Below are positions 1 to 64,000 of a stretch of DNA of 64,000 nt, piece after piece; position 1 is the stretch's first letter; each line of letters begins with the position of its first letter. The notes beneath the pieces are model-generated. The model searched no databases. It was given only the letters and a program-made list of their open reading frames with translations, and was not told the DNA's origin. Source of the stretch: Adineta ricciae (taxonomy: Eukaryota > Rotifera > Eurotatoria > Adinetida > Adinetidae); the NCBI GenBank assembly GCA_905250025.1, contig CAJNOJ010000014.1, positions 799,629-863,628 on the forward strand. The letters are read 5' to 3'. A program made the position numbers and the translations under genes.

Positions 1-3000
1 GATTAAATATATAATGAACTTTCGATGGCGTTGGAAGAATATTAATCGATACGCGATAGTACATAACAAGACAAGCAGAGACAAGAAGGTAAAGTGAGGA
101 ACGAACATCAACCGAGAAGTCTAAACTATTCAAGAATCGACCGAGACGAACACTGTAGATGTGAAAGAGTTGCTTAGCTGCGGGATCGGGCAGAGCAAAG
201 ATTGCAAAAGATTGAAGTAAACGTTTCGACGGTGCCAATCGACCTGATGATGGCGAATCGCATGCAGCTAGAAATGTTAAATCAGATAGAGGACGTATTT
301 GATTTTTCTTTGCATCAAGTGCCGATCCTAAAAATACGCGAACATAATTTTCTTGGAATATGACTAGATTTCATCATACCTGTTTGAAGAATATATCTTA
401 AGGTTTCCAATGTTGGTTGATCACCGAATTGATCAACTTGAGGAATATTTAAATCATCAATGAATGCTAACAACCATTTGCCTTGTTGACAACCGAGTAG
501 ATTTCCTTTCTTCTTCACTAAATTGCTTGTAATTTGATTAACAAGTCTGTTTGGAGTTGTTTGAGCACTCATTTGGATTTTCAATGATTGTAAAGCTGAA
601 AAACAGAAAATACCAAGATTCTTTTTCCTTAACAAGTCGAACTATCTTAATAAACTCAATCGAACAACCGAAGTCATCATTGTTAGTAGAAAATTGCAAT
701 CTCTTTTCATACTCTTCTCATTTCGTATTATCTATAAACAGTATTAATACGAATGAGAGAAATTCAATCTCAATTCTCCAACTTACTTTTCAATTTCGAA
801 CGATGAAGAGCATTTCCTGATCACGGTAAATTATTACAAGAACAAACCCGAACGTATCATCACTACTTACCATCGCCTTTCGGCGCTTCTGCTGGTACAT
901 CATTGCTCTGTGCTAATTTACTTGTTGCTACACCACGCGTTGCATTATATTCTAATACATCACCTAGGATTGTGCCAGGTCGAATGAAATTTCCATCAGG
1001 TAGAGTTAAAGATCGAAGCATCGCTTCGATAAGCAATGTTTTTCCAACGCCACTGTTGCCAGTTAGAAGAACGGGAATTTTATGGATAAGTATCGAAGTA
1101 ATGAGGAATGAAAATCGAACAATATCAACTGTTGGAATTACCAATGATGTTTGTTCGCTTTTGATTAATTGTTCAGTTTTAGGAACAAGCGATTCCCATT
1201 CATGATATACAAATGTATTTAAATCAATCATATAATCGTATACCATTCGTACATCCGGTGGTAAGTAAACAGAATAGTTAATATTTGCACCGAACAAATC
1301 ACTAGATTCTTCGATTTGTCTATTGAAATTTTCAAAGATGAAAGTGCTTACCGAACAAAAGTATCGAATTCTTGAGTTGTCAAATCTCGTTCAGCTTTAA
1401 TTTGTTCTTTCTGGTTGATAATATTATCATCTTCGAAATTATCTTCTCGCTAAAGGCAGACATGTAGAATTAGTTTCTCTACGTTTAAAACACAAGTTCG
1501 TACTTTTAATCCACCGCCAAAACTCCAAACATAGCAGAAGATATAGATACGTATAAGACATTGGCGAATGTTTTTCGGATTTTTCTGCAGATAATATTGT
1601 TTTTTATCGTTGAGAACATAGATCACCAGTTCATCTCTTGGTAAAGAAAAGTTAAAAATTATTCCGGATGATTTATTTCATACCCTTGTGCATGCTGCTT
1701 CAAACCGTAAGGTTTCGGAGGCTCGTCTACAAAAGAATCAAAAAGTTCTTATATCAATACTATAAAGTATGAAAAATAATTGCTAAATAGTGTGATGCTA
1801 TACGCGAAAAAACACGAGATTTTGACGGAGAGGAGGTGTATTATGATCTTTGCATTTTGGTAAACTAGATTTTCTTGAATAGACTAGAGGTGGAAAACTA
1901 AGACTTTGGAGAATATCAAACCTTCACTTGGCTCTCTAGAAAAATGACGCTTCTTATGGTCTTCAATAAAAGAAATCAATTCAAACACATTGTTTTCACT
2001 TGTTAGATAAATAGTTCTTACTTGGTGCAGGTGCTGTTGCCGCACTTCGTTGATCTTCTTCTCCGAATCCACCATATTTATCGAGATAATTCAAGAATGT
2101 TGATAACAAATAGCAGAGTGTTTGCAAAATGTTTAATTTCGATACAGGCATATGCCATGGATCTTTTAACTGACTAAGAAACGTGAAGCCTAGAGAGTAG
2201 CGTGGATATTGAAGACGCGAACAGGCATTTAAATCTTGACAAACCTTTGTCCAACGAGAATTCCATCAATTCTCGAAGAAACTCCACTGCACTCGGCGGA
2301 AATTCCGCTGGTAGTTTACATCGATACCAATGATTCAAAAACGGCGTATAACCAAGATCCGATGGATCGAAATAAACCATTGCACAACGACTGACAGTAG
2401 CAGGCGATGAATTCACTAATGAATCAACTTCGAAGAGAATTCGTGTGTGTCCAGACAATCCAATACGTTCGCCATTTGCCAAGCAAAGAATTTTCGAATC
2501 ATCAAGAAGCTGCCGATAAACACAAAACGAGTATGCAAAAATCATGATGAGATGTTATTTACTTACCGTGTTCAAATTTTCAACCCATAAAGTATCAATC
2601 GGCCCGTCAAGAACTAACCATTGCCAATGATCAACGTAGTGTTGTTCGCTCTAAATAGTTAATATAGCTGTATTTGAGGAAATTGATTGAAATTCTACTT
2701 TGTCAGTATTCATGTGAGATTCTTGATTTTTAGCATATGTTCGCATTGTAGTTGCCAGCTGAAAATCAATGAATATGAATGAGACTCGTTTTAGAACTCA
2801 AAAGCAAAGTTTTCCTACCATTCCATCAGTAAATTCTAACGTATCTGGGTTGACTGCTCCATATAATTCAGATATTTGCATTGCTTTTGGATTCAGAACA
2901 GTCACATCAATAGTAGCCAATCGATTTTGTCGAGCCTATATAGCAGAAAATACTTTTTACCGTTCTGATACTTTGATTTCACTCACTTGTGTTTCATCTT

Positions 3001-6000
3001 TTATCATGGTTGGTATATAAGTCAATGCTCTTTGAAGAATATTTCGTACTGCAGTTTTTCCACCGCCCGCTCCGCCAACTAACATTGTACCATGTCGAAG
3101 GACAATTTGATTGTAAAGTTGCAGAGCTTTGTCTGCTTGTGTTGGCCAATATTCATAATTTAGATCTTTGATGGCACGTTCGATTGCTTGTTGGATTATT
3201 TCGTGTTCGTGTAACTTCTTTCCCGCTTGTGGAAAAAGATCACGAAGAATATCGAGAAAAAGTAATGCATCTTCTTTGAGTAACTTCGGNGCTCCGCCAA
3301 CTAACATTGTACCATGTCGAAGGACAATTTGATTGTAAAGTTGCAGAGCTTTGTCTGCTTGTGTTGGCCAATATTCATAATTTAGATCTTTGATGGCACG
3401 TTCGATTGCTTGTTGGATTATTTCGTGTTCGTGTAACTTCTTTCCCGCTTGTGGAAAAAGATCACGAAGAATATCGAGAAAAAGTAATGCATCTTCTTTG
3501 AGTAACTTCGGAAGATTTGATTCGACTAATGCTTGTATCATGATGTTTTCCTAGATGACAGCGTACAATGGAATGATATTGATCTCATTGGAAAAATCTA
3601 TACTTCAGATTGTTCATCGGTTAGATTTGGATCTTTCGTTTGCGATCGTTTGATTTCACCTGCAGTTAATAGAACAGCTTTGATAGCTCGCATACCAAAA
3701 TCATAGTGATCTTGCTGAGATAATTGACTATTGGACAAATTGTACAGATAAACAATTTTTGTTGCTAAAACTTTGGCAGAAATGAAACCAACGGAAAACA
3801 AAATGACTAAACAAATACAGATAAGACCAGTGCGCAAAAACGATCCTGTGGATTACCTTCACCGATCAAAGCATAGTGTGGAATCATCATTGCAATCGGT
3901 CGAAACATAGGTTTTAAGTTATCAGGTAATTCAACACGACCAGAATATGTTGGATTCCTGGAGAATATGGTAAATATATGGTCTTTCCAACGTTCCACGA
4001 ACACTTACATAGTCACAAAAAATCCACAGGAAGAATTCAGTTTGATTTCGCGACCATCAAATGAAAATCTATACAGATCAAATGGATAGAAGACTTCTCT
4101 CGAACGGGAATATCCAAACGAACCGTAGAGCATGCGAATCTTTTGCTGTTTTAATAGTTAATAACTGTTGAGCAACAACAGACAAAACTTCGACATCAAT
4201 ACGATTGAATCTATGCAGAAAAGTTGGTATTTATCGAGAAAAGATCTTCTCAGAATCATTTACTCATCAAAACAACACCATGATCCTAAGAGAAAAAGAA
4301 ATAGAAGACGTTGTAGAAATAAAGAACATACCAGATTGAACTAATCCGCTAAACATTTTCCCAAGAGTCTATCGATACGCATATACAGTGATACTTATGA
4401 AAATATTAGATTTAATATCTTTACCTTATGATCCAGTTCATCTGAACAATTGAAGACTAAACAAAGTTTTCCAAATGATTTCGCTAAATCTTTTACAGTT
4501 TCTGTTTTTCCCGTTCCAGCAGGTCCTTGAAAACATATTTTCCATGTCCAATAGTACTCATTCAATAAACAATTTTCTTATACCTGATGGTGCACCGCCA
4601 AGATTAAGTTTTATTGCACCAGTTAATGTCAGATAACATCTGCAAGAGAATTAACACGTGTCTTTCTCATCAAATAAAACCTATTCATCTCCTCAATGCA
4701 TACCGATCAGTTAACGGGGTAACAACCAATCGACTTGAACATCCTAGATACTCATATCCGTAGGGAAATGAAGCATCGCCTTGTAAAATGTGAAAATTCG
4801 TTTCTGTATCGCTCCATTCATATCGAAGATGTTTTTGCCATTCAAAATCATTCTTATCTCGAATCTAATTTAGATCGCATTGAACATAAATTTTGTCATC
4901 AAAAAGAATCTTCTCCAAACTTACGTGATGTTTAATCAACATTTCGAATATGTCACGCCAATGTACTTGTAGTGTTAATAGAGCTTCTACAGTCAGCAAT
5001 TTTGTGTGTTCGATTTGAGCAAACACAAGTGCGCAGACGCTTTTGATTGTGGTCATCATTTGATCGCGGATTTGAAGAAGTGCTTGATCAGTGTTTGTTG
5101 ATGAAGAATCAAATGTTTTGTTCACTTGTAGTGTATAAATCACTTGAGATATAGTGAGAACAATCTGACCAGGGTGTTTCAATGTCCATTCGATAAAATC
5201 TGCATTCTTTATATCTGCTAAGCCAGCCTACAAATCCCAAGAAAGCGAAAATAAATGGAATCGGGTGATTCCTAGATAAACTACTCACTTTAAGATGTTG
5301 TTTTACCGAATCGTACATAGCTAGTTCGACTGCAGTAAGCCACTGCTCAACCACACCTCTTGGTCGAATTGTTTTCGTAAAATTAACGACCTCACCTACG
5401 TGAACGAATTCGTTATAGAAATCATGGGATGATGAGTGCTTGTTACCTTCAACAGATTGCATACTAGTGACCATCTCTGTGGGTGATTTGACAATACGAA
5501 GGTAGAATATATTCGAAAAACATTTTCGAAGGTGTGGCTAAACAATAGTTATTTAAACCTTTCTTAGAGCATCTTCTATCACGCGAATGAACATACTTGA
5601 ACACAATTAGCATCAGTGGCATGCGAAAGAATATCTAAAAGATCGTCATTACTGAGAAAAAATAAACGCGGAAAAGCCAATCGTTTCGTTTCTAGATAGT
5701 CCTAAACAAATCAAAACATATTCAAAGCTCCATTGAAACTGATTTGATTTCTACCTCAAGTGCTCGTTGAATTTTCTCCATCAGAACATTATTTGTTTGC
5801 AATGAATCTAATGTTCCTGGATGTGTTGCTGCTTTCAATGCATTCGGTTGTTGTTCTGTTCTTCTCATTAACTCTTTCCATTGTTTATCAACTTGTGTGA
5901 AAATTTTCGTCTCTTGAGTGAGCTGAATATCAGGTGTCGAAAAAATCTGTTCCAGATAAAGCCAACGTCGTTGACATGTTATCCATTCATCGATGGTTTT

Positions 6001-9000
6001 CGCTAATAAAGTCAAACGTTTATCCCATTCATCAACTAATTGTCGAATAGGACTGATATATCTCGACGATTTGATCGTAGCCATTGTTATCTAAATCACA
6101 TTGATATATCGAATTGATTTTGAGAGAAAAATAAAACGAATTAATATACTTGACTTTCTTCAAGGTGTTGGAGAATATCTTCGTAACCGATGATAATAAA
6201 CGTGTCTTTGCCGGCATGTGGTATTAAACGAAAATCTAATGATCTCCATCTAAACAAAATAGAATTTCGCTTTCCGTTTGTAACCAATTTCATTTACCTT
6301 TCGATAATTTTATTCAACATCGTCTCTAATGCAGCTTCATTGGATGCCAATGACGAGACATCGGTTATTTTATCTATTAATTGTAAAATATCTGGTCGGA
6401 GTAACTTATTTAACATTAGAAATTCATCATCAATTATATCTTTGCCGATCAGTACTCTCAACCGATCAAAATGTCGTTTTTTCATGTTTGGATTACGCAA
6501 GGCTAAGATAACAGGCATTGCTGCTTTGAACTCCATCACACGTTCTTTCAATATTGGAATGATATTATTCGGAGGTAATGCTTTCTCCAAAATGTAAATA
6601 TTCTGAATAAACTTATTCACTTCTTTCTGTAAAAGATCGATATCGATCGAATCGAGCACCGTGTTTGTCCATTCACGATGAAGTTTTGTCCAATTTTGTT
6701 GAGATTCCCACAATAGCTTGCGAAGATTAATGTCCTGTTCGATATCAGTCAATTCATTATAAAGACTATGGAGACTGACAACAGATGTTTGAGAACGAAA
6801 TTTCGTTGTCATTTGGTAATCACTAAAGCGATTGAATATTGGATTTGTCAAACAATTATGTCTTGACTTTACCCGAGAATACGTTTCTTAGTTGATTGCT
6901 TACTAATCTGATTGAAACGTTCTTGATATGTTGTATAATTCTTTGCTTTTTCGTTCAATCGAGCTAGCGAATCTTGTAGAACTGAAATGATGTCCAGCGC
7001 TGTTTGAGGACGGGTATCGCTTGTCAATAGAGTTGGATCTTTTGATCGATTTTTTAATTCAACAGTTTGACTATACAAACGACTGATCATATCATCCAAT
7101 TCAATAGTAAATTTTTGAATGTTTTCATCGCATTGAGCTTCTGTGTAGAGTAAACTCGACTAGAAGGAGATTTTTTTCGAATGGTTTTAAACAAAATCAA
7201 AGAATTACTTTTAATTGATGGTAAATAGGTGCTAAAGAACGATATAATGAGTAATCTTCAGGTGCAATTTTGATTGCAAAGTCTTTGATAATGTGAAACA
7301 TTTTCGAGATTGTTTGAAATTCATTTTCCAGATTTCCTAAGTCGCTATTCACTTTATTTAATGTTGCTAAATGTTGAACGAATTCTTCGACAGATCGTGG
7401 ATCGCGATCCAATTGTTTCAAAACATCCTAAACGATTCTTAGTTTATTTGAAACGAATGATATTATTTTCGAACAACGTACTCGAATCGTTCGTTGCATT
7501 CGTTCATTCTTTTCAACTGCAACCGGTGGTAAATATTCTCCGATAGCAGCAATGACCCGTTTCGGATATGGGATCGAATCATCATGGAGATGTTGAGCTT
7601 TGAGTAGAATAAGTCCAACACGTTGCTCAACAATCATCTGTTGCATTTTCTGTAATTGTTGTGTATGTTTTGTCATCAAGAAATGTATATCTTCGGTATT
7701 CAGTTCTTGATTTTTCAGTTTCTCTTCAATGTGTAATTGTTTACAACTTAGAACCATGTCGCAGTATTTTTGATATCGCTAAAAGAGAAGAAGAGGATCT
7801 GAAACAGAATTCTCTTCAGGTCTGTTCATCGCGTACTCGAATAAAACTCTGAACGTTCACTAACGATTGATTGATCGTATTTAATGCGTCAACAATGATT
7901 TCTTGATGATCAACATCATCACCAAATAGGAAATCAACATCTGGCCAACGAGTTTTCGAAACATGAATTGGTATTCGACCTTGAGAACTAGTGGATTCAA
8001 AATTTGGAAATGTACAAAATAAATGTAAGGTTGGGTGATCACGAAGACTCGGTATTTGACCTTAAAGCAAATCAAATCATAGATTAATTTTGTTCGAGCA
8101 AGAAAATTCATAGTCTTTGTTTTACCAACAAATACTTCTAATCCGCTGACGATGTCTCGCATGGTATTTTTGAACTCGTATTCATTGGGACTGATTTCGT
8201 AGGTTACTCGATCCCTACTTTCCGAGAAACTTCCAGAAGACGAATCATCTTCCAGATCATTGGTATGTTGTTTTGGTATTTGATAGAATTTTAACAAGAG
8301 ATTCACTTCAAACATTGGCGGAGGAACTTTATTCGTACCAGTCCGAATCTATAAATATAGAAGAAACTAACCTTTGGTCAACTGTACAGTAATAAATGCA
8401 TACACGAGGTAAATCAAGCATGTCATCTGGTTCTACAACTGCATATAAATCATCTTGATCAAGATTTTCACTTTTTAAAATGCCACGTGGTTCGTACCTT
8501 TCTCTAATTGACAAATTCGAATGAGAAAATGTCGAATGGATCAGTTTGATTGCTTTCGAAATTTCGACTTACGCCTCTGAGTCAACATTCGTACGAGATG
8601 TTGCTTGTGATTCTGGTCGAAGCGCTTGTTTAGCTCGAAGACTTCGAGCAGAGGACGCAGATTTTTCGCGTACTAAGTGAAATCGTTCATCTGTATCTTC
8701 ATCATTTTGTTGTGCTGAGTCGGCGATTTTAAATTCCACGGCAAACGATTCACGTAAATGAATGAACAAATCTCGTACACATGATTTGACCAAACGGCGA
8801 AGAAATTCCAAAACGACATAATCAACTAAGCGTAGAAATTCCGATAAGCGAATTAATATATCACGCCAACGTTTTCGTTCAGCAAAACTTGGACCGTATT
8901 CTAAGATATCAAAGAACCTCTTCAACAAACACTGACAAGTCCTTCTGTTCAGTCTTTACTTGGATTCGGTTTGATTTTGATAGTTGCGTCGTTTACAACC

Positions 9001-10626
9001 GTTGCTCGTGATTCTTGCGCTTCGAGATATGATTGTGTGATTCGTTTCAGTTCGTCTTCATCGTCCGCGTGTCGATAGAGACTTGGATCGAGTAAAGCGT
9101 CCACAGGTATTCCTTCTAACTCAACAGCTTTCTAGACAATAGAAGCACAATTTCTTCCTCGGAAGAAATTATCTCAAACACTTACTTGACAAGCATTCGC
9201 TGCGAGTACAGCTACTTGATCGATCAGTTCGTGTAATTTTATTGTTGTCACATTCATTTGTGCAAATTGACGTCGACTAAATTCTTGCAGAGTTAATGTT
9301 TCTTGATATGCAGAACGATCGAGTAAACACAACGGCTTGACACGATCTGTTTCACCATAATAGTAAGCTTCGCACATAGCTTTGACATGAATAAGAACAC
9401 CTTGGAAGATTTCGTTTGCATAGAAAAGCTTCCGATTATGAAATGCACTAAATAAATATGAGAAAATAAGATCGGTCTGTTTTGGTTAGAGAATTACATT
9501 GTCCGTCGACGTTTTTCAAGTTGAACATTTGACCACCAACAATGAAACGTTCGCCATTTTCTTCAATGAAATCAAATCAAACGAAATGAAGTCCTTCAAA
9601 AGAATAAAACCTTCACAAACCGAAAGTTTGAGAAACATGATAACTGAGTAGTCAAATAATTATATCGATATCGTTCCCATAACCAAACCAGAGCTGGAGT
9701 GGTTTGCGTCTGAGAAGAATCTACTCGATCCACCTATGTATACATAGATCGGAAACAGTTTAGTGCATTCATTCGTGATGTCTTACATAAGTAACGTTAA
9801 AAGCAGATACGGTCCAAAAGAAAGGTAAAGAAATCACTGCAAGTTCGTCTGATTGAATCTCTAACTCATATGGATTATAAGGTGCATAATGTTTATCTCG
9901 ACCGGCTAGTAAACAATAGTAAAAGATTCCATTTCTTTCCGTATGTGGAGACTAAACGACAAGAGATTAGAGATGTTTTTCTTTTCTTTTTATTCAATAG
10001 TTCTGATGAGATTACCTGTTCATTTTTGGAGTCAGTAAGATATTCTTCGAGTGCTCGTTTTCCTCCAGGACCATGGAGAGGTATTTGGATTGGAAGACCA
10101 AGTTTTCTACGAAGTCGGATTAACTGATAGGCAGCATCACGTGTATTGTGTTCTGCCTCAAATTTCAGCCAAACAATAGGTTCTACTGTATTACGCTCTG
10201 ATGACGTCGGTGCTTTCATTGGTTTCTCCTCCTGTTCTATTCTTCCACCGAGCTTTCTTGGTGTTAAATGTTCGCTTTGCCATCGTTCTAATCTAAAATC
10301 AGTGCGATTTCAAAAATCTGTATCTCATACGATCATTAACTTACGATCTAAGATGCATAGGTAATTCCATACGAGGTTCCTGACGTGCTAAAACACGAGA
10401 TAAATGCTTGTCGGTAACCAGACATGGCAATGATCCATTCGTCTACAACGGAGAGCATCACGTAAATAGCATGAGCTTTCGAACGGAAACTTACATCTTG
10501 TGCTACGTATTCAGCGTATGCTTTGGCATCACAAGTTTTGAATTCACCTTGATTAGATTCACGAAATTCGTTGAGTCTTTTAGGGATAACGGAGGTGTCC
10601 AGCATTTTACGTTTTGTTGTGGACAT
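1..10626 (-). CDS. Axonemal dynein heavy chain, 3' part cut by window edge
   Basis: Motor subunit of a ciliary dynein arm, which uses ATP hydrolysis to slide axonemal doublets. Reading leftwards: an N-terminal tail (start ATG at 10626), the linker, then three AAA+ modules. AAA1 has GPAGTGKT (4503-4526) followed by [12 protein letters not shown] and [12 protein letters not shown]2 has GGAGGGKT (3053-3076) and later [10 protein letters not shown] and [18 protein letters not shown]3 has GNSGVGKT (1037-1060) and the Walker B region [11 protein letters not shown]. The last visible exon (327-1) continues AAA3 with [13 protein letters not shown] and [13 protein letters not shown], so AAA4, stalk, AAA5 and AAA6 lie outside the window. 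Introns are tiny; for example 379-328 is a 52-bp GT-AG intron. The tail before AAA1 looks short, roughly 1,500 residues after removing introns, which suggests a single-headed inner-arm type, but I cannot fix the subclass. The AAA2 region contains an assembly duplication around the N at 3290. Confidence 0.95.
3069..3511. repeat. Identical 221-bp direct copies around a single N (assembly join)
   Basis: Bases 3069-3289 and 3291-3511 read as the same 221 bp, separated only by the ambiguous base at 3290. Copy plus N is 222 bp, exactly 74 codons, so the dynein reading frame stays open and a predictor would insert a false repeat of the AAA2 segment. The same 221-bp arrangement recurs around the N at 13981, which points to a fixed-length overlap left when contigs were joined, not a real tandem duplication. 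Confidence 0.93.
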
Positions 10627-10712
10627 TTTGCACTCGGATGAGTTAGATATAACGAATAAGTTTGAGAAAGGCGCACGTTGAAAGCTTTGCCATTTACACT
10701 TGATTGAAAAAC

Positions 10713-10731
10713 AACGTCGCTTAGCGATGTT
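10713..10731 (-). promoter_or_regulatory. Near-perfect palindrome upstream of dynein gene (weak X-box-like core)
   Basis: AACGTCGCTTAGCGATGTT is a 19-bp inverted repeat with one mismatched pair. Its core GTCGCT-T-AGCGAT (10716-10728) fits the loose RFX X-box form RYYNYY-N-RRNRAC except at the last base, but matches the stricter GTTRCC-RGYAAC form poorly. It lies about 90 bp upstream of the dynein start. It may be a site for a dimeric factor; RFX is only one option. Confidence 0.3.
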
Positions 10732-11313
10732 CTGTATTGTAAACCTGAGAGGTCGCTGATTGATTTTTCGGAAGGAAAGAAAAAATTACATGAAGGTGAT
10801 AATGAATAATGATGCACAAGAGTCGAATATTGAGTGAATCATGTAATCTATCAGATAATGAGCCCTATTTTCAGAGGACGTATTCGAACTTCTTAAAATG
10901 ACTCTCGTTATCATTAAGATAGAGCCAGACGCTTACGAGATTTCATGAAGATTTAAAGTTGTTGAATATAAAACTTCTCTTATCTTCGATTGCTCATACT
11001 CAACGATTTGATTATCAAAATCTTCTGTTAGCTTCGTGTCATCCATAAATAAATGTTAATCTCTTATGATTCCAAGAGCCCCGTGCCAAAACCTTGCTTC
11101 TAGCATACAAGTGGTGTAAGAAACAACTCCTACGAACTGAAATATCGACTTCATGAAACAAGAAGAACATCCCAGCATCCACAGATTGTCCAGTCTCTCT
11201 TGTCGCAAATTGATACTCCTGTCAAAACTCTTAAACTGATCAGAAACTCTCTCTCATTTCTTGTTAGTCATCTAACGACCTCTGTATTCTTCTTCTCTCA
11301 ATCATAGGGGCTT

Positions 11314-11326
11314 GTTGCGTGACAAC
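11314..11326 (+). promoter_or_regulatory. X-box-like RFX site upstream of PIERCE1
   Basis: GTTGCG-T-GACAAC is an imperfect inverted repeat that matches 10 of 12 positions of GTTRCC-N-RGYAAC. It ends 120 bp before the ATG at 11446, within the usual range for X-boxes of ciliary genes in nematodes and other animals. The match is moderate and the assignment rests mainly on position and on the ciliary identity of the gene. Confidence 0.45.
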
Positions 11327-11445
11327 CTTGATTTTGATGGTAAGAAAAAAGCTGCTTGTTAAAACTAAAACATTCTAACAAGAGTTTACACATTCATCAA
11401 CTTCCTCTTCGTAGAATTATCATACAACACATTCGTAAAAAAACG

Positions 11446-12001
11446 ATGAGCCAAGCAAATTACAATGATGATAAGCCATATGTTCCTCCAGCAAGATATA
11501 CCGAAGTGAATCAGAATGGTGATGTTATCTATCAATCGGACTCAGTTCCTGTAGAAATTAGTTCAACTTATTTACAACCCAGAGATACTGTTGCACAGAG
11601 AAACGCCGCAACAACTAATGAGAAAACAAGTGAACATTATCGAACATTTAATATTCCTGCTAAATTTGACAATCCAGGTATGAAGTTAATTACGTTGTTT
11701 CATTTAATAACAAATTTCATCTATTAGATTGGTGGCAGGGATATAGTAAGAAAGAACCAAATCCACTCTATCGAACGACAGCTCAAGATTACGGTGCAGA
11801 AAAACCTAACATTCATACAATGCCAACTGTTTATCGAACGCAATCAAGCGCATTCACAGAGGTAGGAGACCATGATCTTACTCCAGTTCATTCCATTCAT
11901 GCTTGTTTTTCTTCTTGTAGCATCTTGGCAAATGTGGTATTTATCGTTACCAAGGTCTCAATACCACTGTTGACAAAGGACGTTATATAGATAAACCCTA
12001 A
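11446..12001 (+). CDS. PIERCE1: PIERCE1-type microtubule inner protein
   Basis: Small protein of the Pierce family (piercer of microtubule wall, formerly C9orf116), which sits inside the axonemal doublet and helps anchor outer dynein arms. Three exons: 11446-11677, 11728-11861 and 11921-12001, with introns of 50 and 59 bp that preserve frame. The conserved core is visible: EHYRTFNIPAKFDNP, WWQGYSKKEPNPLYRTT, YGAEKPNIHTMPTVYRTQ, then HLGKCGIYRYQGLNTTVDKG. The N-terminal 45 residues or so are low in complexity and not conserved, as in other members. The ATG at 11446 was chosen because upstream residues look like UTR. It faces away from the dynein heavy chain and has an X-box-like element 120 bp upstream. 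AATAAA signals follow at 12084 and 12109. PIERCE2 is an alternative name for the same family. Confidence 0.85.
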
Positions 12002-12610
12002 TTTCTTCTTTCTTCTTAGAGCGTGTAAAAAAGTTTATTTTAGGCATAATGGCCAGACGTTTTTGACGAGAGAATATCCTAATAATAAACAATCGAGTAT
12101 CTGTATTGAATAAACAACAAAGAAAAGTTCAATCGTATTTTTTCTTCTTCTGGCTTAATCAGTGATTTATTTTCGACGTTTGTTGACAATAAATAATGTA
12201 TGAATGAATTGCATACAAGAATTAAGACATGTGTGAAAGACTGTACACAAACATTCATACGACTATAATCAACAATAATAAGAAAATTAACTCTATATTA
12301 TCCATAGAATATAAAAAAGAGAAGAATGAGAGAAACAATTGAAATTTTTTAAAAAAGCAGAAGAAGCAAGGAGAAAAATGCTTAAGTATAGGTAAACTCT
12401 TGTTTTTCTGTTGCGCAGAGTTTTTTTTTATAGACTAGGCTACTAACATGAGGTTAGGAGAGAGACGTATTTTATATAGATGATTATAATGCTTTTAATA
12501 ATAATGATCATAGCCGCATTTGTATTGAGCGAACAAAAGCGTGATGTGTATTTCACCGAGATTGATCTATAGACAGAATTTAGGTCGAAATATTGCTACA
12601 AAATAGACAT
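12002..12610. other. Intergenic region between convergent genes
   Basis: These 609 bp separate the ends of PIERCE1 (+) and the synaptopodin-like gene (-). They are AT-rich, with AATAAA at 12084-12089 and 12109-12114. I see no open reading frame of note and no repeat. Confidence 0.6.
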
Positions 12611-15607
12611 TTAGAGATCAGTAAAATGGTACTGTTGTCCTGATCCTTGCGATGATGAAGAATACGGATGATAAGCAGCAGCACTAGGTTCATTACGTTG
12701 ATTGAAGGAAGAGTGCGGTTGATAAGACTGATTTCCTGTCGATGGGACTTGCTGAGTTAGTCGTTGACGCAACTGGTCAACGCCATCGCGAGTCATTGGC
12801 ATTTGTGATTGTTGTTGCTCTTGGGAGTACGACTGATTCCACGGTGAATATTCTTGATTTTTCCATTTTGAAAGAACATTCGATGATGGAAAAGTAAAGA
12901 AGTCGTCCGTTTGCTGTTGCGTCGGAGAGAGTACCGATTGCGAATTAGCTGTAGGTGACCATGGTTGAGAGGCAGTTCGCATATGCGACTCGGCAATACC
13001 TGCTAATATTCGTGAATGATACATTTCAAAATATCAATGGTTTTCATTTACCTTCGCGAATACTTGGCTCCATATTTAGATTTGCTGGCTTTCGCGAGTC
13101 ACTAGCTGAACGTGGTGTTTGAGGTGCTATATCTACGTATCGAAGATATTATTTGAGATTCAAATGCGTCGAAAATAAGGCACATACTTTCAGCATTCCA
13201 ACTACCAAAACCTTTGGGTTTAGCATTGAAATCGCCGAACCGGGGAACATTTTGTGTCGGTGGAGGTGATAGAATCGATTCGGACACGGACGATGTTTCA
13301 GGTGGTGGAGGATTAAACTTCGGCCGAGTTGGTGTATAACTTGGCCCCGAATATGTTCCTTCATCACCAGACCAAGACGCTGGTGCATGCTGGCCCCACG
13401 GTTTACTTGTTTCCTAAGTAAACAAACCAGAAATGTCATTCTCATCGACAGAAACATATACATACGCTAAGATAAGATGGCGTTTGCGGTTTATAGCCGG
13501 ATTTTTTTACATTATTTTCATCCACTACCCATTTTTCTGAGCGAGCTTTACGTTTTTGAAACAAGGCAGCACCTTTGCCACGATTATTCATCAGATCATT
13601 AACGATACTCATTGCCGCTTGTGGCGGTACGTTCGTGTGTGTTACATGTTCCTTGAGAAGAGAAAGATCAACGTCATTCAGATACAAACTTCATCCGATT
13701 TAGTCTACCTGCATGTGTCTTTGTTTGAAATCTGCAGGTGCGCCTACGTATCTCAATGGATTCATATATTGAGCTTGATCTAGACTATTTTTGATACAGT
13801 CAGGCACATTGGTTGGATCATAACTCGGTGGTTGATGATTGGAGAATGATGAAGGATTTGTTTGGATTGGATTTAATGGTCGAAAATTACTTGTACTGAT
13901 TGTTGGCGTTGTCGCTTCACCTTCGATAGTGTACTTTTCTGCTCGTTGACGTTGTTTTTCGAATTTAGTGGCACCTTTTTNATTCATATATTGAGCTTGA
14001 TCTAGACTATTTTTGATACAGTCAGGCACATTGGTTGGATCATAACTCGGTGGTTGATGATTGGAGAATGATGAAGGATTTGTTTGGATTGGATTTAATG
14101 GTCGAAAATTACTTGTACTGATTGTTGGCGTTGTCGCTTCACCTTCGATAGTGTACTTTTCTGCTCGTTGACGTTGTTTTTCGAATTTAGTGGCACCTTT
14201 TTGTGTTGGATCGCCTCCCTCAAGTATGGAAGCAATTTTGCGTGCCATTTTCTTCTGTTCTTCTATAGTTGGATAAGTATTGAATGGAGTACTGAAGAAA
14301 CTTGAGTCAGCATAACGTTTCTCTATACGAATCAGGGAACGACGTATTCGATTCGCTTTCGTTTTTTTTTAAATACTCTACTCACTGTTAGCAATAGGTG
14401 ATTTGAGCAATTCAGCACCAATTTCATGATCGATACTTGCTAGAAATTGATATGAAATGTTTACGATAGGCATAGTTACTGAGAGAAATAGTTACTATCA
14501 GATTTTCGTCGTTGTTCCTGGGCTCTGAGTTGAGCAGCAGCAGCAGCTTGTTGTTGTTCGTATAGTTGTCGTTGTAATTGCTCTTGCCGCTCTCGTTCAC
14601 GTTGTTCTCTTTCAAGACGTTGTTGTTGTTCTTGTTGATAACGATAGAGATCAAATGGTGGTTGTTGTGGTCTCGGCGGTTCAGGTGGTACATATTCATC
14701 GTAAGCTTTGCTTGTCATTGAACGTATTGGCAAAACAACATTACTAGGCCGGCGATTGGGGATCGCTTGACGACTAATTTTCGTATAACGCGGACCAGGA
14801 CCAACACATTCCGAATCACTGTGATAGCTTTGATCATTACTTGAAATAATCTTTGTTCTATATTGTGTTGCTGGTGATGATGTGTAGTATGATTGTGGTG
14901 GCTGTGGTTGTGTAGTACCAACACGGCGGATATTTGAATTTGATCCGGATCCGGCCATTGGACGAAGAGAAATCGACGAACGTTGAACATCGTTTGTATC
15001 CGAAATATAGCCACTTGACATCATGTTCATATTGTAATTACGTGGTGTATCGTATGTACTGTAAGATGGTGGCGGTGGTGGACGATAATTAAATGGCTGT
15101 CCTCGATTTGAATTCGATGACATCGGTATATTTGAAGTCACGGCTCCAGTACGAAAGATTGCTGGTAATGGATTAGGAATCGAGCGTCCATAGGAATCCA
15201 TATAACGTGGATCTCGATTATTATCGATTTGATTAAAGCCTGATGCTGATGTGTAGGATGGATACGAGGGTGGCATACGTGACAAATGATATTGATGATA
15301 ATCCATTGATGGTGACTGTGTGATATGATTAGGACTATTTTCTTCTATGTGTAAACTAGTGTTTGAACCGAATTGATCAGAACGAAGTAGCGTTGAACTA
15401 AACCATAATGGAAAAGAAGAATTCAGATCAAAGAAAACTAATATTAATATTTACTCTTCTTTGTCAAGAACAAATTGATCCCGGACAGTATTAATTACAT
15501 CATCTATTTCTCGTAGAGATTGTTCCAACGATGATACACCACGACCTGAATTGAGTGTATCACCTGTTGTAAGACCGTCTAATGTTGTCTTACTGTGTGT
15601 GCGAACC
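12611..15607 (-). CDS. Synaptopodin-like Pro/Gln-rich scaffold protein, 5' end unresolved
   Basis: A largely disordered protein with two copies of a short conserved motif: KGATKFEKQRQRAEKYTIEGE and, further on, KGAALFQKRKARSEKWVVDEN. Vertebrate synaptopodins (actin-associated scaffolds) have a closely similar motif of the form GRGAQLFAKRQSRMEKYVVD, so an actin or cytoskeletal scaffold role is inferred. Exons I could connect: about 15607-15455 (SLEQSLREIDDVINTVRDQF), an exon with the SYSTYDTP and PPPPPSY regions and a Glu/Arg/Gln-rich probable coiled coil with an alanine run (to 14496), 14439-14386, 14322 onward, and a last exon ending in HFTDL and the stop at 12611. Introns 14495-14440 (56 bp) and 14385-14323 (63 bp) keep the frame. 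The first exon(s) lie upstream of 15607 and were not found. The exon with the first motif contains an assembly duplication (N at 13981). Confidence 0.6.
13760..14202. repeat. Identical 221-bp direct copies around a single N (assembly join)
   Basis: Bases 13760-13980 and 13982-14202 are the same 221 bp, separated by the N at 13981. Copy plus N is 222 bp (74 codons), so the synaptopodin-like frame stays open and the KGATKFEKQ motif appears twice in a naive translation. Unit length is identical to that at 3069-3511 although the sequences are unrelated, which marks this as an assembler overlap. Confidence 0.93.
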
Positions 15608-18140
15608 TAGAGAAAAGAAATGGTACCTACGTTACATGAGTAGGTCAAGGATAATCGCCTGAAATATCGAAACTCTAAGGAACAAACAATAACTCGATTG
15701 ACATTTATTGTTCAACTTATAGCTCATCAAAGGCAAGATGGATAGTAAAACGAAGGGAATTCATGATTTTTCTTTCAGACAAATGAAAACAATGTATGTT
15801 TTTATTAGAGCAGTTGGAGCAATCTGGCCTTAAGATACCCGACACAACAGAAGGTATGTAATATAGAAAGAAGAATAGATAATAGAAACAAGACAAGACA
15901 GTGATGAGAGAATATCTTAATGAGAAAACATTTGACCAGTAATAAAAGACAGTTGGTCAAAAGAAAAGAATAACATTCTCGAGTTGTAAGTGTTGATGAT
16001 CTTTTCTACAAATATGACTAGCGCAATCGGAAAAAAAACACAGAGAATGTCTTGTCTATATGGCCATAGTGTGACCTATTCTCGCACTCATCGATAAGTA
16101 GGCGAAGACGAACTAATTTTTCTTTTTTTTTCTCTTATTGTCCATGTGTATGTGTATGCGAGTGTACAAGCAAGCCTCGATAATATTTTTGTCGAAGGGA
16201 AAAATATTGTTTCTTCTGACTTCCTGTATCAATCATGGAAAATAGTAGAAAAGTAGTCAAGATATAATGACAACAGAGAATCACAATCCTCATGTTTACT
16301 TCTATTCTTTGGCATGCTTCTTTTCATCTATACTTTGTTTTCTACAGAGTAAATGCTCTAATGATTGAATGAAGACAGACGAGAAAGAGAGAAGCATCCA
16401 TTTAGGATTATCATCGACCAGTTGCCCATTATTGCCTGACAACGGTTATGCATCTTTTTGTTCTGTAACGACCAGATGTACATTAATAATATACATAGGA
16501 ATCTCCTCTTCTCCTCTTTCTTCTACATGAAAAAGCATACATATATAAATAAGCAAAACAGAAAAACTCTAAAAGGATTCTATCAAGCAAACATGATATG
16601 ATGGAGAAAAAGAATAGGATCCGATAGATTTCTTGCTTGTTCCTCTCGTTCTGTGTAACGTACTTATTCTTCGTTAATATTAGATTGGCATGATAACTAA
16701 TAGATGAATCGAGTTGACCTGAATGTATTCTCATCATTGAGAGTAAAGTGAAAACAGCTTGATAAAGTCTATGTCAATCAAGGAGAACTAGAGATGAAGA
16801 GTTGGATATATATATATATATATACGTATTTCTTTTTCCTCCTAATTAATCCATTGAAGTTTATTATCTTGCTTTTTAGTTTTCTTTTTCTTGACAACGA
16901 AATCATAACAGAATATGCTAATTTGTTCTTGGTCATTAATCAACAATATTGTCAAGAGACAAGGTTACGTCTTTTTTTGCTGTTATTGTTCATACCACTT
17001 ACCGTTTACCGGAGAATTCTTCGTGCTTGTGTTGCGTAGGAATTAAGAAGATATTAATCTTTTGATCCTTCTTTACTTTTGCTTAACCGTACTGACGAAG
17101 AAAATGCGTTTTGAGAAGGAGAATACTCAAATTGTATTACCCAGGTTGGTACAAGTTGGTGATACGCATACACAGTTGCACACAAGCACGACAACAGCTT
17201 GTATGCCTTCTAGTGCTTGCGACTGTACGGAATCCGCCGTTCTTTCTTTTCCCTCTTTTTCTGTGTATTTACATGGAACAGCGCAAAAAAAGGTTGTTAA
17301 GAATAATAATTGTGTCGATAGAATCATAGTTGATGACGACAGTTTCTGTACACAAAAAAGAGAAGAAACAAGAAGATCTATCTTGCTGTTTCACTCGTTT
17401 CTAACAACTCTAACCCACCCACACTGTTTTTCTACGTCTAAGCGCATGGTATGCATCAACTCCAAGGCTGGACCAAAACGGTCGGTGAAACGAAACAATC
17501 CATCGTTTGAATCGCGAGACGACGAAGGAAAAATACACTGTCATCGAGCGCACACACCCAAAAAAAGAAAACATTTCGACTAGAAAGAATGGCATGCATC
17601 ATTCCTTCGATAGATGCTTCATTTGCAAACAACATCATGCACGTAGAAAAGAAAACTCCGAGCTTACATGGGTGTCATTATCGGACAGATTTCTTTGTTT
17701 TGTTGGGTGAAAATCATCTGCTAATGATTTTAATTCGTATTGATAATCAAGTAGTTTATCGGGAATCATTTCATTGAATAATCCGCACGTTCTTTTCCGC
17801 ACATCCATATCTGGTGATAAATAGACGACTGCTATCTTGCTCGCTCGCTCGCTCGTTTTTCTTTCTCACATATTAGATCGATGTCAGAATGATGATCAAT
17901 AAAGGCACCTGAACTAGATAGAATGACTAAACCAGAAAGGGGAAGTTTATGTAATCCTGTCAAAAGAAATCGATATTGTTCGACGTTATTTATAGATGTA
18001 TGCACACGACATGAGCGAATCAAACGAGAGAGAGAGAGTGAAAGAGCGCAGAGTATGGATATATTGATTAAACCTTGATGGGAAGAGAAAAAGGAGATGC
18101 GTGATAATTGATGGTAATAGAGAGTTTTATTAAAGCTAAT
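15608..18140. other. 2.5 kb without a resolved gene; simple repeats
   Basis: This stretch lies between nicolin-1 and the resolved part of the synaptopodin-like gene and probably holds the promoter and 5' exon(s) of the latter. It contains an AT dinucleotide run (16806-16824), a four-unit GCTC run (17839-17855) and a GA run (18026-18038). Open frames here (for example 17062-17583 on +) resemble no family and overlap others on the opposite strand. AATAAA on the minus strand at 18131-18126 is likely the nicolin-1 poly(A) signal. Confidence 0.5.
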
Positions 18141-19191
18141 TTATGTAGAAGAAAGTATTTGTACATCGTATGAACCATCAATCTAAATGGAACAACGATG
18201 AAAATAGAATTTCTTTTTCTTTCAAATACATACATCGAAGCGTTTGATACGATCGGAACCATAATCCGATTGATGCATTTTAGCACATATTGTCCACATT
18301 GCTTGAAGATGCTGCGAAAGTTCAGTGATTAGTGGTATTTTCTACCGAGAAAAAGAACAGAAAAAAAACCCGACAGTTCCTATTCGGAGCAGCATAAAGT
18401 TGAGATTACTTACGGTAAATGTCGTCTCTGTCATTTGATCATCATTGATCAAGGTACTAGCAAGTAAACGCTCAATTGATGGTTTGCGCTAGAAAGATAA
18501 ATCAATCAAAGGTTATTCTCTTGATCTATCCACAATCATGTCAATAACGATGTAACAAATTAGCTTTGATTTCTTTTCTGCTTACATCTTTCGACAGACT
18601 TGACTGACTATGAATTTGAACATTTACTATTGAAAACTCTTTCCAGATGGGCGATGGTTGTTGAAGAAAGAAACGAATTTGGTATATAGCACGTGGCATA
18701 AAAGTAAACTGCAATGTATGAGAAAAACTTCCATTTACAGCGCAACATGTCGCAATCAATACCTGTTTTTGATTAAGAATCATATGTCTATTACTACCGA
18801 TTTCACCATGGCATGATTCCATTAGTTGATATCGATTCAAAAGGACATGCCATTCATCTAAATGGTTCGATAATATTTTACTCGGACCAAAGTCTATTGA
18901 AGATTCAGCTTCAAATACTTAAATATTCAATTAATTTACCTTCCGAATGCTGTTTGATTTTGATTGACAAGAAAGCAGTGTATTCATTAACGAATTCAAT
19001 GGATGTAAAGTTCTATTTCAAAGATGATAATAGGAATTTTCTTTGACATGAGAAAAAATTTTCTCTCTAACTTTAATTGGACTTTGATTACAAGTCCACG
19101 TAAACATTTTACACCCCGAGTGAAACGGTGCATTTGGTCGATCTTGTATTTGCAGAAATGCTTGTTCTTTGAAATTGAGTTCTGTTGTCAT
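18141..19191 (-). CDS. NICN1: Nicolin-1, tubulin polyglutamylase complex subunit
   Basis: Nicolin-1 is a non-catalytic member of the neuronal/ciliary tubulin polyglutamylase complex built around TTLL1. The protein starts MTTELNFKEQ (ATG 19191-19189; the only upstream ATG is followed by a stop) and is spread over about six exons. Family hallmarks as I know them are present in order: EYTAFLSIKIKQHSE (human YYTAFLSIRVRQYT), IRFFLQQPSPIWKEFSIVNV (human LRLILRQPSPLWLSFTVEEL), and a C-terminus MWTICAKM...RIKRFDIDGSYDVQILSS ending at 18141, closely matching the human RIGRFDVDGCYDLNLLSYT end. The length of about 200 residues is as expected. It faces away from ERLEC1 with only 212 bp between the starts. 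No convincing X-box was seen upstream. Confidence 0.85.
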
Positions 19192-19403
19192 TTCGAATTA
19201 ATTTCTAACTACTCATTCTTTGGCATTCGAAAAAATTTCTCGTTTCTATAACAATCGAGTAGAGGAACAGAGCAGATGTCGCACAGTTCATCTTATTGGC
19301 TCTCAGTTCGGACCAATAAATGGCTTACAAAAAATGTATGAATGTATTAAGAAATTTACTAAATCGCTTTTTTATTTATTTCGACACCAATAGATAGATA
19401 TCT

Positions 19404-21640
19404 ATGTGGCTCTTCCAATTAGTGTCTTTGCTCGCTCTTCTAATTCCGCTAACAAATACCATCTTAGACGATGATATTTTATATGATATTAAATGGCTAC
19501 CGGAAGTGACATCGGTAAGGAGAGATTCTTTTTCAAAATCGTATGAAATATCTTCATATTTATGCTTATTTTCAAGCCAATCGAACTAGATCACAGCTAC
19601 ACATTTACGTCTAAACGAAAAGAGAATTATCTATGTGTTTTGCCAAAGACTGAAACAATTGTTCAAGTAAAGTTTTATGAACTCATCTTTCCATAGTTTC
19701 AAAGTTCACTTTCAATAGACATCTACTGAAACCATTGCATTCTCAGAAGTTGTGGCTTTATTACAAAGTTTACACGCAAAGAAACTATGCGCTTATCGAG
19801 TAAGAATAATTTGCCTCTCTCTCTCTATTCATATATGTTCATCGAACTTGTTCTATGAAATATTTCTAGTTGGATCCATATTGGACTTATGAGCTATGCC
19901 ATGGTGTTCACATCCGACAATATCACGATACAAAAGTAGCTGGAAAAGTAAAAGAAAAATCCTTTTTTTTATCAAAATTGATCTGTTTCTCCTTTTCATT
20001 TTAGAAATCGATTTTGTTGGAATATTACCTAGGATATTATCATTCGGACAATCAGGATATAATCACTGATTCAGATGGGAAACAAGTATTAAAAGTAGGC
20101 TATTTTAAACAAGGACCAGATGATATTGAGGAACGTTTATAACAACCCTATTTAGATACAGTATAAAAATATTGATAATAAGAAAACGCCATCATTAGCT
20201 GTTCGATATACAGATGGCACACCGTGTGATATTAAATCAAACCAACCACGCGAAACTATCATATACTATGGTGAGTTGAATGCTTATGAAGAAGTTCGTT
20301 CGGAGAAAGAAACGATTTATGTTTGTTTTTTAAAGTATGTGATGAACGAGGTAATGATGTTATATTGAATTTCGAGGAAATTTCAACATGCTACTATGAA
20401 ATGACGGTCGCATCACGATGGCTCTGTAAATTACCAGCGTTTAGGTAGTATCGTTTTCAATATCACTGTATTGAAAACAATAGTTGATTATTGCTTTCTT
20501 TGTCGTTATCGTTCTAGTCCTACGGAAGCCAATCGATACAATATCAACTGCTATGCCAAAGAGAATGCTCGTCAAAAGCCTCGAAGTTTGAAAAATCTCG
20601 AAGACGAACGACAAATGTCATTGAAAAAAGGCGGTCGTGCACAATTCACGGTAAATAAATATGGTTGTGCAATTCTCGGTTGCGCAATTACAACCCATGA
20701 CATACTTATACCTAGATGACAAGTGCGGATGGAACAACATTCATCATTGCATATCAATATGCGAATGACGGCGACCTCGATGAGCCGACTGAAGCAGTCG
20801 CGCGTGAATTAACAAATAAAGCTGCTCAAACAAGTTCGACTGAACATTTTGTTGCGCCAAACGAACCAGCTGTCCGACAAACGCCGGCACAGCAGCAACA
20901 AGCACCAATGGGAAATCTAGGCAGCGATGTAGATCGTGAATTTCTTGAAGGTTTTTTATCTGGCCGGGAATGTTTGCCCGGCGGCACCGGTTGGTGGCGG
21001 TATGAAATCTGCTATGGTAAACATGTGATACAGTTTCACGTAAGAAATTTCGAAATTTTGATCTGAAATATGAAATTCTGTGTTTTCCTAGGAAGAAGGG
21101 CAACATCGTACATCGATTTTACTTGGTACATGGAATCGGCAGAAACACATAGAATGGTTAAATAAAAATCCAAAGAAAAGACTTGCAGGAAATATTCGAG
21201 ACCGACAGTAAACTCATCCTCATCGGGTGTAATTGTCTACTATTCGAAATCATTTAGATTTGTTTCACTGTATTATACTGATGGTGATACGTGTGACTTA
21301 ACTAAGACTCGACGTGTTGTTGAAGTTAAATTACGGTAAAGAAATACGCTCAACAAAAGAAGCAACCAACAAATAGTTCGTTTTGTTCTAAATAGTTGTG
21401 CTAAACATATGGATAAATCTCATGCAACATCGATGTATCTAGTTGAACCGGAAACATGTTCTTATGTGATGGGAGTATGTATTTGCTAATTGTTGAACTA
21501 ATTTAACGCTTTTATTTGACGTACACTAGGTTGAATCATCATTGTTTTGTAATTTAATTGATTATACAGATGAATACGGTATACCTGATCGCGAAAAATT
21601 GATTAAACGCTTTCAACAACAACAACAACCGGAGCAATAA
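19404..21640 (+). CDS. ERLEC1: ER lectin 1 (erlectin), two MRH domains
   Basis: Luminal ER lectin that recognises trimmed N-glycans and feeds misfolded glycoproteins to the HRD1-SEL1L ER-associated degradation complex. The protein opens with a signal peptide (MWLFQLVSLLALLIPLTNT). The first MRH domain shows YWTYELCHGVHIRQYHDTK and SILLEYYLGYYHS; the second shows GRECLPGGTGWWRYEICYG, ILLGTWNRQKHIEW, YYTDGDTCDLTKTRR and VEPETCSYVMGVESS. This order matches animal ERLEC1, not OS-9, which has one MRH domain. Introns are short; the one at 20650-20715 (66 bp) removes an apparent in-frame stop at 20717-20719 and joins AQFT to MTSADG. The protein ends with a glutamine run, and its TAA lies inside an AATAAA (21636-21641). 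GCN1 follows 147 bp downstream on the same strand. Confidence 0.92.
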
Positions 21641-21750
21641 AACTTTTCTTTCTTGTTTTGTTCATGTTTCTCTTTGAAATTCGAGAATGTATATCGCGTC
21701 TATTTATTGTTTTTCTTTTCCAAAATGTGAGTTTTAAACAACTATTGATT

Positions 21751-21760
21751 GTATTTCTAG
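21751..21760 (+). promoter_or_regulatory. Splice-acceptor-like site just upstream of GCN1 start
   Basis: GTATTTCTAG forms a good 3' splice site 27 bp before the GCN1 ATG, in the 147-bp gap behind ERLEC1. It could end a 5' UTR intron or accept a trans-spliced leader, which is known in bdelloid rotifers. The sequence alone does not decide between them. Confidence 0.4.
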
Positions 21761-21787
21761 ATAAAATAAACAGAGAAGAAAACAGAT

Positions 21788-24700
21788 ATGGAATCATTAA
21801 AAAGTTTTGTTCGATACAGCTGGAATTCTTCGCCCAAAGTACGTTCAAATGTCATTAATGATCTCATCGAAAGCATGAAAACCAATCAAATGGATGGTAA
21901 GTCGTAATTTAACCAGTCAAATGAAATTCGTTTCTTTTCTCAAATTAAACAAAGATGTTCCCGATCCGGCGTTGAAGATCTTAGCACATACAATCGGTCA
22001 ATTGATTCCGTTGTATACAACAACCAAATCACGCGTTCTTCTTGGTCAACTTTTGGATGAAGTTATCGTAAAATACAAAGAAAGAATAATAAAATTGATT
22101 GTCAATGCATTTGATGCACAATCTCGAGCAATATGCAAAGTGCATTCTCAGTATGTCGCGGGTTTCTTTAGAGAAAAACTGAGCTCATAGGATTGTTCTA
22201 GTCGAAATGCACGGGTACAAGCTGATTACGGGTTTCTATACATGTCAAGAATTACAATCGCGATTAAAGGATTAACAATCGATGAAGAAACAGATCAATT
22301 AATAGTAAGATTGCCAGAATATTCTCGTAAATAATGAATTTTATCTTTCTTTTTTTCTAAGTTGTTAATCTTTTCAAGGTTTACTTCGACTTTATTAGCC
22401 GATTCATCGTTGTCAACAGGAATGAATTTGACTGATAAACGTCTGAAATATTTATTTCAACAGGTATCAGTAATGCACTCAACCAGTGAAGTTAAAGATA
22501 TATATGTTTACGAATGTTAGGTTCCAACATTGCCCGAACGTTGGGTCACACGATTGAAATCGATCACTGAACTTGATCTAGCTCATCTGGGTTTGATCAG
22601 CGCACTGTTGTATCGATTCAAAACAAGTGAACCAGCATTATACGAGCAAGTCAAAGTAAACCGAGTCGATTCTTTTGAACGATCAGTCCATATTTTTCTC
22701 TAGACGATTGGTATCGAATCCTATACGAAACTCATTCTTGGCACACGGACAAAACCGTATAATGCAGCACTGAAACCTTGCCAGGAAATTATTAGCTCCA
22801 TCGACATCGAAACATTCAAGACAACTGTCTATCCAGTTTTGAATCGATCACTTCTTCGTAACCCCGAAACCATCATCGAAGGTAAACTCATTTTCGTCAA
22901 TCCAATCTTCGTACGACTTGTTGTCTTTTCCTAGCTGTGCCGATGTTACTTAGTAACTTACAATTCGATTTGAGCTATACGGCAATTGAACTCGCTAAAC
23001 TTTTAGCTTGTAAGAACAGCTTTTGTTCTCGTATTTGACTCTTACTTGTATGTTTATTAGCACCATTGGTATCGAAAGCTGAAAGTTTAGAGGCATCTGC
23101 ATTAGCTTCATTTCGAACTCTCGGACGGCAAATTGTCAATGGTGAAACAACGCTCAATATGGTATACTATCTTTTCAATATCCTCAATGGTTTGTCGATA
23201 TTTCGTCATTTTCACTTATCAATACTTGTTTCAATTAGGAACGGATTCATCTGTGAATAAACTTACGGTGATAAGTCAACGTGAGAATGTTCTCAATGCA
23301 ATCGGTGCATTGAGTCGATCACCGAGTACCAATATATCGCAGGAAGAGATTTTGAAATTATTTGAAAAGTATTTCTACCCAATGATCCAACAAGAGGTAC
23401 ACGAAGGTCTTATTTGCCACATGTTACAACAAATTACCCAATGGTGTTCGAGATTAACAACTGTTAATCAAACGTTGACAGACTTCTTTAAAGTAATTAG
23501 TTTCATTATCGAAAAAGTTCTACTAATGTTAACTTGTTCATTTTGTAGAAAGGACTCGAACAAAAGACGAGTACAGCGATTACACGAACCGCATATCTCC
23601 AATGTATGTTAGTAGCGTACAAAGGTATATGTTTTACGTTGCGACTACTTCAACGAGCTGACAGTTTGCTATGTTCTAGAAGATACATTAGCGTCGTTAA
23701 TTCCATTACATTCAACATTGATGGCATCGTACGAGCGCGGTCTTAATCAACCAACATTGATTATTTGTCTTCAAGAAGCTTTGTTAGCAGCATTACTTAT
23801 GGTGAATATTGCTCAAATGAATTCGTCATATGGTACGAGAACAACATTGAATCAAGATGTTTAATATAACCATTTGATTTATTAGATAATAAATTAACAT
23901 CGTTTTGGTCAACATTGAATGATAGTAAACGACAAATTTTTACAACGGACAAATTTCAACGAGAAATCAATGCAGCTGGTCAGTATCTTCAATTTGATTG
24001 ATCATGAAAACGAACTCATCGACGATTTTCAGGTGCTCGTGCGTACTTTCAATTCTATGAACAGCTTCATGGAACATTACATATACAAGATATGGGGTAT
24101 CATTTGTTAAATTGCTCTGTTCACCTTTTTACCAAGTCATAAAATGTTTAGACCGTACACTCGAACATTTATTTACATCGTTTTACATTCATCTTATGAA
24201 GTACGAAAATTCGCCTATGATATCATTCGTCGGCTGGTCAATAACTTGCGTTCTAGCGAAACTGATATCAGTCTAGCCCTGCTGAATGGATTGGACTCAT
24301 ATCTTGATCGTTTTCAAGCATCAGTAAATCGGTTTTTAGTTTAGAAGGAATTGTAAATGAAATGATTGCGTTCTATTTAGAATGAATCGGCGACAACTAG
24401 CGACGAAACGAGCCAACAGACGAAATTAACAACTGTATCGAAAGGTTTTGAAGAAACAGTCCTGTGCTTAGCAAAATCGATGAGAATGCAAGATGAACAA
24501 CTAAAGGTTACACTCTGCGTTCGCACATTACTCATTTGCTGTCTCAGTGCTCAACTTCTGTCTACGGACAACAAATTGTGGCTGAAGTTTCTCTATTTAA
24601 TCTTTGATAAACAACCAAACGAAATTCAGAACTTTTTACAAAATCATACTGACGCATTGATACAAATCTGTACGTCAACTCAACGACTACAAAAGGTAAA

Positions 24701-27700
24701 ACATTATCTTTAACTTCATATTTAGTTGTTGAAATCTTCTATTTCAGAGTCAAATATCGGCCATCGGTTTGCTATGTTCGCTCAAACCTAATCTTTTCCT
24801 AAAACCATTCCTTCAACTCGCTTATCAGCGTCTTGAAACCGATCGTTATCTGGCAGTCAATCAAAAATCGTATGAAATCATGAAAACGCCAACGGGACAG
24901 CTGTACGATAAGAACGTCATGGAAACGTATGTATCGAATTATTCTTATGTTAATCTTCATAGTCGCGTGAATTGTTTAGAATATTAAAACACGAAGCGAA
25001 AGATACCGGAAATGTTAAACGAGAAAGCAAAAACTATTCTTATAAAGAACAAATGGCAGCAAGAGAATTAGAAAAGGAATTGGCAGCTAAACAGAATAAG
25101 ACTGATACACCTCAATTAACAAAAAAACAACAAGAAATGCTTCAACAACAACTCGACCTCGAACAAACCATCCGAGAAAGTACCAAGAAAGTAAGACTTC
25201 GTTTTACCTGTCTTGTCTGGCCTCGAACATGTTTCAATCTGTTATCAGATTGATGAAGATGCGAAGAATGTTTTCGAATTGTTTACAACAATTGTCGAAA
25301 GTACACAAGAACAATTCATTCCTCATCTTGGCGAATTTGTCGTTCATATTTGGCCAGTTTTACAGTCACCATTGGCATTCAATTATGCCAAAGATGTCTA
25401 TATCGCTCTCGTCCCGATTGTTTTCATGAACGACAAAGATACATTCGGTTATGCCATTGCTAATTTAGCTATTCGACTGAATTGCAGTGCATCGAAAGTC
25501 AGCCAACAAGTGGAAAAACGATGGTTACAGGAAGATCTCACAGTAGGAATTGAACGTTTGTTACAACGTTTATTGGAAAATACTCAACAAGCGAAACTAT
25601 GTAATCAATTGTCGATTGCTCGGCTGGATTATTGTTTGCCTTTATTTAAAGTTTGTTGCCGAAAATTTATTAATTGGTTTTCTCCCATTTTATGTTATGT
25701 AGAACGTCGTGACACATTCGAAATGCAAAGATGAATGGGTTACATCGATATTGAACATTTGTCGAGAATACTTTTCTATCGTTTCAACCACTGACATCGA
25801 CGTGAGTACATAGCGACGGATAGATTCTCGAATTTGTATATTCATGCTTAGAATCATCCATCGTTATTGCCACGTCGCGACCTTATTCGATTATTTCTCG
25901 ACATCAATGCTATATCAAAATCTGTTCAAGTTCAAGTAAGTGAATGCCTTGGGTAATCATGGTATTATTTGATGGATATTTAGAATGATGCAACCGAACT
26001 ACTTGAAAAACTGTGTGAATTGTGTTGCACTTATGAAAGTGATGATGATATTCAAGTTTTACTTGATAATCTTCGATCGTCAATTCCAAGTGTACGAGAA
26101 AGTTGCATTTTAGTAAGTTACTTTTTCATAAAAGTGCCACTCATACCGTTGATTTATTCCTGAATAGTCATTGAAAAAATTGGTCACACAATTAGGTTCT
26201 GCACATCCATCAATTCAAGCTGATATTGCACGACGATTATTAATTGCTTGCGAAGATTCCGAAGAGCGAGTGAAAAATATTGCGATAGAGTACAGTTGGA
26301 AATATAACAACCGTTTTATCTAATAAGAAGATTGTTCGTTTTACAGACTATGGCCTCAAGCAAAATTATTGGTCAAGGCTGAAAATGTCAAAGATTTTCT
26401 CAAAGATATCGTCCACCCAGATCCGGCAGTTCGTGAACCAGCAACGTGTGCACTACCTAAACTATTAGAAACAACACACCGTCAATTAGTACCGTTCATT
26501 CTCAATGATCTCTTCGAAATTTACACCAAAAATAATAAAGTTAGTTACAAACATTGAATAGACGATCTTGTATATAAGTGTCTTGTATAAATGTAGCTAC
26601 CATTACCAGCAGTCGATCAGTATGGACGACAACTTGAAGCTAAACCAATCGATACGTGGGAACCACGTGCCGGTGTGGCCGCATGTCTTTTCCATATGGC
26701 AGCTCTTGTAGGCGATAATATTGAAGAGTTATTCAAATTTTATGTTCAAATTGCATTGAATGATCGAAACGCCGATATTCGAAGTGAAATGCTTCGAGCT
26801 GCCACGACAACTATTGATATTCATGGACGAGTATGTATCTCTTATTCATTATTTTCAATGATTTTAGAAATGGCATATTCTAGGAAAACTTAACCATGCT
26901 ATTGCAAATTATGGAAGATTTTCTGAAAGAAGCACCTAAAACAGCTGATTACGATTCTGTTCGACAGAGTGTCGTTATCCTTATGGGTAAATTAGCAAAA
27001 GACATGGATAAAGATAGTACAAAAGTTAAGAATATTCTTGGACAACTTATATCCACGTTGAAGACTCCATCTCAACAGGTAAGCCTTCGAAGAGTAATCT
27101 TCAATTATGTTTGATCGAGCGAACTATTTATGTTTAGGTTCAAGCAGCTGTTGCAGACTGTCTTCCGCCTCTAGTCCCAGCTATCAAAGATGAAGCTGGT
27201 GCCTATGTGCAACAATTGATGAATCTTTTATTACAATCGCAAGATTATGCTGAGAAGAAAGGTTCGATCATTGGTTGACATATTCATTGATTTACTATTC
27301 AATGATTTTAGGAGCTGCTTATGGTCTCGCTGGTTTTATCAAAGGTTTAGGTATTCTTGCTGTGAAACAGTACAATGTTCTTACAGATTTAACTGATGCT
27401 ATCCAAGATAAAACGAATGCCACGCGTCGAGAAGGTTTACTCGAAAGCCTTTTTGTTAGTTTTGCTAATATTAAAAACGTGTTTTTGTTTGTAGGTGCAC
27501 TTTTTGGTTTGGAAATGTTAACAACGATGTTAGGCCGATTGTTCGAAGTTTATATCGTCAATATCTTACCACATTTACTTTTATGTTTTGGTGATAATGA
27601 CGCTAAAGTTCGTGAAGCGGCAGAAGATTGTGCAAGAGCAATTATGAGCAAATTGACCAGTCATGGTGTGAAAATTGTTTTGCCAGGCTTGTTAAAAGGC

Positions 27701-30700
27701 TTAGAATCCGATTTATGGCGGACAAAATGTGGAGCAGTTGAATTGCTTGGTATATTTACTTCCATTTACTCATTTTTTTTAAAAATCAATGTGCATTGTT
27801 TAGGTGCGATGGCACATTGTGCCCCGAAACAATTATCAACTTGTTTGCCAAGTATTGTTCCGAAATTAATCGAAGTTCTTACTGATTCCCATCAACGTGT
27901 ACAAAAGAGTGGTACACAAGCTTTGAAACAAATTGGTTCTGTCATCAAGAATCCTGAAATTCAAGGTATATCTTGATTACCATTTGGCAAACAATTAAGG
28001 CAGATGCTCTTACTTTGTTCTTTTAGCAATCGTTCCTATTCTTCTCGATGCTCTACAGGAACCGACGAAAAAAACTCAAGCATCACTTCAAACATTAATT
28101 CAAACACGCTTCGTTCATTTTATTGATGCGCCATCACTTGCCTTAATCGTACCCGTAGTTGAACGCGCCTTTCAGAATCGTTCGACAGAAACAAGAAAGA
28201 TGGCTGCACAGATTATTGGCAACATCTATTCATTGACAGACTCGAAAGTACTATTTTGATATTTTCAATTCACGCATTGTTATTTTATTTGACAGGATCT
28301 AGCGCCGTATTTAGCAAATATTCTTCCTGGCTTGAAAACATCTTTACTTGATCCAGTTCCAGAAGTTCGTGCTGTTTCGGCGCATGCTCTTGGGTCAATG
28401 GTTCGGGCTATGGGCGAAGAAGCATTTCAAGAAATCGTTCCGTGGCTTATGGAACATTTGGTTTTGGAATCCAGTTCAGTTGATCGTTCTGGCGCTGCTC
28501 AAGGCTTAAGTGAAGTTATATTTGGTCTCGGCGCTGATCGTCTTGAAAAATCAATGAAAGAAATCATTGATCGATCGCAGCAAATGGATCTGGCTGCACA
28601 TGTTCGCGATGGTTATATGATGATGTTTATCTATTTGCCGATAAGTTTTGGAGAGAACTTCGTTCCATATGTCGGCAAAATTATTCCACCGATATTAAAA
28701 GTAAATTCCTAATATTTTTAAATGAATAAAGGCGCCGTTTTGTTCCTCTTTCTTAGGGTTTGGCAGATGAAACAGAATTCGTTCGTGATACTGCATTGAA
28801 AGCTGGTCAACGTATCATCAACAGTTATGCCGAAACAGCTATATCATTATTCGTACCAGAACTCGAACAAGGTCTCTTCGATGATAACTGGCGTATACGT
28901 TACAGTTCAGTACTATTATTGGGTGAGCTTCTATTCAAAGTTTCGGGTGTTACTGGCAAAGCAACAACTGAAAGTGTCGATGACGATGATAACTTTGGTA
29001 CAGAATATGGCTTACAATCTATTACGCATGCGTTAAGTCGAGAACGACGTGACACAGTATTGTCAGGTAAAGATCTGAAGTAGTGATCTATTTTTCCTCT
29101 TTAAAACGTATGAATTCCAATAGGTCTTTATATGGGTCGATCGGATATTGCTGTTACAGTACGACAATCTGCTTTACACGTATGGAAAACAATTATATCG
29201 AATACACCACGCACGTTACGAGAAATTCTACACACATTGTTTACACTTTTATTGGGTTGTTTGGCAAGTGCCAATTTTGACAAAAGACAAGTATGTAAAA
29301 CTAGCAGTCAATTGACTCGCTCATAGTTGGTATCTCTTGTTTGATCTAGATTGCGGCAAGAACATTGGGCGATTTGGTTAGAAAATTAGGTGAACGGGTC
29401 TTACCCGAAATCATTCCCATTCTCGAAAAAGGTCTCGATTCAACAGAGAGTGACCAACGTCAAGGTGTTTGTATTGGCCTCAGTGAAATAATGACAGCGT
29501 GCAGTCGAGAATACGTAAGGCTCCACCCTTTTCTAATATCTAATTATTCAAATGTTCGATTCCTCCTTAAGATCATTGCTTTTTCAAGTACAATTATCCC
29601 AACTGTTCGACGGGCTCTACTCGATCCATTACTTGAAGTTCGTCAATCAGCTGCGAAAACTTTTGAAAATCTTCATTCGAGTATTGGTACTCAAGCATTG
29701 GATGAAATCTTACCATATTTATTAAATGTTATGCAAAAGGAACCTGCACCACACGGCACCTCAGCAACAACAGTCAAAACATCAGACGGTGAAGAGCCTG
29801 AAGAGACTGAACGTGACTATGCTCTCGATGCGTTACAACGTATCATGCAATTAAAAGCACGTGTCGTTCTACCGTACCTTGTTCCTCACCTTATTCAACC
29901 ACCAGTAGATATAAAGGCATTAGCTAGTTTAACATTAGTTGCCGGTGAAGGCCTAGCACGCCATTTGAGCCGTATCATTCAAGCAGTGGTTGCACACATT
30001 GCTGAAGAGAAAGATGCCGATGCTCGTCAACAACATATCTACTACGCTGAACAATTGATGTCATCGGTCTGTTGACATAAAGATCTTTATTTTGTATTGA
30101 TGTCATTATGTTGTCTATTTAGGTCTCGGACAATGATGGTATCCTCATAATCATCCGTGAATTACAAGATTTTTCACGTTCGAACAAAGCAAATGTTCGA
30201 CTGGTGACTATCAACTTATTATTATCATTCTGCAAAGGATCGAAAGGTACACACCAAGAGCACATTGATGATCTTCTCCGTATTGCTATTAATTTATTAA
30301 ATGATGAAAACGAACAAATATTGAACACTGCATGGGATTGCGTGGATGTTATCATCAAAGTACGATATCAGTGAGCTTTTCGAAACTGAATTGGAGAATG
30401 TTGGTTTTAGGATTTGGATCCATTGGAACTACAAAAACGTCTACCAATCGTTCGACAAGCATTACGTACAGCTCAGTCGAGTGGTCGAGAACGTGGTCGA
30501 CTCGTTGGTTTATGTATACCGAAAAAGGTTTGATTCAAAGCGTAAATCGAATAACGTGATTATACCATTGATCTGTTCAGGGTATTGGATGTATTTTGCC
30601 TATATACAAAGAGTGTATTCTTAATGGTCCACCCGAATTACGTGAATCAGGTGCTAACGGTTTGAACGAAGCGATCAATTTATCTGAGTAATGACACGGC

Positions 30701-31358
30701 AGAAAATACGATTTTGTTTGTTTTCTCAACGAAGACGGAAAATTGTTTTTTTTTCTCCTCATAGTGCCGAAGCGTTGAAATCATCCATTATGAATGTCAC
30801 AGGCCCATTGATTCGTGTATTGGGTGAACGATTTAGCACCGATATCAAAGTGGCTATTCTCGAAACGTTGAGTACATTCATGGCAAAGGTAAGCAAAAGA
30901 TTTTTCATTAATTTATTCAACAGATCCTATGGAAACATTTCGTAGGTTGGTGTTCAATTAAAACCATTTTTACCTCAACTTCAACCGACACTTCTCAAAG
31001 GTCTCAATGATCCTGCACGTCAAGTTCGTATTAAAGCTGGTAACGCTCTCGGATTACTCAGTCAGATTCATGTCCGAATCGATCCGATCTTCGTTGAGCT
31101 TCTTAATGGATTAAAAGTGAACGACGATCCATCCTTCAAGTAAATTAGCGATTGTATCTCTCTCCCTAATTCGTTGTTATTTCTAGAGAGACATATTTAC
31201 TGGCATTGAAGAATTGTTTAACAGCTGTCGCGTCTAAACTTTCTGATGATGTGAAAAAACAAACCGAACAATCACTAACCAATTGTCAAACAAATGAAAA
31301 TGATCTTGTTCGACAGTTAGCATCAAATTGCAAAGGAATTCTCTTATCACCTAATTAA
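21788..31358 (+). CDS. GCN1: GCN1, ribosome-bound activator of the GCN2 stress kinase
   Basis: Very large HEAT-repeat protein that binds stalled or collided ribosomes and activates the eIF2-alpha kinase GCN2 during amino-acid shortage. It starts [20 protein letters not shown] and ends GILLSPN (stop 31356-31358); after removing about 30-40 short introns I estimate roughly 2,500 residues, near the family length. The central eEF3-like part is clear: [20 protein letters not shown] and [17 protein letters not shown], then [39 protein letters not shown] and [19 protein letters not shown]. The HEAT series continues through [40 protein letters not shown] and the C-terminal region that in yeast contacts the GCN2 RWD domain. 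Introns fall between helices and are mostly about 50-65 bp. AATAAA is at 31473-31478. It may share a transcript with ERLEC1 upstream. Confidence 0.95.
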
Positions 31359-32267
31359 AACTTTGCCAACAAGAAGAAGGAAATAGGCGAACAGTAATAA
31401 CACCAAGTTTTGTTTTCTTTGCCGGCTGTTTTTTTATGTCTTACAACTTGGGTGATTTGTTGTTTGTGATGAAATAAAAACAGAAGAAAACCGTTTCAAT
31501 CTGTAAGATTATCCGTGTTCTTGACGTCACGATGACTGGGTTCGCTATCGATTTCTACTCATTGCCATAAGAGTCATCGCATGATGCTTTGAAACTAATT
31601 ATTCCATCGTTAATTTAATTGAATCTAATGATAATTTACGTTTGAGGGGTTACTCAGCTACTTCCGGCTGTTTGTGACGAGATAAAACTTGAACAGCGTA
31701 AAGTCATTTCATAAATAACATTTGTCAGTATTTTTCTTCGTATAAGCAATGTGTATTTGTTAACCTTTTCGTGCTACTTGTGTAAACATGAGTTAGCGAA
31801 TCGTCAACATTCTGCAGAGATATTTGCGTAATATGCGATTAAATAGCATAGAAAAAAGGCTTAGAACAAATATCATTCTTTTGAAACTAATCAAGGTCGA
31901 ACGAGTATCACGCTCTAAGTAGATATGTTCTTGTAAGTAACGCGATTTTTCATGTTCTTCTTTTTCTCCTACTCTTTCTTTCGTTCTAAAAATAATACAT
32001 ATGCAAATTTTTATAGTCTACTTGCTCTCCTCGACGTGTAGTTTAGCGAAACTTCTGAATTTGTGAGATATAACAATCCAGCTATTTTTCTTCTTTATTA
32101 AGGCATTGCAAGAATATTCATATTACGAATCAGTTTTGTGTACGATAAGGTCGAAGATAAACCAATACTCAACGGGTAGTCGTGTAACCCGTACACATAT
32201 ACTGTTCTTATCTAATATTCACACATAACGTCGTCGTCCTCAATCAGTGGCTATTTCTTTGTTCACA
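31359..32267. other. Intergenic region downstream of GCN1
   Basis: These 909 bp lie between GCN1 and the SLC43-like gene. They contain the GCN1 poly(A) signal near 31473 and otherwise AT-rich sequence with many stops in all frames. I see no gene, repeat or clear motif. Confidence 0.6.
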
Positions 32268-34349
32268 ATGGTAAAGGTAAATGATATGTTATAGTGTACA
32301 AAATCCGATTTCATGAAATACTTTAGAGCACAACTGAACCGAAAGATCGATCCTATTTGAAAATAATTGGTTTAGTTTGGATACTTATTGAATGTAGTCT
32401 TGTATCTGGAAAGTGAGTTGTTTGTTGAGCGAACTTGCAATGAAAATTTCATCATTACCTTGTTGATAGTATATTTGGTTTTGCGTCTTTGTTCGGCGTT
32501 CTGCCCCACTACCATATATACGAATTTCGTTGCAAAGTTCTGTCAGAAAAAATCGTTTCGAATGATACGAAAACGATTACTAAAGATTGCCGTGAACAAG
32601 TCGATGAATATCAGGTTTGAAGATTTGTTGAAGAAAAACAGAGGCCAAATATGCCTTCGAACAATTTCAGCTCGCATTTGCATTGGGAATTGGATTTTTT
32701 AATTTACCTGCAGTTGTCATCGGCATGTTTGGAGACTTTTTCGGACCACGGTCACTGAAACTAGTTGGAACGTAAGCGCACATATCCGTGTTATGTTGCG
32801 TTTCACCATCAGTTTGTCTTTCTTCAGCATTTTTCACTTAATCAGTTGGTTATCATTGGCGTTTGTTACACCTGGTAATCTGAAATATTCTGAGACAGGG
32901 AATTATTCATTTTTCTTTCAAATAGGTTACGATTGGTTGCTTTTATTGCATACAATATTCTCATCTCTAGCTGGTATGTGTGTTCTATTGTCATCATTTG
33001 CAATCTCAGCAAATTTCACTAAGACACGAGGCCTAGTGACGTATGTATTCACTTCGTGTACACTGAGTTGAGCAGACAAGACGTGTTTTATCTTTTAGGT
33101 CGTTGATTAGTGGCGCACAGAATACTGGCGCTATCTGGTTTGCAGTTTTTCAGGTTGATTTCATTGAAAGTTTTTCTTTTTCATATGAATAAGAGTTTAT
33201 TAAACAGGTTTTAATCGAGAAAAATGTGGTCTCTCTCTCGACGTTGGCATTTATTTGGGCATCATTTTCGATATTGATGTTTATTAGTGCGATGCTTTTC
33301 CTCGACTGGCGTTTTACATGTGCTCACACACAATCGACAAAAAAGAGTTTGCCAGAAGAAGGTTGGCGCTCGAAAATATTCAAATGTGATTGTATTTTCA
33401 TTTTGTAACATTCTAGTCGAAGTCAATCCAACACAGGATACATTAGCTCGCTATTTAACTAATCCATTGTTCGTCGTTGTCACACTTTTCATTAGTTGTC
33501 TTCTTCTAACGGTCTCGTTTCTACCTGTCGTTTGGTTCCCTTGGATAATGAATCTGACGGGAAAAAACGTGAATCTATGTAACAGTTAATCATGTAAATT
33601 CAAATCGAGATGAGTTTCTTTTGTTTTTATTTCAGCAAATCGCTACACTTTCTTGTTTAACATGAGTACGATTCTGTGTATTGTTATCGCACCAATATGT
33701 GGAATCATTCTCGATTACAAAGCAAGTCAAGGTTAGCAAAAGCTATTGATTTCCAATGACTAACTTGTTGTTTGAATCAAGGTTATGTACGAAAAATATT
33801 CAACATTTCTATCGTACAAACGACAACTTGGCTAGCATCAATCGTTCTTTGTATCATCTGTATGCTTCGATCAACTACCGCAGCATTAGTGGCTATCCTG
33901 GTTTTTGTCTTTTCACGTACGATGCTCGTCACTGGATGTCAAGCAGTAATTGCAATTTCGTAAATATGATTTAACGATTAATTTCCTTATTCTATTCCTT
34001 ATTTTCTCCTTCTTTCGGCAAAAACAGATTTCCACCACAGTTCATCGGCACCCTTCTCGGAGTCATGTGGACAACGGCAGGTATCGTTAGTTTTGTTACT
34101 TACGGCTTAACACGTCTGGCAACAAATCCTGAGCATGCTTGGAGAGTGAGTTCTCTCGTTTTTGGTTGATGCAGGTTTCTATACGATTTTCTATAGGCAT
34201 GGCTAGTGATTTTATTATTATGTCTGGTCATGGGCGGGCATATCATTCAACTTTGGAATCTGTACTTTAAATCGAGAAAACAAACAAAACAGCAACTAAC
34301 GAAGAACGAAGAAGAACTCGTTACTCTGAAATCATCCGCCGATCAATAG
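32268..34349 (+). CDS. SLC43A3-like major facilitator transporter
   Basis: Plasma-membrane carrier of the SLC43 branch of the major facilitator superfamily; human SLC43A3 moves purine nucleobases, while A1 and A2 move large neutral amino acids. A tiny first exon (MVK, 32268-32276) is followed by TM1, KIIGLVWILIECSLVSGN, then IFGFASLFGVLPHYHIYEF and a loop. Later segments match the family in order: FALGIGFFNLPAVVIGMFGD, ISGAQNTGAIWFAVFQVLIE, a cytosolic loop, NRYTFLFNMSTILCIVIAPI, CGIILDYKASQGY, then VTGCQAVIAISFPPQFIGTL and TAGIVSFVTYGL. About twelve hydrophobic helices can be counted. Exons are small and introns short. The closest subtype by eye is A3; substrate cannot be read from the sequence. 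AATAAA is at 34380-34385. Confidence 0.8.
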
Positions 34350-34727
34350 ATATATCTGTGTGTGTTTGTTTTGATTCCTAATAAATAATCAACTATTGAA
34401 ATCTTTTCATCGATTTGTCTGTTCGATCTTGTTTTGACGTTTACTTGTTATTCTAGGAGTACAGACATCATGTATTACATGTGCGTAGGAATGACTGATA
34501 AGACAAGTTCTTTTTTTACTGTAGTCCTAATTGAAAACAAAGCATTAAATTACCTCATGATGCATGTTTCATCTTATGAATAAGGATGACGTGTGGAATG
34601 GAATGTGAGAGAGAGAGGGAGAGAGAAAGAAAGACAAAGAAAAAAAACGAACTGCGTGATAGAGCGAATTTATAATCGAGAGGCCAGAGTTAGTTTATTC
34701 GCACATCGGAGTACTACATACATACAA
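34350..34727. other. Short intergenic region with purine-rich tract
   Basis: These 378 bp contain the poly(A) signal of the SLC43-like gene and, close to the protease start, a GA/AAAG purine tract at about 34606-34648. No other feature is seen. Confidence 0.6.
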
Positions 34728-36034
34728 ATGTCGACAAGCAAGAAAATGCTAAAATATTTTTTTCTATTGTTCGTTTGGAACTGCTATGTAAGTCACAATT
34801 ACGTTGTACGAGTATCTCGAAATTGTTTTGCATTATGGCAGGTTGCTGCTGAACCTTCATCATGGTCCATATCAATACCACTTCCAGATGGAACTCGACG
34901 TGTTATTCATATACCTTCTTCACCAGTCGATTCTCAAGCTGAAACTGTATGTAGACCGTTTATAACTGACTTTCAATTAACCTAGGGAATCTGTAGAAAT
35001 CAGAGTGCAGAAATTGCTTCCATTTTCGTACGGTTGATGACGGGCGTCGAATGTTAATCGAGCCTTGTGGCGGACATAATTGTGTTGCAATGATCAATAG
35101 TACTACTTCAACGAAATTTGAACCAACAAAGGAGTACAATTTCAGTCAATGTGGAATGCCAAGTAATACGAAATATTCAATAGTAAACAAGGCTTTACAA
35201 ATGAAAGTCAGCACGGGTGTGAAAAATACGCTGCGTCCGGCTGAATATCCTTGGCTGGTAAGCGATCCTGTTCTTGAATTATTCCTTTGAACAAACCGAT
35301 TCTCATAGGTACGCATTGAAAGTCGTTCAAATATTTTTTCACGAACAGTCACTCTTTGTGGTGGAACATTAATTCATCCACAGTGGATCATTACAGCCGC
35401 ACATTGCATGTTTGACAGTAAAGTTGATCGGCTGTATTCAACCAGTGGTATTAGTTTATACATGGGCCATTACAACCGTGTAAGTACAAGTCAAAATGAG
35501 TACATCGCACGACCGAATCTGTATATAATTCATCCGGAGTTTCGCATAACTCGGTCCAAACCAGCACCGGTTCATGATCTAGCACTGATTAAATTAGAAA
35601 AACCAGTCCCATTGTCACAATCAATTGGCATTGCTTGTTTACCCAATCGAGCAGACAAATTAGCCGATGGAGCATTGGCCTTTACGGCTGGCTGGGGCCA
35701 TGCAACACCAGGCTCGTCGGCAGTTAATGAGCCTCGAAAAGCTCGACTTAAAATTTCCTCCAAAGCATGTCGTCAATTGATGATCGATCGCCGTCTGCAC
35801 GTATGTGGCCGAAGTGACCGTGGCAATAATATTTGCAGTGGAGACTCGGGTACTGGTCTATGGATTCGCGCAGGTTCTAAGTCGAATGATCACCAAACGG
35901 ACTGGCGATGGTACATATTCGGTGTAGCCAGCTTTGGCCTTGATGAATGTTCTCAACGTGTCAATCATGATAATGCATTCGCATCAGTGTCGACGGATAT
36001 TGATTGGATACATGACGTGATAAATAAATATTAG
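34728..36034 (+). CDS. Secreted chymotrypsin-fold serine protease with atypical activation site
   Basis: The start MSTSKKMLKYFFLLFVWNCY is interrupted by a 54-bp intron (34788-34841) and continues VAAEPSS, giving a signal peptide. A second intron is 34947-34996. A Cys-rich N-terminal part (ECRNCFHF, EPCGGHNC, FSQCG) precedes the S1 domain. The catalytic triad is intact: His in TAAHC, Asp in HDLALIKL, Ser in GDSGTG. Odd points: the usual GDSGGP is GDSGTG; the residue six before the catalytic Ser, which sets S1 specificity and is Asp in trypsins, is Asn; and there is no R/K-IVGG activation cleavage motif before EYPWLVRIES, where GVKNTLRPA stands instead. It may be an active protease of unusual specificity or a regulatory one. 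The length of the S1 part, about 260 residues, is normal. Confidence 0.85.
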
Positions 36035-36557
36035 TTTTATGTATCTAGTCTTTCTCTCTATCCTTACTCTTCGTCTCTTTTTTTGAAATACAAGATGCTC
36101 CTTTTGGTTCTTCTCTCCCTTGCTTTTGATTAAAAAAACAACCGATCTATGAGTAAACTAATATAAAATGAAGGTCAAAGATTTGTGATGGTATTCATAT
36201 AAATTACCTGAGAGAGAAAAGGAGAAATGCTTTGAAGCGTATCTGCGGTATATTTATGATACACCTTGCTCATGGCCACTACTCCTGGTTTATAGTAGTT
36301 TTCTTATCATTAGCATTGTAAGCAAACACCGACCATCATGATTTCTCTCAAACCAACAATATTTCATTGATGATTGTACTAAGTGGGTAGATAGTAAAAA
36401 AAAATGAGCGAAGGAAAGCTTTTGTTCGATGCGAAGGACTTACCATTTTTATCGACTTGCTAATGTAATCATCACAAGGTTAATTTCTTTCTTCGCTTAT
36501 ATTGTCTATACTTGATTCGAAACAGTAGTGCCTTCTTTTTTTTCTACATAGAAATCG
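36035..36557. other. Intergenic region ending in a strong splice acceptor
   Basis: These 523 bp are AT-rich and show no gene. The last part is a long pyrimidine tract ending in TTTCTACATAG (AG at 36550-36551), a strong acceptor 6 bp before the next start codon, suggesting a 5' UTR intron or a trans-splice site for the following gene. Confidence 0.5.
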
Positions 36558-38009
36558 ATGTTAAGTGAAGCACAACGTTCAACACGGTCACCAACAGAAT
36601 CAGTTCAGACCGATTCTGTGCGTACGGGCCCGACGACCGGTGTAAAAGGGCGATTATCTCCTCAATCATCTATCACGGAAGAAGATTCTAGTAGAAGTAT
36701 CTAGAAAATACCAATACTTACACAAATCTAACATGTAAATTTCTTTCCTTCAGTTCCACCACCACCGCCACTTCCTCCTCCTCCTCCGCCAGTTATTTCT
36801 CGTGCGCCAGTCAAATCATCCTCAGCATCAGCATCGTCGTCGTCGTCGTCATCATCATCAAAATCAGCGAGTACTGTACGGACTAAATCGAGTGAAGAGT
36901 CCAGACCAATCGTTCGTGGGGTAGGCACGACAAAACCTATTAGCGGTGTAACTATTAACAAATCGACACCACGACGCATGAGTTCTGATGAGAAAAGTAA
37001 ACCTAATCGGCAAGTGTCCGGTGTAGGTACAAAGCCATCACAATCGAAGCACAAGTCAACAGGAGCATTCACTCGTATTAGTGCGCGTGATTTCATCAAC
37101 GATAAATCAAATGGGAGACTCGTATCGTATCTCAAAAGTGGGAAAAGCAATCAAAGCGTTTTTGAAAAAGTCGATACGCATGATGGCCATACGACTTATT
37201 TGGGTAGTGGAAACTATTGTGACCTAGAAGATTGTATACGGGATTGTTTATCGAAAAATCGATGTCACACAGATCTGAAATATTACAGCTCAAGTCATGA
37301 TTATTCAAGTAAACCCTTAACACGTGCTTCGGTACTTGAAGACTACAGTTACGACGGAATAATAGAACCCAAGCATCATTCATCCTATTCGAGTTATAGT
37401 CATCTTCATGATCGTGATTATTACAGTCATCTTACTGATTATCATTGTAATAGCAGAAAACATGCAGGAGAACTTTCACTTGACGAAATCCGTAAAGTCA
37501 ACGATCATCTGGCTAAATACGGTATACCAGTTTTTTCTCATCATGACAATCCACATCATTCGCATCATTCCCATCACAAACCACATTCTGTAAATGAAAT
37601 CGTATCTGCATGTCGACTTATTCTCAACGAACCGAGACTTGCTGGATTACATTCCGATGGATCACAGGCTGTACATCACGTCTGGGATGCAATACATAAC
37701 CATCCTATGCCACAAAATAATCAGGGCTATGCCTCACCAGCAGTTCGTGGTGTCGCATCGCATTTATTCCCTTCTGGTCAACCGCCATATGATCCTGTAC
37801 ACGGTGTTTCATCTCATCTGTTTGGTCAACCGCAAGCACCTCCAAATAATCCATCACATTTCTTTGCACCTGCACAACCACTACCGTCATACAATCCTGG
37901 TCCAAGTGTTCAAACGTATCCTTATGGATCACCACCACCACCACCACCACAGCAGCAGCAGCAGAGCTCAGGCCAAAGTGTTCTATCGCGTTTACTTGGA
38001 TCTCATTGA
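36558..38009 (+). CDS. Uncharacterised Pro/Ser/His-rich protein
   Basis: I do not recognise this family. Exon 1 (36558-about 36693, MLSEAQRSTRSPTES) is joined by a short intron to a long second exon; the junction creates a proline run (PPPPPLPPPPPPV). It is followed by an alternating Ala/Ser and poly-Ser stretch encoded by TCG/TCA repeats (about 36833-36862). The middle has a more ordinary, possibly folded block: STGAFTRISARDFINDKSN, GRLVSYLKSGKSNQSVFEKV and a Cys cluster YCDLEDCIRDCLSKNRC. Then comes a His/Tyr/Ser-rich segment (SHHDNPHHSHHSHH), a block with NEIVSACRLILNEPRLAGLH, and repeated VRGVASHLFPSGQP / VHGVSSHLFGQPQ units, a poly-Pro/poly-Gln stretch and the end SVLSRLLGSH. There is no signal peptide or membrane segment. 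The His clusters could bind metal, but this is only a guess. Confidence 0.75.
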
Positions 38010-38549
38010 ACTTCTCAGGGATTATTGTTCTAGAAATTTTCTTATTAATATCCCGGCAAAATCGATATGTTTATCCTTCATTTTCTATATGAGAAAATAT
38101 TCCCACAAAGAAAACTTAAGAAATTCAGCTTTGATAACAATTTTCTTTATTTTTCAAGACGAAATACAATAACGATCAAACCCATTGATAAACTAACGTT
38201 CATTTTGCACTTAATATAACCTAAAATACAGTCGATGCGTAGACAGAAAGGTGATAGTAATCTTTTAATTACCTCATTAAAAAACAGTAAATGATTCATT
38301 GAAATATTGCATTAATAGTTCAGTAAAAAAGAGAAAAAAAATGCCCTACTATATTTGTCGATGAGAAGGTCTCGTGTAAAAGTCAAGAATCATATTCTCA
38401 TCGGACGTCAAGGTTTGATCCTTTTATCGAGTTATGATGCAACATATATGTCCTTCAAGAATTTCTCCGAAAGAACATTCAACGCGCTTGTTCTTCTCTG
38501 TTATGTGCACGATAGAAATCATTGAACATTCCTTCTTATTCAAGCTCTA
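38010..38549. other. Intergenic region
   Basis: These 540 bp are AT-rich. An open frame continues on the plus strand past the previous stop only as a shadow of the His-rich gene in another frame. No gene or repeat is seen. Confidence 0.6.
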
Positions 38550-39896
38550 ATGGTTTTGTACCTCTTGCGAAGTTGCTGTCAGCCATGGCAATATGATCAG
38601 CCTGATGCAGATGTAATTATAATTGTTTCAGAGGAAATCGATATTATTTCTCTATTTAGCGAAGATCATGGTATGCAAGATCGTTCGATTCGAGTACTTT
38701 TAAAGATCATCGGAGTGTACATGCGATCGATGAAGACCGCCGTATTTATCGAAAACCATACGTCGTACTAAACAGAACTCCGAAACCAAAATCCGAATTT
38801 GATGACAATAGCTTTGTATCTTATAGGTAAGTCTTTCGTTTTAGTCGATGAATGTGATTTTACGCATCGATTTAGCGTTCCTTCATCAATACCTCTCTCG
38901 GAGGCATCAGTGTCTGGTATAGATAACAGAACGAAACCGAATGGTGTCAGAAATTATACCATCAATGTAACACGAAACTACTTTGTAGAAAATAGTCCAC
39001 CTGTCAAAGCCAAATCATCTTTGCGTGCTACTCGAGTGTTGCACGAATCAATCTTCTTCACAGTGAATATGGCGGTTGAGGAGATCACTGATGATCCTAG
39101 TATGCGTGGTTTTATCAGCATTCTTATTCTTCCAATATGTCTCCTTTAGACTGGGAAATGTTAAGTGATGATCTAGTTTGTGATACAAAGAACAACCGGT
39201 ATGAATTGATATTCTACTGCGAAATTATTTGATTCCGTTTTACCTTTACAAGATCATTATTACTAAAACAAGCTGTAGTAGACAACGTTGTCGGCTACTC
39301 ACTGTTATCTCAGCAAAATATCAGATCTGTAAATCCGCCAGCAGTTTACCTTCATCAACCGAAAGCTTACGAGGCTGAAACGAATCCGTTGCATTTTGCA
39401 ATCGTACGGAGTCATTCACCATGGATCACCAATGAAATTGTCAGTTCTACAGAAACGGAAATGAGTGGTCACGACTCAGAATCAGCTTTCATCACAATGC
39501 GTCCATTGACACCGGAGAAAGCATGTAAGTTAACTTAAATATTCGTTCATTCCTGACATTCAAGTATAAATCATACTTAATTTAGTACCTGACATGTCAA
39601 CAGATACTGATGAATATAAGACAGCAGACATTGACGAGGTACAATTCCAATTTCAAGAACTTTTTCGTGTGCACAAACCGAATGAACCGTACAAAGAATT
39701 TTTTCTGACATCTGCTCTTTCGGCATTGCCAATTTTCCCAGAACACGACTCTTATCATTATAATGAGGTTATCGAGCCAATAGTTCAAACACAGCCCATA
39801 GAAGCTATTTTGGATTCTATTGACGGCAATGAAATTTTTGCATTGCCTGTCTCGTCACGTGCCCGTTACGAAGAACCACTAGAAATGTACTATTAA
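38550..39896 (+). CDS. Uncharacterised acidic protein (multi-exon)
   Basis: Unknown family. Proposed model: MVLYLLRSCCQPWQYDQP (ATG at 38550) to SEDH; a very short 35-bp intron (38671-38705); an exon HRSVHAIDEDRRIYRKPYVV...NSFVSY; an exon with VPSSIPLSEASVSGIDNRT, NYFVENSPPVKAKSS and MAVEEITDDP; a small exon NWEMLSDDLVCDTKNNR; an exon with SLLLKQAVVDNVVGYSLLSQ and SAFITMRPLTPEKA; and a last exon from about 39586 with TDTDEYKTADIDEVQFQFQE to LEMYY. Frames join at each GT-AG pair. The protein is acidic and Ser/Thr/Pro-rich with no membrane segment after the start. The first exon is the least certain. The stop TAA (39894-39896) overlaps an AATAAA at 39895-39900. It ends 255 bp from the converging gene at 40151. 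Confidence 0.6.
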
Positions 39897-40150
39897 TAAA
39901 TTCTATGAACTATTGTATATTTTTAAACTGCTATGACAAACATACAATAGAGAGAAATGTTAAAAAGCCTGCTATTATTATTCAACTCAACACAGGAACA
40001 TTAAGTAATGAAAGCACGCTGAAAAAAACAAGGAAAACTTCGAAAGTTCGGAATACAAGATGTGAAGACTAGAAGATAGTTTTTGAAAGTAAGAGAGATT
40101 TTGTTTCTGGAAAATTAAAAGACGGCTGTGTGAAGATTCACTCATTACGA

Positions 40151-41789
40151 TTAGTTTAAATGTACAAGCTTAGTTTCTGGATTCGAATTTCGTCGTCTAT
40201 CGTTAAAATGGACACGTTGGGCCACGTTTGATGATTTCGATCTTCGCTCCCTTGCCGATGGTGATACAGGAACTAGAAATACAACTAGGTCAATAGTCGG
40301 TACCGAAGTCTCAGCATAGTATACCTGCAAGATGAGCGGTCGTGTCGATTGATAGTCGAGAATTGTCGGTCGTTGCTGAAATGAAGAAGAATAATGATGA
40401 GATACAAGCTTACAAATAACAAAAAAAAAGTCTTGTTACTAGTAACAGTTGGTGTTTGGTCCATTGCTTCTAAAGGTGCTAAACAGAGAAAGAAATCATT
40501 TAAATTTCACGAGAACAATGTTAAAATTCAACATACACGATGTTGCCGGTAATTGTTGCAGCCCAGGATGATGAAGAACTGGTGAGTCAGTATCTGCCGT
40601 GCCAATTTGCTCGCTGCTACGAGCTGGTCCAACAGTTGGCGAAGGTTCAACCTCGGACGATTCATTCGTATGACCATCCTCTATGAGTGCCGGAGCCACA
40701 GGAGAAGTTATCATGATTTCTGGGGGATTATTAATACCTGAATTAAAAGAAATGATTCATATAAAGAAAAAGTAAAACCTCGAAGTTTACCTTCATTATC
40801 GGTATTGGTCGGAACAATATCATTAACGACATGCTCACCGGGAATTTGATCTATATCTGCCTCTGTACATATGAAGTGAGATATATTTATGGATGTGTCA
40901 TTCAGCTTACCAGTGTGTGGTCCTTCGTCGACCGTCGTTTCAACTACTTCTGCAGGAAGTAAATCTGGACTCTCAACTTTGAAAATAGAGACAAGCAAGT
41001 TGGTGTATAACTTCGTAGATATATTTACCAAGAAGCTCGGCTGTTGTTTCACGGTCATACGGATGAGTAGCCGGATACAAATCAAGGTCCATTGCTGGAC
41101 TGACAACTTTGATGCAGAATAGAGAAATAGAAATCAAACTCATTTGTTAGAAAACTGTGCATACCTTGAACTTGTGTAGAAAATTGTACGACAAAATCTT
41201 CTGCAGGACCAAAAAGTCGAGGAACTAAAATTAAAACGTTAATTTAGTCTGTTCTCCAGTATATTTTATGATTACTTACTTGCTGCAAACGGTACTTCGG
41301 CGGCAGGTTCTAAATAAACCACGATAACTTAAAATAACACCACAATTCGACTTTACCTGTATCATGCGGTTCTACTTCTATAGGCTGACTTACAGGAAAC
41401 GAAAGGGTATGTGCTAAAACATTAAATTATAGCTGTCAAAACAAATAGTTCTGGACATTTTTCTTCTTACTGGATAAATCAGATATCACATCTACTGGTC
41501 GAGCACTGCCAAACACAATTAAAGACTGCGCGTCTTGAGGTTCACTGTTTTGTTCTGAATTTGTCTCACCTATATTCAATACTGAAGTGTTATCCAAGGA
41601 TACGTTCTACCAGAAATTCTTTACCGGAATCAATTATAGTGATCCCAATATCACCCGGGTTCGTCATCACAAGTATTTCTACGAAATGAAACAGAGCTAG
41701 TCCTTTGTATCACGTTCGATCGCTTTATTCTTACCAAGTGACTCTTCTGACTCTTTGAACACATCATCACCGCGATTGCTACCATCCAT
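40151..41789 (-). CDS. Uncharacterised acidic protein with a C-terminal RVxF (PP1 docking) motif
   Basis: Unknown family, built of about ten short exons. It starts MDGSNRGDDVFKESEESL (ATG 41789-41787), continues ILVMTNPGDIGITIIDSG and is acidic and Pro/Thr/Ser-rich throughout (SPDLLPAEVVETTVDEGP, INNPPEIMITSPVAPALIED, ESSEVEPSPTVGPARSSEQ). After PLEAMDQTPTVT and TTDNSRLSIDTTAHLAG, the last exon turns basic: VPVSPSARERRSKSSNVAQ followed by RVHFNDRRRNSN, and ends at TAA 40153-40151. RVHF (40205-40216) with basic residues around it fits the [R/K]-V-x-F docking motif for protein phosphatase 1, so it could be a PP1 regulatory or targeting subunit. That is an inference from a four-residue motif. 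Several exon joins were checked by phase; small middle exons are less certain. Confidence 0.55.
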
Positions 41790-42686
41790 TATTATCTGCA
41801 GCACAGAAAACGAAAGAAACTATTCATATATATTTATCTACAGAATTTGGAGCTAGAGTGCTATATGAAAGAAATATTTGGTCACAATCATAAAAATGCG
41901 ATAGAAATATGCTCACATTATACAAAAATAACTAAGAGTATCTCATGCATATTATTGTGTACTCTCATCACATTTCTTTATTATTGATGATATATATATG
42001 TGACAAATATTATACATGGTTAAAAGCAAACCATAGACCGTATTGAAGCGTGTTAGTTTGAAAAACAACATGTCACGAAACTAAATTACTGATATATGAT
42101 CTTTGAACGCACTTATGATTGACTGAAAGACGCGTTGTATTGTCGAAGTAGAAAACGACTATTCATACCTTTCCTCAAATGAAAATATTTTACACTATTT
42201 GCTTTTCTTGTCATTCAATCGCAATAGTATACTCACTCTATGTATGTATATATGACACTCGAAACTAACAATAAATAATCTGCGTATGTAACAAATAAAC
42301 AATCCTTTATTCCATTCAGACGGAAAAATACCTACTGATTTCCTTATTTGTCAAGAACATCGGCAAATGCTAAAATATAAACATCAGCAGATGACACTAT
42401 GATCTAATGTATACAATGCATTAGACAAAAAGCTAAATATATTTTTCGAGAATTAGAAGACCAAATAGCTCTTAATCTCCAAAAAATATTCGTACGATGT
42501 TGTGATCGACCGATCAGATCAATTAATAATTGGAATTAAAACAAAACCATTGAGATGTACTTGCTGTTCAATCTGTCATAGCATTTTATATAAACATTAA
42601 TTACATTATATTTCGAAAGAAAGCTCCAATAGAGCTTGTATACACGAGATATCTTTATAAATTGAAAAGAAAATTGTCGCAAAATA
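41790..42686. other. AT-rich intergenic region
   Basis: These 897 bp lie between the ATG of the RVxF gene and the end of the small membrane-protein gene, both on the minus strand. They are strongly AT-rich with short TA runs (around 41988 and 42240). No gene is seen. Confidence 0.55.
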
Positions 42687-43295
42687 TCACCAGACAGTTT
42701 CGATAATCTTATAAATTCGTCGAAGACCAATTGACGATAGTAATGATCCTAGCAAGCATATCACTACCAATAGATAGTACCAATTTCGATGTAGGCCATA
42801 CAATGACATACAAGCCATAAGGAAAAGTATCAAAACAATACCTAAACACCATCTCTGTATTCGTCGACGTAATAATCGATTCCGAATTGTCCGTCCAGAG
42901 AATGGACGGGATGTTTTTTGGCCGAGTAAAGTTAAAATCATTTCTCGACATGCTAATGTGTCATAATTATAATCCATACGTTCGAGAACATAATCAAGAG
43001 CGTGACAGACTTTGAGAAAACGTTCGTCATCTTTACTTTCATGTTCTTGGCGTTTTTCGTATTGAGTTTTTAAATCGTCAAGTTCACGTTCAATTTCTTC
43101 GAATCGACGATTAACTTCTTCTTCAATCGACGCAATTCTCGTCGAGATTTCATCGGACGGTGAATTGGGAAACTCACTGAAATCGTCTCTACACAAAAAA
43201 CTGGATTCAAATATATCGAATTCATACCTCTGTTCTTCAGTCTCATCGTCGATATTAGTAGTGGTTGTTCGTTTTGTTGTTTGTTTTCTTGGCAT
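42687..43295 (-). CDS. Small coiled-coil protein with C-terminal membrane hairpin
   Basis: Unrecognised protein of 202 residues (189 if a candidate intron is removed). It has a basic, Thr-rich N-terminus (MPRKQTTKRTTTTN), then a charged helical, probably coiled-coil stretch (ASIEEEVNRRFEEIERELDD), a middle block with CREMILTLLGQKTSRPF, an Arg-rich patch (NRLLRRRIQRW) and two hydrophobic helices, CLGIVLILFLMACMSLYGL and WYYLLVVICLLGSLLSSIGL, separated by HRN. This suggests a tail-anchored hairpin protein of an internal membrane with a cytosolic coiled coil. Bases 43227-43189 form a 39-bp GT-AG segment that is open and a multiple of three, so both spliced and unspliced products would be in frame. 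The start at 43295 is the only suitable ATG. Confidence 0.7.
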   Translation of the reverse strand: MPRKQTTKRTTTTNIDDETEEQRYEFDIFESSFLCRDDFSEFPNSPSDEISTRIASIEEEVNRRFEEIERELDDLKTQYEKRQEHESKDDERFLKVCHALDYVLERMDYNYDTLACREMILTLLGQKTSRPFSGRTIRNRLLRRRIQRWCLGIVLILFLMACMSLYGLHRNWYYLLVVICLLGSLLSSIGLRRIYKIIETVW

Positions 43296-43846
43296 GTTTT
43301 GTCAACTTAGTGTCGATGAAAAAAACAAAATACACGTGAGTCAGCCAATACATACTTCACCGCGCTGTTGTTCCTGTCCCTTTCTTTCTCTCGTTCTCTC
43401 TCACTTCTCGTTGGCTGGAGAAGCAGCGACGGACGAAATATATCTATAGTTCATTTTCGTGTTCAGAACAAGCGGACGAGGACAGTCAAGTCACTTATTG
43501 AAGTAGAATATGAATCAAGTTCAATGGAATAGAGGTTTTTCTCAAGTATTTAAATAAATATCACTTTTCACAAGAAAATTTTGATCATTTGCATATTGAA
43601 TCGTAGAGATATTTATCAAACACTCTATCGTACTACTGTTCCTCTAATCATCTCGTTTTTCTCGACTATGATGTGAATTTACAAGCATGCACTGATGTTT
43701 TTGTCTCTTGCATTACGTCTATTTTCTTCTCGTTCTGTTTGCTAAGTACTATTTATGTCGTCAGCTTCTTCTCGAATACTGATTATCGTTTCATTTCATA
43801 CTGGTTGACTTTGAAAATACGCACACACACAACTAGTTATACAGTT
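43296..43846. other. Divergent intergenic region
   Basis: These 551 bp separate the starts of the membrane-hairpin protein (-) and the aldo-keto reductase (+). An open frame runs into the reductase start from 43673, but its residues are hydrophobic filler upstream of a good signal peptide, so I treat it as UTR. No other feature is seen. Confidence 0.55.
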
Positions 43847-44992
43847 ATGTGTTTTCAATATCTTCTCTTTGCTGGATTATTACTTATTTCCAAGCTGCAT
43901 GCTACTTCTGAAATCAAATCTATTAAACAACAGCCAACTGTTCGGTTAATGAATGCCGTTCACGGTGAAGTACTCATGCCGGTAGTTGGTCTGGGCACTG
44001 GAGGTTACGGTTCGGCGAATGGATCAGGTGGAGAATATTGGGGACCTGAACAAGGTCATAACGCTACTGTAGCATGGTTAAATATGGGTGGTCGACGTAT
44101 TGATAGTTCAGACGATTATGCTTCGCGCGATGGTGTTGGTACTGGTTGGGTAGCAAGTGGCATACCTCGTTTAGAGGTATTCATTACATCCAAAGTAGAT
44201 CCTGCAGGGTATGAACAAACACTTTCGAAATTTACCGATATACTCAAGTCTTTACAAACTACTTATGTTGATCTTCTACTTATTCATTGGCCTGGTGCTC
44301 AGCCGGGTAAATCTGATAAACCAATACCGCCTTGTAAACAAGGAAAGGCTACTTGGACAGATTGTCGCATCGAAACATGGCGAGCATTAGAAACTATATT
44401 CAAACTACAACAAGTAAGGTTTTCTATTTATTTATGTTAACGCTTATCGGTTTTTTATCCACTAGGTTCGTGCTATTGGTGTTAGTAATTATGAAGTAAA
44501 TCATTTGTTAGAAATTTTCAACTTGAACTCTACTCTTCCAAGTGTTAATCAAGTAAACTTCCCTTCGAATATTTTTTTTTGTGCTGATAAAAATTTCTTT
44601 CGATTCAGGTTGAATTCCATCCTTACTGGCACGAAGATGAACTTGTTGATTTTTGTCAGAAACATAACATTACATTCAACAGTTACTCGCCCGTCGGCTG
44701 TCCTGATCATGCATTAACACTTGGTCCAACTTGGAATCCTATACCTGATCTACGTAAACATCCACGTGTAGTTACAATCGCAGCTAAACATGGCAAAACC
44801 TCAGCTCAAGTAGTACTTCGCTGGCACTGGCAACAAGGTATTGTTGTTAATCCACGTACTCGCGATCCAACTCATATGATGGAAAATATGTCGATATTCG
44901 ATTTTGAACTCGACCAAGAAGATATGATGACTCTTGCTTATTTAAATCATCCGATGAGCAAAGTATGCGGCGATCCAAGATTAATTCCATAG
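43847..44992 (+). CDS. Aldo-keto reductase with N-terminal signal peptide
   Basis: NAD(P)H-dependent carbonyl reductase of the AKR superfamily. Exons 43847-44413, 44466-44552 and 44609-44992; introns of 52 and 56 bp. The catalytic tetrad is complete: Asp and Tyr in RRIDSSDDYASRD (spacing of five as in AKRs), Lys in FITSKV and His in LLIHWPG. Other hallmarks are VGLGTGGYG, VRAIGVSNYEVNHL, VNQVEFHPYWHEDEL, FNSYSPVG, and the cofactor-binding end SAQVVLRWHWQQGIVVNPRT. Unlike most AKRs, it begins with a probable signal peptide (MCFQYLLFAGLLLISKLHA), and the ATG at 43847 places this right at the start, so the enzyme may be secreted or ER-luminal. A long insert (PGAQPGKSDKPIPPCKQGKATWTDC) follows the catalytic His. 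It ends 34 bp from the converging fusion gene at 45027. Substrate cannot be read. Confidence 0.88.
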
Positions 44993-45026
44993 GTAAAGAC
45001 ACTGATAATGTCATACTCACTATTTT

Positions 45027-46415
45027 TTAATCCGCTTTATTATTACAATCGAGTATAATTTGATTAACTACTTTGAAAATGCTGATTTTTCCATCCTTTT
45101 CTGTCCAGTCAGTTGGATGCGAGTTGATTGCAGCTGGTTTTATTTTAATCATATTGACGTACTCTTTTAATCTGGAAAAGATATTTATATCTAGTCCTCG
45201 ATGGATTAAAGAGGCGATAACAGGATAAAATGCACAATCAGCTAATGTAAATTGATCACAAGCAATGAACGTATTTTTTGTCAAGTACATTTCCCAAAAT
45301 GCCAGTTCTTCATTGATCTTTTCCAGTATCTCCAGAATAGAATTTTTATGTGATGGTTGTTCATGTTCAAGTGTTTTGAATACAATGGCTTCCAGTGATT
45401 CATATATATCGACTAGATTTTGAGATTCTTGTACGCGTTGCATTACTTGGACATGTTTGGCTTTTTCTATAGGCAGAAGCGATCGAGTAGAAGGGTAGTA
45501 TTCTTCGAGATAATATAAAATAGCGAGTGATTCAGCAATGATTGTACCATCTTTATCAACAAATGTTGGAGTTAAGCCACGGGGATTGATAGCAAGAAAT
45601 TCCGCCGATTTCGTTTGCTTTGGTTTGGACATGACCTGCAGTGGTTTGCCCTCAAAATCAATGTCTTTTTCATAAAGTGCCATCAGGACTCTCCAACTAG
45701 GTATAGATCCATTTACAAAATACAAGACTGGCTTCAAAATAGCACTGTCAGTAGTAATCACTTGTTGATCATTGAATTGATTCGACACGATCGTTGTTGC
45801 ATACCAGCGTCGTATCTTTTTCAATGCCGTTCGATGCGAAACTTCATTGCGATATCCAAGGCAATCAATCCAAACGAAAACCTTGTACCCATGAAAGAAA
45901 GCATCGATTGTCGTTGCTTGAACACAAACATTGGTTAGTAGACCACAAATATGCACTTCATTCACGTTCTTCAAAATTTCAGCAAGATTAGTATTTGTAA
46001 ATGCTGAATAATACGTTTTTGTCACGATAAAATCTTCATCAGACTTGATAAGAGAGATAACTTCAGACGGAAAACATTCTCCATCTGTTCCAGGTATACA
46101 TAGCGGAAATGACCGATGAGTACCCGAAAGAAAAGTATCGTTCATTGGAATATTTTCATACTGTTTACCTTCTGGACGAACGAGAGATTTGGATTCGGTT
46201 TGATCATTTTTATAATTAGCTTTGATCCAAACAACAATGCCATTCGAATCACGAAAGCGCGGTAAAACATTGTTTAAATGAGAAACAATATGATCTATTT
46301 TGACATATTTATCTTTGAACGGTCCATTCGGAGATACAAAATCTTGTTGAAGATCGACTATTAACAATGCACGTCTCGTTTGATTTTCCTCCATTGACAT
46401 GTATACAAAAATCAA
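45027..46415 (-). CDS. Isochorismatase-like hydrolase fused to glutathione S-transferase, intronless
   Basis: A single open frame of 462 residues with two enzyme domains. Residues about 14-215 form an isochorismatase/nicotinamidase-type cysteine hydrolase: LLIVDLQQDF (Asp21), VTKTYYSAF (Lys133) and CGLLTNVCVQATTIDAF (Cys164) give the complete Asp-Lys-Cys triad. Residues about 228-450 form a GST: thioredoxin fold LYFVNGSIPSWRVLMALYEK with a plausible catalytic Ser240, NPRGLTPTFVDKDG, the glutathione-binding AESLAILYYLEEYYP, then an all-helical half with FIACDQFTLADCAFYPVIAS. The substrate is unknown; a coupled role in detoxifying small amides or conjugates is conceivable. It has no intron, while almost every neighbour has many, which suggests recent origin by retroposition or horizontal transfer. 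The start could also be Met6 (46400). Confidence 0.9.
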   Translation of the reverse strand: MIFVYMSMEENQTRRALLIVDLQQDFVSPNGPFKDKYVKIDHIVSHLNNVLPRFRDSNGIVVWIKANYKNDQTESKSLVRPEGKQYENIPMNDTFLSGTHRSFPLCIPGTDGECFPSEVISLIKSDEDFIVTKTYYSAFTNTNLAEILKNVNEVHICGLLTNVCVQATTIDAFFHGYKVFVWIDCLGYRNEVSHRTALKKIRRWYATTIVSNQFNDQQVITTDSAILKPVLYFVNGSIPSWRVLMALYEKDIDFEGKPLQVMSKPKQTKSAEFLAINPRGLTPTFVDKDGTIIAESLAILYYLEEYYPSTRSLLPIEKAKHVQVMQRVQESQNLVDIYESLEAIVFKTLEHEQPSHKNSILEILEKINEELAFWEMYLTKNTFIACDQFTLADCAFYPVIASLIHRGLDINIFSRLKEYVNMIKIKPAAINSHPTDWTEKDGKISIFKVVNQIILDCNNKAD

Positions 46416-46747
46416 ATGACTCTCATTTCGTGCACGAACACTATGCTCGATGGTATTGCGTCATTGCAGTTGTTCTCCGATGCAATCAGAATCGTCAGAT
46501 GGAGGTAGTGTGCTCGGCAAAATATTTGGATGTGTCTGTACCCGATTACGAATGACAATGAGTCTGTTTTTTTCGTTCATTTAACATTGTGTTATTATGG
46601 CAAAAAGAAGAATGGAATAGATTTTAATATTTACTAGAAAAAAGGAAACCTGTTGTTAGAAATTAAATATATAGAAACACATATTCTGTAAAGATATTTG
46701 TATTCAATAAACAAAGTAGTCGATTCATACAGACAAAGTCAGAAAAT

Positions 46748-48781
46748 TTAATCTTCTTCATCTTCATTTTCGACTTCTTCTTCGCCTTCCTCTTCTTCCT
46801 CAGGTTTTTCAGCAGCCAAACGTGCCTTTTCTTCATCTTCAGCTGTTGGATCATCAGCTTCTGTAATTTCTGGTCCATCATTGTATTCACTCGCCGGTAT
46901 GGGAGGTAATTCCGGTCGATAATCGCTCGTTGAATATTTGTGTCCATAACCGATATAAATATTTTCCCAGATGGTTCCACGAGCAAACGCATATGCACCT
47001 GGCCAGAGATTTGATCGAACAAACGCACAGGCATACTGTGGAATCAGATTCGACGAGATTTTCGCTGTCCAAGCTTTCGTGTGATGGATTTCAGCATCGG
47101 CACCGATGGGTGTGAGGAGTGGTGGGCCTTGCTCTGGCTGAATTCGATCTTCGGCTTTACCATCTTCCTCTTCGTTCTCTTCTTCTTGCTCCTCTTCTTC
47201 AGCATCTTCCTTTGGATTCCACCATTTTGTTCGGCCTTGAGGAAGAATGTGTAAAACATGATGAACCTAAACAAGAAATTCGATGATAAATTAGACAAGA
47301 GACGAATATGTGAATCATCTCATACCCATCCGTTTAGCTCCTCATCGATCAATTCTGATAATGGTGCACCTGTAAAGTCTTCGTTATCTTCATAGTTTTG
47401 TCGACCACCTTCCTCCTCCTCTTCCTCTTCCTAAATGAAATGAAGCAGCTGAAAACCAAATTCATCAATGTTTGCTTTTCATTACTTCGGAGAATTTAAA
47501 CCGTCCATTGGGTGATACTTGCGTTGTTGCACTGATTCGGGCAATTTGTGCACGTAAATAATGCTTTTCTGTTCCTGGATAGGCAGGAAACGACTTGATT
47601 TCTCGATTCAAATCTCCAGTGAAGAAAACTTTGATCTGTCGAGCTAAAGAAATTTGTGCTGGTGTCACAGTCGGTAATCGAACCCATGGTGCTCCAGCTA
47701 AACAATAAAAAACCGAAAATTCTCACGCCTGAACTCATCTTTTCTATAATACATACGACGATTGCAGACATAATAGGTGTACTTGTTCACGCCTGTTCCA
47801 CGTTCTTCTTTTGGTACACTTGGTGGTGGCTTGTAAGCAGATTTTGGCAAAGGATCTTCTTCTCCTTCACCTTCTTCATCTTCATCCGCATCTTTCTCAT
47901 CATTTTCATTGTTCTCTTCGTTTTCTTCCTCTTCTTCGACCTCTTCGTCAGCATTCTGTTCGACTTCAGCGACATAATAATTCTTCTCTGTTCCCAGTAT
48001 TTTACCCCAAAAACGAAGTTTTTCAAATTGACTTTTATCTACTAATTGTTTCAATGCCAGCCATATTCTAAAAAGAAACATCAGTTGTAGGTCGAAGCTC
48101 ACTGATACCGTCTATTATTTCCTTACTGATAAGTCTCATCACGACCAAGACCAATACCAGCTTGTTCAAAATAATACGCTTGTTCGAGAATATGTGGCAA
48201 TGGCGATTGTAAAGCATCTTCATCAAGATCATCAGTATTTTCACCTTTCTACACATTTTCATTGATCATAACATATTATTTTTCAATAAAATCAAACAAA
48301 ATTACTTCAAAGAGTGGCTTCTGTTCTTCGTTCAAGATTTGTTCCGAATCTGCAGGTGGCTGATCTTCGACGTGTGTCTCATCTTCAGATCGAACCGATT
48401 TGCTCACATCTTCGAATATGATAGCACTATCGCCTAGAAAAAATTCAATCATTTCTTTTTCATATTGTTGATTTTCCTCTTCTTACGTGGCTGTTCGGTT
48501 AACAATCGTGAAACACATTTCACTAAATGAGTGTATCTAATTAAAATCGATTAGAGCAAATATTTGAATAAACGATTGAAAATATCTATTTACAGATTAA
48601 CACCCTTCTTGTTTTGTGATGATAAAATATACGTTTTGGCATCATTGAAACGCTTCTCCATCTCTCCAATATCGGGAGTACCAATATGTTGTCTTTGATC
48701 TAGACAAATGAAATTATCACCACTTTAGGAAAACCTTCTCGACTAACCTCCATGCTGATTTTGATATTGAACTGTACTCAT
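46748..48781 (-). CDS. RSPH4A: Radial spoke head protein 4/6 homologue
   Basis: Structural component of the radial spoke head, which relays signals between the central pair and dynein arms in motile cilia. It starts [18 protein letters not shown] (ATG 48781-48779) and continues [19 protein letters not shown] and, after an acidic stretch, [57 protein letters not shown] long Glu/Asp tract precedes KYTYYVCNR, then [79 protein letters not shown] and a Glu-rich end (stop 46748). All are known radial spoke family signatures. About eight to nine short introns leave roughly 510 residues, shorter than the human proteins of about 715, mainly through a shorter N-terminus. A strong X-box-like site lies 66 bp upstream. 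RSPH6A is the alternative name; invertebrates usually have one gene for both. Confidence 0.92.
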
Positions 48782-50421
48782 TTTTTGGAGCAAAATATCG
48801 ATAGTGTTCGCAATACTTTTTTGTTTTACTGTCTTGTAGATGTTATGTTACCTAGCCAACCATCCTCCTTCGTCTCCTGCTACATCCGAATGGAATTCTT
48901 TTTCTTTCTGATGATGTCGCTCATTGAGCGTGTGTTGCATAAAACTTCATAGAGATGATTTCTTGTTCGTTAGCAATGCATGATATCTGTATACAGATGT
49001 TGAATGACAATCACTTCAACACTGCACCCTCCCCCTCCTGCAATTAGGACAATAGTGTGAAACAATTTGTAAATTGAGATATATGTTCCCTTTCTCTTTC
49101 TTTCGTTCTCATTGCTTCAAGGATCAAACGATGGTCACCTGCGAGATATAAACTATATCCACCACCATTGTTGATAATGAATAAGCGGCAAAATCGACAC
49201 GGTTGGTAATTGAGAAATGATATGGTCATTTGACAATTCGAATGTTTGATCATTAAACAATATATGTACATATATGAAACTTATCAAGGATGCTTGATTT
49301 GACCCTCCCATGCTAAATCACCATTGTTATTATTTCTCTTTTTCACCTTCCTTCAGCAATGCAAAGGATTATAGACACACGCACAGATAGACATGATCTC
49401 AATGCAAAAAAGAAACGACTACTCGTGTACGGAACAATACATCTTTTCTTTTCAATAAAGTCGATTTTCATGAATAAATCCTACTCATAGGTCAACGAAA
49501 ATGTTTAGCAGTTACATTTCAACTTTCTTTTTCTTTTATTGATTCGCTATTGACATGCATATATCAATCTGATTCAATTGTTTACACAAAAACAATTTCC
49601 TATGACATAAGATCAACCTTGTGGAAATTTATACTGTTGAACTTGTTCGATCATGTCCAGAGATTAGTGACGGATAAATGACATCAGTCTTCAATGCGTG
49701 TGTATGTATATTTAGACATTTATATATGCATGTACATAAATCAAGAAAGCAGCGTTTTTACTTGATTTACCTCGCACGTATATTCTACTAATAAAGTCAT
49801 AGGCGCGCATATAATATTGATCAAGTACGATCAACATCGTTCGCTTTGTTATTCAAATAATGTTGCTCTTCTTTTCATTTCTTTGCTCGTGTTATTTGTT
49901 TGTGCTTATTATCGTTTGAATGGAACTAGCAGTATAATCGAATAGTAATTTCTTCTTTTGCAAATAGACCAGACATCAATATGATGTATGCAATTATTTC
50001 TATTTGTCGATTGACAATTCATGAAGAAGAGAGAAGGAGAGAGAGGGGGGAAAGAACGTAAAGACACCTTCGTCATTAAATGAGAGAATGAAGCTTAGCA
50101 CAAGGATCTTGAAGATGGTATTTACATATCGATTGGCGAGGTCGTGATCCCATTGTCTCACCTATCATTAGGAGAATGCTTTAATGACCAATTAGAAGTA
50201 TTGTCCATACGTTTTATTGAGAAAGATTCCATTTCTTTTTTCTTCTTCTTTCGATGTGATTGAATTAAGGTGAAAGAGAAAAAGGAGAGAAATATATGCA
50301 TACAGAGTATACTATCCAATGAATTGATTTCGTCTGCGTGTTGATTCGATGAATAGCTCGACTTTTTGTTGTTCTCTCTCTCTCTCTCTTTTCAAAAAAA
50401 GTAACCTATCCATTTTAGAAT
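48782..50421. other. Divergent intergenic region between RSPH4A and NR2E receptor
   Basis: These 1,640 bp hold the promoters of two outward-facing genes. Visible are the X-box at 48847-48860, a TC run at 50373-50389 and a splice-acceptor-like CATTTTAG (AG 50417-50418) three bases before the receptor ATG. Open frames here are short and resemble nothing. The length of the gap is large for this window and may reflect regulatory sequence of the receptor gene. Confidence 0.5.
48847..48860. promoter_or_regulatory. X-box (RFX site) upstream of RSPH4A
   Basis: GTTACC-TA-GCCAAC matches the ciliary X-box consensus GTTRCC-N(1-3)-RGYAAC at 11 of 12 positions and lies 66 bp upstream of the RSPH4A ATG. 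RFX factors bind such sites to switch on motile and sensory cilia genes. This is the best X-box match seen in the window. Confidence 0.65.
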
Positions 50422-51711
50422 ATGAACGGACATCGACAAATGAGTGCAACATCAAGTGAGTAGAAAGATGAAGATCAGATTTCGTTTGATTGTCTGTAAT
50501 TGAAAATAATTCGTTAATCTAGGTCGAATTTTGACTGACGTTCCGTGCAAAGTCTGTCACGATAATTCATCTGGGAAACATTATGGAATATTTGCGTGCG
50601 ATGGGTAATTCTCTGATGAAATTTCGTCAATTTTTGAAGTACAAATGCTTTCAAATAGATGCGCCGGATTTTTCAAACGATCCATCCGAAGAAATCGTCA
50701 ATATGTCTGTAAAAATCATGGTCAAGGCGATTGTCCTGTAGATAAAACTCATCGAAACCAATGCCGCAGCTGTCGGTTAAGACGTTGCCTGGAAGCCGGC
50801 ATGAACAAAGAAGGTATTTATCTATTTTGCACGAAGACATATCATGTCTCAATTCTTCTTTCCGTTAGCTGTACAACATGAACGCGGACCACGAAATTCG
50901 ACAATAAGAAAACAAATGGCACTTTTACTCAAAGAATCTAATGACATCATAAATGCGTATCATCTCCAACGATGTCAATCAATATCTCTTTATCCAGCAT
51001 CGCTTCCTAAAGTAGATACCCATGATTTTATCTGTTTCGTTTTCATTCACATTTGTTTGTAGTTTCCAACGATTGATCATCATGAATCAGCAGCAAAGGT
51101 TCTATTCAATGCGGTCAATTGGACTAAAACAGTACCAGCATTTACATCTCTAGCCAATCGTGATCAAGTATGTTTGATCGAATTCACGGTTCACATTCTA
51201 TTTTCTTGTTTAGACTAGTCTATTGGAAGAAAGCTGGCGTGATCTATTCATTCTTACTGCCATCGAACAACAATTTACTCTGAATATCAATGACCTTATG
51301 TATTCGAATGAGAAATGCGAAATTTATAAATCTGATATTGCGAATTTTCAAGAAATTCTCGCCAAATCCAAACAGTTGAAACTCGATGGAAATGAACTGA
51401 TTTGTTTGAAAAATTTAGTTCTTTTCAAAACACATTTAAACAATTGTCAAACAATGATCAATTCGAACTTAACCGATCTTCATACAATTCATTATTTACA
51501 AAATCAAGCACAAATTCTCTTGAATGCTTATATAAATAAACAATATCCGTTAGAAGATAATCGATTTTTGAAATTGATTACATTGACTTCTTCATTTCGT
51601 TTTATTTCATCGTCGATGATCGAAGAGATTTTCTTTCGAAAGACAATCGGAGATCAAACTCATATGGAACAACTTGTCAAAGATATGTACAGAATGGTTG
51701 TTTACCCCTGA
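50422..51711 (+). CDS. NR2E-type nuclear receptor (tailless/TLX/PNR group)
   Basis: Ligand-type transcription factor. The DNA-binding domain is typical of the NR2E group: [69 protein letters not shown], then [16 protein letters not shown], the group's signature extension. Exon 1 (50422-50455) codes [11 protein letters not shown]; the second exon starts at 50523, and the zinc-finger region is split after ACDG (exon starting 50659). The ligand-binding domain begins around [20 protein letters not shown], with [19 protein letters not shown] as the helix 3-5 signature, and ends [15 protein letters not shown] with a degenerate AF-2 helix. Vertebrate TLX has CGD in the first finger; here it is CHD. 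Tailless/TLX and PNR act as repressors in eye and brain development. I cannot decide which paralogue this is. Confidence 0.9.
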
Positions 51712-51900
51712 ATATACTCTCGATCGCCGGTTTAGAGTCATACGGGTTCTTCTTTTGTTTCTATTTCTTATACAGTGCTAATCACGGGCCATCGTCTTTT
51801 CTTTTCCTTACGGGTTCTTCTGCTTTTGTGTGTATAATACAACAACATGAAATAAAATACATTTATTTGTGCTGAATTGAATGAGTAAGCAAAAGGCAAA

Positions 51901-53510
51901 TCAAGATTTTCTCGCATAAGGATTGGCGGTGCCAATGACTGTTTTCGGACGATTGGTCACCGGCGGTGGTCGATGTTGTTTACCTTCGGAAACAAGTCGA
52001 CGAAGCTGAAAGGAAAGTTGAGAATCAGGTGGAAAGGGAGAGAGCGATGATGGTTTACTTCTTGAATTTCACGTTTTACTTGACGTCGTTCTTCGAAGAT
52101 ACTTTCCCGTGTTTCTAGTCGACGTTTTAGCATCTTATCAGTTATATCACGAATGTCATCATGAATTTGTCGATCATAACCACGTCTAGAGTTCAAATTC
52201 GTGTGAATTCTACTCTATGTTGTAAGAGAACATCGATTTACCTGACTTCATCTTCTTTTCCAACGTATTCAGCCGAGAGAGTTCGAAGAAATTCGAATTG
52301 CTCTTTACTAATCATTCGTGTATATCGACGATTGATCAAAGATGCAGTTGGAGCAATCGGCTTTTTCGATTCTAATGCAGTAATGTTATTTTGAATCTTT
52401 TCATTCTAAGCACAATTTACCTTTGTGTTTGAGAAAACTTCTCGGACGTATTTGTTGTCGCGATCTATCAGTTCTTGTTTCTTGCGGCTTGAAAAAATCC
52501 AGTCAAATCAATTTTAACAAGTTGATGTATGAGAAACAGCGACTCACTTGCATATTCTTGAGTGCTTGTTCTTGAGCTGTACAAACATTTCTTTGTTGAT
52601 CGTTATTTTTCTTTGTTATTGTATTTTGTGTTCTAAACAAAATTCCAGTTATACTCGAGGGAAACATGTTTAGCGCATACACTTGAGTTAATTTCTTTGC
52701 TGAATGTGGTGGCGAAATAGAACGTCTTGCTGAATAGCTGATTCGCTCGTATTGTTTACACGACTGAACACGAAGTGGAGAGAGATTTGGAAGAGAAAAT
52801 TTGTCCGCTTCTTCGTCGTCGATCGAAGTTATTCTTCTTCTGAAATAAACATTCTTATTGTTGTTATTTTCGTTAATCTAACTAACTACCTGGATTTCCG
52901 AGGAGAATATCTTGGTGTAGGTTGAAGATTTTCATTATCCGATAGAGATAAATCATCATCTGTGTGGAGTTCATCACGTAGATATTGTAGAACGGCTTTG
53001 ATGCCTTGTTTGACAATTTCATTCGAAGGATGCTGCAGTGGATTCCCATCAAGATTTAAGGCAGATAAGGTTTTCACTTTACCGAGCTCATGAGGCAATG
53101 CTCGAAGATTGTTTCCACTGAGAAGAAGATATTGGAGAGATGAATGCGAAGCAAGACCTTCATGAGGAATGGAAGTTAATTTATTATGACGTAAATCAAG
53201 CCATTTCAAATGAGATAACCGTAAAAAAAGGTCATTAGGCAATTGTTTCAGTTGATTTCCTTCTAAGTACAGGTACTATATCAAGACAAGAGATTTGAAA
53301 GTGAAAACAAACAGAAGGATTTACTTGCAATGAAGAAAAATCAAGAAGTTGCGTAGGAAATTGAGTGAGATTTCGTTTTGAAAGATCAAGACAGTTAGAA
53401 CATTGTTGTCGAGCTTTAGCTATAAGTTGATCAAGACTGTTCTCATCCGGATTATCGACCAAAAGAACGCGATCGTTAGGAATGTCTAGCGGACTTTCAA
53501 GGTTATTCAT
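51901..53510 (-). CDS. LRRC27: Leucine-rich repeat protein LRRC27-like
   Basis: It starts MNNLESPLDIPNDRVLLVD (ATG 53510-53508). A leucine-rich repeat block follows: CLDLSKRNLTQFPTQLLDF, YLYLEGNQLKQLPNDLFLRL, HLKWLDLRHNKLTSIPHEGL, SLQYLLLSGNNLRALPHELG and TLSALNLDGNPLQHPSNEIV, then KQGIKAVLQYLRDE as the cap. This order and the cap match vertebrate LRRC27 (IPSLQQLHLQRN...LTWLDLRYNRIKALP...VAIQRFLRMW). The rest is disordered and basic: SPRKSR, QSCKQYERISYSARRSI, ISKEQFEFLRTLSAEYVGK, DITDKMLKRRLETRESIFEE (helical), ending GTANPYARKS. Function is unknown; in vertebrates the gene is mostly expressed in testis and ciliated tissue as far as I recall. A moderate X-box-like site is 100 bp upstream. 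Several short introns. Confidence 0.75.
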
Positions 53511-53834
53511 CGTATTAATTTCATTGAAACAAAATATGACATTGAATTGAAAATTAGGTAAATATCGCGTGCTTATACAAACACCATATGTGTGACATTT
53601 ACGTCTGGTGAAACCTGGCAACATCAGACATAATCAAAGCTAAACACAGCGCCATCTTCGACGAAATCACAGTTTGCTCCGTGCGATGATACTCATGAGA
53701 ATTGATCAGGTTATGGGAAAGAAAGTCTTGTGATAAGTCTCATGCAGTGAATTTATTGAAATATTAAAATAGGAATAGAATGAAAAAAGAAACTGAACAG
53801 CACCGAAAAACGCATAAGTCTCATAGAATCTTGT
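53511..53834. other. Intergenic region with moderate X-box-like element
   Basis: These 324 bp lie upstream of LRRC27 and downstream of the next minus-strand gene. The X-box-like element is at 53610-53622. Nothing else is seen. Confidence 0.55.
53610..53622. promoter_or_regulatory. X-box-like element upstream of LRRC27
   Basis: GAAACC-T-GGCAAC has a perfect right half-site and a left half with two mismatches (10 of 12 positions of GTTRCC-N-RGYAAC). It is 100 bp upstream of the ATG. The match is moderate. Confidence 0.35.
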
Positions 53835-55519
53835 TCAATTCTTCATTTGATTAGTTTCAGTCTTCTGTGTTTTATTTTCATTTGCTTTTGCCGTTTTTGA
53901 TGGTGACGATGTGCTTCGCGGTAAATCTCTCATGACAATATGTGAGCGACTATCTAATGAACCATTAGTTGTTGTACAAGTATTATCCATTTTATTGAAC
54001 GGGTTTTGTGGAACAACTGTTGTTACTGATCGAGATAATTGCCCATTTTGATCCGTATGTCGTTGTATGGGTTCATCAGCATAAAGAGGTCTGAAAAAAA
54101 AAGTCGAAATAGTTGACAATCGAGCAAGAGATTAAATATAAACATACTTATGGTACTCAGCTGTTGTGGTGTAAGCTTGACCTTGCGAATCGTAGTGTGA
54201 TACCGGTGAAGTCTTAGTCCAATGAGACTTGCCCGTGTAGAACGGAATATTTGTCTTACTGAAAGATTTTTGTTAACGAAAAATCAATCGATGAGTAAAA
54301 GCAAGGTAAACTCACAATGGATTGATACCGAACTTCGGTTGATCACTACGAACGATGGTGTATGGTTGAAAATCCACGGTTGGATTATCGATATCTTGTA
54401 TATTATTACCACCGATACACCCTGAATAACCGGATATGTGATGTGCACGCGGTAATGGTGCCACGTTCTCAAGAGGTTTTCGATAGAAATTAACATTTCG
54501 CAATTGTACACGATCCCATTCAAGGATTTGACGTGTACGTGCGTCTTGAAGTGATATTAGACGTTTCGATTGTAAAACTGGATCACTTCCATTAACCTCA
54601 TACGTAGACAATGGCATAGGTAGCTTGGGTGGTAATTTGGAATCTACGCAATAATCGAAAAGAGAATTTGCTTAATTCAAATTAATAAAAGGAGGTTTGA
54701 ACGAACCCCATGCAACTTCATCGAAAGCAGCTTGTTGAGTTGAAGTATACATAAAACGACGGGCGAGTTCATCACGTTTTGATAATTGATTACCCGATTG
54801 ATTCAGTCTTGACTGTTGAACTAGACTTGCGGGAGCTGATGAGCGACCTAATTTTCTAAGATATATTTCAGCTTCTCTACAATCTTCTTCAGGAATCAAA
54901 ACACCTGACGAAAAAGACAACTTGGCACAATATTTGTAGAACAATTCTAATTTACCTCCTGGACCAAGTCGACCACGAAGAGCTCGATCTGTTACTAATC
55001 TTTCTGTATAACGTGGTACAATTTCTTCTGTGGGACCTTGATCATGTCTACAGAGAAAACAAACTTTAGCTAGTCGGAAAATATCAACAATATCCTAGCA
55101 AACCGGAGCATTGTAGCCGCAGATGGATGATTGCGTAGTGTTGTTACTTCACTTGGTACAATTCTTTGAGGATCAAGCCGAGCTTTGCCAAGTGAGAATC
55201 GTGCCAATGATGCATTCGACATGTCCGTTGGTCGATGGAACACTTGTTGAGTTGGTTGCGTAGCACTTTCACCGACTTGTTTTCGCACAACACTTTCGAA
55301 ATATCCTTGTCTATCATAACCAACATCAGATGTATCCAATTGAACACGTGCATCTATATTTGGTGCTTGCTGAAGTCGGTACAAACGTTTGGCTTGCTGT
55401 TTGTCGATAATCGTCGGTACATTGTGACCTGAGATACGATAGAAAGTTTCAGAAGCTGGACGAGTTAATTGAGTAGAATTTTCAAGACAATAAGGTTTCG
55501 ATGAAACAATCTGTGTCAT
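53835..55519 (-). CDS. Probable ciliary/sperm microtubule-associated protein
   Basis: It starts MTQIVSSKPYCLENSTQL (ATG 55519-55517) and continues with a Pro/Arg/Tyr-rich, mostly disordered sequence: ISGHNVPTIIDKQQAKRLYR, DVGYDRQGYFESVVRKQVGE, RHDQGPTEEIVPRYTERLV, EDCREAEIYLRKLGRSSAPA, RRFMYTSTQQAAFDEVAWDS, then a well-conserved-looking core LQDARTRQILEWDRVQLRNV, FYRKPLENVAPLPRAHHISG, YSGCIGGNNIQDIDNPTVDF, QPYTIVRSDQPKF. It then has FYTGKSHWTKTSPVSHYDSQ and a polar tail (stop 53835). The spaced short GYSG / TYR-type motifs without a fold resemble microtubule inner proteins and sperm-tail proteins such as SPATA48/SPMIP7, but the identification is tentative and no symbol is given. An X-box-like site 58 bp upstream supports a ciliary role. 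Confidence 0.6.
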
Positions 55520-55576
55520 GATCCTGTGAAGAAGTTGTACGAATGAAGATAAAATCTCTTACCATTCGTATTGACT

Positions 55577-55589
55577 GATGCTTGGCAAC
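55577..55589. promoter_or_regulatory. X-box-like element between the microtubule-protein gene and KCC
   Basis: GATGCT-T-GGCAAC has a perfect right half-site and matches 10 of 12 positions of GTTRCC-N-RGYAAC. It is 58 bp upstream of the 55519 start (-) and 127 bp upstream of the KCC start (+). Given the candidate axonemal nature of the minus-strand gene, it is more likely to serve that gene. Confidence 0.4.
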
Positions 55590-55715
55590 AGTCCTGTTAT
55601 TCATACGATTTTCAAAATTTAACTGTCGCTAATCAAGAAATGCAATGGAGAGACATCTGTAGAATTTATACTGTTACTCTTAACGAAACGCTAATGAATA
55701 TACGTATGTGAACTA

Positions 55716-58700
55716 ATGAGTTTGGACAGTTTTGCTACTGCTGTATCTGATCCTGCAGATTTAAATGGTACTGGATCGATTGCCGGTGCCAAAGGTCGAT
55801 TCAAAGTTATTCGTATCGACGAGATTGATGAAGGTATTCTGTAGAAGCGGCCAGATAGTCATTTTTATTTCTATATTCGTAATTTTAGAAACGACGAAAA
55901 CTCCTGAAAACGAACTGCAAAATCATCAAGATACAAAAGCAAGTTCTGTACGAGATCGATCACAAATACCGACAATTGAACTAATCAAAGCAGACGATGA
56001 CGAAAATAACACGGAAACACAGCTAGCTATTGAAAAAGAGGCAGGCTTTCTCAAGAATCTCTATGATTATCAAGGTGGTACATTTATGTCCAATATTGAC
56101 AATCTGTCTAGACCACCGATGTTATCCTCGGATACTCAGTTAAATACTCTGTTTGGTGTGTACCTTCCATGTGTACAAAACATTATCGGAGTCATCGCTT
56201 TTATTCGGCTGTATTGGGTGATCGGCGTCAGTGGAATTCTTCAAGGAATGCTCATCATCGGACTTTGTTGTCTTTGTACTTTTCTTACGGCTATCTCACT
56301 GGCTGCAAGTAACAACATGAGCGCAGTACCGATTGATTTATTTTCAGTTTTTCTTTGTATCTAGTTGCCACGAATGGTATTGTACCTTCAGGTGGTTCTT
56401 ATTTTCTAATATCAAGATCGTTAGGTCCAGCTGTCGGTGGTGCAGTAGGATTTTTGTTCTATATTGGCAATGCTCTAGCTGGTGGTTTGTACGTTTTGGG
56501 AGCAAGTGAAATACTTCTTAAATATACCTGTCCGAATAAATGCCATTTATTTGGCCCATCGATTGAAAATCAGCAGAGCGCTTTTAATCATTATCGCTTA
56601 TATGGAACAATTCTTCTTTGCTTTCTCGGCATGATCGTTTTTCTCGGTATCAAAATCGTTTCACGTATTGGTAAGTATTTCATGATAACTTCGAAAGACT
56701 ATTTATTTCCATTTAGCTCCATTCACGTTGCTCATTGTTTTTCTTTCGATCTTATCTATTCTTGTTGGTATTATAAAGAGTGCGATCTCACCGGTCTATT
56801 TACCGATCTGTATTATTGAAAAAGATCATATTAGACATCTTTTGAAATCTTCCGTTTTAAAAGATAATGTCGCACGTTATTGTCATTCGAATGTTACATG
56901 TGACAAGGATCTTTGTCCACTACAACAGGTTTTCTGTGTGGATAATATTAGTAGTACTATTGTTTGCAATGATTTGGGCAATGTTCGTTTGATTAATGGA
57001 ATACCTGGTTTGAAAAATTCACAATTCAGTAATAATTTCAAATCGATGCATATCGAAGAAGGAAAGATCCAAAATGGACTTAATGGTTAGTAGAGAGAGA
57101 GGGATTTCTGTTTTTCATAATGATCGAATTCTTTAGGAGACTCAAAAGTAGAAGTTGTCAGTAAAGCAACAACATCGTTTTTTATACTAGGCAAGTGAAA
57201 TATTCAATCAAATGATTGATAAAAACGACTTGTTTTTCTAGTTGGAATCTTCTTCCCTAGTGTAACAGGTATCATGGCTGGTTCCAACAGAAGTGGTGAT
57301 CTAAAAGATCCTAGTCAATCGATTCCGCGAGGAACTATCTGTGAGCTTAATTCTTCATATTAGCGATTTTTGCTAAATCCATGCAAATATTCTAGTAGCT
57401 GTCATAACCACATCGATAATTTATATTCTCATTGCTTTTCTTCTCGCTTGCTCAGTCCAGGGTGTGCTTTTACGCGACCGAGATGGTCTGAGTGTTAACC
57501 AACAACTTGTCGAAGCAGTTATTGCGTGGCCGTCGCCGTATGTGATCATTGTTGGAGCATTGTCTGCATGTTTTGGTGCGGGTTTACAATGGTGAGAACT
57601 TCATTCTGAACTTACAGATGATAATCTTCCAAACTTTAGTTTAATCGGTGCTCCACGTTTATTACAATCTGTCGCTAAAGATGATATTATGCCAGTATTG
57701 ACACCGTTTCAATCAACATTTCGAAACGAACCATTTAGAGCTTTGCTAGTCACATTGTTCCTGTCGGAAATCAGTGTGCTTGTCGCTAACTTTGATATCG
57801 TAACAAGTAAGTTAAATTATTCTGAGAAAAGCTCTCCATTCTGACCTGTTCTCATGTAGCGATTGTATCCGAATTCTTTCTTATGTGCTACTTATCGGTG
57901 AATTTCGTTTGTTTTCTACAAACGCTTCTCCGTAAGATTTTCTTTCCAACATAAAAAACAAGTCTTTCTCTTTTATACATCTTTCTCAGAAGAACCATCA
58001 TGGCGGCCACGTTTTCGTTTCTATCATTGGTTTCTATCACTACTTGGCGTTATTGTTTGTATTGCAATCATGTTTATATCATCATGGCTGATTGCCTTGA
58101 TCACATTAGCTGTGGGTGCAATAGTTTATCTCTATATCTGGTATTCGGGAGCAAATAAAGAGTGGGGAGAAGGTTTGAAAGGTTTACCGATGTCCATAGC
58201 ACATGTCGCTCTATCACACTTGAGCGATCAGGCAAGCCACACGAAGAATTTTCGGCCGCAGATCTTAGTTTTTCTGAAATGTCTTTACAATGAAAGTCAA
58301 CATCGATGGACGATCGAACACGAGAATGTTCTTAATCTTTTAAGTCAATTAAAGGCTGGCAAAGGTTTAGTTATTCTTGCGACGGTGATCGAAGGTTTGA
58401 TTTGAATAGATGAGAACAAGAAAGGACAGTTGTGAATTGTGTATAGGTAGATATGACAAGAAACGTGATATTGCTGAACAATTACGAGAATATTTGAAAG
58501 AACAAATGGTTATTCATAAGATTGTCAATGGTTTTGTTGATGTTCTTGTGACAAATAATGTCTACGATGGAATTAATTCCATCATGCAAACAAGTGGCGT
58601 TGGTGGATTTCGTCCAAATACGGTAAGAATGAAATCCGATTATTAGAAAGATGTTCATTATATTTTGTCCTTATAGGTCATGTTTGGTAAGTCTTGATCA

Positions 58701-59627
58701 CCCTCATTTCTCGGCATCTTACAATAACTAATGTAGATTGGCCAAGTTCATGGCAAAAATATCAAGTAGAAGAGCGTATAGATGATGCAATCATCTCGTA
58801 TCTTGATTCGATTCGACTTGCGGAAAATAAAAAATTTGCCATTTTACTTCTTAAAAATATCGATTCCTATCCGAGTTTATTAGAGATTCAATCGGGCTAT
58901 ATTGATATCTGGTGGATAATCTATGATGGTGGTCTATTGTTTTTATTAGCATTTCTACTGCAGCAACATCCTGTTTGGAATAAATGTGTTCTACGATTAT
59001 TTACAATTTGTTTGCCGAATCAAGAACCACAATTGAGACAACGTGAATTAGAAGAGTATGTTTATAATTTACGTATACAAGCAGAAGTACATACAATCAC
59101 GGTTGCTGACCAAGAAATCTCTGCATTTACAAAATATCGAACAATGACAGTTGAGAATTCGAAACATATGAATCCATTTGACATTAAGAAACAGCACATT
59201 CAAATCGAGCTTGAAAGTCATTTGCAAGAAATCGTTCAGAATTATCCACCGAGTAATTTCTTACAAAAAAAAACAAACATCCATCGTTATTTTATCGAAC
59301 TGTTTCGCACCTCTAGACGGAGATCGTATTCATTACACATTCACGCCGTCTGCTGGACGAACATTCAAAGAGAAACGCTTGGCTCACACACTCGTCGAAG
59401 ATTCTCAAATACGCAGGAAAATGCATTCAGCTGCTCGATTGAATCAGATAATTCTCGAACGATCATCTGATGCCCAACTGGTTCTAATCAATCTGCCAAA
59501 AGTTCCACGAACGAACACGAATGCTGATTATGCATATATCGAATTTGTTGATCAATTATGTTCAGGAATCTATCGATGTATTCTCGTGAAGGGCGGTGGC
59601 AGAGAAGTGATAACCATATTCTCGTAA
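55716..59627 (+). CDS. K-Cl cotransporter (SLC12A4-7 type)
   Basis: Electroneutral K+/Cl- symporter of the plasma membrane, used in cell-volume and chloride regulation. The N-terminal cytosol part starts [20 protein letters not shown] and has RFKV (residues 28-31), a SPAK/OSR1 docking motif. TM1 follows [20 protein letters not shown] with IRLYWVIG, as in KCCs. Further signatures: [40 protein letters not shown], an extracellular loop with several Cys and N-glycosylation sites, [53 protein letters not shown], and the C-terminal regulatory domain with [27 protein letters not shown] and [11 protein letters not shown], ending [14 protein letters not shown] exactly as in vertebrate KCCs. The Thr in YRTMTVEN aligns with the WNK-SPAK-regulated Thr of KCC2 and KCC3. 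An intron near 59246-59313 joins NYPP to [13 protein letters not shown]. Confidence 0.93.
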
Positions 59628-60010
59628 ATAGTCAATAAATTCCATCACTAATCATTTGAAAGATGGTTGTTATTTCTTGTACGGAGACCTTCAGATTTAG
59701 CCATGAGAAAATGTTAGTTAGAAAAACTCTCAAAAGACATCACGGCGTACCTTTGAGAGAACAACAGCCGTATATTTTCTAGCACGTTAATGACAAATTT
59801 GAAAAGAACTGAAACAAACCTCTTGAGAGTTCCTTTCGTAGCACATCAAAAATTACTTTCCAAGATTCGTTCGAAAAAGAAAAACTTATTCATTTATGTA
59901 ATTCTTCAATCCCTATACAAATAAAGCAGTATAAAGAAACAATGACCGACTAGGAAACATACACACACACGCGGACACGCTTACAAACATTCAACATCGA
60001 TATGTATATA
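59628..60010. other. Intergenic region between convergent genes
   Basis: These 383 bp separate the ends of KCC (+) and the protocadherin (-). AT-rich, with AATAAA-like signals for both strands and a short ACAC run near 59960. No gene is seen. Confidence 0.55.
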
Positions 60011-63000
60011 TTATACAATACTCGCTTTTGTCTGATAATTTGATGCAACATTATACCATCCACTATTACTAATGTTTGATGGTGACAATGTTTGAGTTCT
60101 TTCATCGTTTGTCAGCATTTGGTCGAGTAGAAGTATACCATTGAGCAAAGGTGGTGGTTGAGGAAATTTTGTTGACGTTTCTTTAGTTGAAGAACTTAAA
60201 ACAGTTTGTAATGTCGGAAAACCATCTTGATGAGTTTTGGGCATATCACAAAGATTCGATTGATTGGAGGATTTACTAACGGCTAGGGATGATAGATCAC
60301 GTTTGGTTTGTTTGGGAAGAGTACTGAATGTTGATGGCGTTGTTTCTTGATAGTATGGTGAATGATATTGAAAAACATCATCGAATAGGTGATTTCCGGG
60401 ATTGATTAGAGTGGGTTCGAAACTGACGTTTTTCATTGGTGGACGGCGTGTTGCTTTTCGCGTTAGAGTTGTCAATGCTGATACGGTTGATGATGGAGGA
60501 TTCGGTTGAAAAGAATTCAAATCTGTCGACGAAGAAGAAACCACATTGAATGGACACGATAATAAGGACGAAGAAAAATCCACGTCAGTTGTCGACGAAC
60601 TATTTCCAGAAGGTATTTGTGAATTCTAAAACACGATCACAATGAGTTTTTGTCGAAGATATAGTCATTAATTTCCACATGCTTCTCATCTGCTCAGTTG
60701 AGCGAGAAAAAACACTCATCACTCGATTTCCTCTCATCTATACAGATGTTCAGCAGAGGTCATTTCGGTACATACTTTTCTTTGTTTAACAATAACAGCA
60801 TAATCATGATTTGTTGATAAAATATTTAGTTTAGTTTGCGGACTACTCTCCTTCGACTTATCCTCATCGTTCACAATTAATCGACTGCCATATAAATGTT
60901 TCTTAACATTTTGATTGTATTGTAAGCGCATCCATAGATAATAAATGAGTAGAAATATCGTTGAACCAGTTGCAATAAACGATAAAACAATGATAATTAA
61001 TAGTGAAAAACGTGAAAATGTCTGCCGCATGTTCGATAAGATATTCAATTGAAATGGATTGCGATTATAGATAACAACGTGAAACATCTTTTTCGTTACT
61101 AGATCAAGATTTTTCGCCACAATTTCGATATCATACGTACCAGGTGATATCGACGAATTGTACAGCCAGAGGGAATTATTTGAACCGATGTAGAACAAAT
61201 CATTGTTCGAAATCGATAACTGAACTGCCGAGTTATTCCCGATGTCGTCGTCGCCAACGACAATGTCGGTTAAAAACTGCGCTAACGGATTGTTTGGATC
61301 TGTACGTTGCGAATGGTCAACAGAGAGAATATGACGAATTTCATCAGAATCAGGCCAAATAAACACGGGATAGTTGTCATTGACATCCCTGGAAAAACTC
61401 AACAATATGAAAGACGAATTTAAAGCTGCAGACTTACTGAATTTTAATGATCACTGTTGCTGATCCGATTGAACCCATTGTTGAATTATCGGTTGCCATG
61501 ACGGTGACGATATATTCATCTTGAATTTCTCGATCGAATATGGCATCTGTCCGAAGATTACCACTCTGATCGATAATGAACAAATGATAATTATCATTCA
61601 AGGAATAGACCACATGATCACCATAATCATGATCAATTGCTTTGACTTGTCCGATAAATGTTGAAGATTTGTTAGTGGAGTTTTCATTGATAAAAAACTG
61701 ATACTTCTTCTTTTCAAATTCAGGTGAGTATTCATTTAGATTAAGGATATTCACTTTGACCAAAGTAAATGTATCCATTGATGGTTGACCTGCATCGCGT
61801 GCTCGAACTTGCAAATGATACTGACGATTGGCTTCATAATCAAATGTTGTGTTCGTTGAGATGATTCCATCGGTTGATGAAATGGAAAAATACGATGATG
61901 GAGGATCGATTGAATAACTTATCTGTCCATTCAAACCTTGATCTGCATCGTAAGCAATGACTTGGCCAATCACACTTGGTATTATATTGTTCTCGCTGAT
62001 TTCAAATGTATAATTTCTGGGAAAGATTGGTCTTTGATCATTAACATCGGTGATGTTCAGATCGAATGTCATAGAACGACGTAAACTCGGTTGACCGAAA
62101 TCACGTGCATGTAGTTCGATTTGGTAATTCGATGCAATTTCGCGATCAAGTCGATGTAACGACTTCACTGAATAGTAATTTGGACGAATGATTTCAAGAT
62201 AAAACAAACGATTAGGCTCGATAGTTAATTGTGCCTAAAGCAAATATCAATTATTTATTCTTCTCATCAAAATTTACGTAATCAAGGTTAGGTAAAGTAT
62301 GAACAAAGAAACATGATAAATGAATAGACAACTGTTCTGATGGTCAGATGCGATTTTATGGCTATATCAAAGTTTCTCACGTAATATTCTTACTTAATAA
62401 AACTAAAGTAATAAAGAAAAAGTATCACGCTTACCTTTCCGTAATCTCCGGAATCTTGATCATGAACATTAACGAAAGCTAAGGGTAGATTTATATCGAA
62501 TGTTTCAGGTACATAAGCCATCGTTCCATCGCGATTATGTTCTAATGTGGGATTGAACTTCATCTGTATCGAGGGTGCATGGTCATTTTGATCAAGAACA
62601 TAGACATTAATAATACATGTATCACTCAATGAGTTCAATCCATTGTCACGAACCTCAGCTTTGAGTTGATACGATGTGTGGTATTCATAGTCAAGAGAAT
62701 GAGTTAATGTTAGAATTCCTGAAGTTTTATCCAGTAGAAATAGACCATTGTGATCATTTTCAAGTGTGTAAACTAAGTCAGCGTTGAGACCAGCATCTGC
62801 ATCGATGGCACGGATTTTAAGTAGATATTCGGGTAAAGTATTTTCAGCAACAGTTACATTATAAATTGCCGATTCAAACTTCGGTCGGGAATCATTAATA
62901 TCACTAAAAATCAAACGAAGAAGAATGATAAATACAAACAATGAAAATGATTTCTACTACCTGATTTCGATTGTTAAGATTTGTGTTCCGATATTCGGTG

Positions 63001-63667
63001 GATATCCTCGATCGATCGCCATTAATTTAAAAATGTATTTTTCGATTACTTCTCGATCTAATTTGTCATTAACAACTAATTCCAACTCTCGACTTTGATT
63101 ATCATAAACAATTGAAAATTGATGCTGCTCGTGATTTTCATATGTAACTAACCGATAATGATCGATTCCATATGGTGGTGAATCGAGATCGACCGCGATC
63201 TCCAGCGGAATGCGATGTCCGATTGGAACATTTTCTGCCATGGATATTGTCGATTCCGATTGTGAAAACTTCGGAATTACATCATTGATATCATGACAAG
63301 ATATCGGTTGAGACAGAATATAATTAAATGGCGGCTGATTAAGATTTACGGTTAATGTTAAAGTAAAATTACATTCAAGAACATTGCCGCCGATACACAA
63401 ACGTTTGCGAACGTAATCTTCCCGATCTAAACGTGACTTTAATCGAATACGTCCGTTAATGTATTCAAAAGGTTGACTTGGTTGACTATGGAGTAGAACT
63501 GCTTGGTCGGGATGAACACCAAGTGTCTGAAATGTCGGTCGAAGATCGACGACAATCGTTGAGATAGGACTTTCTTCAAAAATCGAGACAGGAGTTAAAA
63601 TTTGTGAGACGATTGAAGATGCATATGGAAGAAAAAGAGTCATTAGTATGTGTAATGTCAAATGCAT
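60011..63667 (-). CDS. Protocadherin with seven cadherin repeats, delta-1-like
   Basis: Single-pass adhesion receptor. It starts with a signal peptide (MHLTLHILMTLFLPYASS, ATG 63667; an in-frame Met at 63784 lies upstream but is separated by a good acceptor TTGTTTCTAG). Calcium-binding linkers mark the repeats: DINDVIPKF, DINDSRPKF, DQNDHAPSI, DVNDQRPIF, NLNEYSPEF (degenerate) and DVNDNYPVF, giving seven ectodomain repeats. Typical repeat signatures include RLDREDY, DKLDREVIEKY, DADAGLNADLVYTLENDHNG, RLDREIASNYQIELHARDFG and DADQGLNGQISYSIDPP. The membrane helix is SLLIIIVLSFIATGSTIFLL followed by IYYLWMRLQY. After a 150-bp intron (60775-60626), the cytosolic tail has RPPMKNVSFEPTLI, where K-N-V-S-F (60419-60433) fits a PP1 docking motif as found in delta-1 protocadherins. 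Stop at 60011. Seven repeats plus this motif suggest the delta-1 group (PCDH1/7/9/11). Confidence 0.88.
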
Positions 63668-64000
63668 TTTGATTGTAAAAATCAATGTACAGTTATAGAT
63701 TGATCTAGAAACAAAAGAAAAGGTAGACGAGCTATTACTATTTATAGTCGGAATATTGATTTGGATTTGGGAGCTTTTCTCCATTACTAATTCATGTTAG
63801 AAAACAAATCTCTATAGAATTTTGATTTTTTCCTCTTTTCCTCTATTGAAGAAATGTCCAGCTGTAAGGCGATGGACGAGATTTCTTTCTTCTACTCAAT
63901 TGTTCTATTTGAACATCATTGTCACGCAATTGTACGATCTCGTCCGTTCGTTTAAACTCTTATCTCTAAGTGATTTGGTCAATTGTATTTACACGCTCAT
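63668..64000. other. Upstream region of the protocadherin gene
   Basis: AT-rich sequence with a strong acceptor TTTGTTTCTAG on the minus strand (AG at 63706-63705), 38 bp before the chosen start, implying a 5' UTR intron or a trans-splice site. No further gene is recognisable before the window ends. Confidence 0.45.

Follow-up and report, generated by a model that had tools for sequence, protein, structure and literature searches.

The closest described counterparts of the gene considered here belong to two known enzyme families. On the hydrolase side stands nicotinamidase PncA (1ilw, 6a8l), which shares the fold and the type of catalytic triad and carries, after the second strand, a D-x-H pair that we take to be the nicotinamidase metal site. 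The RutB-type ureidoacrylate amidohydrolase (TIGR03614; 8bkd) and biuret hydrolase likewise share the fold and the Asp-Lys-Cys type of triad. On the transferase side stands the rho-class glutathione S-transferase (GST) of 3qav/3qaw, presumably from the bivalve Laternula elliptica, whose chain of 243 residues has the Ser, Pro and Glu-Ser of a predicted glutathione site. The name rho has also been given to a cyanobacterial GST, as stated in the available portion of PMC4309839. In the rotifer Adineta ricciae, within a window of 64,000 nucleotides (the whole stretch analysed; contig CAJNOJ010000014.1 of assembly GCA_905250025.1), an isochorismatase-like hydrolase and a GST occupy one gene, with the GST domain coming after the hydrolase, an unusual pairing of two known families.

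The gene lies on the minus strand, where 45027-46415 forms a single open frame of 462 codons plus stop when counted from a TTG; the plus strand of the same interval holds many stop codons. The first in-frame ATG, at 46400, yields a protein of 457 aa, the longest ATG-started ORF in the window (the runner-up has 343 aa). An earlier, sequence-only reading of this DNA had numbered residues from the TTG, so that the ATG is residue 6 there; we count from the ATG unless that numbering is named. The features of the locus are as follows.

43673..44992, plus strand: convergent neighbour, an aldo/keto reductase gene (PF00248, Pfam) with short introns seen by eye and an uncertain start
45027..46400, minus strand: complete coding sequence of the fusion from ATG to TAA, 457 aa, readable without introns (ORF reading, Pfam)
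45030..45734, minus strand: rho-like GST half (GST_N and GST_C), residues 223-457 (Pfam, PDB match, tree)
45519..45713, minus strand: predicted glutathione site, Ser232 (in NGSIPS), Pro278 (in NPRGLTPTF) and Glu290-Ser291 (in AES), with identical residues at these positions in 3qav
45735..45785, minus strand: linker between the domains, about 17 residues, 206-222 (Pfam, PDB match, alignment)
45786..46400, minus strand: isochorismatase-like (PF00857) cysteine hydrolase half, residues 1-205 (Pfam, PDB and fold matches, alignment)
45924..45926, minus strand: predicted nucleophile Cys159 (C164 in the earlier numbering), in GLLTNVCVQ, invariant in 28/28 aligned prokaryotic homologues
46017..46019, minus strand: predicted catalytic Lys128 (K133 in the earlier numbering), in VTKTYYSAF, invariant in 28/28
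46212..46220, minus strand: Ala61-Asn-Tyr63, at the position of the D-x-H pair found in 17/28 homologues (alignment)
46353..46355, minus strand: predicted catalytic Asp16 (D21 in the earlier numbering), in VDLQQDF, invariant in 28/28
46748..47242, minus strand: upstream neighbour, the final portion of a radial-spokehead-like gene (PF04712, Pfam)

The hydrolase-GST fusion is a genuine two-domain frame that keeps the motif sets of both enzymes: PF00857, GST_N and GST_C follow one another in one frame, all over their Pfam cut-offs. The sequence-only reading was right on the coordinates of its uninterrupted 462-codon frame, which is open on the minus strand and kept in a second genomic copy, on its triad D21, K133 and C164 (D16, K128 and C159 from the ATG), and on a GST with an AES motif, which begins at 294 in its numbering.

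It is extremely improbable that two adjacent genes have been read as one through an artefact of assembly or annotation, given that both copies hold one stop-free frame, linker included, despite 73 differing bases among the 1371 compared (22, 12 and 39 by codon position). The second full-length copy lies on contig C198 of the 130-Mb, 1033-contig genome; the 4.4 kb surrounding the two copies align at 95% and are collinear, neighbours included. Since this collinear copy keeps the whole fusion, an assembly join is unlikely, and the occurrence of the fusion at two loci flanked by the same genes indicates that the event was not very recent. The two proteins are 92% identical, differing at 35 of 457 residues. 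For the whole fusion, dN is 0.035 and dS 0.135 (NG86, one pair of copies), giving a dN/dS of about 0.26; taken separately, the hydrolase half has about 0.27 and the GST half about 0.23. Purifying selection has thus acted between the two copies, whether they are allelic or an older pair. In the gap between the convergent genes, at about 45013-45014, the second copy has 24 extra bases that are absent from the window copy.

The sequence-only reading had described the gene as intronless among intron-cut neighbours and suggested that it was perhaps gained horizontally or by retroposition. The description stands, in that the frame needs no intron and short introns were seen by eye in two flanking genes, both in the window and around the second copy. 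Its weight is lessened by the rest of the genome, where 17 of the 34 PF00857 matches (matches rather than genes, some being fragments or paired copies) cover 149 or more of the 175 positions in a single stop-free frame, the two fusion copies included. With half of the matches lying in one frame, the lack of introns is not special here and is weak evidence for either route. The possibility that the hydrolase half contains an intron kept in frame was discounted, since homologues align with the residues that follow its additional stretch and both copies keep the frame. The coding sequence of the fusion contains 77 GT..AG pairs of suitable length, so that such pairs alone mean nothing.

The hydrolase half matches PF00857 at 2.2e-30 over residues 16-209 of the earlier numbering, with 106.5 bits (cut-off 27). 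In sequence, its best PDB match is PncA 1ilw, at 53.9 bits, and PhzD 1nf9, an isochorismatase proper, reaches only 32 bits. In the structure model of this half, confidence is high near the triad (block means of 91, 92 and 89) and poor at residues 66-77 and 85-97; among the model's 50 best Foldseek matches PncA comes first, with 6a8l the best, and N-carbamoylsarcosine amidase and the biuret and triuret hydrolases are also present. Unlike PncA, the fusion has A61-N-Y63 in place of the D-x-H pair. In the 28 aligned prokaryotic homologues, a selection from 80 loci, A-x-Y or S-x-Y replaces the pair in 4 (L071, L080, L085 and L089), and in the 3 of these that were scanned (L071, L080 and L085) the best profile score is that of RutB, under its cut-off. 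These RutB-like homologues resemble the fusion in having no D-x-H pair. Against the NCBIfam equivalogs, the hydrolase half gives matches only far below the cut-offs (RutB TIGR03614, 37.4 bits against 377.95; biuret amidohydrolase, 39.7 bits against 370), which sets it outside the RutB equivalog and indicates that it is not the same enzyme as either. Hydrolases of Thermomicrobium (L064), a Thermoplasmatota archaeon (L070) and a WOR-3 bacterium (L071) are among the closest proteins found, at 26-32% identity, and differ from the fusion in being stand-alone, single-domain proteins. Given the retained triad, the absence of the D-x-H pair and the fold matches to amidohydrolases, the hydrolase half would fit a metal-independent amidohydrolase.

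The GST half is recognised by three GST_N and three GST_C Pfam models over cut-off, which together span residues 231-426 in the earlier numbering (GST_N_2, 55.6 bits; GST_N_3, 55 bits; GST_C, 33.2 bits). In a PDB search, rho-class 3qav scored 122.9 bits and the next structure 58.4; blastp aligned the half with 3qav at 35.6% identity over 222 columns (126 bits), the best bacterial GST compared, L149, reaching 83.6 bits. Conversely, when the genome was searched with 3qav, the two fusion copies scored 122.6 and 117.6 bits and the next match 33.1. The pair is the only rho-like GST found in the genome, bearing in mind that introns split some genes and a divided rho gene could therefore score low.

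Separate phylogenies of the two halves, which the sequence-only reading had proposed, were informative for the GST half. The tree has 19 rows, of which one is rho, two are delta, one is zeta and others are bacterial; the omega, theta, sigma and mu classes are not represented. In it, 3qav and the GST halves fall together with support of 99/97, a group that recurs in 98% of 200 bootstrap trees, and the GST half is not nested among the bacterial rows sampled. Of the 23 loci put forward for this tree, 4 had no match by blast, and a further 6 (L039, L040, L046, L047, L055 and L059) were excluded for scoring under 30 bits or spanning fewer than 120 columns. For rho, delta and zeta, the rows consist of the segments shown in HMMER alignments, with 3ay8 left out. 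To the extent that a tree with a single rho row can tell, the GST half groups with rho, apart from the delta, zeta and bacterial rows.

We consider it probable that the gene encodes a rotifer two-domain protein joining a metal-independent cysteine amidohydrolase to an animal rho-class GST, likely for detoxification or salvage. In such a protein, Cys159 would attack a small amide, ureide or carbamate with the assistance of Asp16 and Lys128, and hydrolysis would run via a thioester intermediate; the rho-class half would use glutathione on an electrophile or peroxide. The role would likely be intracellular, and the tether would hold both activities together in a single particle, whether they act as successive steps or in parallel. 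Two-step detoxification, as suggested by the sequence-only reading, may be one form of this. It is unlikely, in our estimation, that only the hydrolase is catalytic and that the GST half serves to dimerise or anchor the protein while doing little catalysis itself. Some GST-fold proteins are structural, and divergence between the copies is slightly faster in the GST half (dN of 0.035) than in the hydrolase half (0.030; NG86). However, Ser232, Pro278 and Glu290-Ser291, whose roles in the glutathione site we assume from GSTs in general, are the same as in 3qav, and the half has its own low dN/dS of about 0.23. The structure model of this half is unreliable, mostly under pLDDT 50.

As for the origin of the bifunctional protein preferred here, a native rho GST gene would most likely have been joined to a hydrolase gene. 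The provenance of the latter is less readily placed. The hydrolase alignment retrieved at least 424 confirmed relatives from genome contigs, the best 80 of which match at 24-38% identity, and in the prokaryotic, viral and plasmid collections the nearest relatives are prokaryotic, at 84 bits against 63 for paralogues of the same genome. A 102-row tree combined 80 prokaryotic loci (the best 80 of at least 424), 2 plasmid genes, 18 own-genome paralogues and the 2 fusion copies; own-genome loci that lacked a match by blast, or whose segments were shorter than 140 aa, did not enter it. There, the branch leading to the fusion pair measures 1.91 changes per column, and its join has a support of 16/60. 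The hydrolase half thus appears as a long, unplaced branch among prokaryotic relatives.

These results do not favour the horizontal gain or the retroposition put forward in the sequence-only reading: the GST half is closest to the animal rho class, no close prokaryotic relative of the hydrolase was found in the collections searched, and the GC content of the halves (0.363 and 0.357) matches that of the window (0.368). The gene resembles an ordinary animal gene kept by selection more than one recently imported. Arrival of the hydrolase half, or of the whole fused gene, from a microbe with later adaptation would be compatible with the two-domain protein described above, and we regard it as rather doubtful. 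In its favour are the many transferred genes that bdelloid rotifers hold, according to the available portions of PMC4632278, PMC5916493 and PMC3499245, the prokaryotic sequences that outscore the paralogues, and the fact that another hydrolase pair of the same genome groups with Pseudomonadota. It is opposed by the length and poor joining of the fusion's hydrolase branch, the animal-like GST half, the matching GC content and the failure to find a prokaryotic fusion in the genomes, plasmids and hydrolase loci sampled. The other hydrolase pair consists of the nearby genes L009 and L010 (G000:C276:30894-31457, 35416-35979, minus), which group with Pseudomonadota proteins at 100/99; L009 scores 276 bits with the biuret amidohydrolase model, under the cut-off of 370. 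Horizontal transfer would be easier to argue for this pair than for the fusion.

The same two-domain order, a search for which had been suggested, was not found in 941 sampled prokaryote genomes of three phyla (292 at E <= 1e-19; 398 and 251 at E <= 1e-17). These scans, which scored few candidates per genome in samples of larger groups and had no positive control in a prokaryote, returned one match, a lone GST at 38% over 224-400. No match spanning both halves was found in eight genomes at E <= 0.001, 0 of 234 matching plasmid records cover 80% of the fusion query, and none of the 80 prokaryotic hydrolase loci (the best 80 of at least 424) holds a relative of the GST half. With the fused protein as a single query, no relative was confirmed among 4 pattern matches in viral contigs or 17 in genome contigs; with the GST alignment, none was confirmed among 84 in viral contigs. 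The hydrolase alignment has weak relatives in viral contigs, at 21-31% (best 80 of 86).

All of these collections are prokaryotic, viral or plasmid, and a fusion common to many rotifers or other animals would lie outside them. Such a wide distribution, which would equally suit the two-domain protein that we favour, is a real possibility, if somewhat short of probable. The two loci with the same neighbours, by which the event is not very recent, speak for it; against it, no description of a hydrolase-GST fusion was found in the literature searched, among the matches listed and as far as their titles and the starts of their abstracts go. The opposite and narrower proposal, of a rotifer-specific bifunctional enzyme in which the only rho GST and a metal-free ureide or carbamate hydrolase act sequentially on one substrate class, as a detoxification step with no counterpart in other animals, seems to us quite unlikely. 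Fusions hint at which activities work together, and here a cysteine amidohydrolase is tied to a rho-like GST. Confined to rotifers, this would be a chemistry particular to one lineage, in animals noted for tolerating stress; widespread among animals, it would be ordinary annotation. The wider value of the fusion therefore depends on its spread among eukaryotes.

Elsewhere in the window, no tRNA or Rfam family was found, and two ORFs have no Pfam match at 0.001: the 343-aa ATG ORF, second longest in the window, at 36978-38009 on the plus strand, and a 202-aa ORF at 42687-43295 on the minus strand, which by eye is charged and has a hydrophobic C-terminal stretch. The rotifer spliced leader is 23 bases long, as given in the available portion of PMC3795323. 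In the genome, it has 0 exact matches; at 1 or 2 mismatches there are 44, compared with 0 for the reversed sequence used as a control, and all 44 carry T for the first G. Such a pattern agrees with a rotifer, probably a bdelloid, as the source. These matches (L244-L246 and 41 further places) often occur as divergent pairs about 130 bases apart.
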